Assembly: GCF_000243115.2 (NCBI RefSeq)
Contig: NZ_CP007035.1
Span: 310,001 to 374,000, forward strand
Source of the DNA: Niabella soli DSM 19437
GTDB lineage: Bacteria; Bacteroidota; Bacteroidia; Chitinophagales; Chitinophagaceae
DNA: 64,000 nt
Reading direction: 5' to 3'
Part shown: piece after piece, positions 1 to 64,000 of the stretch
Layout of the letters: each line of letters opens with the position of its first letter
Numbering within the stretch: position 1 is the first letter of the stretch
Made by a program: the position numbers and the translations under genes
Notes under the pieces: generated by a model
What the model saw: the letters and a program-made list of their open reading frames with translations, nothing else
Database searches by the model: none
What the model was told of the DNA's origin: nothing

Positions 1-1930
1 AAGCAATTCACAACCGGTGGTGCCGGTCTTATTGGTGGTACCATGTTGTCAAAGACCAAAGTTAATTCGAAAATTGAAAGCAATTCACAACTTCTCAGCC
101 TTGGCTTCCCGGATTTCCTTTGTTGTCAAAGACCAAAGTTAATTCGAAAATTGAAAGCAATTCACAACGGTTGACATGGCTAAGTGTTTGACTCCTTTGT
201 TGTCAAAGACCAAAGTTAATTCGAAAATTGAAAGCAATTCACAACCACAGAGTATAAATCTGTTCCTTCGAGTACGTTGTCAAAGACCAAAGTTAATTCG
301 AAAATTGAAAGCAATTCACAACTTTATTAGTTCGTTATCGTCAATTTTGTTGTTGTCAAAGACCAAAGTTAATTCGAAAATTGAAAGCAATTCACAACTA
401 CTGAGTATAAGTCTGTTCCTTCAAGTACGTTGTCAAAGACCAAAGTTAATTCGAAAATTGAAAGCAATTCACAACGTGCTGCATAGCTGGCCGGGTTACC
501 CATCGTTGTCAAAGACCAAAGTTAATTCGAAAATTGAAAGCAATTCACAACGCAGCCTTCGGAATCATGAACGGGTTAACGTTGTCAAAGACCAAAGTTA
601 ATTCGAAAATTGAAAGCAATTCACAACGCCGCCGCCCGCCGGACCACTTCATTCGGTGTTGTCAAAGACCAAAGTTAATTCGAAAATTGAAAGCAATTCA
701 CAACAGAGTCAACGAAGGTGCCGTCATCGATGTAGTTGTCAAAGACCAAAGTTAATTCGAAAATTGAAAGCAATTCACAACAAGCGGCTTTAAATTTTGC
801 AAGAGATTTTTGTTGTCAAAGACCAAAGTTAATTCGAAAATTGAAAGCAATTCACAACTGTCTGTATGTAATGCAACCACTTTTTCTGTTGTCAAAGACC
901 AAAGTTAATTCGAAAATTGAAAGCAATTCACAACTGAAGGCTCTTTATGTTCAGCACGGCAGCGGTTGTCAAAGACCAAAGTTAATTCGAAAATTGAAAG
1001 CAATTCACAACAAAGTTGATGCGGCTCCTGTGGCTCACTCTGTTGTCAAAGACCAAAGTTAATTCGAAAATTGAAAGCAATTCACAACAGGCAGACAAAA
1101 GGGATAATATACGGCAACGTTGTCAAAGACCAAAGTTAATTCGAAAATTGAAAGCAATTCACAACAGAGAAGGATAAGGTTACTCGTGCCACGGTTGTCA
1201 AAGACCAAAGTTAATTCGAAAATTGAAAGCAATTCACAACCGCCCCGGCCGATATGGCATCAAAGGTTGTGTTGTCAAAGACCAAAGTTAATTCGAAAAT
1301 TGAAAGCAATTCACAACTCTTATGTTAACATCTATTCTATTCCTCCAGTTGTCAAAGACCAAAGTTAATTCGAAAATTGAAAGCAATTCACAACTGAAAT
1401 GATTCAATAGCATCCGCTTCGGCTGTTGTCAAAGACCAAAGTTAATTCGAAAATTGAAAGCAATTCACAACGGATACGAGTAATATAGTTCCTGGTACGC
1501 TGTTGTCAAAGACCAAAGTTAATTCGAAAATTGAAAGCAATTCACAACTGAATTGCAGGAGTTGTTGGACAAGCGTGCGTTGTCAAAGACCAAAGTTAAT
1601 TCGAAAATTGAAAGCAATTCACAACATACCGTTTTACTTCCTTGTTTTCGGTAAGGTTGTCAAAGACCAAAGTTAATTCGAAAATTGAAAGCAATTCACA
1701 ACCTAAATGATCCAGACACTACATAAGAACTAGTTGTCAAAGACCAAAGTTAATTCGAAAATTGAAAGCAATTCACAACCTAAATGATCCAGACACTACA
1801 TAAGAACTAGTTGTCAAAGACCAAAGTTAATTCGAAAATTGAAAGCAATTCACAACTAGCTGTCGTGAGCATGGTGTTATTATGGGTGTTGTCAAAGACC
1901 AAAGTTAATTCGAAAATTGAAAGCAATTCA
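1..1930 (-). CRISPR. CRISPR array, probable type II-C, 25 spacers visible
   Basis: The array has a 47-bp repeat. On the plus strand it begins GTTGTCAAAGACC and ends GCAATTCACAAC, and its ends form the short inverted repeat GTTGT/ACAAC. The left edge cuts one repeat (1-14). Twenty-four full repeats start at 45, 122, 199, 276, 352, 429, 505, 581, 658, 735, 812, 888, 965, 1042, 1119, 1194, 1271, 1348, 1425, 1502, 1579, 1656, 1733 and 1810. The last one (1888-1930) keeps only 43 bases. Spacers are 28-31 bp, mostly 30. Repeat length and the reverse-strand start (GTTGTGAATTGCTTTC) resemble Cas9-associated type II-C repeats of Bacteroidetes, which suggests crRNAs are read on the minus strand. No cas gene is in the window; cas genes would be expected left of position 1. 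The array is certain, the subtype is inferred. Confidence 0.97.
57..64 (-). promoter_or_regulatory. Repeat-internal -7 promoter element (first complete copy)
   Basis: On the minus strand each repeat contains TAACTTTG, an exact match to the Bacteroidetes -7 consensus TAnnTTTG. A TTG lies 23 nt upstream in the same repeat, at the outer limit of the 17-23 nt spacing described for Flavobacterium. The element sits 12-19 bases after each plus-strand repeat start, so it recurs 25 times. Transcription would begin in the last bases of the repeat and run into the spacer, as in Neisseria and Campylobacter type II-C arrays. Confidence 0.5.
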
Positions 1931-2540
1931 GATGCCCGATTCGTATTTCTCAGGGAAAGTAAAAAATTCGATGTTGTAGTTTTTACGGAACGTAACGCCT
2001 ATTACCAGACCGAACGTTGGTCTATGGAACTAAACAGACTTCTGTCGTAGTGGCTGATTTTGAAAACGGGATTCCATTTGGTACAATTTCCGACACCCTC
2101 AATATGTTTTCGCGAGTCGCTGACTTATACCACATAAATGGTATCCATAAAAAAACGAAAACGTACGGATAGAATGCTTTAGTCTCTTGTCGATTCGTTA
2201 CTACGATTTCATAAAATAAGGGTGCAGACCCAGCCACACCCTTTAAGCCTTTGGGATTGGGGAGGCCTAACCTCGCCGCTCCTGCCGCAAAGATAATGGA
2301 TTTTAAAAAGTGAAGGCGCAAACTATGTTGCGCCCTCTAAACATTTGCGATCGGGGAGGATAATTCTCGCCTGTCGTAACGCAAAGCTGCTTTTTTTTAT
2401 TTTTAGAAATATCTATTAAATGCATCGGATGATCCCGGAGGTAGACATATCCCATATTTGCCGCATTGCTGATGTTTTGATTAGGAAATCATAAATCTAC
2501 TATAAGTATCCCGGAAATTGAAATTTATAATTTTGATCCG
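1931..2540. other. Gene-free CRISPR flank
   Basis: This 610-bp stretch follows the truncated terminal repeat. From about 1931 to 2200 short open stretches appear on both strands, but none persists: two plus-strand frames are open in turn up to stops at 2048-2050 and about 2173, and the minus strand is open from 2321 to 2022. Such alternation suits a decayed gene or a structured RNA better than a real protein. Inverted pairs are visible, such as GTTTTCG near 2104 with CGAAAAC near 2155. The right part holds two tandem hairpin units described separately. No anti-repeat of a tracrRNA was recognised. The last 120 bp before the SDR stop show nothing. Confidence 0.5.
2218..2398 (+). ncRNA. Candidate structured RNA: two tandem hairpin units ending in a T run
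   Basis: Unit 1 (2218-2292) and unit 2 (2313-2386) are diverged copies about 95 bp apart. Each has a G/C hairpin (GGGTG 2220-2224 with CACCC 2237-2241; GGCGCAA 2315-2321 with TTGCGCC 2328-2334). Each then has a GGGGAGG-type inner hairpin (2259-2277; 2353-2371) closed by an outer pairing (CTTTG 2249-2253 with CAAAG 2288-2292; TTTGCG 2344-2349 with CGCAAA 2380-2385). Primary sequence differs while pairing is kept. A run of eight T follows unit 2 at 2391-2398, as in an intrinsic terminator. It could be a CRISPR-linked RNA, an unrelated sRNA, or a REP-like repeat pair; expression is not shown. Confidence 0.35.
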
Positions 2541-3326
2541 TTATACCGCTTTTATCAGCCCGCCGTCTATCGCCATATTGGTTCCCGTAATATACGATGC
2601 CTTATCAGAAGCCAGGAAGGTTATCAGGTCTGCCATCTCTTTTGGCCGGCCCAGGCGTCTCATAGGGATGGTGTCCAGCGCCAGCTTTTTATATTCCTCA
2701 AAAGGGATGTTTTTTGCGGCGGCTTCCCGTTCGTATAGTTCAAGGATACGGTCGGTTTCAAAATTGCCGGTAAGGATATTGTTTACCGTAATATTATTTT
2801 TTGCTACCTGCGTGGCTAATGTTTTACCCCAGGTCATCACTGCGGCACGAATGGTATTGGATAGGGCCAACGCCTCAATGGGCTCTTTTACCGAGCGGGA
2901 AGTGAGGTTGATAATGCGACCGGAATTATTGGCCAACATACCGGGAAGCGCTTTTTCAGTGGTGTATTGCACGGTACGGAAAAGAAGATTGAACGCCGCA
3001 ACATAATCGGCATCTTTCTTATCCAGCGCCGTGCCGGGGGCTGGCCCGCTTGTATTGTTTACCAGTATATCGACCGTATTTGTTAAAAAATAAGCGTCAA
3101 TGTTTTTCTTATAAGTATCGATGTCTGAAAAATCAGCTAAAATATATTGATGCTGCTGCTGACCAGCCGCCGGCAATTCCGCCAGCACCTGTTTTAACGC
3201 TGCTTCATTGCGCGCCAGCAAGGTAACGCTGGCGCCGCTGGCCGCCAACTGCAGGGCTATTGCTTTGCCCAGCCCGTTGCTGCTGGCGCCTACTAATGCT
3301 TTTTGGTTGTTTAAAGAGATATGCAT
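2541..3326 (-). CDS. SDR family oxidoreductase with altered active site
   Basis: This 261-residue protein has the short-chain dehydrogenase/reductase fold. It shows the nucleotide-binding GASSNGLG near residues 13-20, an NNTSG-type motif near 90-94 and the C-terminal IDGG typical of 3-oxoacyl-ACP reductase-like members. The catalytic Tyr-x3-Lys is not present: alignment from Ser143 puts Ser156 and Arg160 (ALSNTIR) in those places. This variant may act on unusual substrates or have lost reductase activity; the substrate is unknown. The gene lies 8 bp after the M1 peptidase gene on the same strand, so the two are probably co-transcribed. Confidence 0.85.
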   Translation of the reverse strand: MHISLNNQKALVGASSNGLGKAIALQLAASGASVTLLARNEAALKQVLAELPAAGQQQHQYILADFSDIDTYKKNIDAYFLTNTVDILVNNTSGPAPGTALDKKDADYVAAFNLLFRTVQYTTEKALPGMLANNSGRIINLTSRSVKEPIEALALSNTIRAAVMTWGKTLATQVAKNNITVNNILTGNFETDRILELYEREAAAKNIPFEEYKKLALDTIPMRRLGRPKEMADLITFLASDKASYITGTNMAIDGGLIKAV

Positions 3327-3334
3327 TACAAAGT

Positions 3335-4900
3335 TTATTGAGTGATTGCGCCCGGTTTATTTAAAAGATTAAAGAAACGGTCCAGGTTGGTGCCCAAGCT
3401 TTTTTCAAAACTGGCTTTCATATCGGCCGGTTGCGGATGTTTGTTTTTCCAGGTGGCAAAATAATCCTGGAAGGCTTTGTCCACTTTTGCCTGGCCTACC
3501 TGGCGTTCCAGTAAATACATCCATAGCGCCGGTTTTATATAGGAGCTCAGCGCATAGTCTTCAGAAGTTTTAAAGTCCGCGGAGGGTGTTTCCATTGGGG
3601 TGGGCATGGGTATCTGGGTCATGGCGCCGTAAATGCGTTCCTGGAACTGATCCGCAGGCAACTTTTTAACGGTCTCTGGAATATCGCCCAGCATCGAATT
3701 GGAGCGGTATTTTTCCGCTTCGTACCGGAACTGGAAATAAGAGTTCATCCCTTCATCCTGCCAGGTATGCATACGCTCATTGCTACCCAGCATGCTCATA
3801 AACCAGTTGTGCCCCACCTCGTGCGTAATAACCCCGTCCAGCGTTTCTTTTTTTGCATCGGGGCTGGTGATAAGCGTAATGGTTGGATATTCCATGCCTC
3901 CGCTGGCATTATTTTTTGGACCTTCAAAGGCCTGCACTACCGGGTATTCATATTCGCCAATCCAGTTGCTGTAATGATGCACCGCATCCTTTATATAATC
4001 AATACTGTTGTTCCATAGAGTGCCTTTGGTATTATGATAATAGGAGAAAGCATCCACTGTTTTTCCTTTCAATTGAATGGTGTCGTATTCAATGATCAAT
4101 CCTTTTTCTGCAAACCAGGCAAAGTCCGGAACATCTTTTGCAATATACTGGAGTGTTTTTACGCCTCCTTTGCCCGGTTGATAGATGACCTGTTGTTGCC
4201 GGTTAGCTGTGTTTTTTTTGCCGATTGATTTATACAATTCCAATTCCTCCTTGTTCTGTAACACCCCCGTGGCGCCTACAACATATTGTGCCGGCAGGGT
4301 TAGTTTTACATTATAATCGGCATACTCGCTGTAAAATTCCCCCATATCCAAATAAGGAAATTCATGCCAGCCTTTTTTATCATAAACCGCCGGCTTGGGG
4401 TACCACTGGCAGATCATAAATTCGCCGTCTGCAAAACCGGAACGGGAAAAATAGGAAGGCAGCTTTACTTTAAAATCAGTTGCAACAGTGGCGGTGGCGC
4501 CGGGCTTCAATGGCTCGGGCAACAATACCTTTATAATATCTATGTATTTGGGGTGTGCTTCAGTTTTGGCCGTTTTGCCATCTACTTTAAAGTCCAGCCC
4601 GTCAATAAAGCCGTAGGTGACCTTGCCTAATTTTTCTTTGCGCGAGGCATCGCTCCTTATTTGTTTAAAAAGCGCTGTAGAATCATTTTTATAACCATTC
4701 GGCCATAGATGAAACCATATAAAGTTCAATGTTTCGGGCGAATTATTTTTGTAAGAGATCGTTTCTTTGGCCGTAACGGTGTTGTCTTTGTCGTTAAGCG
4801 TTGCCTCCATATTGTATTGCAGTTGTTGTTGCCAGTAACCCTCCTGGGCAAATCCTGCAAGGGCAGAGAAAACGAAAAGGGTAAGAAAGAATTTTTTCAT
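3335..4900 (-). CDS. M1 family metallopeptidase, secreted
   Basis: This 521-residue zinc peptidase opens with a signal peptide (MKKFFLTLFVFSALAGFAQ). The M1 zinc site is plain: HEVGH at about residues 360-364 and the third ligand Glu about 18 residues later (QDEG, near 383). A GGMEYP segment upstream matches the GxMEN exopeptidase loop, with Tyr in place of Asn. It is shorter than full aminopeptidase N and probably lacks the C-terminal helical domain. It is likely an outer-membrane or periplasmic peptidase that feeds on peptides. It is the first gene of a two-gene unit with the SDR gene downstream. Confidence 0.9.
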   Translation of the reverse strand: MKKFFLTLFVFSALAGFAQEGYWQQQLQYNMEATLNDKDNTVTAKETISYKNNSPETLNFIWFHLWPNGYKNDSTALFKQIRSDASRKEKLGKVTYGFIDGLDFKVDGKTAKTEAHPKYIDIIKVLLPEPLKPGATATVATDFKVKLPSYFSRSGFADGEFMICQWYPKPAVYDKKGWHEFPYLDMGEFYSEYADYNVKLTLPAQYVVGATGVLQNKEELELYKSIGKKNTANRQQQVIYQPGKGGVKTLQYIAKDVPDFAWFAEKGLIIEYDTIQLKGKTVDAFSYYHNTKGTLWNNSIDYIKDAVHHYSNWIGEYEYPVVQAFEGPKNNASGGMEYPTITLITSPDAKKETLDGVITHEVGHNWFMSMLGSNERMHTWQDEGMNSYFQFRYEAEKYRSNSMLGDIPETVKKLPADQFQERIYGAMTQIPMPTPMETPSADFKTSEDYALSSYIKPALWMYLLERQVGQAKVDKAFQDYFATWKNKHPQPADMKASFEKSLGTNLDRFFNLLNKPGAITQ

Positions 4901-5071
4901 GTATTTTTTTTATCGCCGGGGGCGGATTTATAATGCACCCTTCAGGGCAGGTTTTTAAAGATAGGGTAAAAAATGAAACCGGGTAGTATTTCCGGCAAAC
5001 CGCATTGGTTGTAAAAGGGTGCTTATTTACGAATGTAGCGACTGATTTTTACGGTGTTGAAGGGAATGGTC

Positions 5072-5764
5072 TTACACTGCCGGAACGGTCTTTCTTACAA
5101 AAGATTTAACAAGAAGCATACCCGCTACGAAGCCGCCGATATGTGCGGCATAGGCCACCCCGGCTTCCGCCTGCGCGTGCAGGGAATTATACTGGCTTAC
5201 CACCTGCATCAGGATCCAGATGCCCAGGGTTATTATGGCCGGTACGCGGAAGGTGAAAGCAATAAGCAGTATCCGTATCCTGTTTCTGGGGAATAAAATA
5301 ATGTAGCCCCCGAGCACGCCGGATATAGCCCCCGATGCACCCAGGCTGGGAACATACAACCCATCATTTAATAAAGCAGACATAAACACATGACTGAGCG
5401 AAGCCAGCATCCCGCAGATCAAATAGAAGGCAAGATAGCGGGCGTGCCCCATTACATTCTCCAGGTTGTCTCCAAAAATGGAGAGGTAAAGCATATTGCC
5501 AAGGATATGCGCAATGCTGCCATGCATAAACATGGAGCTGAGTATTGTTGCATAAACCGGTATCGGCGTAGGGGCAAGGCCATTTCCCGCAATATCATGC
5601 CCGCTTAAAATTTCCGCCGGAACGGTGGAGAGGCTCGCTATCATGTATTGGTTGGTGCCCAGGGCCTGGTAATAAACAAAAACGAAAATGTTTAGTGCAA
5701 TGAGCAGATAATTGATATAGGGAGTAAGGGTGCGTCCGGTATTATCGTCTCCGATCGGGAACAT
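5072..5764 (-). CDS. Rhomboid family intramembrane serine protease
   Basis: This 230-residue protein has about six hydrophobic segments. The catalytic dyad is visible: Ser144 in LGASGAISG and His208 in AAHIGGFVAG. The HGSIAHILGN segment (81-90) matches the oxyanion-side H-x-x-x-H-x-x-x-N of rhomboids. It cleaves transmembrane substrates within the inner membrane; the substrate cannot be told from sequence. The gene starts 15 bp after the J-domain gene on the same strand, and that close coupling suggests one transcript. Confidence 0.92.
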   Translation of the reverse strand: MFPIGDDNTGRTLTPYINYLLIALNIFVFVYYQALGTNQYMIASLSTVPAEILSGHDIAGNGLAPTPIPVYATILSSMFMHGSIAHILGNMLYLSIFGDNLENVMGHARYLAFYLICGMLASLSHVFMSALLNDGLYVPSLGASGAISGVLGGYIILFPRNRIRILLIAFTFRVPAIITLGIWILMQVVSQYNSLHAQAEAGVAYAAHIGGFVAGMLLVKSFVRKTVPAV

Positions 5765-5779
5765 AGTTCAATAGTTTTA

Positions 5780-6418
5780 TTACATGGAATAGGCGATTAC
5801 CACACAAAGTAGGATAATTATTAACACCATCAAAACGGGTTGAAAGCGGGCCCACAAAATGGCCGCGCGCACTTCTTTTTCTTTTTGTTGAATCAATATT
5901 TCAGCCTTTGAGCCGGCGTGGATCTTTTTTAATTGTGCCAGCAGCACCTGGCGGTCTGCATAAGTAATAAGGTGCATACTATCGATGATCCATCGCACCA
6001 CCTCATAATTAATATCTTGCTGATCCGCATCGTTAAGGAGCATTATTTTTTCATCATCGATCAGCGCGCCCAGTTCCCGGAACAATCCTTTTTTATCAAC
6101 CCGGTAGGCATCTGCTGCAGCCAATGCCTGGTTGGCTTTTAATACGGCATTGAGCAGTTGTGCGGGTGTGATTTTCGTTGATTCCGCCGGGGTGCCCATG
6201 GCTTGGTGCAACCATCGCTTTTGTAAATAGGCTTCTTTAAGTTGCGGAGTGGTAAGGGTTTGGTAGGCTTCTGTTATTAACTGAAACCGGGAGGCTGCCA
6301 CACTGTTCAGCGGGTTTTTGTCGGGGTGATACTGCAGCGCTAAAGTGCGGTAAGCACTTTTGAGCTCCCTTAAGGTGGCCGATGGTTTCACGCCCAGTAT
6401 TGCATAGTAGTCTTTCAA
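5780..6418 (-). CDS. J-domain protein with C-terminal membrane anchor
   Basis: The 212-residue product has an N-terminal DnaJ domain (about residues 2-65). It carries the essential HPD motif at 31-33 (YHPDKN), which stimulates the ATPase of a DnaK partner. There is no Gly/Phe region or zinc finger, so it is a class III (type C) co-chaperone. The C-terminal 22 or so residues form one hydrophobic helix (PVLMVLIIILLCVVIAYSM), which probably anchors it in the inner membrane. Its specific client is unknown. It sits directly upstream of the rhomboid gene. Confidence 0.88.
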   Translation of the reverse strand: MKDYYAILGVKPSATLRELKSAYRTLALQYHPDKNPLNSVAASRFQLITEAYQTLTTPQLKEAYLQKRWLHQAMGTPAESTKITPAQLLNAVLKANQALAAADAYRVDKKGLFRELGALIDDEKIMLLNDADQQDINYEVVRWIIDSMHLITYADRQVLLAQLKKIHAGSKAEILIQQKEKEVRAAILWARFQPVLMVLIIILLCVVIAYSM

Positions 6419-6661
6419 AATAATCGGCGATGAAGTTAGGGATAAAAGGTTTGATTATGCTACGTGGAAAGCAGGGTTTCTTCAGTGTCATATAAATGTT
6501 AAAAATTTTTACTTAATTTTTTCATAACTATTGTTAGTTTGCGAAAAGGTTGACAACCCGGAAAACAATTCTCCGTCTAATAAGCAAGAGGCGCAAAAAA
6601 TGTAATTAATTTGCCTGCCTGGAAAACAATTTTAACTCAAATAAAATAAAAGTATTAAAAC

Positions 6662-8257
6662 ATGAAACGACTTATTACCACAATCAGCTTTGGCTTATTC
6701 CTGGCGCTGGCTTTGTCAGTTTCTCCAAAAACGAATGCACAGCCGGGCATTGGGGTAAGCATTAACTTTCAGACCTTTTATGATCAATTGAGCCCTTATG
6801 GCGATTGGGTCGATTACCCGGACTACGGGTATGCCTGGCGCCCGCGGGTGGGGGGAGATTTTCGACCCTATGCCACTAACGGCCGCTGGGTGTATTCTGA
6901 TGAATACGACTGGATGTGGGCTTCTGATTACAATTGGGGCTGGGCTCCTTTCCACTATGGTCGTTGGTTCTATGATCCCTATTACGGGTGGATGTGGGTT
7001 CCCGGTTATGACTGGTCTCCCGCCTGGGTAGCCTGGCGCGGCGGCGGCGATTATTATGGATGGGCTCCCTTACGCCCGGGCATCAGCATCAGTATTGGCA
7101 TCGGGAATTATAACCCTCCCTATGACTACTGGACCTTTGCCCCCGGCAGGTATATGAACTCTCCTTATATAAGCCGCTATTATTATCCTTACCGCAACAA
7201 CACCACTATTATTAATCGCACTACCATTATTAATAATTATTATGGTGGCAGGGGCGGTAGAGGCGGCCGTGACGGATATTATACCAATGGCCCGCGCCGG
7301 GGCGATGTGGAACGGTATACCGGCCGTATCCAAAGCGTGCAGGTACGCAATGTGAATACTCCGGGACGTGCAACGGTGGGCCGCAATAGTGTTTCGATGT
7401 ACCGGCCGGCAGTGCAACGCGGGGGCGACAATACCCGGTTCTCCCCAAGATCGGTGCAGCAATATGATCGTTCCAATGCAGGAGTGGGACGGGGTAATAG
7501 CGGCAGGGGCGCCGGCAACCCGGCAACAAGTAATAACGGGTTTGGCAGAGGCAACGTGAACAACGGAAGAGACCAGCGGAACCAGCAAATGCAATCACAG
7601 CGCCAGCAACAAATGGATACGCGCAACCAGCAAATGCAACGGAACCAGCAGGCGCAACGCGGTCAGCAAATGCAATCACAACGCCAGCAACAAATGGATA
7701 TGCGCAACCAGCAAATGCAGCGGAACCAACAGGCGCAACGCGATCAGCAAATGCAATCGCAACGGCAGCAACAGATGGAGATGCGCAACCAGCAAATGCA
7801 GCGGAACCAACAGGCGCAACGCGATCAGCAAATGCAATCGCAACGGCAGCAACAGATGGAGATGCGCAACCAGCAAATGCAGCGGAACCAACAGGCGCAA
7901 CGTGATCAGCAAATGCAATCACAACGCCAGCAACAGATGGACGTGCGCAACCAGCAAATGCAGCGGAACCAACAGGTACAACGCGACCAGCAAATGCAGG
8001 CACAGCGGCAACAACAGATGGAGATGCGCAACCAGCAAATGCAGCGGAACCAACAAGCGCAACGCGATCAGCAAATGCAGGCCCAACGGCAGCAGCAAAT
8101 GCAACAACGCCAGCAACAGGCACAACAACGCCAGGAGGTGCAGCGTCAGCAACCACAGGTAGAAAGAAGTGCACCAGCGAGGTCAGACGCAGGCAGATCC
8201 GGTGGCAATGGCGGCCGGGGTGATGGACGCGGGGGCCGGAACGACGGAGGAAGATAA
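6662..8257 (+). CDS. DUF6600-like YXWGXW protein with Gln/Arg/Met repeat tail
   Basis: This 531-residue exported protein has a signal peptide (residues 1-26, ending TNAQ). Residues about 30-165 are rich in Tyr and Trp with repeated YxWxW motifs (YDWMWA, YNWGWA, YGWMWV, DYYGWA), as in DUF6600/YXWGXW-repeat proteins. A Gly/Asn/Arg-rich middle follows. Residues 321-482 are six perfect-length 27-residue repeats built from RNQQMQ-type hexads. The tail is Gly/Arg-rich. No enzyme motif is seen; a cell-envelope structural or RNA/polyanion-binding role is possible but unproven. The gene stands alone, with a terminator 35 bp downstream. Confidence 0.85.
   Translation: MKRLITTISFGLFLALALSVSPKTNAQPGIGVSINFQTFYDQLSPYGDWVDYPDYGYAWRPRVGGDFRPYATNGRWVYSDEYDWMWASDYNWGWAPFHYGRWFYDPYYGWMWVPGYDWSPAWVAWRGGGDYYGWAPLRPGISISIGIGNYNPPYDYWTFAPGRYMNSPYISRYYYPYRNNTTIINRTTIINNYYGGRGGRGGRDGYYTNGPRRGDVERYTGRIQSVQVRNVNTPGRATVGRNSVSMYRPAVQRGGDNTRFSPRSVQQYDRSNAGVGRGNSGRGAGNPATSNNGFGRGNVNNGRDQRNQQMQSQRQQQMDTRNQQMQRNQQAQRGQQMQSQRQQQMDMRNQQMQRNQQAQRDQQMQSQRQQQMEMRNQQMQRNQQAQRDQQMQSQRQQQMEMRNQQMQRNQQAQRDQQMQSQRQQQMDVRNQQMQRNQQVQRDQQMQAQRQQQMEMRNQQMQRNQQAQRDQQMQAQRQQQMQQRQQQAQQRQEVQRQQPQVERSAPARSDAGRSGGNGGRGDGRGGRNDGGR
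7622..8107. repeat. 81-bp in-frame tandem repeat, six copies
   Basis: Six consecutive 81-bp units encode 27 residues each, beginning RNQQMQRNQQ. A partial unit precedes them. Copies differ mainly at synonymous sites and at the last residue or two (DM, EM, DV, QQ). The length is a multiple of three, so copy loss or gain would keep the frame. The low complexity produces long false open frames on the opposite strand. Confidence 0.95.
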
Positions 8258-8291
8258 AAGGCAGTAGTTTTTCATAATTTAAAGTGTGAGC

Positions 8292-8324
8292 AACCGGTTC
8301 CGTTTTCGGAGCCGGTTCTTTTTT
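8292..8324 (+). terminator. Rho-independent terminator of the DUF6600-like gene
   Basis: A 10-bp stem (AACCGGTTCC 8292-8301 with GGAGCCGGTT 8308-8317, one G-T pair) has a GTTTTC loop and is followed by TTCTTTTTT. Confidence 0.9.
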
Positions 8325-8666
8325 GAGCCGTGGGTAAAGTAGTTTTTGGGCCGGTAAGGCAGGTTGGCGACAAGTAAGCGATTTTACCCCAGTAAACAGT
8401 TGTGATCGTTTTCTGAAAATGCACCAGTGCCAGTATCAAAGGATACGATTATCAAATGATAAGTTACTAACAATAGCTTTTTGAACCGTTAAGGATTAAG
8501 AGTATTAAGGGATTTCTTAATAAACTCAACTTCTTAATGTTTTGTCATTGGCCACTTTGCGGAATAAAAAATACTTTTTGGTCTGCTCCCTGCATTGCAA
8601 ACGGATCTTTGTTTTGCGCCCTTTTACATTCAATATTTCTTATTCCTTATTTTACATTTTCCTCAA
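8325..8666. other. Intergenic region between convergent genes
   Basis: This region of about 340 bp separates the ends of two convergent genes. It holds A/T-rich simple words of TTAAG type around 8487-8545 (ttaaggattaagagtattaa) and a T-rich stretch at 8620-8690. No hairpin with a T run was found for the minus-strand gene ending at 8667. No gene seen. Confidence 0.6.
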
Positions 8667-11060
8667 TTATTCCATATTTTCCTCATGATGGATCAATTTT
8701 CCATCCACCGTCATCCCTTCAATTACGACATGAAAAGCATCCGTAACATCATTGTTATAAAAAGAGAGGGTGATTTGTTTTTTCTTGGGGTCAATGGTTA
8801 CGTTGGGGTTCCAGTAAATAGTTGTTCTGAGGTCCTTATCTGCATCGGGTGCGGTAAACTGGCTGTAATACTTGGGCATATAAAATTCCTTAATGGAAGT
8901 GTAGCCCTCGATCCGGCTTGCATCCAGGCCTTTGCCGGGCTCCTGTTTAATATCGCCTCCTTTCCGGGTATAAATGGCTACAGCGCCGTTGGCGCCACCC
9001 CCGGCGCCACCCATAAAGGGGGGAGGAAATGCCTTAATATAGGCAACATCATTCATATTGAGGCTGGAGGCAAAGCTTACATCTGCCGGCATTTCGTCAA
9101 TATAGATTTGCGGCGCGCCCCCCCGCCAGCTTAAAGAAGCATTGGAACCGGAGCCTGAAACCTGTAAGCCCGCAAATTTTCCCTGCAGGTAGGTAAATAC
9201 ATCAATGGCACTTTTGGCAAAAGGGTCGTTCATTACATCCAGTTCCCGGGCGTTCATATCGCCCTTGAACAATCCGGATGCATATTTTTCATCCAACAAT
9301 TCGGTGGGCGATTTTGTCTTGGCCTTTACAACCACCGTTTCCAGTTCCTTATACCTGTTTTTTTCGAGAATAGCGTTAGCCGCTGCCGCCATCTTCATAT
9401 GATAGGCATTCCCGGCTGTATCAGCCTTAAAGGGGGAGGCCCAGTAATTGCCCGGCGGCGGCGTGCGAAGCCGGTCCGACATAAATTGTACCATCGATCC
9501 GTCCAGCGATTTATCCTGTATTTTGTAAAATACGCGCGCCGTGTCAAACAGTATTGAGGACGCATCGCTGAAGCGTCCGTCTTTGTTGATCGGCATCATT
9601 AGCACTTTTCCTTCGGCCCCGTCTTTCGGTTTCATCATTACTACAATAGTAGAAAGAGGGGTGATCTGCGAAGGCATAATACCCGCCAGCTTACCCGAAA
9701 CGGTAATATAGGAGGTATCCCTGGGGTACTTGATCTGCGGTATATCGCCGGCAATGAGTTTATTCCAGTTAAAGCGCCGCCAGCCATTGGTAAGCATTAC
9801 CAGGTCCAGTTGCTGCTGCACTTTTAATGAACTGTCCTTAAAATAATAGGCCGGGTTATATACTTTCCCTTTTAATTCTCCGGTGAGCATCAGGCTGGAA
9901 AGGATGTTTTCACTACTGTCCGCCCCGATGGCCAGATCGGTTACGGCTACGGAAAGAGAGGAGGGCGTTGCTTCGGGCAGCGAAAGCACCAGTTCATTTC
10001 TTGCCCGGTGGCTCAGTCCCCAATGCTCCACATCCATTGCTGCGTTTAAAATATAGGAGTTGTTATTTACATAGGTGATCCGCTCTGCCAGGGGCTTCCA
10101 GCCTTTATCAAAAACCGTAATGGTAAGCACGCCGTAAGGCAGATTTTGCAGCGGTATGGAACCTGTTATCGGCGCTCCCTGCACCGGCCGGGAGAAATTA
10201 AAGACCACATGCTGATACATGGTACCCACAATATGCAGGCTATCGCCATTGGCTGCACTGCCGGGGGAGGTAATGATCTCGAAAGTTCTTTTGTCCGGCA
10301 AAACGGTAACATGCATGGCTACTCCTTCGCTTTTGATGGCGGGCAGGGGCGTGGTATACTCTGTTTTTTTATCATCTTTCCATTTAGCGGTGTATTTCCC
10401 ATTTGCCTTTGGCTTTATGAGCAGGAAGCCCATACCATCGTGCATGTTTCTTAAACTATCCACAAACTTGCCGCTTTCATCCACCACTGTACCGGATATT
10501 TTAACCGGGTCGCCAAAAGCATTTACTGCTTTAAAAGCGATCTTATTAGAAATACCGGCTATGGCATCGCCCCCTTCCGGGAAGAAGGTCAGGGAAGGCG
10601 GAGCCGGGGGAGCCGCTTTACCAGCCGCGCCGGGGTTAATAACGGGTATCTTTTTATTATAAAGAAAGGAGGAATCAAAATTGAGCATCCAACTGGTATA
10701 GGCTTTTACGGTAATGGACCGGCCGCTATAGGTTGCCGGGAGCTCAAACTGGCCGTTGGTCATGCCGGTTACCAGCGGGCTGATGGTATGCTGCAGGAGC
10801 TTGCCTTTATCATCGATCCAGTCCACATATAAATTTTTACTGGCCTCGGCAGGAGCAATTTCCGATAAGGCATAGGCTTTGAACCAGATCGTTTCGCCGG
10901 GGGAATAGCTGCTTTTATCATAGTGCAGATAGGTTCGTTCCACCGGCAGCCGGGTGGCAAATTTTTCAATTTTAGCGGTAATGTCCTGGCTCTGCGCCAG
11001 GGTGGCTATATTTAGAAGCGCCATGAATAAAACGGGCGACTTAAATTTCTGCTTGCTCAT
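8667..11060 (-). CDS. MG2-like / TonB-plug domain protein without beta-barrel
   Basis: This 797-residue protein has an N-terminal signal peptide and no transmembrane barrel. Residues about 40-125 resemble the macroglobulin MG2-type domain (YSPGETIWFKAYAL). A middle region carries family landmarks LTGELKGKVYNP and LDLVMLTNGWRRF. The C-terminal third resembles a TonB-receptor plug (SAIDVFTYLQGKFAGLQV, then GGANGAVAIYTRKGG). Proteins of this layout are common in Bacteroidota, often annotated as TonB-dependent receptor plug proteins, and their function is not settled. They may assist uptake or assembly at the outer membrane. Confidence 0.8.
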   Translation of the reverse strand: MSKQKFKSPVLFMALLNIATLAQSQDITAKIEKFATRLPVERTYLHYDKSSYSPGETIWFKAYALSEIAPAEASKNLYVDWIDDKGKLLQHTISPLVTGMTNGQFELPATYSGRSITVKAYTSWMLNFDSSFLYNKKIPVINPGAAGKAAPPAPPSLTFFPEGGDAIAGISNKIAFKAVNAFGDPVKISGTVVDESGKFVDSLRNMHDGMGFLLIKPKANGKYTAKWKDDKKTEYTTPLPAIKSEGVAMHVTVLPDKRTFEIITSPGSAANGDSLHIVGTMYQHVVFNFSRPVQGAPITGSIPLQNLPYGVLTITVFDKGWKPLAERITYVNNNSYILNAAMDVEHWGLSHRARNELVLSLPEATPSSLSVAVTDLAIGADSSENILSSLMLTGELKGKVYNPAYYFKDSSLKVQQQLDLVMLTNGWRRFNWNKLIAGDIPQIKYPRDTSYITVSGKLAGIMPSQITPLSTIVVMMKPKDGAEGKVLMMPINKDGRFSDASSILFDTARVFYKIQDKSLDGSMVQFMSDRLRTPPPGNYWASPFKADTAGNAYHMKMAAAANAILEKNRYKELETVVVKAKTKSPTELLDEKYASGLFKGDMNARELDVMNDPFAKSAIDVFTYLQGKFAGLQVSGSGSNASLSWRGGAPQIYIDEMPADVSFASSLNMNDVAYIKAFPPPFMGGAGGGANGAVAIYTRKGGDIKQEPGKGLDASRIEGYTSIKEFYMPKYYSQFTAPDADKDLRTTIYWNPNVTIDPKKKQITLSFYNNDVTDAFHVVIEGMTVDGKLIHHEENME

Positions 11061-11205
11061 ATAATAAAAGCGAAAATTAACATTTGTACTGCAAATGCAG
11101 CGATCCGGTGGGGCAATTTTTACTTTTTTTTAGCGGTTAACCGCTTGCTAATCATCAGAATGGTGGTTTTTTAACCCAAAGAGCACATTAAACCTGATTT
11201 TTTCG

Positions 11206-11213
11206 TACTTTTG
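11206..11213 (+). promoter_or_regulatory. Putative -7 promoter element of rpmI-rplT
   Basis: TACTTTTG matches TAnnTTTG about 100 bp before the rpmI start. No clear TTG is found at the -33 position, so support rests on the -7 box and location. Confidence 0.5.
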
Positions 11214-11310
11214 CAATCCGTTTTAAAGCGGAACAGTACTGAAGAGGTTCAATAAGGGGGGCGCCCGGGCGGCCACACCTCAAAGGTGAAACATAAAATT
11301 AATAGGTACC

Positions 11311-11508
11311 ATGCCTAAAGTAAAAACAAATTCGAGTGCGAAAAAGCGCTTTAAAGTAACTGCGACTGGCAAGATCACGCACCAAAAGAGTTTCAAACGT
11401 CACATTCTGACAAAAAAATCAAAAAAACGTAAACGTGCAATGCGCATTGATGGAACGGTTGATAAAACCAATGTGTTCTTTGTAAAACGTTTATTGCGTT
11501 TAAAGTAA
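11311..11508 (+). CDS. rpmI: 50S ribosomal protein bL35
   Basis: This 65-residue protein is rich in Lys and Arg and has the L35 signature ([17 protein letters not shown] near the start, [12 protein letters not shown] in the middle). It is a small component of the large ribosomal subunit. It is followed by rplT after 43 bp, the usual order. infC, which often precedes this pair, is not present here; the upstream neighbour is the divergent MG2/plug gene. The leader of about 95 bp is G/C-rich in part (11258-11277). Confidence 0.97.
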
Positions 11509-11551
11509 TTCTTTACTTGATTTTATTTATTACTCTTAAAATTATTCAGAT

Positions 11552-11896
11552 ATGCCACGTTCAGTAAATTCCGCCGCTTCAAAAGCACGCAGAAAAAAAA
11601 TATTAAAACAAGCCAAAGGCTTTTATGGCAAACGTAAAAATGTATTTACCGTTGCCAAAAACGTTGTTGAAAAAGGGATGACCTACATGTATGTGGGCCG
11701 TAAATTAAAGAAAAGAGATTATCGTTCTTTGTGGATTGCCCGTATTAACGCGGCCGTTCGGGAAGAAGGATTGACCTATTCTGTTTTCATGAACAAATTA
11801 AAAGCAAAGCAAATTGAGCTGGACCGTAAGGTGCTGGCCGATTTAGCGATGAACAACCCCGAAGCGTTCAAAGCGCTGGTTGCTTCAGTTAAATAA
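11552..11896 (+). CDS. rplT: 50S ribosomal protein bL20
   Basis: The 114-residue product is a clear L20: it starts [19 protein letters not shown] and contains the conserved [10 protein letters not shown] and [14 protein letters not shown] segments. L20 binds 23S rRNA early in assembly of the large subunit. It shares a transcript with rpmI, closed by a strong hairpin just downstream. Confidence 0.98.
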
Positions 11897-11917
11897 GTTT
11901 GTTTTTACAATATTGCG

Positions 11918-11952
11918 AAGGCTGTTTTCAAATTTTGAAAACAGCCTTTTTT
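11918..11952 (+). terminator. Rho-independent terminator of rpmI-rplT
   Basis: A long near-perfect palindrome (AAGGCTGTTTTCAAA paired with its complement, loop of one to two bases) is followed by TTTTTT at 11947-11952. It could also serve the convergent minus-strand gene ending at 11968. Confidence 0.93.
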
Positions 11953-11967
11953 ATTTGGCTGGTCTGC

Positions 11968-12822
11968 TTAGTTAACGTAGTAAGTCAGCCCCAGTGAAAC
12001 GTATTGCATTTTGGGTTTTCTGCCGGGTACATCATTAGGCTGCTCTTTATAAATATTTGAAAAATGATGAGTAAAGGATGCCTGTAGGGCAAACCGGGCA
12101 TTTAATGTTTGTTCCACCTTCGCCTGCCCGGCCAGCCCAATTGTTTGATAATCATCTTTGGCGCTGCTTTTTGTTTGTAGTAGCAGGATGGTGCCTCCCG
12201 GTTGCGCTGCACCCTCTTTATAGGTGTGGGTGGTGCTTTTTGCTAAGAGATAAGGTACCGCGCTCAGACCGATTGCTGTTTTCCTTAGCAGGTTGTATTT
12301 AGCTCCCAGGTTTAACTGTGCGTACACATGGTTTACTTTTCCTTGTTTAAAATTCTTTTCTGTGGTTTCCGCGGAAATGGGATGCGAGTTGCCCGGATCA
12401 GGGACTCTGTCGGTGAAACCACCTGCATAACCATAGAACTCGAGGTATGTACTTCCGGAGATGGGCCATCCACCCAACGTGGGCATCCCACCACCATTGT
12501 ATATTGAACTGAGGGCAGTATGCGCCCGGTAGCCGGTTAATACCATACCCGCAGTTACCTCCAGTGAAAGCTTTTTAACAGCAAGCGGAAGCGTAAAACC
12601 TCCGGAAAGCCCTGCACCGGATTGATGGTCGAAATGCGATCGTGCAGTAATAGTGGCCAGGGTTGTCATATCGTTGATCGTTATTGGGTAAGATCCGGTA
12701 TTGTTGGTTTTTCGCACCAGTGAAAAATTTCCTTCAGGCCGGATGAACCAACGCACCTGACCATAGCTGTTCAGCACAAACAAAAGAGATAAAAGGGAAA
12801 GCAATGTTTTGGGGTAACTCAT
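11968..12822 (-). CDS. Outer-membrane beta-barrel-like hypothetical protein
   Basis: No precise family is recognised. The start at 12822 is preferred over an upstream one at 12894, because from there the protein (284 residues) begins with a clean signal peptide (MSYPKTLLSLLSLLFVLNSYGQ). The rest alternates short amphipathic stretches and ends in an aromatic strand (MQYVSLGLTYYVN) typical of outer-membrane barrels recognised by BAM. It may be a porin-like or outer-membrane beta-barrel-domain protein. It stands alone, convergent with rplT. Confidence 0.7.
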   Translation of the reverse strand: MSYPKTLLSLLSLLFVLNSYGQVRWFIRPEGNFSLVRKTNNTGSYPITINDMTTLATITARSHFDHQSGAGLSGGFTLPLAVKKLSLEVTAGMVLTGYRAHTALSSIYNGGGMPTLGGWPISGSTYLEFYGYAGGFTDRVPDPGNSHPISAETTEKNFKQGKVNHVYAQLNLGAKYNLLRKTAIGLSAVPYLLAKSTTHTYKEGAAQPGGTILLLQTKSSAKDDYQTIGLAGQAKVEQTLNARFALQASFTHHFSNIYKEQPNDVPGRKPKMQYVSLGLTYYVN

Positions 12823-13053
12823 AGACAATTTTGATATTAAATAGTTTTGATAGCTGCAAAGATAAGGAGCTATGCTATTTTCATAATGCTGCATCCCGGC
12901 GCTCTGGCGGTTAAACCAGGGCCCTATGATAGGCGCTGGCTGAACCGGGCCAATCTGAATTTGATTTTTGCAGAAGTATTTAGGGAATTTCCTAATTTAG
13001 CGGGCAATTTTTAAAACTTAAAGCTGCCGGCATTCACCGGAAATTTTTGAGTA

Positions 13054-14526
13054 ATGAATAATTCATACTTAGGCCTGGTTGATCAAACGTTTAACTTTCC
13101 GCAGGAAGGAATTGAAGTGGAAGACAGCTATCTCAAATTTAATGGTATTGATCTGAAAGCCCTGATCAAAAAACATGGTACGCCTTTAAAAATAAGTTAC
13201 CTGCCCAAGATCGGGATCAACATCAATAAGGCAAAACAATATTTTGCTACCGCCATGAAGCGGCATAAATATGAGGGCAAATATTTTTATTGTTATTGCA
13301 CTAAAAGCTCTCATTTTTCTTTTGTAGTGGAAGAGGCGCTGAAGCATGATATTCACCTGGAAACATCCTTCGCTTATGATATTGATATCATCAATCAATT
13401 ATATAAACGAAGAAAGATAACAAAGGATATCAATATTGTTTGTAACGGCTTTAAACAAAAAGCGTACACGTCACGTATTGCCAAACTCATCAACAGCGGA
13501 TTTAAAAATGTGATCCCGGTACTGGATAACAAAGAAGAACTGCAACTCTATAAAAGAAGCATAAAAAGCAAAGAGCCGTTTAAACTGGGCATACGCATTG
13601 CCGCTGAGGAAGAGCCTACTTTCCCCTTTTACACGTCGCGCCTGGGCATCCGCGCAAAGGATGTACTGGAGTTTTACGTGGATGAGATTGAAGGCTACGA
13701 GGATAAGTTCCAGTTGAAAATGCTCCATATCTTTTTGAATAAGGGGATAAAAGATGATATTTATTACTGGAGTGAACTGCGCAAAAGCATTAACCTGTAT
13801 TGCCAGTTGAAAAAGATCTGTCCCGAACTGGATTCGTTAAACATCGGCGGCGGATTCCCTATTAAGCACAGCCTGGCTTTTGAGTATGATTACCAGTTTA
13901 TGATCAACGAGATCATCAGCAATATCAAATCGGCCTGTAAAAAAGCCAAGGTGCCGGTGCCCAATATATACACCGAATTCGGAAGTTATACCGTGGGAGA
14001 AAGCATGGCGCATATTTACAGCGTGATTGGTGAGAAGACACAAAACGACCGCGAGACCTGGTATATGATCGATTCTTCCTTTATTACCACCCTGCCCGAT
14101 ACCTGGGGTATTGGTGAAAAATTCCTGATGCTGCCGGTAAACAAATGGAACAACGAATACCAGCGCGTGGTGCTGGGAGGCATTACCTGCGACGGGCATG
14201 ATTATTATGATTCGGAAGAGCATATCAATGAAGTGTTCCTGCCCAAACTAAAAAATGATAACGGGGTGGGGGGGCTCGGTGTTCCGGCCATTGAGCACAC
14301 GCCTAAAAACGCAGAAAGTGATGCCGAACCTTTATATGTAGGCTTTTTTCATACCGGGGCCTACCAGGACCAGATCAGCGGGTATGGTGGAATCAAGCAC
14401 TGCCTCATCCCATCGCCCAAGCATATTATCCTGGAGTATGATAAAAACGGCAAACTGATTGAATGGGTATATGCCAAACAACAGACCGCACAAAGTATGC
14501 TGAAGATACTGGGCTATTTGAGGTAG
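13054..14526 (+). CDS. speA: Arginine decarboxylase, PLP-dependent (Bacteroidetes short type)
   Basis: This 490-residue enzyme belongs to the alanine-racemase-fold decarboxylases and probably converts arginine to agmatine for polyamine synthesis. The PLP lysine is Lys84 in YCTKSS. The phosphate-binding glycines are in LNIGGGFP near residue 268, and the catalytic cysteine region is GGITCDGHDYYD. It is shorter than E. coli SpeA (about 660 residues) but the length is usual for this phylum. The gene is monocistronic; its upstream region holds A/T-rich promoter-like sequence. Specificity for arginine rather than another basic amino acid is inferred from the family. Confidence 0.82.
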   Translation: MNNSYLGLVDQTFNFPQEGIEVEDSYLKFNGIDLKALIKKHGTPLKISYLPKIGININKAKQYFATAMKRHKYEGKYFYCYCTKSSHFSFVVEEALKHDIHLETSFAYDIDIINQLYKRRKITKDINIVCNGFKQKAYTSRIAKLINSGFKNVIPVLDNKEELQLYKRSIKSKEPFKLGIRIAAEEEPTFPFYTSRLGIRAKDVLEFYVDEIEGYEDKFQLKMLHIFLNKGIKDDIYYWSELRKSINLYCQLKKICPELDSLNIGGGFPIKHSLAFEYDYQFMINEIISNIKSACKKAKVPVPNIYTEFGSYTVGESMAHIYSVIGEKTQNDRETWYMIDSSFITTLPDTWGIGEKFLMLPVNKWNNEYQRVVLGGITCDGHDYYDSEEHINEVFLPKLKNDNGVGGLGVPAIEHTPKNAESDAEPLYVGFFHTGAYQDQISGYGGIKHCLIPSPKHIILEYDKNGKLIEWVYAKQQTAQSMLKILGYLR

Positions 14527-14541
14527 AGGGGAAAGATTCTA

Positions 14542-14698
14542 TGGCTCACGGATGACACGGATTGGCACAGATTTGTTCTGTTCTGCCATGATCAGCGTGG
14601 AAATTTACGGGATATTTATTATTGACACACGGTGTTATGATACAGATATTTCTGCGTAAATCTGTGGCCTTTGTTGGTGTTGCGCCCGGCGGCTGGGG
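14542..14698. repeat. Intergenic short-word repeats (TCTGCGTAAATCTGTG family)
   Basis: The spacer after the decarboxylase gene contains cacggattggcacagattt near 14555 and the related tctgcgtaaatctgtggc at 14651-14668. It also has CCCGGCGGCTGGG near 14686-14698, which recurs near 18027-18039. Similar words lie at 17847-18023, 43399-43414 and 45652-45670. No gene is seen here. Confidence 0.55.
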
Positions 14699-14808
14699 CC
14701 GGTAATTCACCAACAAATCAATCATCCTTCTGATCCTGCCGTTGGTGTTTTCCCCCTGCACCAGCTTTGCTCAACACCAACAGCGGCATAACACATAAAA
14801 ATTATCAA

Positions 14809-15234
14809 ATGAAAACCCTGTTTATTTATCTCTCCTTGTGGCTATTAGCTTCCTGCGCGCCCAAAGCTCAGCAAGGCCCCTTTAACCCCCGGGCATTAAG
14901 CCGCCAATGGATGCTTACAAAAATGGAAGGCTTTACAAAAGAGGAGCTGGCCAAAGCCGGCGCCTTTATTGACCTGACAGATTTGAAAAAAACAAATGGG
15001 AAAGCAGGCTGTAACCGCATCGGGTTTAGCACTAAGGCGGAGGCTAACGGTCATATTCAATTTTCCGGCGTATTATCTACCCGCATGTATTGCGCACCGT
15101 TTATGAAGCTGGAAGGCGCTTTTATAGAGCTGCTGAAACATATTTCAATTTATAAAGTGGAAGGCCATCGCATCCGGTTCTATAATGCAAAAAATAAACT
15201 GCTGGCGGAAGCCGTCGCGGCGGACTGGGATTGA
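14809..15234 (+). CDS. META-domain lipoprotein (HslJ-like)
   Basis: From the ATG at 14809 the product is 141 residues and starts with a lipoprotein signal (MKTLFIYLSLWLLASC), the Cys being the lipidation site. An upstream in-frame ATG at 14767 would bury this signal and is rejected. The body resembles META/HslJ domains: SRQWMLTKMEG, then KAGCNRIGFS, and TRMYCAPFMKLEGAFIELL. META proteins sit in the cell envelope and are linked to heat or antibiotic resistance in E. coli, but no biochemical role is known. It lies alone before fusA. Confidence 0.85.
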   Translation: MKTLFIYLSLWLLASCAPKAQQGPFNPRALSRQWMLTKMEGFTKEELAKAGAFIDLTDLKKTNGKAGCNRIGFSTKAEANGHIQFSGVLSTRMYCAPFMKLEGAFIELLKHISIYKVEGHRIRFYNAKNKLLAEAVAADWD

Positions 15235-15238
15235 GATG

Positions 15239-15310
15239 TCAGAAATCAGTATTCAGTATTCAGACATCTGAGAACTAACCACTGAGAACTGAAGACTGAG
15301 CACTGACAAC
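15239..15310. repeat. Intergenic ACTGA-word array
   Basis: Directly after the META gene stop, words of ATTCAGT and GAACTGA type recur about every 7-10 bases (catctgagaactaaccactg, then gagaactgaagactgagcac). A second array of the same words lies at 44655-44717. Confidence 0.65.
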
Positions 15311-15370
15311 TATCTCCAAACATTTAATACACATTTAAACGGTTTCTGGGCTTATTTTGCCAGAATTACC

Positions 15371-15378
15371 TACCTTTG
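15371..15378 (+). promoter_or_regulatory. Putative -7 promoter element of fusA
   Basis: TACCTTTG matches TAnnTTTG 110 bp upstream of the fusA start codon. A TTTCTG lies in about the -33 position rather than a strict TTG. Confidence 0.6.
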
Positions 15379-15487
15379 CAGCCTTAAATTCCATTCATTG
15401 CGGTTATTCAGCAGCTTATTTTTACAAAATGTTGATAATGAATAGGATGGGGTTTTGAAAACTAATCAATCAACTTTAGAAAAAATC

Positions 15488-17635
15488 ATGGCAGATTTAA
15501 AATTTCAACGAAACTTTGGTATTGCCGCTCACATTGATGCTGGTAAAACCACTACAACGGAGCGTATTTTACGTTACACCGGTATGATTCACAGAATTGG
15601 TGAAGTGCACGAAGGTGCGGCTACCACCGACTGGATGGAACAGGAAAAAGAACGCGGTATCACTATTACTTCTGCTGCTGTAAGCTGTCAGTGGAACTTC
15701 CCCACAGATAAAGGAAAAGTTTCTCCTGATACAAAAAAATATTCTTTTAACATTATCGATACTCCGGGCCACGTGGACTTTACCGTTGAGGTAGAGCGTT
15801 CCATGCGCGTACTGGATGGTCTGATCGCCCTGTTTTCAGCGGTTGATGGTGTGGAGCCTCAGTCTGAAACCGTATGGCGCCAGGCAAACCGTTACCGCGT
15901 ACCGCGTATCGGTTTTGTAAATAAAATGGACCGCCAGGGTGCCGACTTCCTGAACGTGGTAAAACAGGTTAAGGAAATGCTGGGCGCGAAAGCGGTTCCC
16001 CTGCAATTACCTATCGGCGCTGAAGATAATTTCAAGGGCGTGGTAGACCTGATCAAGAACACCGGTATTATCTGGGATGACGCTACTGAAGGTATGACGT
16101 ATACTGAAGTGCCGATCCCTGAGGATATGAAAGCGGAAGTAGAAGAATGGAGAGCGCACCTGATCGAGGCCGTAGCTGAATACGACGATCAGTTAATGGA
16201 GAAATTCTTTGACGATCCGAATACTATTTCTGAAGACGAAATTCATGAAGCGATCCGTAAAGCGGCGATCGACCTGAGCATTGTGCCGATGATGTGCGGT
16301 TCTTCTTTCAAAAATAAAGGGGTACAAACAGCATTGGATGCGGTTTGTCGCTACCTGCCTTCTCCGGTAGATGTGGAAGCCATCGAAGGGCACGATCCTA
16401 ATGATCCTGAAAAAGTATTAACCAGAAAACCTGATGCAAAAGAACCTTTTGCGGCATTGGCGTTCAAGATCATGACCGATCCTTTCGTAGGTCGTTTGGC
16501 GTTCTTCCGTTGTTACAGCGGTCACCTGGATGCAGGTTCTTATGTATTGAATGTAAGAAGCGGTAAAAAAGAGCGGATCAGCCGTATCATGAAGATGTTT
16601 GCCAACAAACAAAACCCGATCGATTTTATCGAGGCAGGCGATATTGGCGCGGCAGTTGGTTTTAAAGAAATTAAAACAGGGGATACCCTTTGCGATGAAG
16701 ATCATCCGATCGTTCTGGAAAACATGTTCATCCCTGAGCCGGTGATCTCTGTTGCGGTAGAACCTAAAACCCAGGCCGACGTTGATAAAATGGGTATGGC
16801 CATCGCGAAGCTGGTAGAGGAAGATCCGACACTGCGTGTAAAGACAGACGAAGATACGGGTCAGACGATCCTGAGCGGGATGGGTGAACTGCACCTGGAG
16901 ATCATCGTGGACCGTATGCGTCGCGAATTTAAAGTAGAAGTAAACCAGGGTGCGCCCCAGGTTGCCTATAAAGAAGCATTCAATGCTACTATTGAGCACA
17001 GGGAAACATTAAAGAAACAAACCGGTGGTCGTGGTAAATTTGCCGACATCCAGTTTAGCCTGGGCCCTGTTGATGAAGAGTGGAAAAAAGAAAACCCTGA
17101 TAAGAACTACCAGTTCGTTAACGACATTTTCGGAGGTTCTATTCCAAGGGAATTTGTTCCGGCTATTCAGAAAGGTTTTGAAACCTCTATGACCAGCGGT
17201 GTGCTGGCCAACTATCCGGTAGACAATATGAAGATCCGTGTATTTGACGGAAGCTTCCACGCGGTGGATTCTGATTCTATGTCTTTTGAATTGTGTGCGA
17301 AACAAGGCTTCCGTGAAGCAGCCCGCAAAGCGAAGCCCATCCTGCTGGAGCCGATCATGAAAGTAGAAGTGATCACTCCCGAGCAATACATGGGTGATGT
17401 AACGGGTGACCTGAACCGTCGCCGCGGTATGATGGAAGGTATGGATACCCGTGCAGGGGCGCAGGTGATCAAAGCCCAGGTGCCTTTGAGCGAAATGTTT
17501 GGTTATGTAACCCAACTGCGTTCGTTGAGCTCCGGCCGTGCTTCCAGCACTATGGAATTCTCGCATTATGCTCCGGCGCCTAATAACATCGCCGAAGAGG
17601 TGATCGCAAAAGTAAAAGGAAAAGTTACTGCATAA
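15488..17635 (+). CDS. fusA: Translation elongation factor G
   Basis: The 715-residue GTPase drives ribosomal translocation. The start is the ATG at 15488 ([15 protein letters not shown]), not an in-frame TTG at 15455. GTPase motifs are intact: G1 [10 protein letters not shown]3 DTPGHVDF and G4 NKMD. Domains II to V follow, with the conserved GMGELHLE in domain III and the C-terminal RSLSSGRAS. It is monocistronic, with its own promoter and a strong terminator, and is not in a str operon with rpsL/rpsG, as is common in Bacteroidota. Confidence 0.98.
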
Positions 17636-17659
17636 TTTAAGGTAACCTTCGATAAAACT

Positions 17660-17686
17660 AAGCCCTGGCCAAAAGCCGGGGCTTTT
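17660..17686 (+). terminator. Rho-independent terminator of fusA
   Basis: A 10-bp stem (AAGCCCTGGC with GCCGGGGCTT, one T-G pair) with a CAAAA loop runs into TTTTT. Confidence 0.93.
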
Positions 17687-17846
17687 TGTGTGTATTGATT
17701 AGGCAAATAATTCGATTGTGTTGATTGTTTCAGTTGCTTTAAACCATAATTGCCAATACCCAACAGATCGACAAAAAAGTCTTTGGGGCTGGCAAAGCGT
17801 GGCCCGCAGAATGCGCATCCCGATAAATCGGGAGCCGTTGGCGAGG

Positions 17847-18023
17847 CGCAGATGAACTCAGCTCTTATTCTGCGATAGTCTGCGAGATCCGCGGGAAACC
17901 TATTGAAAATGGAAGTAGAAGCAGAAGATTCCTCCATGCCGGATTTCCTGTTGCTGGCTTTTGGGTTAACCCCGCAGACGAGTTTTATTCATCTGCGAAA
18001 GTCTGCTCAGTCAGCGGGAAACA
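17847..18023. repeat. Two diverged copies of a hairpin repeat downstream of fusA
   Basis: Copy 1 (17847-17900) and copy 2 (17973-18023) share CGCAGA paired with TCTGCG, then AWAGTCTGC and a terminal GCGGGAAAC. The hairpin is kept while the loop differs. A short palindrome CCCGATAAATCGGG lies just before, at 17819-17832. The 500-bp gap from the fusA stop to 18136 holds only this and the fusA terminator. Confidence 0.65.
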
Positions 18024-18135
18024 AGGCCCGGCGGCTGGGATTTTATAGATTAATAATTGAGTGAACATCGATAGTTTGAGCGGTTGTTGAATGAAATACA
18101 GCCGTTTTTTGGTATATTGAGGATAAATCATTCCG

Positions 18136-18363
18136 ATGGCAATAAAAGAATATTCGAACGGTGAGATCGTGATCATATGGAAATCGGATCTCTGTATCCA
18201 TTCCGGCATTTGTGTAAAAACCCTGCCGGATGTTTATCATCCTAAAGATTCTCCCTGGATCACGCCCCAAAATGCGACCACCGAAGCGTTAAAAGCGCAG
18301 ATTGCCCAATGTCCTTCCGGCGCCCTCTCCTGGCGTGAAGCAACTCCCAAAGACGATCAATAA
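18136..18363 (+). CDS. Divergent 4Fe-4S mono-cluster protein
   Basis: This 75-residue protein matches the Fer4_19-type divergent mono-cluster domain: CIHSGIC at residues 20-26 and the distal Cys59 in QCPSGALSW. Only three cysteines are present, so a histidine or another ligand would complete the cluster; His22 is a candidate. It probably acts in electron transfer or redox sensing, but no partner pathway is known. A GNAT-like gene follows after 15 bp, an arrangement commonly seen for this family. Confidence 0.82.
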   Translation: MAIKEYSNGEIVIIWKSDLCIHSGICVKTLPDVYHPKDSPWITPQNATTEALKAQIAQCPSGALSWREATPKDDQ

Positions 18364-18378
18364 ATTAAAAAAACAAGC

Positions 18379-18660
18379 GTGGAGATCATTCAGGAAGACG
18401 ATGGACGAAAGGGCGCTTTTAAGGCGATAACAGATGGGATACCTGCAGGAGAGATGACTTATGTGTGGGCTGGCGACACCCGGTTTATCATCGATCATAC
18501 GGAAGTGGATGCCCGCTTTAATGGAAGAGGAGTAGGAAAACAATTGCTAATGAAAGCCGTTGCATTTGCCAGGGACAGGCAACTTAAAATATTGCCGCTC
18601 TGTCCGTTTGCAAAAGCAATGTTTGCGAAGATCAAAGAGATTGGCGATGTGCTGTCTTGA
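18379..18660 (+). CDS. Small GNAT-like N-acetyltransferase (YidJ/GCN5-related type)
   Basis: The 93-residue protein resembles the minimal GNAT family, with the acetyl-CoA loop FNGRGVGKQLL near residues 48-58 and a conserved Cys in LPLCPFAKAMF. The apparent start is GTG at 18379, 15 bp after the Fe-S gene stop, so translation is probably coupled. Its acceptor is unknown. Confidence 0.82.
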   Translation: MEIIQEDDGRKGAFKAITDGIPAGEMTYVWAGDTRFIIDHTEVDARFNGRGVGKQLLMKAVAFARDRQLKILPLCPFAKAMFAKIKEIGDVLS

Positions 18661-18793
18661 ACCGGCATGAGTTTTCGTTTATCATTTCACTTCTCCCGAT
18701 GTACTGCTTTAGGATTAATCTGACGACAGTAGTTTTTAAGAGTTGCTTTGCTGAAAATTTTAATTTGTTTATTTTGACCACCAAAAATATAAT

Positions 18794-19546
18794 ATGAGCA
18801 AACGGAAGGGGCGCCTGCGGAATGTCAATATTGTAAGGAAGTTTGTTCATTTTACAGTGGGGATGTTTACCTATCCCGGTATTGCCCTGTTCAATAAATT
18901 AAGAATACAGGGCATAGAAAATCTGAAAGACCTTCCTTCACACAACGTTTTATTTGTAAGCAATCATCAGACTTACTTCGTGGATGTGATCACTTTTTTT
19001 CACATCCTTTCCGCCCGTAAATGGGGGAAGAAGGAACGGTTGGGTCTGCCGTATTACCTGTTAAACCCTTATACCCGCGTGAACTATGTAGCAGCCGAAC
19101 AAACGATGAAAAGCAGTTGGCTGAGCCGCCTGTTTTTATTGGCGGGCGGGCTAACGGTGAAACGCACCTGGAATGAAAACAGCAGTGAAAAGCGGACCGG
19201 GCTGGATCCTTCTGATACCCGTAAAATACAACGCGCTTTAGACAGCAATTGGGTGATCACTTTTCCCCAGGGAACCACAACGCCCTATGCGCCCGCGCGG
19301 AAGGGAACTGCTTTAATCGTAAAACATCACAAGCCCATTGTTATACCTGTGATCATTAACGGGTTTTCCAGGGCATTCAATAAAACGGGGGTGGGAATGA
19401 AACGCAGGGGGAGCCTGCTAACCGTTACCTTTAAAGCACCTTTGAAAATTGACTACGAGGCATCCACCAACGACATCACGGATCAGTTGATGAATGCTAT
19501 TGAGCAAAGCAAAAAGTTTATGCCGGAAGTGTTGAAAGGTGAATAG
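18794..19546 (+). CDS. PlsC-like lysophospholipid acyltransferase
   Basis: This 250-residue membrane-associated enzyme resembles 1-acylglycerol-3-phosphate acyltransferases, which build phosphatidic acid. Block I reads SNHQTYFVD, so five residues rather than the usual four separate His and Asp. Block III reads TFPQGTTTP where FPEGTRS is usual. The region TVKRTW may correspond to the substrate-binding block. The altered blocks suggest a divergent subfamily, possibly with another acceptor such as an ornithine or glycine lipid. The gene stands alone. Confidence 0.8.
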   Translation: MSKRKGRLRNVNIVRKFVHFTVGMFTYPGIALFNKLRIQGIENLKDLPSHNVLFVSNHQTYFVDVITFFHILSARKWGKKERLGLPYYLLNPYTRVNYVAAEQTMKSSWLSRLFLLAGGLTVKRTWNENSSEKRTGLDPSDTRKIQRALDSNWVITFPQGTTTPYAPARKGTALIVKHHKPIVIPVIINGFSRAFNKTGVGMKRRGSLLTVTFKAPLKIDYEASTNDITDQLMNAIEQSKKFMPEVLKGE

Positions 19547-19940
19547 TCAATAGTCAATAGTCAATGGTGCATCAACGTCATTTCCCTAAGCGGGGATTCC
19601 CGGGAAGGTAGAATAAGGAATATTGAATTAGAAATGCAAAAGGGTGTAATTTCAATAACATTCAATGTTCGTTCCTTTTGATGCTTGTATTAACTTCCCC
19701 GCAAAACGAAAAATCAGAGACAAGAAATAAAGAGCAGGAAAAGGGAGCGTGGTCGCGGCAAATTTTCTCATCGTCCAGATAGATTATCCCGTCGCCCTGA
19801 CCGGAGCGGAAGGGAACTCCCTCGTCAAACAAAGGTCTGAAAATTTCGTTGTGAGAGCGGATCTTCGTAGAGATGTCTCCCTCCCGGTCGACATGACGAA
19901 AGTCGTTCCCCGGGATCGACGCAACGGAGCTTTCTAAATG
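19547..19940. other. Gene-free region with short repeats
   Basis: Right after the acyltransferase stop, AATAGTC is repeated three to four times (19544-19567), a word also seen at 44616-44646. The rest contains palindromic stretches such as GGGAACTCCC near 19813 and a hairpin-prone G/C block at 19850-19930 (ccctcccggtcgacatgacg). A 62-codon open frame at 19749-19937 has no coding character. No gene recognised. Confidence 0.55.
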
Positions 19941-20303
19941 CTAGCTTCTTAAAATTTTATCCATTTTTCGTCCTTTGGCTAATTCGTCCACCAGCTTATC
20001 TAAGTATCTTACTTTTTGCGTCAATGGATCTTCGATTGCTTCGACCCGGTAGCCGCAGATAACGCCGGTGATCAAATGCGCATTGGGGTTCAGTGTCGCT
20101 TTCTCGAAAAAGGTTTCAAAAGACGCCTTTTCGTCAATCAGTTCCTGCAATTTCTTTTCATCAAAACCCGTCAGCCATTCTATAACCTGGTGCAGCTCTT
20201 GTTTGGTCCGGGCCTTTCCTTCCACCTTTTTTACATAATGGGGATATACTGATGCGAAGCTCATCTTAGCGATTCGTTCATTGTGCTCATTAGTTATTTT
20301 CAT
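19941..20303 (-). CDS. DUF2200 family protein
   Basis: The 120-residue product matches DUF2200, a small cytosolic family of unknown function found across bacteria. Family landmarks are ERIAKMSFASVYPHYV, TKQELHQVIEWLTGFDE and the C-terminal KVRYLDKLVDELAKGR. The start at 20303 (MKITNEHN) is chosen over one at 20369, because the family begins just before NERIAKM. It has no clear operon partner; decayed genes lie upstream. Confidence 0.85.
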   Translation of the reverse strand: MKITNEHNERIAKMSFASVYPHYVKKVEGKARTKQELHQVIEWLTGFDEKKLQELIDEKASFETFFEKATLNPNAHLITGVICGYRVEAIEDPLTQKVRYLDKLVDELAKGRKMDKILRS

Positions 20304-20446
20304 GCGTTTATTTTTTAGCATTGCCAACCGATTGTTGTCAGCCTGTAAAGATGTGATCCATTGCCACAAATTTAGTGAATTGAAGGGTGTCTTTGTACCC
20401 TACAATGTTTTGTATAAGTAGGGCTAAGCCTGCAATACTAATGTTT

Positions 20447-20701
20447 TCAGAAATCGATATCCTGAAGTGTCCGTTTGGGGAGGTTTTTAAAAACCTTATG
20501 CGGAAGTTTGGTTTGAGGGTTGATAATAGACCAGATGGTCAAAAAAACAATCCAAAAATCGACCTTGTTGTGCATGTTATATACCTGTTGCAGGGAGCCC
20601 TTAATAATCAAGGCAAATCCGGCAAAGAGCAGCAGGAGCATTACTACTATTATGGCTGCGATAGTAAGAAGGGGGCTTGGGCGGTATCCATACAACAGCA
20701 A
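20447..20701 (-). CDS. Possible small membrane protein
   Basis: An 84-codon frame starting at a TTG contains two hydrophobic segments, one long (LLTIAAIIVVMLLLLFAGF) and one around VDFWIVFLTIWSI. It overlaps the end of the decayed membrane protein gene in another frame. It may be a real small gene, with a possible internal ATG before LLLLFAGF, or a chance frame in degraded DNA. Not recognised. Confidence 0.25.
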   Translation of the reverse strand: MLLYGYRPSPLLTIAAIIVVMLLLLFAGFALIIKGSLQQVYNMHNKVDFWIVFLTIWSIINPQTKLPHKVFKNLPKRTLQDIDF

Positions 20702-21294
20702 TTAAATGAATTATGATCACAATAAAATTAATAACCGAGAAAAAAAGCTCTAAGAAACGAAGTGCTGGTAGCTGCAGCCAGCAACTCTGTAATGCCGTTG
20801 TATAGGAACAAGATCAGCCAGCCCGAACAAATGAGCACGAGAGCATCTTTGTGCACGCCAAGGGTTAGATAAGGGATTCGGTAGCAAAGCAGGTAAAAAC
20901 AACACACAGAAAGGAGTGTGTCTCATATGATAAGGAAAACGGTGAACTCATCATCAGCATATCCCTGCAGATTCCAAGCAAATAACCATAATCCGGTCAG
21001 CAAGAAAAGGATGAGATACAATAACCGCGTAAACCGCTTATTGGGCGACCGGCGGACAGGCTGCTAGATGATGAGCAGTAAGTAAAGAAAAGCATAAATA
21101 GTATACCACGCAGCATTAAAACCACTGGGACTCACCGACAGAAAACTAACCAACTCTGCAATAAAGTTGGTCGATAAAATAATGATGAACGGGTGAAACA
21201 AGGAACGGGTCTTCCGCCATCGACTCCATCCAGCAAGGGCGGGGATCAAACTGGAAAACCCGCTGAAAACCGTTATTGCATACCAAATGTTCAA
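20601..21294 (-). pseudogene. Decayed multi-pass membrane protein gene
   Basis: Reading the minus strand from the ATG at 21292-21294 gives a hydrophobic protein (MNIWYAITVFSGFSSLIPA, later NKRFTRLLYLILFLLTGLWL). It is interrupted by an in-frame TAG at 21064-21066 and a TGA at 20923-20925. The frame then shifts at a run of seven A (20740-20746 on the plus strand), after which FSVINFIVIIHLIAVVWIP continues to a stop at 20601-20603. The pieces together suggest about six or seven membrane segments. The multiple lesions make it a pseudogene. Its family is not named here. Confidence 0.75.
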
Positions 21295-21334
21295 ACCAAT
21301 TTGTTTCTTGATCCCTGGTTTATTTTAATTGCAG

Positions 21335-21732
21335 TTACGGCTGGTTTAGAGGGCTGGGCTGCGGAGAGGTCGGTGAACAGCGGATCGATTGCTCTTCGAT
21401 ATCACCATCATCCTCGGGCAATCCGGAACCAGCAGCGGCCGAAGGTAAAATATCGTTGTTGCCGGCATCGGAACATACAAATACCGCATGCACGTAAAGT
21501 TCAATATCCATGCTATAGTAAATCCGCAGCGCCGCACAGCCAGGCTTTGCAAGCAGGTTTTCAATGGCGGCCCCTATCGAAGGTTTCGCTTAATGACAAT
21601 AGGTTTTTGTTTCGAAAGGCAGGCGCCAGAATTAACTCTTTGTCCTGACAGTAACGCAGCGTCATCTCCGCCGCAGTGGCTAGAGGGATGTTGTATATAT
21701 AGTGATCGTTTTCGATTACTATCTTTGGTATT
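21335..21732 (-). pseudogene. Frameshifted hypothetical gene upstream of the decayed membrane gene
   Basis: One minus-strand frame (IVIENDHYIYNIPLATAAE and LRYCQDKELILAPAFRNK) stops at TGA near 21566. The downstream frame (AIENLLAKPGCAALRIYYSM, then ELYVHAVFVCSDAGNNDILP) is offset by one base around 21577 and ends at 21335-21337. No ATG is present at the 5' end, where a stop lies eight codons upstream. It looks like a small cytosolic protein of about 125 residues that paired with the membrane protein downstream. Both have decayed. Confidence 0.7.
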
Positions 21733-21817
21733 AGTTAGCCTTTTGCCACCGAATGCCGTACATCTGAATTTATATGAATACTCCCTCCGGAAACCGGCTT
21801 AGCCTGAATTTTAGCTA

Positions 21818-23791
21818 CTAATTGGTTAAAAGATCGAAGGTTTTTTCAGTGAGAAATGTTTTTCTAACATCCCCGGCCAGAACTACTTTTATTCTTGAGT
21901 TTAGTTTTTCGAAAGGATAGGTGATTTGTAATATCTCAACTATTTGTGAATTACTGGTTCGTATGAATTTTGCCCTGGACAAATCAACAGGTTGAGAAAT
22001 CTCTCCGACCAGAAAAGTATTGGTTGCCTGGAGTCCCAGTCTTATAAAACGAACCGAAGTTATTTTTCGATATTGCGTGTTATTCACATTGTTTGTTGAT
22101 AGGAGGCTGGAATTCGACAGAATACTTTTCGATGTAACAAACTTTTCGGGGATTCCTTTTAAATCTGCAGCAGTGTTTGGCATCCCTTTTAGCTTGTTGT
22201 CCGTGATTTTTAGCTGCACTTCGGACGAGTAGCTTCTTTCATCGTTATAATGCCTCACTTTAATTGGTGTGCGGCCTTCAATGACATTATTTTGAATAGC
22301 AATATTGCCGCCCCCATAAAAATTCATGGTGGAGTCTGACGCGCCGGAAAATCTTGATTGATTTATAGCGATATTACTTCTGCCTGCTGCATATATATAT
22401 TGATTTCCTCCTGTAAATTCGCAGTTGTCGAATTTTAGTTGTTGGGATTTCATATAGCCCGCGCTGATGATCGCTGAAGCTTTATTATACAGTGGCTGCG
22501 AAGTAGATGATGCCCACACACTGGTTCGGTTTTGACCAAATTTAGAATTATTAATAGTAATCAAACCACCCCCGGAGGATGCCGAGGCTATATACAGTCC
22601 ACAGAATTTATTGCTTTGAAACGAACAATTGGTAATGGTTACATTCACTTTGTTCTTTACTTCAGTTCTGGTGAACAATCTAAGCCCGACAAAATTGTTT
22701 ATACCTTTGACCCCTTTTGCGTAAAGATTCGTGTTCTCAGCTGAAATAGCAGCCCCGAGACTTTTGTTGTTTTCTCCTGTATAACAATTTTCAAACACTC
22801 CACCATCTATTGTACAGTTTAGAATGCGGTCAGGATCTCCTTCCATAACAATGCCTCCTTTTGCTGCGTACTGGCCAAACTTAGATTGTTCCGAACTTAC
22901 TTTACAGTTAACAAATGAGTATCTTCTTTTGGGAAGAAAAGTAGCGTTTGTGTTCGCAAAATTATCTATAGCAAACCCCGCGTATCCTAATGATGCAGCA
23001 TTTGCAAAACAATTTGTGAAACGTACCAGGTCACAAGAGCTGGCATAAAATACACCAGTGGATCCACAGAAACGGCCAATTACAGCATTGACAGATATAT
23101 TTGTGCTGCGTGTTATTAACAGGGCATGGCCTCCTTTGTTGATGAGCCATGCCGTTTTTTGATCAGGAAGAGAAAATTTTGAAGCGGCATCGGCGTCACC
23201 CCAGTTTTCGCCCTTACTTTCAATACAAAGGTTTTCAATAGTGAGTTTATTACACTCATCAATACTAAGCGTTGAAAAAAAAGTGGTTTTTGAAGTTCCC
23301 GTCAATTGGCCTTTGACAAACAACCTGCTTGTTGCTCCATCACCTTTTATGATCAGGTTATTTTTATTTTTAATGATAACCGGTCCATCGATCAGATAGT
23401 TTCCTTTAGGAAAATACACTGTTTGCCCGGGTTGCAGATTGTTGAAAATTTTATTCAGTACTTTCTGGTTATCCGTATTGCCATCTCCCTTTGCGCCAAG
23501 CAGCGCAACGTTTATCACAGCCTGTGAAATCGGATTGACTTCTGGACTATTTAAAGGAGCGGGGATCTCCATTGCACATCCTGGATATCCGGTTCCGCTG
23601 CAGATGAAAGAATGAAAATGACCTGTCATGCTATTCTCCGGTTTCGGAGTATCCCTATTATGCGCAAAGGCTTCAAAAGTGCCGGCGCTTAAAAGATGAA
23701 CAAAGGCCGAAACAATAAAAAATCTCTGGCAGGCAGTTGATATTACCGACCAGGTAGAGAGTTTATTTCTGATTTTGACGACTATTTGCAT
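21818..23791 (-). CDS. Secreted right-handed beta-helix protein (pectate-lyase-superfamily-like)
   Basis: From the ATG at 23791 the product is 657 residues; an upstream start at 23899 would lie deep in the previous gene. A hydrophobic signal segment follows (FFIVSAFVHLLSAG). Residues about 105-150 have the pectate lyase 3 entry motif (VALLGAKGDGNTDNQKVLN), followed by many short beta-helix coils rich in Asn (ITNCSF, LKFDNCEF). It is the last gene of the polysaccharide operon and overlaps the preceding glycosyltransferase gene by 29 bp. It may cleave, modify or bind the polysaccharide made by this locus; the catalytic residues cannot be assigned. Confidence 0.8.
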   Translation of the reverse strand: MQIVVKIRNKLSTWSVISTACQRFFIVSAFVHLLSAGTFEAFAHNRDTPKPENSMTGHFHSFICSGTGYPGCAMEIPAPLNSPEVNPISQAVINVALLGAKGDGNTDNQKVLNKIFNNLQPGQTVYFPKGNYLIDGPVIIKNKNNLIIKGDGATSRLFVKGQLTGTSKTTFFSTLSIDECNKLTIENLCIESKGENWGDADAASKFSLPDQKTAWLINKGGHALLITRSTNISVNAVIGRFCGSTGVFYASSCDLVRFTNCFANAASLGYAGFAIDNFANTNATFLPKRRYSFVNCKVSSEQSKFGQYAAKGGIVMEGDPDRILNCTIDGGVFENCYTGENNKSLGAAISAENTNLYAKGVKGINNFVGLRLFTRTEVKNKVNVTITNCSFQSNKFCGLYIASASSGGGLITINNSKFGQNRTSVWASSTSQPLYNKASAIISAGYMKSQQLKFDNCEFTGGNQYIYAAGRSNIAINQSRFSGASDSTMNFYGGGNIAIQNNVIEGRTPIKVRHYNDERSYSSEVQLKITDNKLKGMPNTAADLKGIPEKFVTSKSILSNSSLLSTNNVNNTQYRKITSVRFIRLGLQATNTFLVGEISQPVDLSRAKFIRTSNSQIVEILQITYPFEKLNSRIKVVLAGDVRKTFLTEKTFDLLTN

Positions 23792-24887
23792 AATATATTT
23801 TATTAAACAGATCGATGTATTGCTGGATGATATGCTCCCACGAATATTTGTTACTGATGATATCAAGGTTTGACCTGCTGAATGAAGCAAAACTTTCATT
23901 CCTGAGACGCTCCACCTCGTTAATAATGGTGGTTACCTGATCGCTATCACTAAAATATAACGCATTGGCCTCCAACACCCCTCTATTGAAGTCATTGTTG
24001 TGCGCGGCAATAAAGGAACCTGCAGCCATGGCTTCGAGCAGGGAAGGGTTGGTTCCCCCCACTGAATGACCATGAAAATATGCCAGCGCGTTCTTTCTAA
24101 GAGCGTCGAGCACCTCTTTTTTATAGATCCCTCCAACGAAATGCACCATTTTCTCATTCCCAATTTTCTGATTAAGATACTTAAAGTGTTTCGTCTGCAT
24201 TCCTCCTACACAAATAAGGGGCCATTTTTTATCCGACCTGAGGTAGCCGTCAATAATCATTTCAACATTATTTTCGGGTTCGAGCCGTGCGATGAGCAAA
24301 AAATAGCCGGCTGGCTGGAGCGAATACTGGTTGATCAGTGAGTCGTCTACCTTTTCCGGTATTTCAGCACCATAAGGAATCATATGCGAGTTGGCCTGAT
24401 ACTGTTCAAACAGGTATTTCTGAATACCAGTGTTATCTGCTATCAGGTTGTGTGAGGTTTTTACCGCCAGTTTTTCAAAATACTTAGTAAGCCAACGGGT
24501 CATTGGGCCCCATTTTGCGCGCTTCCATTCCAAGCCGTCCATATTAGTGACTATAGCCGAACTGCCAAAATTCAGAAAGAGATGACTAATGCTGTTAGTG
24601 CCGTAACCGGCTTCATAAATGATATCAAACTTCTTCCGAATAGCGTCTTTAAGACAGAGATAATCGTAAATAAAGTTAGCGCTTGCTCCGATTTGTTTTT
24701 CAGGGCTCCATTTGCGAACAATTTTTACACCTTCGAAAAAGTGCTCTCGAAACGAATGGAATTCGGGATTATATACCGTTACCTCGAATCCTTTTTGCTG
24801 GAGGCCTGTTGCCAGGTATTCAGCGAATTGTTCAAAACCTCCGTATTGATTAGGGATCCCTCGGGTTCCTATAATTGCTATTCTCAT
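23763..24887 (-). CDS. Glycosyltransferase, DUF1972/GT4 type
   Basis: This 374-residue GT-B enzyme begins MRIAIIGTRGIPNQYGGFEQF, the hallmark of the DUF1972 N-terminal domain found in rhamnosyl- and other sugar transferases. The C-terminal half has the group 4 nucleotide-sugar site: LLIARLEPENN, then GGTNPSLLEAMAAG with the conserved Glu. It adds one sugar to a lipid-linked repeat unit at the cytoplasmic face of the inner membrane. Its start overlaps the preceding glycosyltransferase stop by 4 bp. Donor and acceptor are unknown. Confidence 0.88.
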   Translation of the reverse strand: MRIAIIGTRGIPNQYGGFEQFAEYLATGLQQKGFEVTVYNPEFHSFREHFFEGVKIVRKWSPEKQIGASANFIYDYLCLKDAIRKKFDIIYEAGYGTNSISHLFLNFGSSAIVTNMDGLEWKRAKWGPMTRWLTKYFEKLAVKTSHNLIADNTGIQKYLFEQYQANSHMIPYGAEIPEKVDDSLINQYSLQPAGYFLLIARLEPENNVEMIIDGYLRSDKKWPLICVGGMQTKHFKYLNQKIGNEKMVHFVGGIYKKEVLDALRKNALAYFHGHSVGGTNPSLLEAMAAGSFIAAHNNDFNRGVLEANALYFSDSDQVTTIINEVERLRNESFASFSRSNLDIISNKYSWEHIIQQYIDLFNKIYYANSRQNQK

Positions 24888-25987
24888 TTAATAATTTGTT
24901 TGTAGGCCGCAAGTGTTGTCAATGCAGTTTTTTCCCAGGTAAAATGAGTCCGGATGTGGGACTGTAAACTTGAGGAGCGTGGAGCACTATATGCCATATC
25001 GATGGCGTTTCTCACGGAAGCAATATTCCCGGGTTTGCAATAAAAGGCATGATCACCAAAATAGTCGTATGTGTCCCCGTTGGGGGTAATAACCAGATTG
25101 GCTCCCATAATTCCAGCTTCGAGCGAAGAAAGACCTGGTGTTTCCATCCAGCTCACCAAAGCGTGCACCCGGGCCAATTTGTAAAATTGAGGTAATTTAT
25201 CGTGCTCCAGATGGTTGATGAACGTTACATTGCTGCCAGCAGCATTCTTTACGGCCTCGTAGTAGCCCAGGGCATTTTTCCCAGGTTTGCCCACAAGTAC
25301 AAGGTGATACGGGGAATTTCGGACCGCCTCTACCAGATCTGCCTGGCATTTTCTTCCTTCGATCCTAGCTACACAAAGTATGCAGCCTTCATATTTTTTG
25401 TATTGCTCTTCCACCACAGTCTTTTCAGGATCAAATAGTGACGTGTCAACAGCATTGGGGATCACTTCGAATTTTGGATCCTTAAGTTTAAAATCACGAA
25501 TGACGCGTTCCATTTCCGATAGAGAATTAGGGAGGAAAACGTCCGTGTTGTCAACAATTTTCTTCAGTGTGCTGTAATAGCCGGTAACCAAAATTTTCAG
25601 ACTACCAACATGAAACTCTCCACCCAGAAGTGCCCGCGCTGCAATTTTACAGTACTCGATTTGAAAAGGAGATAACAACCTGAATAGGAACCGGGCTTTA
25701 CTTTTCCTACCCTTACGCTCAAAATCAGTATAGAGGCCATAGATAGTTGAAAGGGCTACCGGCTTATTTTGTTTTTTAGCGTTCATTATTTGCATCAATG
25801 ACTCCTGCCCCCGCATCAGGTTAAATACATGTACCATATCATAACCTGTCAGGTCGGGTTGCAGTTCAGTGGATACGTCGATTTTTACATCAAGGCGTTC
25901 AAGGTATTCCTTGGTTTTAAGTAACTGTATTGTATCACCGCCGGGTGCATCAAATAAAGTTTTTCGGGATTGAAACAGAACTTTCAT
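24884..25987 (-). CDS. Glycosyltransferase family 4 protein
   Basis: This 367-residue GT-B protein starts MKVLFQSRKTLFDAPGGDT. The Gly-Gly loop that usually follows the first strand is recognisable (APGGD). The C-terminal domain has GCILCVARIEGRKCQADLVEA and the EX7E-like block (SWMETPGLSSLEAGIMG). It probably transfers a sugar during repeat-unit assembly. It overlaps both neighbours by 4 bp, which implies translational coupling. Substrates are unknown. Confidence 0.87.
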   Translation of the reverse strand: MKVLFQSRKTLFDAPGGDTIQLLKTKEYLERLDVKIDVSTELQPDLTGYDMVHVFNLMRGQESLMQIMNAKKQNKPVALSTIYGLYTDFERKGRKSKARFLFRLLSPFQIEYCKIAARALLGGEFHVGSLKILVTGYYSTLKKIVDNTDVFLPNSLSEMERVIRDFKLKDPKFEVIPNAVDTSLFDPEKTVVEEQYKKYEGCILCVARIEGRKCQADLVEAVRNSPYHLVLVGKPGKNALGYYEAVKNAAGSNVTFINHLEHDKLPQFYKLARVHALVSWMETPGLSSLEAGIMGANLVITPNGDTYDYFGDHAFYCKPGNIASVRNAIDMAYSAPRSSSLQSHIRTHFTWEKTALTTLAAYKQIIK

Positions 25988-27216
25988 AAATATGTTGTTT
26001 GAGAAGTCTTTTGAGTAGGAGCTCCTCCTTGTTTAATCAGTAGAAGAATAAAAACCAGTGCTGTGGCAGACAGACCATTGAACAGTGTGTGCCCCGCAAA
26101 CATCGAGTGGGCGAAGAGGGTCACCGTACACCAGCCCAATATTCGACTTTTTTTAAAGGATTTGCGTATACAGTAGATCATAAATGTAAAATACAGACAT
26201 ACGCCAATGATACCATAGATAAAAAAAGTATCAAATATGTCCATCTCAAGCATTTTATAGTTGAGTGTATACTGCGTAGGCAATTCATAGGAAAGAAAAG
26301 AGCCTGCGCCAAATAATATCCGGAGCGGCAGAAAGGGTGATTGCTTAAAAGCAGTGAACGCCGTATCCAGATAGGATTCACGTCCACTCATTAAAAAGCC
26401 CAGCCAGGAAGTCTTGTTCTCAAACCGGAATATGAGCAGTTCAAATGCAATGTTTAGCGAAGCAAGGATTTTGTCGGCATAAATAAAGATCAGGACAAGG
26501 AAAGCAATGATTAAAAAGGAACGGTACAATGAAGGGATGCTCCATAGCATAAAAATAAAATTTAGTACCAGAAATATTACAGATGCTTTTGTAGCAATGA
26601 GCATCAGACAGACCAGGGTCAGACTATACAGGGCTTTTGGACCAATTCCTTTGAGATAACGTTGCTTAAAACCAAAACGAAGAATAAAAGATAACGCCCC
26701 CAGCAACAATCCCAGTCCGTTCCCCGATGAGAATAGTCCCTGCGACCTGAAGAATGAGTTTGAGATGCCTAGCCTGATCGCCAAAACATCTCCTATGATA
26801 AACGTGAAGCACAAAATGGCTGTGAATTTATACATCAGGCGAACCAATGCTTTTTCGTCAAAATGTTCTTTTTGGATGATCTTTTCAAGCGCGAAGTATA
26901 TAAAGGCTGCGTAGATAAATTTGTAGGAAAATACCAATCCGATTGCGAGTCCCTGAAAGCTCTGATGGGCAACGAAAGCGACGGCCTCAATCAATAACAT
27001 GTAAAGGCACATAATCGCTAATATCCGGTATCGTTGTTTTGACTGAATGATTAATAGCGATAGGCCAATAAGGAGAAAACGGATTATCTGAGACGGCGTA
27101 CCAAGGCCTCCGGCAGAGAGGGTATCTCCCCTCACCAATAATCCCGTCATGCTATCGAATAGTGGAACCAGCAGCAGGATAAAAATAAATGTTCTGTTGA
27201 GTGAGTGATTTTCCAT
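25984..27216 (-). CDS. wzy: Probable O-antigen/capsule polymerase (Wzy-like)
   Basis: This 410-residue integral membrane protein has about 10-12 hydrophobic segments and a large periplasmic stretch between residues about 275 and 325. That topology and its place among glycosyltransferases and a Wzx-like flippase point to Wzy, which joins lipid-linked repeat units in the periplasm. Wzy proteins share little sequence, so the call rests on topology and context; an O-antigen ligase-like role is the alternative. It overlaps the next gene by 4 bp. Confidence 0.7.
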   Translation of the reverse strand: MENHSLNRTFIFILLLVPLFDSMTGLLVRGDTLSAGGLGTPSQIIRFLLIGLSLLIIQSKQRYRILAIMCLYMLLIEAVAFVAHQSFQGLAIGLVFSYKFIYAAFIYFALEKIIQKEHFDEKALVRLMYKFTAILCFTFIIGDVLAIRLGISNSFFRSQGLFSSGNGLGLLLGALSFILRFGFKQRYLKGIGPKALYSLTLVCLMLIATKASVIFLVLNFIFMLWSIPSLYRSFLIIAFLVLIFIYADKILASLNIAFELLIFRFENKTSWLGFLMSGRESYLDTAFTAFKQSPFLPLRILFGAGSFLSYELPTQYTLNYKMLEMDIFDTFFIYGIIGVCLYFTFMIYCIRKSFKKSRILGWCTVTLFAHSMFAGHTLFNGLSATALVFILLLIKQGGAPTQKTSQTTYL

Positions 27217-27225
27217 AACAATTTT

Positions 27226-28425
27226 TTAGTTGGTATCTTCTGCAAGATACTGGTGAAGCAAGGCGACATGTTCGTTAATGGAAAAACTCATGGCATAGGA
27301 TCTGGCATTATCTGCCATTGGATAATATTGCTGAAAGTTATCAACAATCTGTGAAAAATATCTCGCCAGCTCATTGTCGTCGTTTTCTTTGACATAGATC
27401 ATGAAGTCCTGACGTGGAAACTGGCGAAAAATGATATTGTCAAAAGCAAGAATAAGTCTACCAGCAGCCATTAATTCCAGCAGATTGTTAGAAACACCAC
27501 TTCCCCCGCCTCCGGTATCATCCCCTGATTTGGTTAATGCTACACCACAATGGATAGTGGCAAGATATGTATGCATTTTGTAATTGGGAATCCGGCCCAC
27601 AAACTCACAATTAGGAGTAGTTCTCGCGAAATCCTCTATCGATTCCTCACCCCAGCCGACAAAAGAGAAAGTTACCCTGTCAACCAGGCCGGGGTAGTGA
27701 GAATTAAATATTTTTATTGCGGAGACGAAGTTATGAGCCCCTTTTGCCTCAAAAAACCTGCCAATATATGCTATCTTAATCTTGTTTGCCGGCAACTGGC
27801 GAACATCTTCGAAATTTGTGTAGGTAGACAGATTGATTGCATTGGGAACAACAACAGACGGTACATTATATTCCCTGATATAGTTATCCCGGGTATCCCA
27901 ACCATTTGAGATTACTAAATCTGCATCCTTCAACGCTTTTTTTTCAAAAAAGAAAATATATTTTGAAAAGATCCGGGAGGTATGGGTGCCAATATGTTTG
28001 CTTAATGTTGTACGGAGCCAAATATAGTGCCTGGTGTTTCGCCTGATACCGTAGAGGTTAAGAAAAAAAGCCAAAAAAATGCCGGTAGGATAGGAGCCTA
28101 AAGACAAGGCGCTTACAGCATGCGTTTTTTTTAAAGCTTTGGCTACATTACTATGGAATTTCAGAAGTTTAATAAAATTATTAAATAACCCCTTTTTTTC
28201 TGAAAGCTGTATGGGAATATAGCGAATGATGTTGCTATTATCGTCGGCCGGTAAAGGAATTTGTTTTGAAGGAGTTGTGTAATAGTATATGTTTATTTTA
28301 TGAAAATATTGTCTCCCACGTAGTACTTCATGCAGAAACAAGCGAAGCCAGGTTTCTACACCTCCATTGCTGGAGTCCAGATTTGAAAAAAATATTAAGT
28401 TAATCTCCATGGTGGCTTTGTTCAC
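27226..28425 (-). CDS. Glycosyltransferase family 4 protein
   Basis: The 399-residue product has the GT-B layout. Its N-terminal domain opens INLIFFSNLDSSNGGVETWL, where the NGGVE loop is typical of GT4. The C-terminal domain has IAYIGRFFEAKGAHNFV and a nucleotide-sugar site with GGGSGVSNNLLELMAAG. It lies 9 bp upstream of the polymerase gene and about 195 bp after the amidotransferase gene, the only sizeable gap in the operon. Confidence 0.87.
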   Translation of the reverse strand: MNKATMEINLIFFSNLDSSNGGVETWLRLFLHEVLRGRQYFHKINIYYYTTPSKQIPLPADDNSNIIRYIPIQLSEKKGLFNNFIKLLKFHSNVAKALKKTHAVSALSLGSYPTGIFLAFFLNLYGIRRNTRHYIWLRTTLSKHIGTHTSRIFSKYIFFFEKKALKDADLVISNGWDTRDNYIREYNVPSVVVPNAINLSTYTNFEDVRQLPANKIKIAYIGRFFEAKGAHNFVSAIKIFNSHYPGLVDRVTFSFVGWGEESIEDFARTTPNCEFVGRIPNYKMHTYLATIHCGVALTKSGDDTGGGGSGVSNNLLELMAAGRLILAFDNIIFRQFPRQDFMIYVKENDDNELARYFSQIVDNFQQYYPMADNARSYAMSFSINEHVALLHQYLAEDTN

Positions 28426-28430
28426 GCTTG

Positions 28431-28619
28431 CTGATTAATTATGCGGACAGGCTTTTCTGCTATCGCACCCTGGAAATAGACCAGCACCTTTCTCCGGATT
28501 GAGGCATTGATTCTACTTGCGAAATAGTTGCCAAACCAGATTTTATACCCAAGCTGGCCCCTTTTTTTTAATAACAGCAGGTTGGAGCTATTCTGAAAAT
28601 CCGCATTGTTGGAATTTTT
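28431..28619 (-). pseudogene. Possible gene remnant between wbpG and a glycosyltransferase
   Basis: After the TAA stop of the wbpG-like gene (28620-28622) the same frame stays open for about 65 codons and reads like protein (KKRGQLGYKIWFGNYFASRI, then KVLVYFQGAIAEKPVRIIN). It has no ATG. It may be the tail of a gene lost by deletion, or chance. No family was recognised. Confidence 0.3.
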
Positions 28620-29732
28620 TTAGCTCATTTTTTTCTTTCTCATTATTTTCAACCAAAGCAAAACCAGCCATTCGTCACTTTTAAAATCCAGATGTGATTT
28701 TGGGGGCTCTGTCATCATTTTATCAAATTCCTGTTCAGTAAACCCTAATTTTTTCAATACATATTGCTTGTCTTTTTTCAGCTCAGCAGGGTCGTAAAGC
28801 GGTTGGGCGAGTTGTTCCATTGCTTGTTCGCGTGTAATTTCTCCGTTCCGGATTAATGAGGACAAATGAACTTTTCTTTTATCTACCTTGAACTTATAGG
28901 GTAGAATGAATGCCTGATAAAATTTGGTAAAGACTGATTCATAATGCTTCCCGCCGTAGTATTCCCACCCAAATTCTTTTTTCAACGTTTCCATTGCTTC
29001 ATTTTTGTTATAATTGATCATATTAAGAAGCTCCACATATGTTCCGCCTGTGTTCAGCATCTTGATCAGTTTGAAACGAACGGAGCTCATTGTTGGAAAC
29101 TCTTTAATGGGAAGCGTGCCAAATTTGCGCTGAATGTCTTTGATATTAACCAGATCCTGTTTTCGCCAAAGCCATGCATTGGGCATACCGTTTTCGGTAC
29201 GAATATTTACGCCGGAAAGCACGTAGCGAATGTTGTGCTTTTTCCGAATCTTAAACATCGTGGCCATGATGGCATGATCGGTGAGCATTTCAATATCAAC
29301 TACACCGGCTTTAAAAAAAGACCGTTGTAAATCCCGGAATTCGGGCCAGTTTATCACATAAGTTTCTAAATCAAACCCACATTTATCAACAATTTTCTTT
29401 ATGTTGGAGACAGCCGTTTGCGAGTTCCACCCATTGTCAAAGTGAACACATAAAGGGTTGAGACCAAATTTGTGGGCGAGATAGGCTGTATAGGAACTAT
29501 CCACCCCTCCGCTCAAGCCGATTATAGAATCGTATTGCCCTTTCTTGTTGTTTTTTATCTCTTTGGTTATGCGCAGGATATTTGCTTCCGCCTGTTCAGG
29601 TGTAAAATTATATGCGGGCATCACTTTTTCCAGATGGCGGCAATAATTGCAGACTCCTTCATCATCAAAAATAATTTCAGGGTCTGTGGTATCCATTACA
29701 CACCTGGTGCATACTTGAATAGTATTATTCAT
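28620..29732 (-). CDS. wbpG: N-acetyl sugar amidotransferase (WbpG-like)
   Basis: This 370-residue enzyme has the PP-loop ATP-pyrophosphatase motif GLSGGVDSSY near residues 65-75 and an N-terminal zinc-type Cys set (CTRCVMDTTDP and VCNYC). The family adenylates the acyl group of an N-acetyl sugar and swaps oxygen for nitrogen to give an acetamidino sugar, using ammonia from HisH- and HisF-like partners. All three genes are adjacent here, as in the Pseudomonas aeruginosa O5 cluster. The likely substrate is the 3-acetamido group of a ManNAc(3NAc)A unit. Confidence 0.88.
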   Translation of the reverse strand: MNNTIQVCTRCVMDTTDPEIIFDDEGVCNYCRHLEKVMPAYNFTPEQAEANILRITKEIKNNKKGQYDSIIGLSGGVDSSYTAYLAHKFGLNPLCVHFDNGWNSQTAVSNIKKIVDKCGFDLETYVINWPEFRDLQRSFFKAGVVDIEMLTDHAIMATMFKIRKKHNIRYVLSGVNIRTENGMPNAWLWRKQDLVNIKDIQRKFGTLPIKEFPTMSSVRFKLIKMLNTGGTYVELLNMINYNKNEAMETLKKEFGWEYYGGKHYESVFTKFYQAFILPYKFKVDKRKVHLSSLIRNGEITREQAMEQLAQPLYDPAELKKDKQYVLKKLGFTEQEFDKMMTEPPKSHLDFKSDEWLVLLWLKIMRKKKMS

Positions 29733-29740
29733 ATAAATAT

Positions 29741-30496
29741 TTATAATATTTCTTTTAATTCTTTTTGAGTGGGGTAAGAGATTAAAACTGCTCTATGAGG
29801 CCCCTGATAAACAAAAATGCTGCCGATTGCTACTGCTGACGCCCCTGCGTTAGCGGCAAGCTTAATATCTGAAAGCCTGGATGCTCCGCCGCAAATTGTT
29901 ACTGGGACTCCAACATTTTTAGTGATCATCTCTGTAAGTTTGACATCAAATCCCTGGTAGGTTCCCTCCCGGTCTACATTATTAATAAATATTTCCCCGC
30001 AGCCCAGGCTTTCAAGCCTTTTTGCATATTCGACAGGCTGCAAATCTAAAGATTTCTTTTTTACATGATCATATACCGTGTAGTTGCCCCAGAGGTTCTT
30101 TTTAACATCCATAGCAGCAACAATAGTGGATTGGGCAAACCGGTCTGCGGCCTCGGTGATAAATTCGGGGTGATACAGCGCATGTTGATTAACAACAATT
30201 TTTTCGACGCCGATTTTTAAAATCTGTTCGATTTGCTGGAGTGAACTAATGCCGCCGCCATAGGTAAGAGGCATAAAGCACTCTGAAGCAAGGTCGTGTA
30301 TAATTTCGAGACGTGGCTGCGTCTTGTGGGCAGAGCTTTGAATGTCTATAAAAATCAGCTCGTCTACTTCTTTATCGTTAAAAATTTTAACAGCATTGAT
30401 CGGATCTCCAAGATACTTACTATTCTTAAATTTCTCCGTTTTAACTAGCCCTCCGTTTTCAAGCAACAAGCAGGGGATTACTCTTATTTTCAGCAT
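29741..30496 (-). CDS. hisF: HisF-like subunit of the sugar amidotransferase system
   Basis: This 251-residue TIM barrel resembles the imidazole glycerol phosphate synthase cyclase. Aligned without gaps to the N terminus of Thermotoga HisF, the catalytic Asp11 is Leu here (VIPCLLLENGG). The second Asp, in VAAMDVKKN, is kept, as are the phosphate loops (CGGASR, AIGSIF). Together with its place between HisH-like and WbpG-like genes, this suggests it serves as an ammonia channel for amidination rather than in histidine synthesis. It starts 5 bp after the hisH-like stop. Confidence 0.85.
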   Translation of the reverse strand: MLKIRVIPCLLLENGGLVKTEKFKNSKYLGDPINAVKIFNDKEVDELIFIDIQSSAHKTQPRLEIIHDLASECFMPLTYGGGISSLQQIEQILKIGVEKIVVNQHALYHPEFITEAADRFAQSTIVAAMDVKKNLWGNYTVYDHVKKKSLDLQPVEYAKRLESLGCGEIFINNVDREGTYQGFDVKLTEMITKNVGVPVTICGGASRLSDIKLAANAGASAVAIGSIFVYQGPHRAVLISYPTQKELKEIL

Positions 30497-30501
30497 GTGT
30501 G

Positions 30502-31116
30502 TTAGAGTGATGCAAAGTTGTTTAATAATTTAAGGCCAAATTTGTGGCTTTTTTCGGGGTGGAATTGAACTCCCATTACATTTCCTGCTTGAAAAGCCGC
30601 ACAAAAATCCTGTCCGTAGTGGCAGGAATAGATAGTGTTGGAAGAGTCTTCCGGCAAAACAAAATAGGAATGGACAAAGTAGAATTTGATCTCATCGAGT
30701 TTATCCAGCTCCTGTTGCAGGGGAGAGGGGGATTGGATGCGTACCAGATTCCATCCCATGTGAGGGACCTTCAACGTAGTGTCGGCAAAATTGAATTTCT
30801 TCGTCCGGGCGTTTATCCATCCAAGGCCCTTTCCGGTGCCTTCCTCACTTTGCAGAGTCATTAGCTGCATGCCGAGACAAATGCCGAGAATCGGAATTTT
30901 ATCCTTAAGAACCTTCTTATGAAGGGGAGCAATCCACCCACCGTTTTGAAGTGAATTCATTCCCACATCAAACGCGCCCACTCCTGGAAGAATGAGCTTA
31001 GAGGCCTGGTCTATCTCAGCCGGGTCAGAAATGATTGCATTGTCGAATCCAAGCCTGTCTAACATGTTCTTTATTGAGCCCAGATTTCCTGTGTTATAAT
31101 CAATAATGCCGATCAT
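30502..31116 (-). CDS. hisH: HisH-like glutamine amidotransferase subunit
   Basis: The 204-residue class I glutaminase has an intact catalytic triad: Cys80 in GICLGMQL, His186 and Glu188 in VQFHPEKS. The oxyanion region LPGVGAF is present. It releases ammonia from glutamine, which would pass through the HisF-like barrel to the WbpG-like enzyme. Its position in a polysaccharide operon, without other his genes, argues against a role in histidine synthesis. It lies 8 bp after the flippase gene. Confidence 0.88.
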   Translation of the reverse strand: MIGIIDYNTGNLGSIKNMLDRLGFDNAIISDPAEIDQASKLILPGVGAFDVGMNSLQNGGWIAPLHKKVLKDKIPILGICLGMQLMTLQSEEGTGKGLGWINARTKKFNFADTTLKVPHMGWNLVRIQSPSPLQQELDKLDEIKFYFVHSYFVLPEDSSNTIYSCHYGQDFCAAFQAGNVMGVQFHPEKSHKFGLKLLNNFASL

Positions 31117-31123
31117 TTATGTA

Positions 31124-32512
31124 TTATAATTTTTTTATATTAATTAGGTCACTTTTGTACATAAAAATATTTACAAAAATGCCTGCAATACAAACAAAGT
31201 AAAGAAAAATAGACGACAGAAGAGTTAATATTATAGCAACAAGAACAAAAGCTGCTGATATCAAAAATTTTCTAAAGTTTATTTTAAAATGGTAGCTGGC
31301 CAAACCGAGGTAAGTTCTACATCCGAAGAAAAATAAATATCCAATTGCCATTGCTGCCGCCGCCCCAACGGCACCGTTTTTTGGAATTAGAAACCATCCA
31401 GAGATCGAATTTGCACAAAGTGCAATAATTATGATGTATAAATGTTGGATTGTTTTTTTTTTGAAATTTATTCCCACCATGGTTACCTCTGAAATAGTAT
31501 AGAACATTGGGATTAATAATAACATCGGAAATATTGGAATCACTCCACTATAGCTTTTGGGCAGTAAGATCAGCAATATTTTCTGGGACATTATAATAAT
31601 CAGGATCAATAAGCTGAAGACACAGGTTAATACGTTAAATACTGTGCTGAAAGGTGCAGTATTTTCTGGATCCTGTTTATAACGTTCGAGAGAATAGGGG
31701 AACCAAAATGTTGTAAAACCTGTTTGAACGACGTTTAAACTATAAGCAATTTTTGATGCGGTGGCATAAAGCCCGATTTGTGTAAAATTGCTGAATATTC
31801 TTAGAAAGGTGCGGTCGACTCCCTGAAAAAGCCAATCCAAAAGGAATGTTGGAACGAAAGGAAGGCTGTACAATAATACAGTTTTCATAAGCGGCTTATT
31901 GATTTTCAGCCCTTTAAATACTCCTGCCCAAATTTGCCAATAGAGCAAGACAGCTACTATAGCGGCAATAATTTGGGATACGATCAAGCCGAAAATCAGT
32001 GCGATGAAACTTGCCTCGACAAATAAGGCATAGGCCACGGTGGCTGCAAAGTTTGCAACAGCCTGTAAAATTTGCACCGCGGAGTAGCGCATGGCCATTC
32101 CCTTCATTCTTAGGGCCACGTTTGAAAGCCTCAGCATTATTCCCCCCGCGAGCGCAAGTGTAATCAGGTGCACGACATGCTCGTTGGAAGAATTAAAAAG
32201 AAACTCGTTAATAGGCTTCTTAGCCAGTTCGATTACGATCGCACAGATGGCAAAGGTGGCAATAAGTGGGGGAAGGCAGGACTTTAGCAGTGTCTCTTTT
32301 GAGACCGTCTCGTTGTAAAATCGGGCAAAACCCTGGTCAATGGCTAAAAGGGCCACATTTAAGGTAAGGTTATAGGCGAGGATAAACATTGCTGATTTAC
32401 CAAACTCTTCAGGGGCTACAAGCCAGGCTATGACCGGTGTAGAAACCAATGATAAAAGAGCCTGAACCCAAGTGCCTACTGAAAATTTTGCCAGTGTTTT
32501 GAGTAAATTCAT
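31124..32512 (-). CDS. wzx: Oligosaccharide flippase (Wzx-like)
   Basis: This 462-residue protein has about 12-14 hydrophobic segments spread over its length. It resembles the polysaccharide transporter (MOP/PST) family, starting LAKFSVGTWVQALLSLVSTP. It would move the undecaprenyl-linked repeat unit across the inner membrane for Wzy polymerisation. It overlaps the preceding glycosyltransferase gene by 4 bp. Confidence 0.85.
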   Translation of the reverse strand: MNLLKTLAKFSVGTWVQALLSLVSTPVIAWLVAPEEFGKSAMFILAYNLTLNVALLAIDQGFARFYNETVSKETLLKSCLPPLIATFAICAIVIELAKKPINEFLFNSSNEHVVHLITLALAGGIMLRLSNVALRMKGMAMRYSAVQILQAVANFAATVAYALFVEASFIALIFGLIVSQIIAAIVAVLLYWQIWAGVFKGLKINKPLMKTVLLYSLPFVPTFLLDWLFQGVDRTFLRIFSNFTQIGLYATASKIAYSLNVVQTGFTTFWFPYSLERYKQDPENTAPFSTVFNVLTCVFSLLILIIIMSQKILLILLPKSYSGVIPIFPMLLLIPMFYTISEVTMVGINFKKKTIQHLYIIIIALCANSISGWFLIPKNGAVGAAAAMAIGYLFFFGCRTYLGLASYHFKINFRKFLISAAFVLVAIILTLLSSIFLYFVCIAGIFVNIFMYKSDLINIKKL

Positions 32513-33660
32513 GTCTGTTGGTATCCTTCCTTTAACAGTTTAAGCTCCGTAGCGATTACCACGTTGTGTCCCGCTTTGGATTGAATGGAATCGGCAGCTT
32601 GCCTGGATAATCTTGCAAAAAGCACAGGATCACTGGCCAACTGTTCAATTGCATTTGCAAGTTCTAAAGCATTTCTGGTAAGAAAACCACTTACGCCATG
32701 CTCACAAAATTCGGGGATGGCAGTATTATCTGAAGTGACAGGAACAAGGCCGCTTGACATAGCCTCACACATAGACACGCCCTGGGCATCCTGGCGTGTA
32801 GGACAAAGAAAGATGCCAAAGTCCTTGTGTACTGATGGAATTTGATGATTTTCTATAAAGTAATTATGTAATATAACATTGTCGTCGTTTTTAACAGAAG
32901 CCGTAATTTTATCGAAGAATTTACCTTTTCCATATAAATGAAAGGTCATTTTCTTAAATATCGGCCTTGAGCGGAGCAGGTTAATCGCTGCAACAGCCTT
33001 GTCATTTGCATATTTATGAGTCTCGAAGGAGCGGATAAGCAGCACCCGCAGGGCCTGTTCGGGTGTTTTTAAATGGTATTGAAACAGATTACTGTCAATA
33101 GGGTTGGGTATTATGCTGAAATGTTTTATCCTGGTAAGCGTGTCGGTCTCGGTGATACGCTTCATCCAATTAGAGACAAAAATAAACCGAATATTGCCGA
33201 ACTTATTGGAAAAACGAATAATCCTTCTTACATAATACAATTGCACCCAATTTTTCAATGCGAAAATAGCAAACTTATGGGCTGTTTTCCATTTGAAGTA
33301 ATATAGCCGCCGATACCATCCCAGCGCCTCCTCTCCATGAACCCAGATAAACACCGGAATTTTCAGGTGCTTAAGAAATGAATCGAAATACCAGCCGCTG
33401 ACAAAATGAATGCCCATCAAATCCGGATTTTGCTCTGTAATGCATTTTACGAAAGAGGGTTTGTCCGAAAAATTCATTACATCTATCCCTTCATAATTAT
33501 ACTTTTTGCTTTTTTCTAATGGGCGGTACCCGATAACTACAACTTCAAAATCGTTTAGGTAATATTTCAACCTGGAGTGCACAAACACATCTCCGTAAAG
33601 ATTTTCCTTGCTTGGATAATTATTGTTGAGTATTACAAGTCTTGGCTTTTTAAATGACAT
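32509..33660 (-). CDS. Glycosyltransferase family 4 protein
   Basis: This 383-residue GT-B protein starts PRLVILNNNYPSKENLYGD. Its C-terminal half has the GT4 block VRVLLIRSFETHKYAN-like strand followed by FLCPTRQDAQGVSMCEAMSSG, with the conserved Glu near 310. It overlaps the epimerase gene by 11 bp and the flippase gene by 4 bp. Substrates are unknown; it may use the ManNAc(3NAc)A-type donor made by its neighbours. Confidence 0.85.
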   Translation of the reverse strand: MSFKKPRLVILNNNYPSKENLYGDVFVHSRLKYYLNDFEVVVIGYRPLEKSKKYNYEGIDVMNFSDKPSFVKCITEQNPDLMGIHFVSGWYFDSFLKHLKIPVFIWVHGEEALGWYRRLYYFKWKTAHKFAIFALKNWVQLYYVRRIIRFSNKFGNIRFIFVSNWMKRITETDTLTRIKHFSIIPNPIDSNLFQYHLKTPEQALRVLLIRSFETHKYANDKAVAAINLLRSRPIFKKMTFHLYGKGKFFDKITASVKNDDNVILHNYFIENHQIPSVHKDFGIFLCPTRQDAQGVSMCEAMSSGLVPVTSDNTAIPEFCEHGVSGFLTRNALELANAIEQLASDPVLFARLSRQAADSIQSKAGHNVVIATELKLLKEGYQQT

Positions 33661-34789
33661 CGCTAAGAATATTGGTCTTTTGCTTTATAAACGCTGCTAC
33701 CCGTTGAGAGGCTTTTCCGTCGCCATATGGATTTCTGAGCCTGCTCATGTGCTGATAATGGGCATCATCCTCAAGTAACTTTTTGCAATTAAAAAATATT
33801 TTTTCACGGTCGGTCCCAACTAAAATGACCGTGCCTGCATCCAGCGCTTCCGGTCTTTCTGTGGTATCCCTCATAACAAGGACTGGCTTCCCAAGGCTGG
33901 GTGCCTCCTCCTGAATTCCCCCACTGTCTGTTAGAATGATTTTTGATTGGTTCATTAGCCATATGAAACTGGGGTAGGACAGGGGCGAAACGAGGCTGAT
34001 GTTTTCCTGAGCGGAAAGTCTTGCGTAAACGACATCCTTTACGTTTGGGTTCAGGTGGACTGGGTAAATGATCTGAACATCAGGTAAATTGCTGACATCG
34101 AGCAATGCCTCGCAAATATTTTGGAAGCCCTGTCCATGATTTTCCCGCCTGTGGCCAGTTACTAACACAATATTTTTCCCGGGAATTATTTTCTTCTTTA
34201 ATTCTTCAATTTCCGGATTGCTGAACCCCTCATCGATTTTGGATACGCTTTCAAGAAGAGCATCTATTACAGTATTGCCGGTTACGCAAATATGCTCAGG
34301 GGCTATCCCTTCATTTAAGAGATTTTGTTGTGAGGTTGTTGTTGGTGCAAAATGAAAATTTCCGAGCATACCCGTGATACGCCTGTTCGCCTCTTCAGGA
34401 AATGGAGAATATATATTGTGTGTTCTTAAACCGGCTTCTATATGACAGATTGGAACACCTGAATAGAATGCCGCCAGGCTTGTTGCCATACTTGTAGTAG
34501 TGTCCCCGTGAACAAAAACGCTATCGGGCTTGAAGTCATCGAATACAGGCTTTATGAATTCGAGCAACCGCGCGGTGAGCTGATGCAGCGTTTGCCCGGA
34601 TTGCATAATATTCAGATCGTAGTCAGGCGTTATTTTGAAAAAATCAAGCACTTGATCGAGCATTTCCCTGTGTTGCGCTGTAACACAAACTCGAACATCA
34701 AAAAAATTATCCGCTTTCATTTTCAACACAAGAGGTGCCATTTTTATTGCCTCGGGCCTCGTTCCAAATACAATGAGTGCTTTATACAT
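33650..34789 (-). CDS. wbpI: UDP-GlcNAc 2-epimerase family enzyme (WbpI/WecB-like)
   Basis: The 379-residue non-hydrolysing 2-epimerase has the family start IVFGTRPEAIKMAPLV and the motifs HGDTTTSM, HIEAGLRT, VTGHRREN and DSGGIQEE. WecB acts on UDP-GlcNAc, while WbpI acts on UDP-GlcNAc(3NAc)A. With the full wbpA/B/D/E set beside it, the second reaction, giving UDP-ManNAc(3NAc)A, is more likely. Sequence alone does not separate the two. Confidence 0.88.
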   Translation of the reverse strand: MYKALIVFGTRPEAIKMAPLVLKMKADNFFDVRVCVTAQHREMLDQVLDFFKITPDYDLNIMQSGQTLHQLTARLLEFIKPVFDDFKPDSVFVHGDTTTSMATSLAAFYSGVPICHIEAGLRTHNIYSPFPEEANRRITGMLGNFHFAPTTTSQQNLLNEGIAPEHICVTGNTVIDALLESVSKIDEGFSNPEIEELKKKIIPGKNIVLVTGHRRENHGQGFQNICEALLDVSNLPDVQIIYPVHLNPNVKDVVYARLSAQENISLVSPLSYPSFIWLMNQSKIILTDSGGIQEEAPSLGKPVLVMRDTTERPEALDAGTVILVGTDREKIFFNCKKLLEDDAHYQHMSRLRNPYGDGKASQRVAAFIKQKTNILSDVI

Positions 34790-34797
34790 TTTTTATT

Positions 34798-35451
34798 TTA
34801 CTTTTTCTTAAAGACATAAAAATTCGCGAGAGATTCCTGTTCGCCCACTCCCGGATAGGGGTTTAAAATCTCTGAGATCAATTCCCAATCTAGCCGGTGG
34901 CTTGCAACCCAGTCCGTGAATTTTCTATGAATCACATGCGCTGCTTCCTTTTTGTCAAAATCCGTGGAATAAATAATAACGAATTTATCCGATAATGTAA
35001 ACAGGTTTTTAAGATAGGTTTCAAATACTTCAAATTCAACCAAATGATATATTACATCGATTGAAAGAGCAAGGTCGAACTGCTCCGTTCTGATTAATTG
35101 TTCTACCACTTCCTCGCTATTAATCATGAACCGTTTGCTCTTGTCTTGAGAAAAAATCTTATTACACCTCGCTATTACACTTTCTGAAATGTCGAGCCCA
35201 ATGTATGAGGGATAAAGAAGCTGTTTTAACTGATTCCCATCTCCGCAACCTAATTCAATAGCAGATTTGATTGAATACTCATTTATCGCATTATTAATAA
35301 TTTCCGCCTTAAAGGTTGCTAAACGGCCGTATGAACCATCCCCAGAATTTCCCCCGCTTTTATACCTTTCCTCCCAGTAATGTTTAGAAGTATCAAAAGG
35401 AATGTCCTTCTTGCTAAATGCCCGAAACATTCGTTTAATTATTTTTATCAT
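34798..35451 (-). CDS. SAM-dependent methyltransferase, class I
   Basis: This 217-residue protein has the Rossmann glycine motif AIELGCGDGNQLKQL near residues 65-79 and an acidic strand end (YIGLDISESV). It may methylate a sugar of the repeat unit or its terminus, but the acceptor is not evident. It sits between the WbpB-like and WbpI-like genes with small gaps (32 and 8 bp), in the same operon. Confidence 0.78.
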   Translation of the reverse strand: MIKIIKRMFRAFSKKDIPFDTSKHYWEERYKSGGNSGDGSYGRLATFKAEIINNAINEYSIKSAIELGCGDGNQLKQLLYPSYIGLDISESVIARCNKIFSQDKSKRFMINSEEVVEQLIRTEQFDLALSIDVIYHLVEFEVFETYLKNLFTLSDKFVIIYSTDFDKKEAAHVIHRKFTDWVASHRLDWELISEILNPYPGVGEQESLANFYVFKKK

Positions 35452-35483
35452 TTTAATAACTGTATTTTAGTTTTATTCCGTTT

Positions 35484-36521
35484 TTATTGACCCTTGATAC
35501 CTCCGTTATAGATTCGTTCAATTATCTCCACTACTTTTAAACCCTCCAGTGCATTAGTAGTAATGGTTCCAAGGTTATGAACCACATCCACTACGTTTTC
35601 AATGATGTAATGATGATTGGCAGCGCTTCCTTTGTAGGCGCCATAATCATTGCCTGGATTTGTAGGCGCCAGCTCAGGCATGACATAATCTTTTATATGG
35701 CAATATTCGACCTCGTTCATGTATTGTCCACCAACTTTTAAAGAGCCGTTCTCTGCAATAACCGTAATACTGCTCTCTAAGTTCTTATCCCACACCGAGG
35801 TACTATAATTCAGGCAGCCAATACCGCCGTTCAGGAATTCGAAGCTTACAACACCAGTGTCTTCAAAATCGGTCAGGTGCTCATGATTAAAGTCGTTGAA
35901 CCGGGCCTGTATATTGGTAATATCTCCAAAATACCAGTACATCAGATCTATGAAATGACTGAATTGGGTAAATAAAGTACCTCCATCCAGTTCCTTATTA
36001 CCATGCCAGCTGCCCTTTTTATAATATCGGTCATCCCGGTTCCAATAACAGTTGATCTGTACTAAGAATATTTTACCCAGTTTTCCACTTTCCAGCAATT
36101 CTTTTAACCACACACTTGGTGGGCTATAGCGATTTTGCATTACGGCAAATACCTGTTTATGTACCTGCAATGCTTTGAAAATAACTTTCTCAGCATCTGC
36201 TTTGCTAAGCGCCATTGGCTTTTCCAGCACAATATGCTTTTTGGCTTCCAGGCATTGCATAGCCTGCGCGGCATGGAAGCCATTGGGAGAAGCTATATTT
36301 ATCACATCAACATCAGTAGCTACAGGCGATTGCAAAAAGGCTTCAAGGCTATTAAAAAAGAGTGCATCGTAATGGTCAATTCTCAATTGGTCTTTAGGTT
36401 TAACATCGATTAATGCAACCAATTCGCAATCTTCGTTCCTGGTAATCATCTCTGCATGACGTTTGCCAATATGCCCGCACCCCACAACGGCAAATTTTAC
36501 CTTCTGATTTGTTGTAGTCAT
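35484..36521 (-). CDS. wbpB: Gfo/Idh/MocA oxidoreductase (WbpB/WlbA-like)
   Basis: This 345-residue NAD-dependent enzyme has the dinucleotide motif VVGCGHIGKRHAEM at the N terminus and the EKPMALS motif near residue 100. By family and context it oxidises C3 of UDP-GlcNAcA, giving the 3-keto sugar for transamination. Its ATG shares one base with the stop of the acetyltransferase gene, a sign of tight coupling. The pathway role is inferred from the adjacent wbpA/D/E-like genes. Confidence 0.87.
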   Translation of the reverse strand: MTTTNQKVKFAVVGCGHIGKRHAEMITRNEDCELVALIDVKPKDQLRIDHYDALFFNSLEAFLQSPVATDVDVINIASPNGFHAAQAMQCLEAKKHIVLEKPMALSKADAEKVIFKALQVHKQVFAVMQNRYSPPSVWLKELLESGKLGKIFLVQINCYWNRDDRYYKKGSWHGNKELDGGTLFTQFSHFIDLMYWYFGDITNIQARFNDFNHEHLTDFEDTGVVSFEFLNGGIGCLNYSTSVWDKNLESSITVIAENGSLKVGGQYMNEVEYCHIKDYVMPELAPTNPGNDYGAYKGSAANHHYIIENVVDVVHNLGTITTNALEGLKVVEIIERIYNGGIKGQ

Positions 36522-37090
36522 TATTTAATTCTAGTTACAGTTTGATTTTGCAAAATATATTCCTGCCCGCTTTCCGGACAGACAGCTCTATCTTCTTTAA
36601 ATTCAAGGCGATGCCCAAATTCACTCATCCAGCCGATTTGTTTCGCAGGATTACCAACGACAAGAGCGTAAGAGGGGACGTGTTTGGTAATTACAGCACC
36701 CGCACCGATGAAGGCATATTCGCCGATATCATGCCCGCATACAATTGTTGCATTCGCCCCAATGGTCGCTCCTTTTGCTACTTTTGTTTTTGCGTATTGC
36801 CCTCGCCGGTTCACCGCGCTTCTGGGATTAATAACATTGGTAAAAACGCAGGACGGTCCCAGGAATACATCGTCTTCACAGATTACCCCGGTATAAATGG
36901 ACACATTGTTTTGCACTTTTACATTCTCACCTAATATGACTCTCGGGGAAATCACAACATTCTGCCCTATGTTACAATTTTTCCCTAATACTGTATCTTT
37001 CATTATATGTGAAAAGTGCCAGACCTTAGTGCCGTCGCCGATCAGAGCGCCCTCATCAACAACGGCGGTGGTGTGAATATATATACTCAT
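36521..37090 (-). CDS. wbpD: Left-handed beta-helix N-acetyltransferase (WbpD/WlbB-like)
   Basis: The 189-residue protein is built of hexapeptide repeats ([38 protein letters not shown]), which fold as a left-handed beta-helix trimer. WbpD acetylates the 3-amino group of UDP-GlcNAc3NA to give UDP-GlcNAc(3NAc)A. It overlaps the aminotransferase gene by 4 bp, in the order expected for this pathway. Confidence 0.9.
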
Positions 37091-38238
37091 TTTGAGAAAA
37101 AACTTTTAATATTGGAGGCAATAAATTCTTGTTGTTCAAAAGAAAGCTCTGTATGCATGGGTAATGATAAGACAGAAGAACACAACTCGCTCGTAACAGA
37201 AAGATTCCCGCTAATGAGGCCCAGGGATCGATATGCTTCCTGCTCCTGCAAAGGGATGGGATAATAGATCATTGACGGGATACCTGTTTGCTGCAGAAAA
37301 GCTTTTAATTCATCTCTTTTATTGCCGCTTATTTTTATAGTATACTGGTGAAATACATGTGAAGACATTGGGCTTCGCTCAGGCAGGGCAATTTCTGCTA
37401 CATCTTTCAGCAATTCATCATAAATAATTGCAGCCTTATTCCTGGCGGCCGAATATTCATCCAGATAGTTAAGTTTTATATTGAGCACTGCCGCCTGAAG
37501 CGTATCAAGACGCGAATTAACACCAATACATGAATGTTGATATTTTACTCGTTGGCCATGATTGCATATCATTGATATTTTTTCTGCCAATTTAGTATCC
37601 TGCGTATAAATTGCTCCGCCATCCCCATAACATCCGAGGTTTTTAGAAGGGAAAAATGAAGTGCATCCTATATGCCCAATCGTTCCGGCCATCTTTTTTG
37701 AGCCGTCAGGAAAAGTATATAGCGCCCCAATGGCCTGAGCTGTATCCTCAACCACATATAGCTGGTGTTTGGCAGCCAGGGACATAATAGGCTGCATATC
37801 GGCACACTGACCGAACAAATGAACAGGAACTATTGCCCGGGTTTTAGGGGTTATGGCTTTTTCTATAAGATTAGCAGTTATGTTGAAGGTGCTCGAATCT
37901 ACATCTACCATAACGGGCGTTAACCTCAATAAGCCAATTACTTCTGCTGTGGCAGCGTAAGTAAAAGCAGGAAGGATCACTTCATCTCCCGGCTGAAGAT
38001 CAAGCGCCATAAGCGCAACCTGGAGGGCATCGGTTCCATTTGCACAGGGAATCACATTTGATACTGACAAATATTTAGCAAGAGCCGTAGAAAATTGCTT
38101 TACAGAAGGACCGTTAATAAAGGTAGTTGAATCAAGGCAGGATTCAATTGCTTCCATTATTTCCGGCTTTATTTTTGCAAACTGACCTTTCAGGTCAACC
38201 ATAGCTATACTCATTCTTTTAAATTTATAATCTTGCAT
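37087..38238 (-). CDS. wbpE: DegT/DnrJ/EryC1/StrS aminotransferase (WbpE/WlbC-like)
   Basis: This 383-residue PLP enzyme has the sugar-aminotransferase landmarks: [23 protein letters not shown] and the PLP lysine in [14 protein letters not shown]. By context it aminates C3 of the 3-keto UDP-GlcNAcA. Its start overlaps the dehydrogenase stop by 14 bp. Confidence 0.9.
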
Positions 38239-39508
38239 CTACAATGTCCCTGTCCAGGTACGCCTTTGTATCAAAAATAACTGTATTGTTGCCGTTTTTT
38301 AAGTGTGCATAGTCAAAGGCAAGAAATTCATTGTGAGCAACAGCCAGAATAATGGCATCGTAATGTTCATTGACTTGTTCTATCATTTTAATATTATATT
38401 CTTTTTCTACATGCTGATGGTCCGCATGTGGATCATATACGTCAACTTGTACACCGAATTGACATAGCTCATTATAAATATCGATAACACGCGAATTGCG
38501 GATATCCGGACAATTCTCCTTAAATGTAATACCAAGGATCAAGGCCCGAGAACCTTCAATTTTATGCCCCTTTCGAATCATTAGTTTAATGACCTTATTC
38601 GCCACAAACATTCCCATATTATCATTTACCCTTCTGCCGGAAAGTATTACCTGTGGATGATAACCTAATGACTCTGCCTTATGTGCAAGATAATAGGGGT
38701 CAACACCAATACAATGCCCTCCCACGAGTCCGGGTTTGTACTTAAGAAAATTCCATTTAGTACCGGCCGCTTCAATTACATCGTTGGTATCTATGCCAAC
38801 CCGATCAAAAATCAACGCCAATTCATTTACGAAGCTAATATTAATATCCCGTTGTGCATTTTCAATGGCCTTGGACGCTTCGGCCACTTTAATGCTGGGC
38901 GCCTTATGAGTTCCGGCTTCTATAATAGTGTTGTAAAGTTGATCGATTGTTTCCGCGATGGCCGGAGTTGAACCGGAAGTTACTTTTTTGATTTTTGTTA
39001 ATGTATTTACTTTATCCCCTGGGTTAATGCGTTCAGGAGAATATCCGCAAAAGAAATCCTGATTAAATGTCAAACCTGACACCCGCTCCAAAATCGGTAC
39101 ACAATTTTCTTCAGTACACCCAGGATAAACAGTTGATTCATAGATTACAATATCTCCTTTTTTAAGAATGCTCCCAAGCATTTCAGATGCCTTAAGCAAC
39201 GGCCGAAGATCGGGGGATTTAAATTCATTAATAGGAGTAGGAACGGTGACAATAAAAATATTATAGCGCTTGAGATCATTTATATTGCTCGAAAACCATA
39301 ACCCAATATCGCCCGAAGCTCTTTTGTCTGTAGCTGATTGCATAGCCTCAAGGTCAGCCTCCCTGGTATGATCATTTCCCTGCGATAATTCTGCAACTCT
39401 TTGTTGGTTAATGTCGAACCCAATGACATCAAATTTCTTCCCAAATTCGATGGCTAATGGCAAGCCAACATAGCCTAACCCAATGATTGCGATTTTATAA
39501 GATGCATT
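38225..39508 (-). CDS. wbpA: Nucleotide-sugar 6-dehydrogenase (WbpA-like)
   Basis: From the ATG at 39508 ([18 protein letters not shown]) the enzyme is 427 residues; an in-frame ATG at 39544 would add 12 residues. It oxidises the C6 hydroxyl of a UDP-HexNAc to the acid with NAD. The catalytic cysteine is in [12 protein letters not shown], and the N-terminal NAD motif GLGYVGLP is intact. UDP-GlcNAc is the expected substrate because all later steps to UDP-ManNAc(3NAc)A are encoded alongside; UDP-ManNAc or UDP-GalNAc dehydrogenase activity is the alternative. Confidence 0.9.
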
Positions 39509-39623
39509 CATTGTCTGTGATTTATTTATATCAAACTTTTCCATAACTCGTGATGAAGAAAATAGTATATTAATTAGCGGTGCGATTTGAAAGGAAAAAT
39601 ATGAAGAGTAACCTGGATTTTAA

Positions 39624-40712
39624 TCATCCTTGCTCCAACACATTTTTGTATATCCTGTTAAACATTAACATTATGATACTTAACAAGCCTAAAATCGATC
39701 CGCCTAATATTCCTCCTTTTATTTTACTGAACCGTGTTTTTTCCAGCGGTAATACCGGAGCATCCACAATCTGAATTAAAGGTGTTTCTTTCTGAAGTGA
39801 AATTTTACTTAATTCCAGGTTTTTTACCAATTCTTCTAATATGCTTTTATTGATTTCGGCACTCGCCTGCGCATTTTGAATCGGAGCTACTCTTTGAGCC
39901 ATCCGGGTAGGGTTTTGATTTGGTGTAGCATCAGCTATACTTGCTGCTCTGTATATAGAACCGGTCATTATATCTTTTATAGAATCCGTTTTTTGCTGCA
40001 GGATAACTACATTTTCTAACGACTTTTTTGTTTTTGTTTGCAGATAGAAATCATTTACCGTTTTTACTAGATGTTCGTTAAAAGCTTTTGCAAATAATTC
40101 ATCCGGAGCCTTAACCGATACTTCAATAATATTTAATTTTTTATCGGGTTTGTCTACTTCAAGAAAACCGTTGTTGATCTCTTTTACGATTGCAGAAAGT
40201 AAGCTATCATGTAATATCTGCTGCCGGGGATCCGGATAGTTGTCGGAGGGATTAAATTGAATATTATTAAGCCCTGCCTTTGTCTTCCACTGTTCTTTTA
40301 GTTTTCTAAACTCAACCAGCCGGTCAATAAGCATTTGCTGCTTGCCGTTAAAAATGGCTGTTGAAAGCAGGGCCCGGCTAATCATAGCACGCGATTTATA
40401 CAGCTCAAGTATATTTTCTCCCTGGAATATTCCGCCAGCCCCACCCATATCAATTCCAAAAGCAGATGCCAATCCGGCGTAAGCGCTTAATCCCGGGCTT
40501 TTTTCCCCTGTATCCAATACAAATGTAGTAGACGCTTTATAAATTGGTTTTTGGCGGATAGCGTAAAATATTCCTATCACAGCACCCAATATTCCAAAAG
40601 ACAAGATCAACCACCATTTTGAACATAAATAGCGCATCCAATCACGGGCTCTGAGGATTAAGTTCTTTAACGAAATTTCGTCAGCTTCCGGTGTATTTAT
40701 TTCATCCGCCAT
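39624..40712 (-). CDS. wzz: Chain-length determinant protein (Wzz-like)
   Basis: This 362-residue protein has the Wzz layout: a membrane segment at about 35-52 (WWLILSFGILGAVIGIFYA), a long periplasmic helical region, and a second membrane segment near the C terminus (GGILGGSILGLLSIIMLMF) preceded by a Pro-containing motif. It has no tyrosine-kinase domain. It would set polymer length in the Wzy pathway together with the exporter encoded 14 bp upstream. Confidence 0.88.
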   Translation of the reverse strand: MADEINTPEADEISLKNLILRARDWMRYLCSKWWLILSFGILGAVIGIFYAIRQKPIYKASTTFVLDTGEKSPGLSAYAGLASAFGIDMGGAGGIFQGENILELYKSRAMISRALLSTAIFNGKQQMLIDRLVEFRKLKEQWKTKAGLNNIQFNPSDNYPDPRQQILHDSLLSAIVKEINNGFLEVDKPDKKLNIIEVSVKAPDELFAKAFNEHLVKTVNDFYLQTKTKKSLENVVILQQKTDSIKDIMTGSIYRAASIADATPNQNPTRMAQRVAPIQNAQASAEINKSILEELVKNLELSKISLQKETPLIQIVDAPVLPLEKTRFSKIKGGILGGSILGLLSIIMLMFNRIYKNVLEQG

Positions 40713-40726
40713 ATTTACTCTTCTTT

Positions 40727-43213
40727 CTATTTAAATAAGATCACAATAATAGCGGCCAGCGATGCTATGGCTGAACCCAGTCCCACCCATCCCTGGGCGG
40801 ACATCCGTTCTTTTTCTGATTTTTTGGGAACCGCTATTTCCGCACCGGGTTTTATTTTGGGGTAGGCATTGGCAAAAAGCCCTTTCCGGGCGCCCTGCAC
40901 GGATCCGTTGGCGTAGCTTACAAAAGAGCCGCTTTTATATGCGGTCTTTGTAAAGCCGCCGGCCTTCCGCACATAATACTTCATGGGTTTTCCAGGGTTG
41001 TAAATGATGCTAATGGGACGTAACACTTCGCCGGTTACTTTAACCGTTTGCAACAAGCTGGGCACGGTAATAACATCTTCTCCCTGTAAAATAAGATCGT
41101 AATCGGAGTGCGGTTTTTTCAGGATCCGGTCCAGTTGGATGCCCACCAGGTCCGAGAAGGTGTTTACGTTCATTAAACTGTCTACAGAGGAAGAATCTTT
41201 GGAACCGCGTTGCTTCAACCGGTTTAAGTTCAACGCTTTGAGGCGTGCCTCTTTGTCAAGGTCTTCTTTGCTCTTATTTTTTGACTCGGCAGACTGTGGC
41301 CGTTTTAACGAAGCGCCAGGGGCATAGGCATAGGCCGTCAATCCACCTGCTCTTTTAATAACGTCTGAGATTCGTTCGTTTTTGGATTGTATGGTATAGA
41401 TGCCGGGGCGTAATACTTCACCGGCAAGCCTTACCTGCTGCTGCGCCGTATAGCCCTCAGTGGCCCGTACGGCAACGATGTCAAAGGGCTGCAGTATGAA
41501 GGGGCTGTTTTTAATATCTAAATTACTGTTTACATTAATGGTAAACACTTTTGCGGTGGCCACCTGTTGCTGGGTCATATCGGCGCCTTTTACCCTGCGG
41601 GATACCTCAATGTTCATCGGGCTGCCGCCCTCTTTAAAACCGCCGGCCATCTGGATCAGGTCTTCCACGCTCATGTTGCTGGAATAATTAAAGGTGCCCG
41701 GGGTGCGCACCTCCCCGCCAATGCTTACGGTATATTCATCGCGCAGGTCAAAAATAGAAGAGATCTGGACGATGTCTTCCCTTTTCAATGGAATATCCGC
41801 TGCTGCCCCCTGCATGATTTGTGAAACTGAAAAGGGGAGCACTGAAGTCGTATTATCCTCGTTGAGGCGAATGATATAGCCCCGCTCCATAAAGGCGTCT
41901 TCCTTCAACCCGTCGGCATTTTTTATTAAGTTCTTTAGTGTTAAACCCTGGGTAAGTTCATACATGCCGGGGCGAAAAACAGCGCCTACAATTTGTATTT
42001 TATTCTCAAATCGGTCCAGGATGGGATCTACAAAAACCTTGTCGCCGTTTTTGGGTTTGTAATCCGGGAATTCAAGAATACTTTTAGTAATGATTTTTCG
42101 CTCAGTGGCGGTATTCTGGAAGATCCGCACTTTTGCCTTATAGGCCATCGAAGAAAATCCACCGGCATATTTCATTACATCCAGCAGGGATTCATCGGGC
42201 TTCATTTCATAAATGGCGGACCGTTTTACTTCTCCCAGCACATCTACCCGCAACAAATAAACCGGAACATGAATGACGTCCTGGTCCTGCAGGGTGATAT
42301 TGCCGGTCTGGATACCATTGATCAGGAAGTCGTAGACATCCACCGTAGCAATTACGTTGTTGTTCCGGATCACCTGTATATTACGGAAAGAACCGTTCTC
42401 GTTGGGGCCGCCGGAAGCATATAATGCGTTAAATACAGTAGCCAGGGAGGGCAGGGTATAGGTGCCCGGTTTGGTAACTTCACCATTAATTGTAACCCGT
42501 ATGCTTTTAATATTGCCTATGTTTATCGCTAATTGCGTACCGCCGCTGCGTAAAGCGGGATAGGTCCGGCTCATCAGGGACCGGATCTTATCGGTGGCTG
42601 CTTCTATGGTTAATCCGCCCACGGCAATGCGCCCCACATACTGGAGGCTGATATAACCCTCCGGTGAGACTTTCGTTCTGTAGCTGGCCTCATTATTACC
42701 GGTGAGGTCCACCAGCAATTCATCATCGGGGCCAATTACGTAATTTTTAGGGGTGGCCATGCGCATATTGGGCTCAAAGGTCAATTTTCCGGAACTGAAT
42801 AATTCCGATCCGAAAATCCTGGATTTGGGCCTGGTTTGCAGCGAATCCGGGCGTTTCCGGTAGTTGGAATCAGTGGAATCGACGGTTCTTCTTCCCGGTT
42901 CTATTTCATCTGTAATATCTTTATTATTTTGAGGAGCCGACCCCTGTTGCCGGATCTGTTCCACCCGGGCTTTCAATTTTTGAATTTCAGTGGCGCTCAT
43001 GCCGCCGGCGGCCGCCCGTTGTTCCAGGTCTGCCTCGGAATAGCCCATATCCTGCCCGCGCTTCATCATTTCCTTGATCTGGGCATCGGTCAACTGGTCT
43101 ACTTTCATTTTGCTGTAGTCTACCTGGGCGTTAGCGCTTGAGGATATAAGAACTAATACAATGGTAAGTGCGCTTATCAAAAACCGGATCTTAATCAATG
43201 GTATTCTAGTCAT
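40727..43213 (-). CDS. wza: Polysaccharide export protein with multiple SLBB domains (Wza-like)
   Basis: The 828-residue protein starts with a signal peptide, followed by a Gln/Glu-rich helical region. It then has a polysaccharide export (PES) domain near 150-240 (NYVIGPDDELLVDLTGN) and several SLBB domains, each marked by GEVxRPGxY-like turns (GEVTKPGTYTLPS, GEVRTPGTF, GEVLRPGIYTI). A hydrophobic C-terminal helix (VGLGSAIASLAAIIVILF) may anchor it. It is larger than E. coli Wza, which is usual in Bacteroidota. It is the first gene of the 18-gene operon and has a promoter-like element upstream. Confidence 0.92.
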   Translation of the reverse strand: MTRIPLIKIRFLISALTIVLVLISSSANAQVDYSKMKVDQLTDAQIKEMMKRGQDMGYSEADLEQRAAAGGMSATEIQKLKARVEQIRQQGSAPQNNKDITDEIEPGRRTVDSTDSNYRKRPDSLQTRPKSRIFGSELFSSGKLTFEPNMRMATPKNYVIGPDDELLVDLTGNNEASYRTKVSPEGYISLQYVGRIAVGGLTIEAATDKIRSLMSRTYPALRSGGTQLAINIGNIKSIRVTINGEVTKPGTYTLPSLATVFNALYASGGPNENGSFRNIQVIRNNNVIATVDVYDFLINGIQTGNITLQDQDVIHVPVYLLRVDVLGEVKRSAIYEMKPDESLLDVMKYAGGFSSMAYKAKVRIFQNTATERKIITKSILEFPDYKPKNGDKVFVDPILDRFENKIQIVGAVFRPGMYELTQGLTLKNLIKNADGLKEDAFMERGYIIRLNEDNTTSVLPFSVSQIMQGAAADIPLKREDIVQISSIFDLRDEYTVSIGGEVRTPGTFNYSSNMSVEDLIQMAGGFKEGGSPMNIEVSRRVKGADMTQQQVATAKVFTINVNSNLDIKNSPFILQPFDIVAVRATEGYTAQQQVRLAGEVLRPGIYTIQSKNERISDVIKRAGGLTAYAYAPGASLKRPQSAESKNKSKEDLDKEARLKALNLNRLKQRGSKDSSSVDSLMNVNTFSDLVGIQLDRILKKPHSDYDLILQGEDVITVPSLLQTVKVTGEVLRPISIIYNPGKPMKYYVRKAGGFTKTAYKSGSFVSYANGSVQGARKGLFANAYPKIKPGAEIAVPKKSEKERMSAQGWVGLGSAIASLAAIIVILFK

Positions 43214-43259
43214 TTAGTGGACGATGCTTAAAGGAAAAACTGCCTGTTAAAAATTCGTG

Positions 43260-43267
43260 CAAATATA
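43260..43267 (-). promoter_or_regulatory. Putative -7 promoter element of the polysaccharide operon
   Basis: On the minus strand TATATTTG matches TAnnTTTG, 46 bp upstream of the wza-like start. No TTG lies at the usual -33 distance, so it is a partial match. Confidence 0.5.
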
Positions 43268-43634
43268 AAGGATATCGCTTTATGACATAATTTTTTGTTC
43301 AACCGCCGCGTCTTTGCGTGTGGGAATTCGCTCTTTAATAACTGGATTTCTCATCCTCCTGACGTCGGATTCGAAATGACGGGTCAAACAAAGATTGGTC
43401 TGCGCAAATCTGTGCTTTCTGTGAGAGCTCTCTCCGCGCCGCTGCTCCTTAGCCCGATGGCTATCGGGACCGCGTGCAACCTTGCGTCTTTGCCCCTTAG
43501 CGTGGTTGCGTGATCCTGTGTCTTAGCCCCACTACGTGCAATTCCCTTGTATCTCAAACATCAAACTTTACACCTTAAACCTCGAACATGTCTAATAATT
43601 GCGTATTTTCGATGCCGATTAAGCAGAAAAAATT
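43268..43634. other. Intergenic region with dispersed repeats
   Basis: Between the divergent wza-like and accA genes lies a word of the TCTGCGCAAATCTGTG family (43399-43414), the 16-bp palindrome CCCGATGGCTATCGGG (43453-43468) and, just before accA, a run of AAAC-type words (43553-43588, tctcaaacatcaaactttac). G/C-rich simple words fill 43490-43545. No gene seen. Confidence 0.6.
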
Positions 43635-44609
43635 ATGCCACAAGATACCGTACGACAATTTTTGGATTTTGAAAAACCCATCAAGGATCTTATTGAAGAA
43701 ATTGAACTGACGAAGGAACGCTCAGAAAAAACAAAGATTGATCTGTCGGACCAGGTGCAACAACTGGAGCAAAAAGTGACCGAAACCCGCAAAGACATTA
43801 CCCGTCATCTTACGGACTGGCAGCGGGTACAGTTGAGCCGCCACCCGGACCGCCCCTATACCCATAAGTATATTGAGCTGATGACGGATAATTACGTGGA
43901 GCTCTACGGCGACCGGAACGTGAAGGATGATAAGGCGATGGTGGGTGGTTTTGCTACGCTGGGCGGGCAAACCGTGATGATGATCGGCCAGCAAAAGGGC
44001 TCTAATACCAAAAAACGCCAGTTGCGGAATTTTGGGATGGCGAACCCCGAAGGATACCGTAAGGCCCTGCGCCTGATGAAATTAGCAGAGAAGTTTAACA
44101 AGCCGATCATTACATTAATTGATACCCCGGGCGCTTTTCCCGGGCTGGAAGCAGAGGAAAGAGGACAGGGGGAAGCCATCGCCCGCAATATTTATGAAAT
44201 GATCCGCCTTAAAGTGCCGGTGATCTGCGTGATCATTGGAGAAGGGGCCAGCGGCGGGGCATTGGGCATTGGCGTGGGCGACCGGGTGTTTATGATGGAA
44301 AATACCTGGTATACCGTTATTTCCCCTGAAAATTGTTCTACAATCCTTTGGCGCAGTTGGGATTATAAAGTGAAAGCCGCCGAGCAGTTGAAACTGACCT
44401 CCTCCAAAATGAATGAATTTGGCCTGATCGACGGGATTATACCGGAACCGGATGGCGGGGCGCACTGGGATTACAAAGTGGCGGCTGAAAATCTTAAAAA
44501 ACAATTGATCCAGTCAATAAAAGAACTGAAAACCCTGGATCCGCAACAACGCATTAACGGCCGGATCGAGAAATTCTCTAAAATGGGATTCTGGGAAGAA
44601 TATAAATAG
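43635..44609 (+). CDS. accA: Acetyl-CoA carboxylase carboxyltransferase subunit alpha
   Basis: This 324-residue protein aligns along its length with AccA: the N-terminal helical part ([18 protein letters not shown]), the [14 protein letters not shown] segment and the crotonase-like core ([20 protein letters not shown], then [13 protein letters not shown]). With AccD it moves the carboxyl group from biotin on AccB to acetyl-CoA, the committed step of fatty acid synthesis. It is separated from dapA by 112 bp of repeats. Confidence 0.97.
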
Positions 44610-44615
44610 GGAAAA

Positions 44616-44717
44616 GTGAATAGGCAATAGTGAATGGTGAATAGGGAGGCCTAAATACTAAGAACTGATAACTGAATACTGATCCCGATAGCCATCGGGA
44701 CTGAAAACTAAGAACTT
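44616..44717. repeat. Intergenic AATAGT and ACTGA word arrays with palindrome
   Basis: The accA-dapA gap is almost wholly repeats: AATAGT/AATGGT words (44616-44646), then ACTGA/ACTAA words (44655-44717). These are split by the palindrome CCCGATAGCCATCGGG (44684-44699). Confidence 0.7.
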
Positions 44718-44721
44718 ATAC

Positions 44722-45615
44722 ATGTCTTTACAACAAAAACTTACAGGAACGGGAATTGCAATTATAACGCCCTTTAACGAGGATCGCTCTATCGACTGGG
44801 CGGCTTTTGAAAACCTGATCAATTTCTGGATTGAAAATAAGGTGGAATACCTGGTAGCTATTGGTACCACGGGGGAAAGTGCTACGCAAACCCGTGAAGA
44901 GGAACAGGAAGTGTTTGATTTTGTAAAAAAAGTTACCGGCAAACGGGTGCCCCTGGTGGCGGGCGTTGGCGGTAATGACACCCATGAAGTACTGGATGCC
45001 TTTAAAAAAATGAAGCTGGATGGCTTTGATGCTATTCTTTCGGTATCACCTTATTATAATAAACCCCGGCAGGAGGGCATCTACCAGCATTATAAGGCAT
45101 TGAACGATGCGGCGCCCTTGCCCATTATTATGTATAATGTGCCGGGACGTACCGGGATGAGCGTTTCGGTTGAAACCACCTTGCGTATTGCGCACGACTG
45201 CAACAATATTTTTGCTACCAAAGAGGCATCGGGCAGCTTTGAGCAGATCAACCAGATCATGAAAAACAAACCGTCCGATTTTATGCTGATCAGCGGTGAT
45301 GATGCCATTACCCTGCCCATGATCGCCTGTGGCGCTAAAGGGCTGATCTCTGTGATCGCCAATGCGTATCCAAAAGAATACTCAGATATGGTGCGCCTTT
45401 GCCTGGCGGGGAAATTTGAAGAAGCCCTGCCGCTGCATTTAAAATACCTGGACATGGTGGATGCCCTGTTTAAAGAGGGTAGCCCTTCGGGTGTTAAATA
45501 TGTGCTGAATAAAATGGGGTATTGTAAAAATACGATGCGACTGCCGGTGGTGCCGGTGAGCCAGGCCCATGAAGCAAAGCTGGATGGGTTGATGGCGGCT
45601 GTTGCCAATCGATAA
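44722..45615 (+). CDS. dapA: 4-hydroxy-tetrahydrodipicolinate synthase
   Basis: The 297-residue TIM-barrel aldolase condenses pyruvate with aspartate semialdehyde, the first step of the lysine and meso-diaminopimelate branch. The Schiff-base lysine is Lys167 (FATKEASG), the proton-relay Tyr138 lies in MYNVPGRTG and the pyruvate loop is GTTGES (near 48-53). The start follows a repeat-filled spacer. Confidence 0.96.
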   Translation: MSLQQKLTGTGIAIITPFNEDRSIDWAAFENLINFWIENKVEYLVAIGTTGESATQTREEEQEVFDFVKKVTGKRVPLVAGVGGNDTHEVLDAFKKMKLDGFDAILSVSPYYNKPRQEGIYQHYKALNDAAPLPIIMYNVPGRTGMSVSVETTLRIAHDCNNIFATKEASGSFEQINQIMKNKPSDFMLISGDDAITLPMIACGAKGLISVIANAYPKEYSDMVRLCLAGKFEEALPLHLKYLDMVDALFKEGSPSGVKYVLNKMGYCKNTMRLPVVPVSQAHEAKLDGLMAAVANR

Positions 45616-45783
45616 ACGATAGACCATAAATGTGAAACTGCTTTGGCCGGTAAATCTGCGTTTTTGCGTACAAGTAGTTTTGTCTCACAGATTCCTCGGA
45701 TTTTCAAAGATTCAATCAAACCATCCGCCGCGTCCGCTGCTCCGCCGCATCGCTGCGTGAAACCTTTGTGTGCAAGTAGTTGC

Positions 45784-46590
45784 TTATTGCGCCAGCGCTA
45801 CCTTATACCACCAGTCCACTTTTCCGCTGGCATCGGTGCCGCCGTTTCTTGCGCCGGTATCCGATGAATCATTCCTGTGCATGCCGCCACCCCGACCGCC
45901 GCCGCCACGCATTCCCCGGCCACCGCCATGCATACCGCCGCCCCCAGTGCTCACATGGGTTTGAGCCGTTCCATGCGCGCCATAAGATCCGCCGCCCCGC
46001 TTCATTTCGGCAATACTGATACCAATGACGGTATTGTTTTTAGTTGTCGTCAATGCATTTTTGGGAATAATAGCTACATACCGGAAAAAACCATTTGCGT
46101 TGGTAGTGGTTGTAAATTGAAAGGCGCTGCTGTTATTCATGTCGAGCACCTTTATTTTGCCATTTTCATTTAAGGCCGCCTGGCGGTGGAACGAAATGTC
46201 GTTATGGTCGCTGTTTTTTAGTTCTCCGGAAGCGGGATGATTAGCAGAAGCCGCCTGTTGCGATGGCGGGCGGCTGCCGTTATTATAAGGGTACTGTATA
46301 TATCTTGCCCCGTCTTTTGAACCGGACGGGCTAAAATAAATTTTTACCCCTTCCCGCAGCATCCGCATTTTGGAAGCGGCGTTGTCGGTTTCCAGGATCA
46401 CATAAAAATTTTTATCATCATTCCGGAAGTCGTACCGGATATGCGTTTGGTCGTCATAAAACCGGGAAGGGTAGGCTTGTGTGGTAGCCTCGTCCATGTG
46501 GAGCGCTTCGGCAGGCAGTAGTTTTTTGCTGCCGGAGCAGGCCATGCATAAAACGGCTATAAAAGTAGCCGGGATCAGTAAGGAACGCAT
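45784..46590 (-). CDS. Hypothetical lipoprotein with Gly/Met/His-rich segment
   Basis: No named family is recognised. The 268-residue product has a lipoprotein signal (AVLCMAC, lipidated Cys near residue 19). Residues about 45-190 look beta-rich and may form a carbohydrate-binding-like sandwich (YVILETDNAASKMRMLREGV). Residues about 205-245 are a low-complexity run of Gly, Met, Arg and His (GGGMHGGGRGMRGGGGR), and the C terminus is VDWWYKVALAQ. The His/Met-rich stretch might bind metal, which is speculative. The gene stands alone on the minus strand. Confidence 0.65.
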   Translation of the reverse strand: MRSLLIPATFIAVLCMACSGSKKLLPAEALHMDEATTQAYPSRFYDDQTHIRYDFRNDDKNFYVILETDNAASKMRMLREGVKIYFSPSGSKDGARYIQYPYNNGSRPPSQQAASANHPASGELKNSDHNDISFHRQAALNENGKIKVLDMNNSSAFQFTTTTNANGFFRYVAIIPKNALTTTKNNTVIGISIAEMKRGGGSYGAHGTAQTHVSTGGGGMHGGGRGMRGGGGRGGGMHRNDSSDTGARNGGTDASGKVDWWYKVALAQ

Positions 46591-46667
46591 AGGGATCGTT
46601 TATTTTTCAGTGGGACTCCTTTTGTGAAAAATAATTGCATTTGAGAATTGTTAATTATTTAAAAAAT

Positions 46668-46720
46668 GATCATTGTACTTGACAAATGTCATGATGTTCG
46701 CCGCGGCGGATCAGCATCTA
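46668..46720. repeat. Left direct repeat flanking the GIY-YIG gene
   Basis: This 53-bp sequence begins GATCATTGTACTTGACAAAT and ends CGGATCAGCATCTA, with a GCCGCGGC palindrome inside. It matches 47128-47181 in the same orientation with a handful of differences. Confidence 0.85.
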
Positions 46721-46766
46721 TTCAGGAATGAATCGTTAAATTTGTTGTGCTAACAGATACTCCAAT

Positions 46767-47062
46767 ATGAAAAGTCACATTTTTACGGTTTACATCCTTT
46801 CCAATTTTTGCGCACCGTTTTATATACTGGTGTTACCAACGATATCGTTCGCAGAGTGCAGGAGCATCGAAGTAAAGAAAATAAAGGATTCACTTCCCGG
46901 TACAATTGTTATTATTTGATGTATTACGAGGAGTACTCGGATGTTCGTAACGCGATTGCACGTGAGAAGCAATTGAAGCGCTGGCACAGGGAATGGAAGT
47001 TAAATCTGATCAGGGGACAGAATCCGGAGATGAAAGACCTGGCTGAGGAATGGCTCAGTTGA
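46767..47062 (+). pseudogene. GIY-YIG nuclease gene with a one-base frameshift
   Basis: The protein resembles small GIY-YIG endonucleases (UPF0213 type): VYILSNF, then LYTGVTNDIVRRVQEHRS and IAREKQLKRWHREWK. The ATG at 46767 and the VYILSNF part are in one frame; the rest, from RTVLYTGV onward, is in another. The shift lies at a run of five T (46805-46809), where six would restore one frame of about 98 codons. From the TTG at 46808 an 84-residue truncated product is possible, lacking the first motif. It may be a natural frameshift, slippage at the T run, or a sequencing error. Direct repeats flank it. Confidence 0.75.
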
Positions 47063-47087
47063 TGATTGATTCCTGATCAAGAATTAG

Positions 47088-47108
47088 ACCCTGAAACAAG
47101 TTCAGGGT
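47088..47108. repeat. Hairpin downstream of the GIY-YIG gene
   Basis: ACCCTGAA (47088-47095) pairs perfectly with TTCAGGGT (47101-47108) across an ACAAG loop. It has no T run, so it is a weak terminator candidate or a dispersed palindrome. Confidence 0.6.
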
Positions 47109-47127
47109 GGCATTTCGTTTATTAAAC

Positions 47128-47181
47128 GATCATTGTTCCTTGACGCATGTCATGCTGTCCGCCGCGGCAGATCAGCATCTA
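47128..47181. repeat. Right direct repeat flanking the GIY-YIG gene
   Basis: This is the 54-bp partner of 46668-46720. It begins GATCATTGTTCCTTGACGCA and ends CAGATCAGCATCTA. The argS stop codon lies 20 bp further on. Confidence 0.85.
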
Positions 47182-47200
47182 ATCTTCTCAGCAGTGCGCA

Positions 47201-48976
47201 CTACATCCGTTCCGGCACATTAATACCCAATAACGCCATTGAGGCTTTGATCGTCCCGGCGGTTAAGGCGCAGATTTTCAAGCGTAATGCTTTCTTTTCC
47301 GCAGATCCGGCATTGCGCACGGAATGCGCCGTATAAAAACTATTGAATAATTTGGCAACGCTGAAAGCATAAATGGCCAGCAGGGAAGGATTGTGCTCGG
47401 CAGCAGCCTGTTTTACAATGGTAGTAAACTGTTCCAGCAGCACTAATAGTTCCTTTTCCAATGGAAGTAATGGCGTTGCTGCATCCGCTGTTTCAGCCAA
47501 AGGCTCATTGCGTAAAATGGATTTGATACGCGCATGGGTATATTGTATAAACGGACCAGTAAAGCCCTGGAAATCGATGCTTTCGTCAGGATTAAAGACC
47601 ATGCGCTTTTTAGGATCTACCCGCAACAGGAAAAATTTCAGCGCTCCCAAAGCAATGGTGTCGTATAATGCGGTCAATTCTGTTGGGGAGAAATCTTTAA
47701 CCTTGCCCAGTTCCTCCGTTTTTGCGGCGGCCACTTTTACTAATTCATCCAGCAGGTCGTCTGCATCCACTACGGTGCCTTCGCGGGTCTTCATGCGGCC
47801 ACTGGGCAATTCCACCATACCATAACTGAGGTGGTAGATGCCGTCAGCGTAAGGCTTATGTAATTTTTGCAGGATCAGCTTTAATACTTTCATGTGATAG
47901 TTCTGCTCATCCGCAATCACATAAATACTTTGGTCATAGGGGAAGTCCTTATACTTTTCATCGGCCAACCCCAGGTCCTGCGTGATGTATACGGCTGTGC
48001 CGTCTTTTCGTAATACCAATTTTTCATCCAGCCCCTCATCGGTTAAATCGATCCATACGCTGCCATCTTCTTTTTTGAAGAACACGCCATCGCTCAGGCC
48101 CTGTTCTACAAACTGCTTTCCTAAAATATAGGTATCACTCTCGTAATAAATTTTATCAAAATCAGTACCGATGCGTTTATAGGTTGCATCAAAGCCGCTG
48201 TATACCCACTGGTTCATTTTTTTCCACAGGGCCATGACCTCCGGCTTGCCGGCTTCCCAGTCTACCAGCATTTGCTGAGCGGCCTTCATTACAGGTGCTT
48301 CTTTCTCGGCATCCTCTTTGCTCAGTCCCTGGTTTACTAACTCCACAATCTGTTCCTTATGTTTCTGTCCGAACAGCACATAATAATCACCTACGAGGTG
48401 ATCGCCTTTGATTCCCGTTGATTCCGGCGTAGCGTCATTCCCATAGAGCTGCCAGGATACCATCGATTTTGAAATATGGATGCCCCGGTCGTTAGAAATA
48501 CAGCATTTCTGCACTTCACACCCGGTTGATTTCAGGATCTCCGCAATGGACCAGCCCAGGAAATTATTTCTTAAATGACCTAAATGCAGCGGCTTGTTTG
48601 TATTGGGGGAGGAATACTCCACCATCACTTTGGCGGGGTTATCCGTTTCCCTGCCCAATGAACTGCTGTTGAAATTTTTATCAAGATAACTGGTCCAGAT
48701 CGTTTCTGCGATAGTAAGATTTAGAAAACCTTTGATGACATTAAATGCGGTAATTAATGTGGGTTGATCGGTGGTAAGCTTTTCGCCTATTTCCTGTCCG
48801 AGGTCTTCCGGCTTTTTCTTTAACTCTTTTACTAATGAAAATAATACAACCGTATAATCCCCTTCAAACTCCGGTTTGGTCGTATTGATGGCAATAGCCG
48901 CGGGGGCAAAATCCTTCTGATATAAATCTTTTAATGCACCTGCAACAACGGGCCTCAATATATCCACAATGCTCAT
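47201..48976 (-). CDS. argS: Arginyl-tRNA synthetase
   Basis: The start is placed at 48976 (MSIVDILRPVV), giving 591 residues. An upstream ATG at 49024 would lie before a good promoter box (minus-strand TAAATTTG at 48994-49001). The class I HIGH motif is HLGH in LHLGHLRNN. The KMSKS motif is replaced by MKTREG, as is usual in ArgS. The N-terminal Add1 domain and the C-terminal anticodon-binding helices (LLAIYAFSVAKLFNSFYTAH) are complete. It is essential for charging tRNA-Arg. Confidence 0.96.
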   Translation of the reverse strand: MSIVDILRPVVAGALKDLYQKDFAPAAIAINTTKPEFEGDYTVVLFSLVKELKKKPEDLGQEIGEKLTTDQPTLITAFNVIKGFLNLTIAETIWTSYLDKNFNSSSLGRETDNPAKVMVEYSSPNTNKPLHLGHLRNNFLGWSIAEILKSTGCEVQKCCISNDRGIHISKSMVSWQLYGNDATPESTGIKGDHLVGDYYVLFGQKHKEQIVELVNQGLSKEDAEKEAPVMKAAQQMLVDWEAGKPEVMALWKKMNQWVYSGFDATYKRIGTDFDKIYYESDTYILGKQFVEQGLSDGVFFKKEDGSVWIDLTDEGLDEKLVLRKDGTAVYITQDLGLADEKYKDFPYDQSIYVIADEQNYHMKVLKLILQKLHKPYADGIYHLSYGMVELPSGRMKTREGTVVDADDLLDELVKVAAAKTEELGKVKDFSPTELTALYDTIALGALKFFLLRVDPKKRMVFNPDESIDFQGFTGPFIQYTHARIKSILRNEPLAETADAATPLLPLEKELLVLLEQFTTIVKQAAAEHNPSLLAIYAFSVAKLFNSFYTAHSVRNAGSAEKKALRLKICALTAGTIKASMALLGINVPERM

Positions 48977-48993
48977 TCCTTTCAAATTTGTTG

Positions 48994-49001
48994 CAAATTT
49001 A
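48994..49001 (-). promoter_or_regulatory. Putative -7 promoter element of argS
   Basis: Minus-strand TAAATTTG lies 17 bp before the chosen argS ATG and matches TAnnTTTG. Its position supports the shorter start. Confidence 0.5.
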
Positions 49002-49050
49002 AGGAACGCCGGGGCAGAAATCATTTTAATAAGGAATATCTTCGCGCCGG

Positions 49051-49569
49051 ATGAGGAAGCACTTACATAAGACCCGGGATTTTATCCTTCCTGTTATTGA
49101 TTTTTTTTACCCGCCCTTTAAGGCGCTGATGCCATTGCAAACGTTCCGTTATGCCGTTTCCGGCGCGGGAAATACCTTGCTGGGCCTGGTGGCCTATTAT
49201 ATAACGTATAAATTTATCCTGGAAGGCCGCGATTTTCATTTTAGCTTCTATGCATTTAAATCGCACGTGGCGGCACTGGTAGTTTCATTTGTTGTAACCT
49301 TTGTGGTTGGCTTTTTCCTGATGAAATATGTGGTCTTTGATGATAGCCGGATCAGGGGGCGGGTGCAACTGTTCCGCTATCTCCTGGTTTGTGTATTCAA
49401 CCTGACGCTGAATTATATTCTTTTAAAAATTGCGGTTGAAAGCTGGCATATTTACCCGGTATTTGCGCAAATAGGCACTACGGTGGTGGTGGTGCTCTTT
49501 AGCTACCTGGCCCAGCGGCATTTCAGTTTTAAAAAGGAAACAGAACCCAGCTATCTCGAAGAGGACTGA
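49051..49569 (+). CDS. GtrA family membrane protein
   Basis: This 172-residue protein has four hydrophobic helices and the GtrA landmarks: FRYAVSGAGNTLLGLVAYYI near the start and SFVVTFVVGFFLMKYVVF in the middle. GtrA proteins are thought to move polyprenyl-linked sugars across the inner membrane for envelope glycosylation. The gene is divergent from argS with a gap of about 75 bp and has no partner glycosyltransferase next to it. Confidence 0.88.
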   Translation: MRKHLHKTRDFILPVIDFFYPPFKALMPLQTFRYAVSGAGNTLLGLVAYYITYKFILEGRDFHFSFYAFKSHVAALVVSFVVTFVVGFFLMKYVVFDDSRIRGRVQLFRYLLVCVFNLTLNYILLKIAVESWHIYPVFAQIGTTVVVVLFSYLAQRHFSFKKETEPSYLEED

Positions 49570-49657
49570 AGAATATTAAAGCACTGCAGATTGTTTGTTT
49601 TTACAAAACTTAAGTCCCCGTGTTTGGAGAAAAAGATGGGAAGTTGCCTTATTCCAC

Positions 49658-51016
49658 CTAAAACTTAAACGCTTTTCCACCCACCATCACTTCCTGGGTC
49701 TTTTCATCAAACGTTGCTTTCATTCCTGTATGGGAAGCCGCAGTGGTCATAATATTGGCTATTGAGTGCATATATCCAGCCTCCACCGGGGCATTGGTTT
49801 GCTTACGGCTGCGCACACATTCCATCCAGTTCAGCATATGATTGCTGGTTAAAGGATCGCCACCGGTATTAGCGCCTGCGGCTACTTTTTCGACCTTTTC
49901 CGTTAATGCGAAATCGGGCAGTAAATTTTCTTTCATCCCCATGTCTTTGGCGGCCGATTCTTTCAGTCCGCCTTTAGGAGAAACCCTGTTAGTGATCAGG
50001 TTCAGCTCACCTCCATTGGAATAGTATACTTCTGATGGCTGATCACTTCCATTGCCCATGCGGGATTGAAATACCACCTGGAAGCCTTTGGTCAGATCGT
50101 CTTCCGGGCCATATTCAAATGCGGCGGAGAGGGTGTCCCAGTTCCGGCGTCCATCCTTCCATTGGTAAATACCGCCGTTTGCGGTAACGCTGCGCGGATG
50201 CTTCAAACCGCTGAACCAATGTACTGTATCGATCTGGTGGCTCATCCATTGTCCCGGCAATCCGGAAGAGTAGGGCCAGAACAACCGGTATTCCAGGTAT
50301 TTCCGCGGATCCCATTCCTCATGCGGCCGGTTGGCCAGGTAGCGGTTCCAGTCCGTGTCTTCTTTTCTTAGTTTCGCCACCAGTTCCGGCCTGCGCCAGC
50401 GCCCCGGCTGGTTCACATTCCAGGTAAGTTCTACCATATAGATATCGCCAAATTTACCCGATTTGATAAATTCATTTGCCGCCTGGTAATTGGCCCCGCT
50501 TCTGCGTTGCGACCCGATCTGTATAATTTGTTTGGACGCTTTGATGGCTTTAAGCGCCGCCCGGGCATCCTCCATGGTTTCGGCAAAAGGCTTTTCCACA
50601 TAAGCGTCGCACCGGGCGCTTACGGCTTCAATCGCGTGCAGGGCATGTAAAAAATCCGCCGTGCTGATGATAACGGCGTCTACATCTTTTGCTGCATATA
50701 ATTCATCATTATTGCGATAGCCCTTCACCGGATGGCCCAGTTTTTCAGAAAGAAAAGCAGTGCCCAGGTCCCGGCGATAACTCCACAGATCTGAAACCCC
50801 CGTAATATCAAAGTTTAATTTTTTGTAATGATTGAAAAAGGCCGGAAAAAGGGAAGACCGGAAACGGTCGGAAAATCCTACGATATTTACCCGCACCCGT
50901 TCGTTGGCGCCCAGGATATTTGCATAACTTTTGGCGCTCATACCCATGGTGGCCAGGTAAGTGCCTGCGGAGGCCAATGTAAACTGTTTAATGAATTTTC
51001 TTCTTGAATCAGACAT
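49658..51016 (-). CDS. Secreted Gfo/Idh/MocA family oxidoreductase with Tat-like signal
   Basis: The start at 51016 (MSDSRRKFIKQFTLASAGTY) is chosen because it begins directly with a twin-arginine-type signal; an upstream ATG at 51259 is rejected. The 452-residue protein has an NAD-binding domain (VRVNIVGFSDRF, an altered glycine loop) and the EKPFAETM motif of the family, then the C-terminal oxidoreductase domain. Such exported members occur widely in Bacteroidota and are thought to act on carbohydrate derivatives in the periplasm. The substrate is unknown. Confidence 0.85.
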   Translation of the reverse strand: MSDSRRKFIKQFTLASAGTYLATMGMSAKSYANILGANERVRVNIVGFSDRFRSSLFPAFFNHYKKLNFDITGVSDLWSYRRDLGTAFLSEKLGHPVKGYRNNDELYAAKDVDAVIISTADFLHALHAIEAVSARCDAYVEKPFAETMEDARAALKAIKASKQIIQIGSQRRSGANYQAANEFIKSGKFGDIYMVELTWNVNQPGRWRRPELVAKLRKEDTDWNRYLANRPHEEWDPRKYLEYRLFWPYSSGLPGQWMSHQIDTVHWFSGLKHPRSVTANGGIYQWKDGRRNWDTLSAAFEYGPEDDLTKGFQVVFQSRMGNGSDQPSEVYYSNGGELNLITNRVSPKGGLKESAAKDMGMKENLLPDFALTEKVEKVAAGANTGGDPLTSNHMLNWMECVRSRKQTNAPVEAGYMHSIANIMTTAASHTGMKATFDEKTQEVMVGGKAFKF

Positions 51017-51321
51017 ATGACAATAGATTAAAGGGTTCAAAAATGTGCCAATCGTGCTGCTATAAATATAGGGAAGAATTGGCATAAATCCACAGATTCT
51101 TGCTACAACGTTTTCGAGGAATGGATTGATAAGCAATTGATTCATATATAGATAATAGGGGTTGCAGGAAAAGAGGGCTGATTTTTTAAAACGCAGGTTC
51201 CAAGTGCTGTTTACAACGGCATGACATTTTTGCATATTCTTATGAAACGGCATAATCATTGAAAGCTAGAAGGTACTGCAATCGCGGTACTATTTAATAA
51301 AAGGAGAAAATCTTAAATACT
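51017..51321. other. Divergent intergenic region upstream of dnaK
   Basis: This region of about 305 bp separates two divergent genes. It contains a 7-bp inverted repeat GTACTGC/GCGGTAC at 51273-51290, 32 bp before the dnaK ATG, and a ribosome-binding-like AAAGGAG at about 51299. No CIRCE element was found. Nothing else is evident. Confidence 0.55.
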
Positions 51322-53241
51322 ATGGCAAAAATTATTGGTATTGACTTAGGAACCACAAATAGCTGTGTATCAGTTATGGAAGGTAATGAACCAGTGGTGA
51401 TCGCCAACGATGAGGGACGCCGTACCACCCCATCCGTTGTAGCATTTTTAAAAAACGGCGAACGTAAAGTAGGAGATCCTGCAAAACGGCAGGCGATAAC
51501 CAACCCTCAGAACACTATTATGTCCGTAAAACGTTTTATGGGACGTAAGTATGATGAAGTTAAAGACGAACTTTCCCATATCAGTTACAAGGTAGTTCGC
51601 GGAGATAATGATACTATCCGTATAGATATCGACGGCCGTTTATACACCCCGCAGGAAATTTCAGCAATGATCCTGCAGAAAATGAAAAAAACAGCGGAAG
51701 ATTACCTGGGACAGGAGGTAAACGAAGCGGTTATTACCGTACCTGCTTATTTCAATGACGCCCAGCGTCAGGCTACCAAAGAAGCCGGGGAAATTGCCGG
51801 TTTAAATGTACGCCGGATCATCAACGAGCCTACAGCCGCTGCGCTGGCGTATGGTTTGGATAAGGGAGGCAAGGATCATAATATCGCCGTATTTGATTTA
51901 GGCGGTGGTACGTTTGATATCTCGGTGCTGGAACTGGGCGATGGCGTATTTGAAGTAAAATCGACCAATGGTGATACCCACCTGGGCGGGGATGATTTTG
52001 ATAAAGTGATCATGGACTGGCTGGCAGAAGAATTTAAGAACGATGAAGCGATCGACCTGCGTAAAGACCCTATGGCATTACAGCGCTTGAAAGAAGCTGC
52101 TGAAAAGGCAAAGATCGAATTATCTTCTTCTACAGAAACGGAGATCAATCTTCCTTATGTAACGGCGGTTGACGGAGTACCCAAGCACCTGGTTAAGAAA
52201 TTAACCCGTGCCAAATTTGAGCAACTGGCCGATAGCCTGTTTGCCCGTTGTCTGAAGCCTTGTGAAGCGGCGTTAAAAGACGCTGGTATGAATGCTTCCC
52301 AGATTGACGAAGTGATCCTGGTGGGCGGTAGCACCCGTATTCCTAAAGTACAGGAAATTGTAGAAAAATTCTTTGGTAAAAAACCCAATAAAGGAGTGAA
52401 TCCTGATGAAGTGGTAGCTGTAGGCGCTGCGATTCAGGGAGCTGTATTAACCGGTGAAGTAAAAGATGTATTGTTATTGGATGTTACCCCGCTTTCCCTG
52501 GGTATTGAAACAATGGGTGGTGTAATGACTACGCTGATCCCTTCCAATACCACTATTCCTACAAAGAAATCGGAAGTGTTCTCTACTGCCAGCGATAACC
52601 AGCCGGGTGTACAGATCCATGTATTACAGGGCGAACGCTCTATGGCAAAAGACAATAAGAGCCTGGGTATTTTTAACCTGGATGGCATTCCACCGGCTCC
52701 GAGAGGGGTTCCCCAAATTGAAGTGATCTTTGATATTGATGCCAATGGTATCATGCACGTTACGGCGAAAGATAAAGGCACTGGCAAAGAACAAAAGATC
52801 CATATTGAGGCCGGTAGCGGCTTAAGCAAAGAAGAAGTGGAAAAAATGAAGGCTGAAGCTAAAGCCAACGAAGCTTCTGATAAAGCGGAAAAAGAAAAGA
52901 TCGACAAATTGAACAGCGCGGACAGCCTGGTATTTCAAACAGAAAAACAACTGAAAGAATACGGCGACAAGATCCCCGCTGATAAAAAATCAGTTATCGA
53001 GGGTGCGGTTGGTAAATTAAAAGAAGCGCATAAGGTACAGGATGTTGCGGCTATTGATAAAGCAATGGAAGAACTGAATGCCGCATGGACGGCTGCCAGC
53101 GAGGATATCTATAAATCCGGACAAGGTGCCGATGGTGGTGCCCAGGCAAATGCCGGACAGCCGGGTGGCGATGGTCAGCAGAGCAACGCTGCCGGTGGCG
53201 CCGAAGACGTAACCGACGTTCCCTTTGAGGAAGTGAAATAG
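51322..53241 (+). CDS. dnaK: Chaperone DnaK (Hsp70)
   Basis: The 639-residue protein is a full-length Hsp70: N-terminal ATPase with [16 protein letters not shown], the phosphate loop [11 protein letters not shown] and [11 protein letters not shown]; then the substrate-binding domain ([17 protein letters not shown]) and lid. The Gly/Ala/Gln-rich tail ends DVPFEEVK, close to the usual EEVK-type end. It refolds proteins with DnaJ and GrpE, which are not in this window. It is monocistronic, with a strong terminator. Confidence 0.99.
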
Positions 53242-53262
53242 ATTATCATTATAGCAAAAAGT

Positions 53263-53290
53263 AAGGCTGTCTGAAAGGACGGCCTTTTTT
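53263..53290 (+). terminator. Rho-independent terminator of dnaK
   Basis: A 9-bp stem (AAGGCTGTC with GACGGCCTT, one T-G pair) has a TGAAAG loop and ends in TTTTTT. Confidence 0.93.
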
Positions 53291-53299
53291 AATGGAAAA

Positions 53300-53835
53300 G
53301 CAAATGTGAGAATTTGAACCCCGATAGCTATCGGGAGAGAGAATATTAAACTAACAAAACGCGTCATCCAGACGCCTGCGCAGCCGGGGAGGGAGCTCGT
53401 GCAGGCGGGATGAATGAATTTGAAGATTTGAAAATGGTGATAATGAACCGGTATCAAAATTATCATTATGGGCTTAGCTATCCCTCTGATTGCGATCGAT
53501 GTGAACCTGATGGAAGGCAATTAAGAAAAATGGTAGATCCCAGCGCAGGGCGTTGCTTTCAAGTTCAAATGGGTCGTGCCGACGGCACTCATTTTTCTAC
53601 CCGGCACATCACTTCTGAATAAATTCCGAAGTTGCCTGACGAGCGCAAGCCTCTGGCTTTCTATAATATAAAGAATAGTGTTGTGCCGGCAGATCCTTCC
53701 CGCCGGTTAAGATTGAAGAGGCGTAGCCCCGGTTTAATAGGTTAACAAGGGACTTTAGTTCCTTGTTAACCTGTGTGGAAATGAAATCAGAGAGCCCGCG
53801 GCTCGGCCTATGTCGGCTCAATAATAGTATCCTTT
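53300..53835. other. Gene-free block of strong hairpins and dispersed repeats
   Basis: In order it holds: AATTTGA-type words (53303-53319, 53414-53437); the palindrome CCCGATAGCTATCGGG (53320-53335); a hairpin of TCATCC/GGATGA and CGCCTGC/GCAGGCG arms (53364-53413); GTGCCG/CGGCAC (53576-53588); an 8-bp long-range pairing CCGGCACA (53601-53608) with TGTGCCGG (53682-53689); a 14-bp stem GGTTAACAAGGGAC/GTTCCTTGTTAACC (53740-53771); and GAGCC/GGCTC (53792-53804). A 70-codon open frame at 53410-53622 shows no coding character. It may be one or more dispersed structured elements. Confidence 0.6.
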
Positions 53836-53908
53836 CTAATCAATAGGGTCATGGATATTTTAATAAGATTGCTACCGGCTTATTATGAGTGATCAAAACA
53901 ACATAAAA

Positions 53909-53940
53909 AAAAGAGTGCGGCAGTTATGCAGCACTCTTTT
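53909..53940 (-). terminator. Terminator of the nagB-like gene, possibly bidirectional
   Basis: AAAAGAGTGC (53909-53918) pairs with GCACTCTTTT (53931-53940). On the minus strand a T run follows, 20 bp after the nagB-like stop. Confidence 0.9.
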
Positions 53941-53960
53941 GTAAAAAATTCTATATACTA

Positions 53961-55892
53961 TTAATAATGCCAACGCACGAAGGCTTCCATGGCCGCGTAA
54001 TGCGTTAAACCCAGGTCTGCATAAATGGCAGCGGTATTGGCATTGCGCTCTTCGGCTCTTTGCCAGAACTCCCGGTTATCTGATCCCTGGAAGGGCACCA
54101 TATCTTTTTGGGACTGGTGAATAAAAATACCAAAACGTTTTTTCAATACCTGTTCGGGGCTCATGGGCACGGCCATTTCAATTTCCTCGATATTCCATTC
54201 CTGCCAGGCGCCTTTATACAGCCACAGCCAGCAGTCATTCACCCAGGCATCACCGGCCTCCCGGATGCGTTGAAGGGCCGCCAACACGGCATTAAAACAA
54301 ACGAGGTGCGTACCATGCGGGTCGGCAAAATCGCCGGCGCAGAATACCTGCTGGGGCTTTATTTTGCGGAGCAGCTCCATGGTGATCTTGATATCTTTTT
54401 CCCCCAGCGGTTTTTTGTCAATGGTTCCGGTTTCATAGAACGGCAGGTTCATAAAGTGAATATTGCTGTCCGGGATGCCCACATAGCGACAGGTAGCGCT
54501 GGCCTCGCCACGGCGGATCAATCCTTTTATCTGGCGGATGATCGGCGTATCGATCTGATCCGGTTTTTTACCCGCCACGTATTTACGTGTCTGGCTCAGG
54601 ATCTTCCCCGGTTTGTCGGAATCGATCTTGGCAATGTCGTTAAAGCCTACAGCAAAATCAAGGAAACGCGTTACAAATTCGTCCGTTACAGCAATGTTTC
54701 CTGAGGTCTGGTATCCTACATGCACATCGTGACCCTGGTCGTGCAGGCGCTGAAAAGTGCCGCCCATGCTGATAATATCATCATCAGGGTGGGGCGAAAA
54801 GATCAGTACGCGCTTGGGGTAGGGCTCCGAGCGCTCGGGGTGTGAAGGGATCACGGCGTTAGGCTTTCCGCCCGGCCAGCCGGTGATGCTGTCCCGCAGC
54901 ATATAGTACACTTCCAGATTGATCTCATACGCATTTCCTTTTTCCACCAGAAGATCACTGAGGCCATATTGATTGTAGTCCTCGTTGGTTAAAGAAAGCA
55001 CAGGTTTTTTAAGATCCAGGGCCATATTCACCACTGCTTTTTTTACGAGTTTGGGTGCCCATTCCACCTCGCCTGATAACCAGGGCGATTTTAAGCGGGT
55101 AAGTTCGGATGCGGCCATTTCATCAACGATAAACTGTACATCCGGGTGGCTTTGCAGTAACGATGCCGGTACGCGCTCCGTTTCCACTTCTTCCACTGCC
55201 GCTTTTACCGCTTTGGCTTTGGCCACACCCCAGGCCATCAGTATAATTTGCTTCGATTTTAATATGGTGCTGATGCCCATAGTTATGGCCATCCGGGGTA
55301 CATCGGAAATAGTAGCGAATTCAAAAGAATTGGCCAGACGCGTAGAATTTTCAAGGTTGATCAGCCTTGTTTTGCTATGAATGCCGGAGCCCGGTTCGTT
55401 GAAGCCGATATGCCCGTTATTACCGATCCCCAGTATCTGCAGGTCAATACCGCCGGCCTTTTCAATAAGCTGTTCGTATGCTGCACAAGCGGCTTTTACG
55501 TCTTCTTTTTTCACTTCGCCGTTAGGGATGTGGATGTTCTTTGGGTTGATATCCACATGCGAAAAAAGGTGGGTATGCATGAAACGGTAATAGCTCTGGA
55601 TGGCTTCCCGGCTGATGGGGTAGTACTCATCCAGGTTAAAAGTAACCACATTTTTAAAGCTGAGTTTTTCTTCCTTGTGCAGGCGCACCAGCTCGGCATA
55701 TAATGTTTTCGGACTGGAACCCGTAGCAAGCCCCAAAACACATTTTTGATTCAGCTTTTGTTTGGCACGAATCAGCTCCGCAATTGTTTTTGCAATAGCA
55801 AGAGACCCTTCTTTGGAGCCCGGATAGATCTTTACATCTATCTTCTCCAGTGCATCGGAATGGTTGGGTGTTATTGTTTGTGCTTTAGTCAT
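53961..55892 (-). CDS. nagB: Glucosamine-6-phosphate deaminase fused to a PIG-L/LmbE-like domain
   Basis: This 643-residue protein has two parts. Residues about 15-275 are a NagB isomerase/deaminase domain with LGLATGSSPKTLY, NLDEYY (Asp88) and GIGNNGHIGFNEPG (His161, Glu166). The usual Asp before that His is Asn159. Residues about 355-643 are a PIG-L/LmbE-like deacetylase domain with the zinc motif SPHPDDD (368-371). The NagB domain converts glucosamine-6-phosphate to fructose-6-phosphate and ammonia; the second domain may deacetylate an N-acetylated sugar first. Such fusions are known in Bacteroidota. It precedes a GH20 gene by 24 bp on the same strand in opposite operon order. Confidence 0.9.
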   Translation of the reverse strand: MTKAQTITPNHSDALEKIDVKIYPGSKEGSLAIAKTIAELIRAKQKLNQKCVLGLATGSSPKTLYAELVRLHKEEKLSFKNVVTFNLDEYYPISREAIQSYYRFMHTHLFSHVDINPKNIHIPNGEVKKEDVKAACAAYEQLIEKAGGIDLQILGIGNNGHIGFNEPGSGIHSKTRLINLENSTRLANSFEFATISDVPRMAITMGISTILKSKQIILMAWGVAKAKAVKAAVEEVETERVPASLLQSHPDVQFIVDEMAASELTRLKSPWLSGEVEWAPKLVKKAVVNMALDLKKPVLSLTNEDYNQYGLSDLLVEKGNAYEINLEVYYMLRDSITGWPGGKPNAVIPSHPERSEPYPKRVLIFSPHPDDDIISMGGTFQRLHDQGHDVHVGYQTSGNIAVTDEFVTRFLDFAVGFNDIAKIDSDKPGKILSQTRKYVAGKKPDQIDTPIIRQIKGLIRRGEASATCRYVGIPDSNIHFMNLPFYETGTIDKKPLGEKDIKITMELLRKIKPQQVFCAGDFADPHGTHLVCFNAVLAALQRIREAGDAWVNDCWLWLYKGAWQEWNIEEIEMAVPMSPEQVLKKRFGIFIHQSQKDMVPFQGSDNREFWQRAEERNANTAAIYADLGLTHYAAMEAFVRWHY

Positions 55893-55916
55893 CCTCTTAA
55901 TTTTTTGAATTGATTT

Positions 55917-57557
55917 TTATTTTGATTGCTTGCCGTAATAGTTAATGTTCCAGAGATCGTATCGTTTTTTCTGTGTGGCTAACCGCCGGCTAAAGTCGTC
56001 ATAATTCTTCTGAGACTGCGGCGTCCACAATGTTTCGCATACAGCGGCCGCGCGCGGAAACAGCATATATTCAACTTTTCTGGGGTTGGTGATATATTCC
56101 GTCCACAGGTTGGCCTGGCCGCCTTTTATATATCGGGCTTCATCGCTGGTCAGGGCATCAGGGAAGAGGTGCCAGCTATATACCTTCTCAATAGACAGAT
56201 AGCCTTTGTTGTTCGAGATGGTTACGGAATCTTCTTTTGGCGCCTGCTGATAATCGAGGTAGGCGTATGTGGTAGGAGACATAATTACATTGTGGTGCTG
56301 TTTAGCGGCTTCTATTCCGCCCTTTTCACCCCGCCAGCTCATCACCCAGGCATTGGGTGCCAGGCCGCCTTCCAGTATTTCATCCCAGCCCAGTATAACT
56401 TTGCCTTTAGCGTTAATGTATTTTTCTATGCGCTGTATAAAATAGCTCTGCAGCTCATGTTCGTCTTTCAGATGGTTTTCTTTCATTCTCTTTTGGCACA
56501 GCGGGCAGGTATGCCAGTTGTTCTTAGGGGCCTCATCGCCGCCTATGTGTACAAATTTAGAAGGGAAGAGGGGGAGCACTTCGTCTAACACATCCTGTAA
56601 GAATTTAAAGGTATGTTCTTTGCCGGCGCAGAAAATGTCGTCATATACGCCCCAGCTTTGCATTACGTGCTTGCCTGTTTTGCTGCCGGCCCAGTAGTCC
56701 GCCTTATTACCGGCTTTTACAAAATAATCATACGTCGGTTTGTCAGGAAAACAGCTTAATTCAGGATAAGCTGCAATGGCGGCGCTCCCATGACCGGGCA
56801 TTTCAATTTCGGGTATAACCGTAATGTATCTTTTAGCAGCATAGGCCACAATTTCCTTTACCTGGGCCTGGGTATAAAAACCTCCGTAACGCTGATAAGT
56901 ATTACCGGTACCCGGGAAGCGGCCGATAATGGTCCCGTCGCGCCAGGCGCCAACAGATGTTAACCGGGGATATTTTTTTATTTCAATCCGCCAGCCCTGG
57001 TCTTCGGTAAGATGCCAGTGGAAGTAGTTTATTTTATGCAGTGCCAGAAAATCGATATATTTTTTTACATATTCAACCGGGAAAAAATGACGCCCCACGT
57101 CCAGCATCATCCCCCTGTAAGATACCACCGGCGCATCTGTTATGGAAACAGACGGGATGGCAAGGGTTGTTGCTTTCCGGGTTGGTAATAATTGGATTAA
57201 AGTTTGCACGCCATAAAAAGTGCCGGCTTCAGAATTTCCATTAATTTTAACGCCATTATTGTTTGCTTCAAGGTTGTACCCTTCATTGGAAGCAGTCTTT
57301 GTATTAAGAATAATTCCTTTACTTCCTTTTGAAACGATTGGTAAAGTGAAGCCATAGAAGCTTTTGAGGTAACCGTTAAAAAGTGCAGCAATGTTTCTCT
57401 CGCCCTGGGTAGCAGCAACAATAGGCGTAGCACGCGTTAAGGTAAAGGTGCCGCTTTTTTGTACCAGGGTCTGGGGTTTGGGGATAATGTCTATTTCCTG
57501 TGCGGAAACACTTCGGGTTGTAAAACAAAAAAGTAAGAATAAAACAGCAATACGCAT
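55917..57557 (-). CDS. Beta-N-acetylhexosaminidase, GH20
   Basis: The 546-residue enzyme has a signal peptide (residues 1-19), an N-terminal GH20b domain and the GH20 catalytic barrel from about residue 145. The catalytic Asp-Glu pair is Asp341-Glu342 in VHIGGDEAPK. Other landmarks are HKINYFHWHLTEDQGWR and IPEIEMPGHG. It removes terminal GlcNAc or GalNAc from chitin fragments, glycoproteins or peptidoglycan in the periplasm. It is transcribed just ahead of the NagB fusion, so released amino sugar would feed that enzyme after uptake and phosphorylation. Confidence 0.95.
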   Translation of the reverse strand: MRIAVLFLLFCFTTRSVSAQEIDIIPKPQTLVQKSGTFTLTRATPIVAATQGERNIAALFNGYLKSFYGFTLPIVSKGSKGIILNTKTASNEGYNLEANNNGVKINGNSEAGTFYGVQTLIQLLPTRKATTLAIPSVSITDAPVVSYRGMMLDVGRHFFPVEYVKKYIDFLALHKINYFHWHLTEDQGWRIEIKKYPRLTSVGAWRDGTIIGRFPGTGNTYQRYGGFYTQAQVKEIVAYAAKRYITVIPEIEMPGHGSAAIAAYPELSCFPDKPTYDYFVKAGNKADYWAGSKTGKHVMQSWGVYDDIFCAGKEHTFKFLQDVLDEVLPLFPSKFVHIGGDEAPKNNWHTCPLCQKRMKENHLKDEHELQSYFIQRIEKYINAKGKVILGWDEILEGGLAPNAWVMSWRGEKGGIEAAKQHHNVIMSPTTYAYLDYQQAPKEDSVTISNNKGYLSIEKVYSWHLFPDALTSDEARYIKGGQANLWTEYITNPRKVEYMLFPRAAAVCETLWTPQSQKNYDDFSRRLATQKKRYDLWNINYYGKQSK

Positions 57558-57693
57558 AACAAGAATTTATAATTTAGTGCTCCAAGTTAAGGATTTTTTA
57601 AGTTACAATACGGTATTAATCAATGCAAACGATTGTCTTATATTCGCGCCACAATTTTCGCAGGCAGGGAGCCCTGATTACATATAAAACAGG

Positions 57694-58215
57694 ATGAATA
57701 ATATTGAAGTTATAACGGCATTTTTTTCGGCCTTTAAAAAGTTGGATTACGAACGGATGAACGAATATTACACCGATGATATTCTCTTTTCTGATCCGTT
57801 ATCTGGATTGCTGCAGGGGCAGCAGGTAAGGGATCGCTTGAAGATGATTTGCAGGGCGGTTAAGGATTTTCATCTTACCATTATTAAAACAGAAGTGATA
57901 GATCAGGAATATGTAACCTGCCAGTGGCGGGCAGATTATTATTCCATCCGGTTAAGAAAACAAATCACTTTTCCTATAAAAACTTTTATGAAGATTGTGG
58001 ACGGGCAAATAACCGAACAGAGCGAAGGATATAATCTTACGCAGTGGATTGGTAAAGCCTATGGTGTTAAAGGGCGGTTGTTTGGTTGGACGAACTTTAT
58101 GAAAAGAAAAGTGCAAAAAGAATATCAGCGGGAGCTGGAACGTTTTGCCGGATCGAAGGGCCTGTTTCCACCGGATAAAAGACGCCGCCATATTTCTGAT
58201 TCGTTTGACCAGTAA
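57694..58215 (+). CDS. SnoaL/NTF2-like protein
   Basis: The 173-residue product begins with an NTF2-like alpha+beta fold (NIEVITAFFSAFKKLDYERMN, then YTDDILFSDPLSGLLQG), as in SnoaL-like polyketide cyclase-related proteins. These often bind small hydrophobic ligands or act as isomerases. A basic C-terminal extension (RRRHISD) is present. No active residue set can be assigned. It is divergent from the GH20 gene. Confidence 0.75.
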   Translation: MNNIEVITAFFSAFKKLDYERMNEYYTDDILFSDPLSGLLQGQQVRDRLKMICRAVKDFHLTIIKTEVIDQEYVTCQWRADYYSIRLRKQITFPIKTFMKIVDGQITEQSEGYNLTQWIGKAYGVKGRLFGWTNFMKRKVQKEYQRELERFAGSKGLFPPDKRRRHISDSFDQ

Positions 58216-58499
58216 AGAGCTGCATTTCAGCATGATCACATTCTTTTGCTTGTATATATCCAATAGCCCAAATACTATATCGCGGTATAGGTCCAAATCT
58301 TCTTATGATGGCAAACACCGGCTTCAGGGCTGATCAAAAACCATGAACTAATGATTAGCCGGGAATCCGGAAAGACGGGAAGGCTTTGTTTTTAAATCGC
58401 CTGAGATTTACCGCCTTGCCGCCTTGCCGGTCAAAAAAACTTTTTGGTCGGCCCCCTATAAAGTGTGGCGGAATAATTAATTTCGAAAAAAATAAATCT

Positions 58500-59519
58500 A
58501 TGGTCAGCAGAAAACGGTTTCTCCAATTGGGGATGTTGGGCGGGGTATCTTCCTTTTTTTTAAAGAATGCAGCCGGGCAATCACTCAATCAGAAAAAGCC
58601 GATTGTAATATCTACCTGGGATGCGGGGTTGGCAGCAAACAAAGGCGCCTGGGAGGTGCTGTCCAAAGGAGGAACCGCGCTGGATGCCGTTGAAAATGGA
58701 GTGAAAATTACGGAAGCTTCGCAAAATTGCTGTGTAGGCTTAGGAGCCAATCCGGATCGGGATGGCTATGTAACCCTTGATGCCAGTATTATGGATCACC
58801 AGTTCAATTGCGGCGCAGTGGGCGCTTTGGAGCGTATTAAGCACCCGATCTCCGTTGCCCGGAGGGTAATGGAAAAAACACCCCACGTTATGTTGGTGGG
58901 TGTAGGGGCACAGCAGTTCGCTGTTGAAGAAGGGTTCCCGCTGGAGCCCGAAACACTTTCGGAAGATGCGCGCAAGGCTTACCAGCGATGGCTGAAAAAT
59001 TCGAAGTATGAACCGGCCATTAACCGCGAAAATAAAGGTCATGGTCCGGCCGCGCCGCTGCGGTTTGACAATGGTGAATGGAATCATGATACGATCGGGA
59101 TGCTGGCAATGGATATAAACGGAAATTTAAGCGGCAGTTGTACTACCAGTGGAATGGGATTTAAGATGCGCGGCCGGTTGGGTGACTCGCCGATCATTGG
59201 CGCGGGGCTTTTTGTAGATAATGAAGTGGGCGCCTGCGTGGCCACCGGGCAGGGTGAAGACGTGATCCGGGTGGCAGGTTCACACAGCGTGGTAGAAATG
59301 ATGCGGCAGGGATTTGCTCCTGCTATGGCCTGTAAAAAAGTAATTGAGCGTATTGTGAAAATTAAGAAGGCGGATGCCAAAAAGATCCAGGTGGCTTTTA
59401 TTGCATTAGACCGGAACGGGGTAGCCGGCGCTTATTCGATACATCCGGGTTTTAATTACGCAATAAAAACCGGCAGCCGGGAGCAGCTTTTGAACCCGGG
59501 GAGCTATTTTTCAGTTTAA
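58500..59519 (+). CDS. N4-(beta-N-acetylglucosaminyl)-L-asparaginase (glycosylasparaginase)
   Basis: The ATG at 58500 starts a 339-residue Ntn-hydrolase with an N-terminal export-like signal (MVSRKRFLQLGMLGGVSSFF, twin-basic). An upstream in-frame ATG at 58386 is rejected. Autocleavage before Thr198 in HDTIGM would free the catalytic threonine, and SGMGFKMRGRLGDSPIIGAG lies in the beta-subunit binding site. It splits GlcNAc-asparagine, the linkage left after deglycosylation of N-glycoproteins. This fits the amino-sugar enzymes nearby. Confidence 0.93.
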   Translation: MVSRKRFLQLGMLGGVSSFFLKNAAGQSLNQKKPIVISTWDAGLAANKGAWEVLSKGGTALDAVENGVKITEASQNCCVGLGANPDRDGYVTLDASIMDHQFNCGAVGALERIKHPISVARRVMEKTPHVMLVGVGAQQFAVEEGFPLEPETLSEDARKAYQRWLKNSKYEPAINRENKGHGPAAPLRFDNGEWNHDTIGMLAMDINGNLSGSCTTSGMGFKMRGRLGDSPIIGAGLFVDNEVGACVATGQGEDVIRVAGSHSVVEMMRQGFAPAMACKKVIERIVKIKKADAKKIQVAFIALDRNGVAGAYSIHPGFNYAIKTGSREQLLNPGSYFSV

Positions 59520-59550
59520 TTTGGGAATTTGAAAATGTGAAAATGTGGAA

Positions 59551-60291
59551 ATGGAGTATAATGATTTTATTGTTGAGATAGCGACTACAGATTTTGAGTC
59601 TGTAAAAGCTGCTGTGGCCGGCGGGGCCGACCGGATAGAGCTTTGCGCCAACCTGGGAGAGGGTGGCACTACGCAGTCCTACGGTGTGATCCAAAAAGTG
59701 CGGGAGCATTTTGATGTTCCGATATACCCCATCATCCGTGTAAGGGGGGGCGATTTTTTATATACCGAAGCCGAATTCGACTGTATGCTGGCTGATGCTA
59801 TTAATTGCAAGAACCTGGATTGCGATGGGGTCGTGACAGGTTTTTTAAAGGCCAACGGAACGATCGATACGGAGCGTACCGCCCGGGTCGTGGAGGCCGT
59901 ATATCCGTTAGGCGTTACTTTTCACCGGGCTTTCGACCGGTGCAGGGAGCCGCTGGAAGCATTGGAACAGATCATTAAAACCGGTTGCGAACGTATATTG
60001 ACCAGCGGACAGCAGGCTACGGCTATGGAAGGAAGCCAACTGATCCGGCAATTGCGGCAGCAGGCGGATGGCCGTATCCGTATTATGCCCGGAAGCGGCG
60101 TACGCGCCAATAATGTAAAACAGTTGGTGGAAATAACGGGCTGTCATGAATTTCATAGCTCCCTGCGGGAAATGATTCCTTCGAAGATGCACTATACAGT
60201 CCCGGCCTTTGAAAACGATAGGGAAACGGTTCAACATTCAGGGATCAATCCCGCGGCAGTGGCAGCATTCAAAAAGGCACTGCATTATTGA
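59551..60291 (+). CDS. cutC: Copper homeostasis protein CutC family
   Basis: The 246-residue TIM barrel matches CutC: VEIATTDFESVKAAVAGGAD, ELCANLGEGGTTQSYG and the VTFHRAFDRC segment. CutC has been linked to copper tolerance in E. coli and to other roles elsewhere; its enzymatic function is unproven. The start is placed at ATG 59551; a GTG six bases upstream is possible. An AATTTGA word array precedes it. The DUF486 gene follows closely, its first ATG 18 bp after the stop codon. Confidence 0.9.
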   Translation: MEYNDFIVEIATTDFESVKAAVAGGADRIELCANLGEGGTTQSYGVIQKVREHFDVPIYPIIRVRGGDFLYTEAEFDCMLADAINCKNLDCDGVVTGFLKANGTIDTERTARVVEAVYPLGVTFHRAFDRCREPLEALEQIIKTGCERILTSGQQATAMEGSQLIRQLRQQADGRIRIMPGSGVRANNVKQLVEITGCHEFHSSLREMIPSKMHYTVPAFENDRETVQHSGINPAAVAAFKKALHY

Positions 60292-60308
60292 ATTTAATCC
60301 GCTTTGCA

Positions 60309-60650
60309 ATGTTTTACAGAACCGTATTGTTATTAGTTTGCTCTAATGTTTTTATGACGTTGGCCTGGTATCATCATTTAAAAAATGAAAACTGGCCCCT
60401 ATGGAAGGCAATTATATTGAGCTGGCTGATCGCTTTTTTTGAATACAGCCTTGCTGTGCCGGCAAACCGCCTGGGGCAACAAACAGGAGCCAACCTGTTC
60501 CAGCTAAAAATTACGCAGGAAGTGATAACGCTGGGTGTCTTTACTATTTATGCCGTTGCATTTGCGAATAATGCCTTTCACTGGAAATACCTGGTCAGTT
60601 TTGCACTGTTGCTGGGCGCGGTTTATTTTGTTTTTGCTGATATTAAGTAA
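60309..60650 (+). CDS. DMT-like small membrane protein (DUF486)
   Basis: The 113-residue protein has four hydrophobic helices and the DUF486 landmarks FMTLAWYHHLK, FFEYSLAVPANRLGQ and TQEVITLGVF. The ATG at 60309 is preferred over a TTG at 60288. It is a putative small transporter of unknown substrate. Confidence 0.88.
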   Translation: MFYRTVLLLVCSNVFMTLAWYHHLKNENWPLWKAIILSWLIAFFEYSLAVPANRLGQQTGANLFQLKITQEVITLGVFTIYAVAFANNAFHWKYLVSFALLLGAVYFVFADIK

Positions 60651-60797
60651 CGGAAATTTTATGCCCGGTAGTCGTTAGGATAGTAGCCATTAGCAGAATG
60701 GTCCCTTTATGCGAATATATTGGAGAATAATAAATGAAATTCAGGATTTCTTCAGAGTTGGCCCGCAGCTTGCTTTTTTAATAATTAATTATCCTTT

Positions 60798-61796
60798 ATG
60801 CGCATTTCAAAAAACCTGGTGGCTGCGGCACTGTTTCTTAGTGCCGGCACTGTTGCCCTTGCTCAAGAGCACCAGTTTAAATTGGTAAAACAATTTCCGG
60901 TTGCAACAGACGGCGGCTGGGATTACCTGGCGGTGCATGGCAATGACCTGTATATTTCACATGGTACTCATGTTAATGTCATCAACAAAACAACCGGCGC
61001 TCCCGTAACGGTAATTGAAAATACGCCCGGGGTACATGGCATTGCCTTTGTGGATGGAGTGCATAAAGGCTATATCACCAATGGCAAAGGAAACAATGTT
61101 ACGGTCTTTGATCTGGACAATAATAAAACGGTGGGGCAGATAGCAACCGGTGAGAACCCCGACGCCGTTATGTTTGATCCCTTCTCTAAGAGAATAATCG
61201 TATGTAACGGACGTAGCAAAAGTTTATCGGTTATTGATCCGGGGGCAGACAAAGTTGTCAATACAATTCCCTTATCCGGAAAACCGGAAACGGCTGTAAG
61301 CGATCATTCCGGAAAGATCTTTGTAAATATTGAAGACAAAAGCAGCATTGCAGTAGTGGATATCCATAAAAATGCCGTTATAGCCGAATGGCCGATCGCT
61401 CCGGGAGAGGAGCCTTCAGGATTGGCTATTGACCGCAGCACAAAAAGGCTCTTTGCCGGCTGCGACGGTAAATTGGTGGTGGTGAATGCGGAAAACGGTA
61501 AAGTGGTGCAGGCCGTACCGATTGACGACGGCTCAGACGGTATTGCATTTGATCCCCAATCGCGGCTGATATTTTCTTCGAACGGAACGGGCACCTTAAG
61601 CATCATTAAAGAAGTTGCTGCGGACAATTACAAAGTAGCGCAGGTATTACCTACTGTAAAATATGCACGTACCCTTACCATTGATGAGGCCAGTAAAACG
61701 ATTTATGAATCTGTTGCGGAAATGGGCGCGCCCACTGGTGAGAATAAACGCGGCACTGTAAAAGCAGGAAGCTTTAAAATTCTTGTAATAAAATAG
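60798..61796 (+). CDS. YncE-like beta-propeller protein
   Basis: The 332-residue exported protein has a signal peptide and about six or seven YVTN-type beta-propeller blades (NDLYISHGTHVNVINKTTG, then KRIIVCNGRSKSLSVIDPG). YncE-type proteins bind DNA or act in envelope stress; the precise role here is unknown. The upstream spacer has an inverted repeat AATAATTAATT near 60780. Confidence 0.82.
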   Translation: MRISKNLVAAALFLSAGTVALAQEHQFKLVKQFPVATDGGWDYLAVHGNDLYISHGTHVNVINKTTGAPVTVIENTPGVHGIAFVDGVHKGYITNGKGNNVTVFDLDNNKTVGQIATGENPDAVMFDPFSKRIIVCNGRSKSLSVIDPGADKVVNTIPLSGKPETAVSDHSGKIFVNIEDKSSIAVVDIHKNAVIAEWPIAPGEEPSGLAIDRSTKRLFAGCDGKLVVVNAENGKVVQAVPIDDGSDGIAFDPQSRLIFSSNGTGTLSIIKEVAADNYKVAQVLPTVKYARTLTIDEASKTIYESVAEMGAPTGENKRGTVKAGSFKILVIK

Positions 61797-61856
61797 AGGG
61801 AGTAAATCTCCCGCAACCTTAATTGTTATTCTGCATTGATCTGCGGGATCTGGCTT

Positions 61857-63485
61857 TTACCAGAAAACCGTATATAATGCCGCCAGGATACCGCAAATAA
61901 CAATCGATCCCATCAGGAAGCCGGGCGCTACGCGGAAATCCTGTTTTTCAACAATGATTGGCGAATCCGTTTTGGAGGCCGGAGTTAAAAGGCTGATAAA
62001 GATCATCACCCCTGCCACTACAAAAAAAGTAATGGTCATCCGGTCCAGGAACGGGTAATCCGGAAAAGCCCCGCTGGTCCATTTGGGGAGGAATTTTAAT
62101 ACCGTTGAAACCGGAACAGTAAGTACCGCCCCGGCCAATGCAGCAGCGGACGTGGTCCGTTTCCAGAACATGCCCAGTAAAAAAATGGCCAGCACGCCCG
62201 GTGAAAAAAAGCCCACATATTCCTGGATGAACTGATAGGCCTGGTCCAGCGATTTTAATGCCGGCGTTACGATTGCTGCCAGGAGCATGGCAATGATCAC
62301 CGCCCAGCGACCGGTGCGTACCAGCTTTTTTTCGGAGGCTTCTTTATTAAAAAACTTTTTGTAAATATCCAGCGAAAAGATGGTGGAAATGCTATTGGCT
62401 TTCCCTGCAAGCGAGGCCACAATAGCAGCGGTAAGCGCCGCAAAGGCAACGCCTTTTAATCCCTGCGGCAGCAGGTTCATCAGGGTAGGATAGGCGTGGT
62501 CTGGTTTCAGGGTACCCGATGCATCTGTCATTTCCTGCTGAAATAATCCGTTCTTGTGCAATACAAACATGGTTATCCCGGGCAGTACTGCAATAAGCGG
62601 GATGAGCAGTTTTAAGAAAGCAGCAAACAGGATACCTTTGCGCGCGGTCTTTAAATCGGCGCCCAGCGCCCGTTGTACAATATACTGGTTGCATCCCCAA
62701 TACGCCAGGTTGTTGATGAGCATGCCGCCGATCAATACCGACATGCCGGGCAATTCGTAATAATAAGGATCTCCTTTTTTAAAGATCATGTGAAAATGTT
62801 CGGGCGCTTCTTTTCTTAATATGCCAAGGGCTTTCCAGATATTACCGTCAAACCCGAATTTATCGGCCAGTAATGACAAAGCAAGATAGGCTGTAATCAA
62901 CCCACCGATAATTAATACCAGCACCTGCACGACATCGGTGTAACCAATTACTTTCATTCCGCCCAGGGTAACAATTACAGAAAACACGCAAAGCCCAATG
63001 ATACAGGCTTCAAAACTTAAGCTGCTGATAGAAGAAATAGCAAGGGCGCCGAGGTAAATAATCGAAGTAAGGTTTACGAAAACATACACCAATAACCAGA
63101 AGACGGCCATTATGGTGCTTACTTTATCGTTGTAACGTACCGATAAGAACTGCGGCATGGTGAAGATCCTGTTCTTCAGGTACACCGGTATCAGAAACAC
63201 CGCCACGATCAGCAAGGTGGCCGCGGCCATCCATTCGTAGGAGGAGATGGCCAGCCCTAGTGCAAAGCCCGATCCGCTCATGCCGATAAAATGTTCGGCG
63301 GAGATGTTGGACGCAATTAAGGAGGCGCCGATGGCCCACCAGGTCAGCGACCCTTCGGCAAGAAAGAAATCTTTTGAATCGGTGGTTTCAGATTTTTTCC
63401 GGCGATACACATAATACCCGTAGGCGGATACAGCTATGAAATAGATAAAGAAAACAATATAGTCGAGTGGGTGGAGTTGATGCAC
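61857..63485 (-). CDS. Sodium/solute symporter (SSS family)
   Basis: This 542-residue protein has about 13 hydrophobic segments and the SSS/SLC5 features: DSKDFFLAEGSLTWWAIGAS near the N terminus and SLIASNISAEHFIGMSGSGFA. It resembles vSGLT-type sodium/sugar symporters. The adjacent myo-inositol oxygenase gene on the same strand suggests inositol as substrate, which is inference from context. Confidence 0.9.
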   Translation of the reverse strand: MHQLHPLDYIVFFIYFIAVSAYGYYVYRRKKSETTDSKDFFLAEGSLTWWAIGASLIASNISAEHFIGMSGSGFALGLAISSYEWMAAATLLIVAVFLIPVYLKNRIFTMPQFLSVRYNDKVSTIMAVFWLLVYVFVNLTSIIYLGALAISSISSLSFEACIIGLCVFSVIVTLGGMKVIGYTDVVQVLVLIIGGLITAYLALSLLADKFGFDGNIWKALGILRKEAPEHFHMIFKKGDPYYYELPGMSVLIGGMLINNLAYWGCNQYIVQRALGADLKTARKGILFAAFLKLLIPLIAVLPGITMFVLHKNGLFQQEMTDASGTLKPDHAYPTLMNLLPQGLKGVAFAALTAAIVASLAGKANSISTIFSLDIYKKFFNKEASEKKLVRTGRWAVIIAMLLAAIVTPALKSLDQAYQFIQEYVGFFSPGVLAIFLLGMFWKRTTSAAALAGAVLTVPVSTVLKFLPKWTSGAFPDYPFLDRMTITFFVVAGVMIFISLLTPASKTDSPIIVEKQDFRVAPGFLMGSIVICGILAALYTVFW

Positions 63486-63612
63486 GGGAATTTGGGAATG
63501 TGAAAATTTGAGAATTTGAAAATGGGTTCGCCGGAAGCAAGTGAAATAATAATTAATGGCTCATGGTTTATCTACTATGATCTATGAACTATCGACTATA
63601 AACTATTTGCCA
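63486..63612. repeat. AATTTGA and CTATGA word arrays between symporter and oxygenase genes
   Basis: Directly upstream of the symporter start come AATTTG/AATGTG words (63486-63526), then CTATGA/CTATAA words (63556-63612, ctatgatctatgaactatcg). Confidence 0.65.
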
Positions 63613-63620
63613 TGAACCAC

Positions 63621-64000
63621 CTAAAACTTAAGCGTTTTGGGAAGGTATTTGTTTACCAGCTTTTCATAATAGGGCTGTAGTTTATTCCAGTCCGGTGGTT
63701 CCGGGTTTTTGGAATACAGGTCATAGGGATTGAATAGCTGTACCCATTTCAGCATTTTCTTATCATGGTCATCCGTAAGATACTGATAAGCCCCTTCGCG
63801 GTGCCAGGCATAAAAAGAATGGTAACGCAGCATATACAGTCCTTCTTCAGGAAGATAATCCTTCAGGATCTGGTAAATATATTCATCGTGCCCCCAGGAC
63901 ATGTTTACATTACGCAACCCGCAGCCGCATTCATATACGCCCAGTTTGGTATTATATTCAGGGTTGTCATGATCAGGATTGTTTTTAAAGAATTCCGGGT
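63621..64000 (-). CDS. Myo-inositol oxygenase, 5' part cut by window edge
   Basis: The frame continues to the right window edge without a start, so this is the C-terminal part (about 126 residues visible). It matches MIOX: MSWGHDEYIYQILKDYL, MLRYHSFYAWHREGAY and the tail LFNPYDLYSK. MIOX is a di-iron enzyme that opens myo-inositol to glucuronate. It is upstream of the symporter gene in the same direction. The remainder of the gene lies beyond 64000. Confidence 0.92.
   Translation of the reverse strand, partial: PEFFKNNPDHDNPEYNTKLGVYECGCGLRNVNMSWGHDEYIYQILKDYLPEEGLYMLRYHSFYAWHREGAYQYLTDDHDKKMLKWVQLFNPYDLYSKNPEPPDWNKLQPYYEKLVNKYLPKTLKF

Follow-up and report, generated by a model that had tools for sequence, protein, structure and literature searches.

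How did two spacers that differ only at silent positions come to stand in one CRISPR array, and from which gene were they taken? This question is raised by the left end of the window, the stretch of 64,000 nucleotides analysed here, which covers positions 310001-374000 of the single 4.70 Mb contig of Niabella soli DSM 19437. The array spans 309047-311934 of the genome and has 38 repeats, each 47 nt long, with 37 spacers between them that range from 28 to 31 nt; 37 of the 38 repeats are identical to each other and the last has 3 mismatches. The features referred to below are as follows, in window coordinates.

1-1934, minus strand: right part of the array; the leader and the cas genes lie left of the window.
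169-198, minus strand: spacer 15, with the plus-strand reading MAKCLTP.
199-245, 276-322, 352-398 and 429-475, minus strand: identical 47-mer repeats enclosing spacers 16 to 18.
246-275, minus strand (the predicted crRNA strand): spacer 16, with the open, unchanged readings VLEGTDLYSV (minus) and TEYKSVPSS (plus).
323-351, minus strand: spacer 17 (29 nt), between the twins.
399-428, minus strand: spacer 18, twin of spacer 16 (26 of 30 bases), with the same readings.
1703-1732 and 1780-1809, minus strand: spacers 35 and 36, identical, an in-array duplication.
1857-1887, minus strand: spacer 37, the most leader-distal, whose plus-strand reading SCREHGVIMG fits the microvirus capsid motif EEHGxIxG.
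1888-1934, minus strand: terminal degenerate repeat at the leader-distal end (3 mismatches).

Spacers 16 and 18 are both 30 nt long and stand in register, with mismatches at spacer positions 1, 4, 13 and 25. A sequence-only reading had reported this pair, with 26 of 30 bases in common, and had translated both members on the minus strand as VLEGTDLYSV with four synonymous third-position changes; both observations were confirmed from the sequence (minus frame 1, 4 of 4 changes). Plus frame 2 reads TEYKSVPSS in both twins and is synonymous too, since the third codon positions of the two strands can coincide. These are the only two of the six frames that are open and unchanged. The decapeptide VLEGTDLYSV does not fix the coding strand: the synonymy of the minus strand stood, but its role as the coding strand was not established, since the plus strand is equally synonymous and fits a microvirus capsid motif, the minus strand fits a portal-protein motif, and the sequence scores favour neither.

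The resemblance of the twins is very unlikely to be accidental, the chance of at least 26 matches between random 30-mers being ~2e-12 per pair and ~1.6e-7 over the pairs of 278 spacers. Those 278 spacers come from 11 array loci in 10 genomes of the genus and are an incomplete set (L054, L058 and L060 kept 24, 26 and 19 spacers from 30, 28 and 21 repeats); the twins are the only similar but non-identical pair among them, the next best giving 16 matches over 20 aligned bases. No spacer is common to this array and the related arrays of the genus. When four random substitutions were simulated (200,000 trials), one or more open frames came through unchanged in 2.5% of the trials, two or more in 0.28%. 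There are 0 substitutions in 37 repeats against 4 in the 30 bases of the twins, and the identity of the 37 full repeats argues against an origin of the twins by decay of an in-array duplicate. The twins are best read as two independent acquisitions from the same coding site in a pair of relatives that had diverged, and this part of the earlier proposal is supported by the synonymous differences and the intact repeats.

The array is adjoined on its left by genes for Cas9 (1426 aa), a type II Cas1 and Cas2, which lie in one operon and scored above cut-off with TIGR01865, TIGR03639 and TIGR01573, and then by a HIRAN-domain gene. Neither csn2 nor cas4 was found between cas2 and the array among the ORFs of L009, the cas locus left of the window, and the system is therefore assigned to type II-C. 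The extra HIRAN gene (L009:13093-13944), which no NCBIfam model matched, has cas2 on one side and the leader on the other; relatives are present in L051 (partial, at a contig end) and L059 (in pieces), and no relative was found among the ORFs of seven other cas loci searched (L058 only in part). The order cas9-cas1-cas2-array, with no csn2 or cas4 seen, is common to the type II-C systems of other Bacteroidota (Flavobacterium columnare, Riemerella), which likewise have 30-nt spacers and crRNA read toward the leader; the 47-nt repeat of this genus and the HIRAN gene between cas2 and leader are unlike those systems. The PAM of the F. columnare type II-C system is given as NNNNNTAAA in PMC8092290.

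An anti-repeat upstream of cas9 (L009:6596-6643) would pair with crRNAs from the minus strand, which is accordingly the predicted crRNA strand. Across nine arrays of the genus the 60-base left flank is conserved (0.79 mean pairwise identity) and the right flank is not (0.48), therefore the leader is placed on the left and spacers 1, 2 and 3 are the newest. It follows that spacer 16 is newer than spacer 18, with one spacer between them. Type II-C arrays are described in PMC8092290 as expressed toward their variable end, with the PAM end of the spacers facing the leader; PMC12080349 gives the same layout, each new spacer entering at the repeat that is transcribed last, with transcription toward the leader. 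Of the mismatches between the twins, those at positions 1 and 4 fall toward the PAM; given that all four changes are at the ten third positions, the chance that two of them fall in the four PAM-side bases is 13% (28/210), too high for two spacers to demonstrate the escape by silent mutation that the sequence-only reading offered as one reason. No common PAM was seen by eye from the conserved residues beside seven microvirus-like spacers.

The source of the twins was sought directly. Codon-degenerate patterns for VLEGTDLYSV and for YTEYKSVPSS had 0 matches in viral_contigs, and in genome_contigs the former had one chance match, in a cellular permease-like ORF, and no protospacer. No protospacer was found by blastn of the twins against phages and plasmids, and at up to 3 mismatches only the two spacers themselves matched in 294 genomes of the family. 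A plasmid origin was rejected at the sensitivity of blastn, the best match for spacer 18 being 21/23 bases (E 2). Spacer 16 had weak blastn matches to phage tRNA-Tyr (E 0.2 and above, one inside an annotated tRNA-Tyr); this candidate was ruled out, as the loop would carry ATA, not GTA, and the stem in spacer 18 would have a T-T mismatch. Searches of phage collections with the twins and the decapeptide having given no protospacer, the phage source put forward in the sequence-only reading is one that we infer.

On the plus strand the twins can be compared with the motif FGYxPRYAEYKxxPS of the microvirus (Microviridae) major capsid protein, with which they share T/A-E-Y-K-x-V-P-S and the third base of the preceding Tyr. 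The motif FGYxPRYAEYK was read in 69 of the 86 microvirus loci searched, and TEYKYVPSTV is present in two database capsids. By blastn, spacer 18 matched a microvirus capsid gene over 21/22 bases (E 0.2), on the sense strand and in the frame AEYKYVPST; for spacer 16 there was no capsid among the 20 matches listed of 31. A near-exact capsid protospacer was not found, the best being 21/22 bases, or 22/30 bases in L257. Unlike the capsids read, the twins combine S at motif position 5 with T at position 10, a pairing that occurs in none of them, and S and T at these positions are unfavourable in the capsid profile. Codon patterns for EYKSVPS (21 loci) and YTEYKSVP (7 loci) found no capsid, and the one locus matching RYTEYKxxPS with TCN serine is not a capsid by translation. 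The capsid profile (43 distinct sites) gave a score of 14.8 bits, the lowest family member scoring 18.5, and by plain alignment TEYKSVPSS scored 34 against a control maximum of 38. In the 294 family genomes the capsid family PF02305 had 1 weak match and 0 over the cut-off, and a search for relatives from one microvirus capsid gave 1 relative.

That microviruses are genuine targets in the genus is borne out by other spacers. When 256 distinct spacers were compared with microvirus proteins, five scored above all 256 reversed controls and one more tied the control maximum; at lower cut-offs, real and control scores were close (10 vs 7 at 36 or above, 27 vs 21 at 34 or above). Two of the five are in G304 (replication protein PCGKC and capsid MxGxGIN), two in G022 (pilot protein NPNLVYG and capsid FWHxGRxF), and the fifth is spacer 37 of the present array (capsid EHGxIMG). 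By blastn, microviruses made up 21 of the 25 matches listed of 65 records for spacer 37, and 4 of 9 records for the G022 pilot-protein spacer. The MAKCLTP of spacer 15 resembles the first residues of microvirus replication proteins; the likeness is weak and not above control, and blastn found no microvirus among the 25 matches listed of 30 records. In a sister array, spacer 33 of L053 (identical to spacer 34) begins TACCGAGTAC, in the same register as the TAC(T)GAGTA of the twins, and may record another uptake, the third, from a TEY site; its 6 blastn records include no microvirus.

The explanation that we favour, with a probability of roughly 45%, is that the two spacers were acquired separately from a single coding site in two diverged relatives, with the host most likely resampling a capsid motif of small single-stranded DNA microviruses. 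The type II-C Cas1-Cas2, guided by the PAM, would have taken one capsid site twice, from a pair of microviruses with capsids identical there in protein and different in DNA. The sampled site would be PRY-(A/T/S)EYKxxPS, a motif near the C-terminus of the major capsid protein, with the plus strand coding. As a genome of 4-5 kb has few acceptable sites, the same one could be taken twice without priming: for 4 to 8 spacers, same-site resampling has a chance of 4 to 18% with 140 sites and 0.5 to 2.2% with 1250, both site numbers being assumed values. The earlier remark that priming is not expected of type II-C was too strong, possible II-C priming in F. columnare being reported in PMC8092290. Since half of the four silent differences lie toward the PAM, one spacer would cover the other virus poorly and both could be useful. 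Poor protection by spacer 18 against the virus of spacer 16 would be expected from Cas9 seed pairing. Capsid origin, resampling of a small genome and incomplete cross-protection are all features that we infer. A more specific version, which we consider unlikely, is that the genus is engaged in a continuing CRISPR-Cas9 arms race with microviruses and that one capsid site, fixed by the conserved EYK motif of the protein and a nearby PAM, is resampled whenever PAM-side silent changes restore infectivity, in which case the twins would be two dated records.

The same history could apply with a different target, namely another coding gene of double-stranded phages or plasmids, and this is a serious contender to which we give somewhat less than even odds. 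It would agree with the failure to find a protospacer in viral_contigs, phages, plasmids, genome_contigs or the 294 family genomes. It also agrees with single-spacer posteriors, which over the assumed priors were 63 to 94% for another gene, 6 to 35% for the capsid and 0.1 to 2.6% for the portal protein discussed below. It leaves unexplained, however, why both strands fall on conserved phage motifs, and same-site resampling is rarer in larger genomes.

The conserved motif that the minus strand fits is that of a portal protein, and an origin from its C-terminal GPEGTDLYSVW (phrog_33693, in Bacteroidota-type phages, minus strand coding) is improbable, even though 8 of the 21 loci found with the EYKSVPS pattern encode, on the opposite strand, a portal protein with GPEGTDLYS. 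The protein was assigned by PHROGs (phrog_33693, E 6.8e-91) and by the annotation of Nonlabens phage P12024L. The twins share with it EGTDLYSV, eight residues running (8 of 10 exact), and carry V-L where portals have G-P; the first residue is G in all 76 readable portal sites (5 of 81 loci having no readable motif) and V in the twins. The portal profile (26 sites) scored 13.9 bits, on a par with the capsid score, with 24.3 for the lowest family member. Rescoring with 51 capsid sites under four settings gave 13.3 to 14.1 for the capsid and 12.5 to 14.3 for the portal. In 20000 shuffles of the spacer, neither the capsid nor the portal profile score was attained, a result to be read in the light of both sites having been chosen after large searches. 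Sequence scores do not separate the capsid from the portal. By plain alignment VLEGTDLYSV scored 35, the highest control reaching 37, and among the other spacers of the genus none exceeded control when compared with the portal phages (0 at 36 or above, 2 for controls). The portal domain was found in none of the 294 family genomes, and with the profile there was 1 weak match of 294. The capsid is favoured because this array and two sister arrays hold clear microvirus spacers and the portal set gave none above control; the pair itself was weighed, by reasoning, toward a small genome, which adds to the preference.

Two paralogous gene copies in one virus or mobile element would make a single infection enough to supply both twins, which is very unlikely, as the microviruses and portal phages read have as a rule one motif copy per genome and orthologues under selection typically diverge in this way, at silent positions only. 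That the twins are an old in-array duplicate which has since mutated can be set aside as scarcely credible: arrays of the genus do contain exact duplicates (spacers 35 and 36 here, blocks in the sister arrays), but the 37 of 37 identical full repeats, the third-position nature of all four changes and a chance of ~0.008 (a mild count) for 4 changes being confined to the spacers rather than the neighbouring repeats argue against it. No intermediate copies, which would have supported it, were seen in the sister strains.

Several observations on the sister loci stand apart from the origin of the twins. An alternating pair is present three times in spacers 21-26 of L053, a ten-spacer block twice in L061 (15-24 and 25-34) and a five-spacer block twice in L062 (9-13 and 18-22). 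At least three Cas9 lineages, unrelated to one another, share a common adaptation module of near-identical Cas1, Cas2, leader and repeats among L009, L053, L054, L056, L060, L061 and L062. L053 and L054 have Cas1 proteins with 95.7% identity and repeats and leaders that are almost as alike, with Cas9s that are 27% identical over 333 residues; a third Cas9, in L061 and L056, is 70% alike between the two and about 25% to the other Cas9s. Judged from these comparisons, Cas9 seems to have been exchanged under a constant Cas1-Cas2-leader-repeat set, which is more unusual than the twin spacers and a side find of possibly greater weight. The Cas9 region of G298 (L056:7694-12264) consists of three separate ORFs (291, 757 and 326 aa), adjoined by a short 9-repeat array, and looks broken or badly sequenced. 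Elsewhere in the window, the ORF at 6662-8257 has a Y/W-rich head, after which Q/N/R/M-rich repeats (QxQMRNQQMQRNQQAQRDQQMQ) stand almost in tandem through a long tail.

Arrays are already known to acquire spacers against variants of a single site, and the twins are ordinary CRISPR biology with a useful detail. As in known cases of repeated protospacer sampling from related phages, two variants of the same site were taken in register; those cases have usually been shown with known phages, whereas here the event is read from the spacers alone. No literature on silent same-site twin spacers was found, which says little as the search needed several exact phrases, and none was found that joins Chitinophagaceae, Microviridae and CRISPR. 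Silent twin pairs are a clean, virus-free sign that spacers originate in protein-constrained coding DNA. As both strands of such a pair can be synonymous, identifying the gene from the peptide alone may mislead. Should the capsid reading be right, the Cas9 system of this host, from a genus for which no such report was found, would be recording single-stranded DNA phages.

Follow-up and report, generated by a model that had tools for sequence, protein, structure and literature searches.

Probable Remnant of a Four-Gene Signalling Operon Fused to a Sugar-Transferase Tail beside a Polysaccharide Locus of Niabella soli

Broken Reading Frames beside a Polysaccharide Locus

In the genome of Niabella soli (4,697,343 bp in a single contig), translation of a short minus-strand region beside a polysaccharide locus yields broken frames, which raises the question of what this region encoded when it was intact and how much of it has been lost. 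The window, that is, the whole 64,000-nucleotide stretch of DNA analysed here, was given a preliminary description in which two neighbouring genes had decayed together at 20601-21732. The region at 21698-20441 (minus strand) is very probably the decayed remnant of an operon of four genes, encoding a protein of about 120 residues (P120), a seven-helix membrane protein (MEM), a small histidine kinase (HK), and a NarL-type response regulator (RR), whose stump is fused to the tail of a sugar transferase gene. The extent first given was real but too narrow, since the relic also includes the kinase stump and the sugar-transferase tail. The decay is real, wider than noted earlier, and ordinary in kind, and the less ordinary parts are the uncharacterised operon and the chimeric junction. 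What is new is the four-gene context, the kinase stump together with the loss of the regulator, the chimeric junction with the sugar transferase, and the correction of one lesion.

Lesions in the Relic

Lesions were scored by multiple alignment against four relatives (G016, G014, G013, and G001), and the disabling lesions of the window copy are absent from all four. The P120 pseudogene (21335-21698, minus strand) has lost its start codon, ATA (21696-21698) standing in place of the ATG of G016 and G014, and carries an extra base near 21576 that brings the original frame to a TGA at 21561-21563; both defects had been recognised in the preliminary description. Moreover, three residues that are invariant in 21/21 family members have become Ser in the window copy, namely a Gly (21512-21514), a Pro (21374-21376), and the second Cys of the tail (21365-21367). 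In protein searches, the two P120 pieces still match at E 4e-31 and 2e-13, and the MEM pseudogene (20668-21294, minus strand, with an approximate 3' end) at E 2e-60. MEM is interrupted by the TAG (21064-21066) and the TGA (20923-20925) reported earlier, both of them absent from the four aligned relatives, and its frame is changed by a 17-bp deletion at 20780/20781. The frameshift had originally been placed at a seven-base homopolymer, but this run (A on the plus strand, 20740-20746) is gapless in all four relatives, which rules out a shift there; the deletion lies about 35 bp upstream of the run and the frame change is complete before it. A +1/-1 pair in MEM (20970/20951) turned out to be an artefact of pairwise alignment that disappeared in the multiple alignment and was not counted. 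Likewise, an apparent TGA inside the MEM genes of G001 and G013 is not a lesion, since those open reading frames stop at residue 214 and the alignment simply extends beyond that stop codon.

Downstream of MEM, the stump of the kinase gene (20565-20691, minus strand) begins with an ATG at 20691 and contains a 1-bp deletion near 20668, and its homology stops at about 20565, before the kinase core. The regulator does not follow, since fewer than 80 bp separate 20447 from the next gene, an intact DUF2200 gene (19941-20369, minus strand) that begins at 20369 and bounds the relic on the left. A genome-wide search of N. soli with the G016 RR gave 16 matches, of which the best is a 43% paralogue at 4.61 Mb and the others reach at most 33%, and therefore no such regulator is found elsewhere in this genome; the regulators of G016 and G014 are 74% identical. 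The window copy thus has neither the kinase core nor the regulator that define a two-component system. In addition, no Rfam family matched at gathering thresholds within window 17000-45000.

A sequencing or assembly error in otherwise intact genes could produce lesions of the kind seen in P120 and HK, two of which are single-base indels, but it would also have to account for the two premature stops created by substitution, the 17-bp deletion, the changes at three invariant residues, the truncation of HK, and the absence of RR. The genome report (PMC3569382) lists a finished assembly from 454 and Illumina reads at 136.6x with an error rate below 1 in 100,000; taken at that figure, about 0.01 errors would be expected in 1.1 kb. 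Such an error is so improbable that it can practically be set aside, and the earlier view of several independent lesions rather than sequencing error holds, all the more so as intact homologues exist.

The Intact Operon in Relatives

A DNA search of 39 genomes, including that of N. soli itself, gave matches in 7. The longest match outside the window, in Niabella sp. BIN26 (G016), is 70% identical at the nucleotide level over window 20565-21718 and extends to about 20 bp upstream of the P120 start; all other matches span at most 310 bp, and G016 is the closest relative. Its stretch encodes a 120-residue P120, a 222-residue MEM, an HK in two frames, and a NarL-type RR. The G016 kinase (L071:1784-2545) is interrupted by a frameshift immediately ahead of the phospho-acceptor box; the record is a draft MAG, which may contain an error here.

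Protein searches widened this distribution, with MEM in 26/149 and P120 in 34/149 genomes, the N. soli genome included in both counts; the intact homologues that the preliminary description had proposed to look for in relatives were therefore found. Among 20 stretches chosen from the MEM and P120 hits, 17 carry the four genes in order on one strand, two of these with part of HK or MEM masked, and the three misses are G016 with its frameshifted HK, a second G001 copy whose P120 is cut by the contig end, and G094, in which RR lies on the opposite strand. A scan of named genomes, overlapping the chosen set by five loci, gave hits to all four genes in order and on one strand at 19 of 22 loci (18 with a full-length HK); of the three exceptions, one lies at a contig end and is missing P120, and two are Chitinophaga loci in which no MEM was detected. 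The operon is also present in N. drilacis. The relic retains the gene order and strand of these intact homologues. The module described at first as a pair of genes had indeed decayed, but its size was underestimated, as relatives have four genes and the window keeps a stump of the third without the fourth.

The Junction with a Sugar Transferase Gene

At about 20565 the kinase homology gives way to the last 40 or so codons of a bacterial sugar transferase of the PF02397 type (20441-20565, minus strand), identified by homology to genes of G013 and G006. The tail is 63% identical to the G013 gene over 48 residues, and its nucleotide alignment with the complete G006 gene scores 101, with 30 as the best of 200 base shuffles. 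No PF02397 match is obtained at the window tail itself, where only the C-terminal end is left and the catalytic domain is absent. The G006 gene, with PF02397 at 151 bits, closes a run of polysaccharide genes, and a DUF5715 gene comes next (L092); by analogy with this arrangement, the transferase would have been the terminal gene of the neighbouring polysaccharide locus. The position beside that locus was correctly given from the start, and a transferase that was probably part of it is damaged as well. The G013 gene (L093:2891-3841) lacks its N-terminus, has a helix-turn-helix (HTH) gene in its place, and carries a frameshift. This HTH gene is related to one on the side of the module in G016, G013, G001, G010, and G004, and a search of the N. 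soli genome, run without a positive control, did not detect the HTH gene seen next to the module in some relatives.

Across the junction runs an 84-codon open frame (20447-20701, minus strand) that joins the kinase transmembrane helix in frame with the sugar-transferase tail. The relic might still be partly expressed, either by readthrough of stops or as this fused membrane peptide, and the single open frame kept by the fusion speaks for it. Nevertheless, the P120 start codon is gone, several unrelated lesions lie upstream, the kinase core and the regulator are missing, and the genome contains an intact paralogous operon, all of which make residual expression very unlikely; the 84-codon frame is probably not functional.

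As for the origin of the junction, this copy carries point lesions in P120, MEM, and HK, and it probably also suffered either a deletion or a break during rearrangement that took away RR entirely together with the remainder of HK and the greater part of the sugar transferase, leaving two stumps that are fused at about 20565. In another form of the same explanation, the junction did not arise by deletion; instead, an incomplete, broken copy of the module was relocated into the sugar transferase gene, where it later decayed. Such a move would suit a left flank that is rearranged across G016, G010, G011, G008, and G001, and among the relatives compared none was found with the module beside a sugar transferase. 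Against it, homology to G016 continues for about 20 bp beyond the start of P120 on its upstream side, and all the pieces share one strand and follow one another as a simple deletion would leave them, so that a moved copy is possible but falls short of being probable.

The Flanks and the Polysaccharide Locus

The rearranged state of the left flank can be traced in the relatives. After the acyltransferase gene, G016, G010, and G011 share the same other gene, G008 and G001 have different ones again, and DUF2200 lies elsewhere in relatives, thus marking the left flank (window 19546-20369) as a rearrangement point. On the other side lies the polysaccharide locus (21818-43213, minus strand), of the Wzx/Wzy type, with genes for an SLBB export protein, Wzz, a UDP-sugar dehydrogenase, a DegT aminotransferase, a flippase, an O-antigen-ligase-like polymerase, glycosyltransferases, and a pectate-lyase-like protein. 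No PF02397 sugar transferase occurs within 21818-43213, so the locus is without an initiating transferase of its own. The polysaccharide stretches of G001, G013, G008, G004, and G003 resemble the window in their head genes, and in two cases also in WbpG-HisH-HisF, and none of these stretches gave a sugar transferase hit.

The rest of the N. soli genome has a single PF02397 match, which lies at 240 kb in a different polysaccharide cluster, and two PF00953 genes, one of which is presumably MraY. Since these genes are present, the polymer of the locus could be started by an enzyme encoded elsewhere, as far as gene content indicates. In this respect the relic has a modest importance beyond its own decay, as it predicts that the polysaccharide locus of N. 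soli either relies on an initiating enzyme from another locus or has ceased to make its polymer.

Two repeats were also observed in the window. A short repeat of about 50-60 bp lies at 43319-43487 and recurs at least five more times in N. soli and at least nine times in G016; a CRISPR-like array of 16 units of about 77 bp occupies positions 1-1300; one CRISPR is listed for N. soli in the genome report (PMC3569382).

History of the Relic and a Paralogous Operon

In nucleotide trees, the P120 and MEM of the window cluster with their G016 counterparts (split support 93.5/89 and 88.4/88, respectively), and the window side has the longer branches (window versus G016, 0.35 versus 0.13 for P120 and 0.29 versus 0.23 for MEM). 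Differences to G016 at the three codon positions (0.24/0.13/0.49 for P120 and 0.26/0.19/0.39 for MEM) resemble those of intact pairs, and therefore most of the divergence predates the decay and the loss cannot be called old. In two other genes compared between the N. soli genome and G016, third positions differ by 0.30-0.31, less than in the relic (0.39-0.49).

The preliminary description had suggested loss of the module, which is right for the relic copy only, and not for the genome, where a divergent, intact paralogous operon remains at about 4.61 Mb (G000:C1:4612134-4614516; L070:2635-5017). The P120 of this operon shares 75% identity with the G016 protein and pairs with it in the protein tree (99/95), whereas identity to the G016 counterparts drops to 31% for MEM and 43% for RR. 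In nucleotide trees, this P120 stands beside those of the window and G016, weakly in IQ-TREE (63.7/63) and with 0.989 in FastTree, and this MEM falls with those of G001b and G004 (100/100), a placement that the protein tree leaves unresolved. From these sequences the operon looks like a mosaic, on moderate evidence, combining a P120 near the G016 type with a divergent MEM and RR.

Predicted Function of the Intact Operon

Intact relatives encode a kinase with phospho-acceptor and ATPase domains and a regulator with receiver and DNA-binding domains, as in two-component systems. The kinase of the paralogous N. soli operon exceeds the cut-offs for HATPase_c (28.1 bits) and HisKA_3 (26.2 bits), the G016 kinase fragment falls just under both, and the G016 regulator has Response_reg and GerE domains. 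The first two proteins fit no named family over cut-off. A Pfam search of 19 MEM and 21 P120 members gave nothing better than E 0.016, and an NCBIfam search of one member of each gave no match over cut-off. The structural model of P120 is of moderate confidence (mean pLDDT 75) and yields chance-level matches only in a fold search against solved structures. That of MEM has seven predicted helices (mean pLDDT 90), and its Foldseek matches, which include GPCRs and rhodopsins, are weak, the best having E 0.061 and none reaching E <= 0.001. This relic thereby exposes a conserved four-gene signalling operon, the first two of whose proteins matched no named Pfam or NCBIfam family over cut-off, which gives the locus a further modest importance.

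The gene neighbourhood of the module points to what it may control. SusD-like genes occur near 17/37 module loci versus 0/19 control stretches and AraC-type genes near 14/37 versus 2/19 (best-scoring query), counted after dropping five duplicate loci and against controls that consist of the other fetched stretches and the window rather than a random sample. Recurrent neighbours comprise SusC/SusD, AraC-type regulators, MauE/DoxX-like and TlpA-like genes, and small open reading frames, one of which comes near DUF6520, just under cut-off; a limited literature search found no paper on DUF6520.

From these domains and neighbours, a sensing role governing SusC/SusD loci would be a reasonable reading. 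We infer for MEM, together with the small transmembrane HK, the detection of a signal at the membrane, and for P120 perhaps a part as ligand or accessory subunit; HK would then phosphorylate the NarL-type RR, which would switch nearby genes, often a SusC/SusD uptake locus. Joined with the history of the relic, this suggests a speculative and, taken whole, rather unlikely scenario, in which an operon of the Chitinophagaceae, undescribed as judged by family libraries, would pass signals from a lysine-free, rhodopsin-like receptor of seven helices and from a small protein whose tail carries two cysteines to a minimal kinase in control of SusC/SusD uptake loci, and in which the N. soli P120 would have been exchanged into the paralogous operon before the original decayed along with the initiating transferase of the polysaccharide locus.

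Comparison with Known Systems

MEM is like microbial rhodopsins and the GPCR-like fold in its seven predicted helices. Retinal proteins carry a lysine in helix 7, and the corresponding MEM stretch has none in any of 19 sequences, which rules out MEM as a microbial rhodopsin or other retinal protein. With respect to a PF02397 sugar transferase that ends a polysaccharide locus, the tail in the window matches the C-terminal end of the 224-residue G006 gene product, but the window keeps only about 40 codons of it. Compared with systems of the HisKA_3/NarL type, such as LiaS, MctS-MctR, and NarX-NarL, the operon kinase is short (about 250 residues) with only an N-terminal membrane segment before its core, it is preceded by two unnamed proteins, the NCBIfam equivalog scores of the intact operon are far below cut-off, and the window copy is a kinase stump with no regulator; nevertheless, like those systems, the intact operon encodes a HisKA_3 and HATPase_c kinase together with a receiver-GerE regulator.
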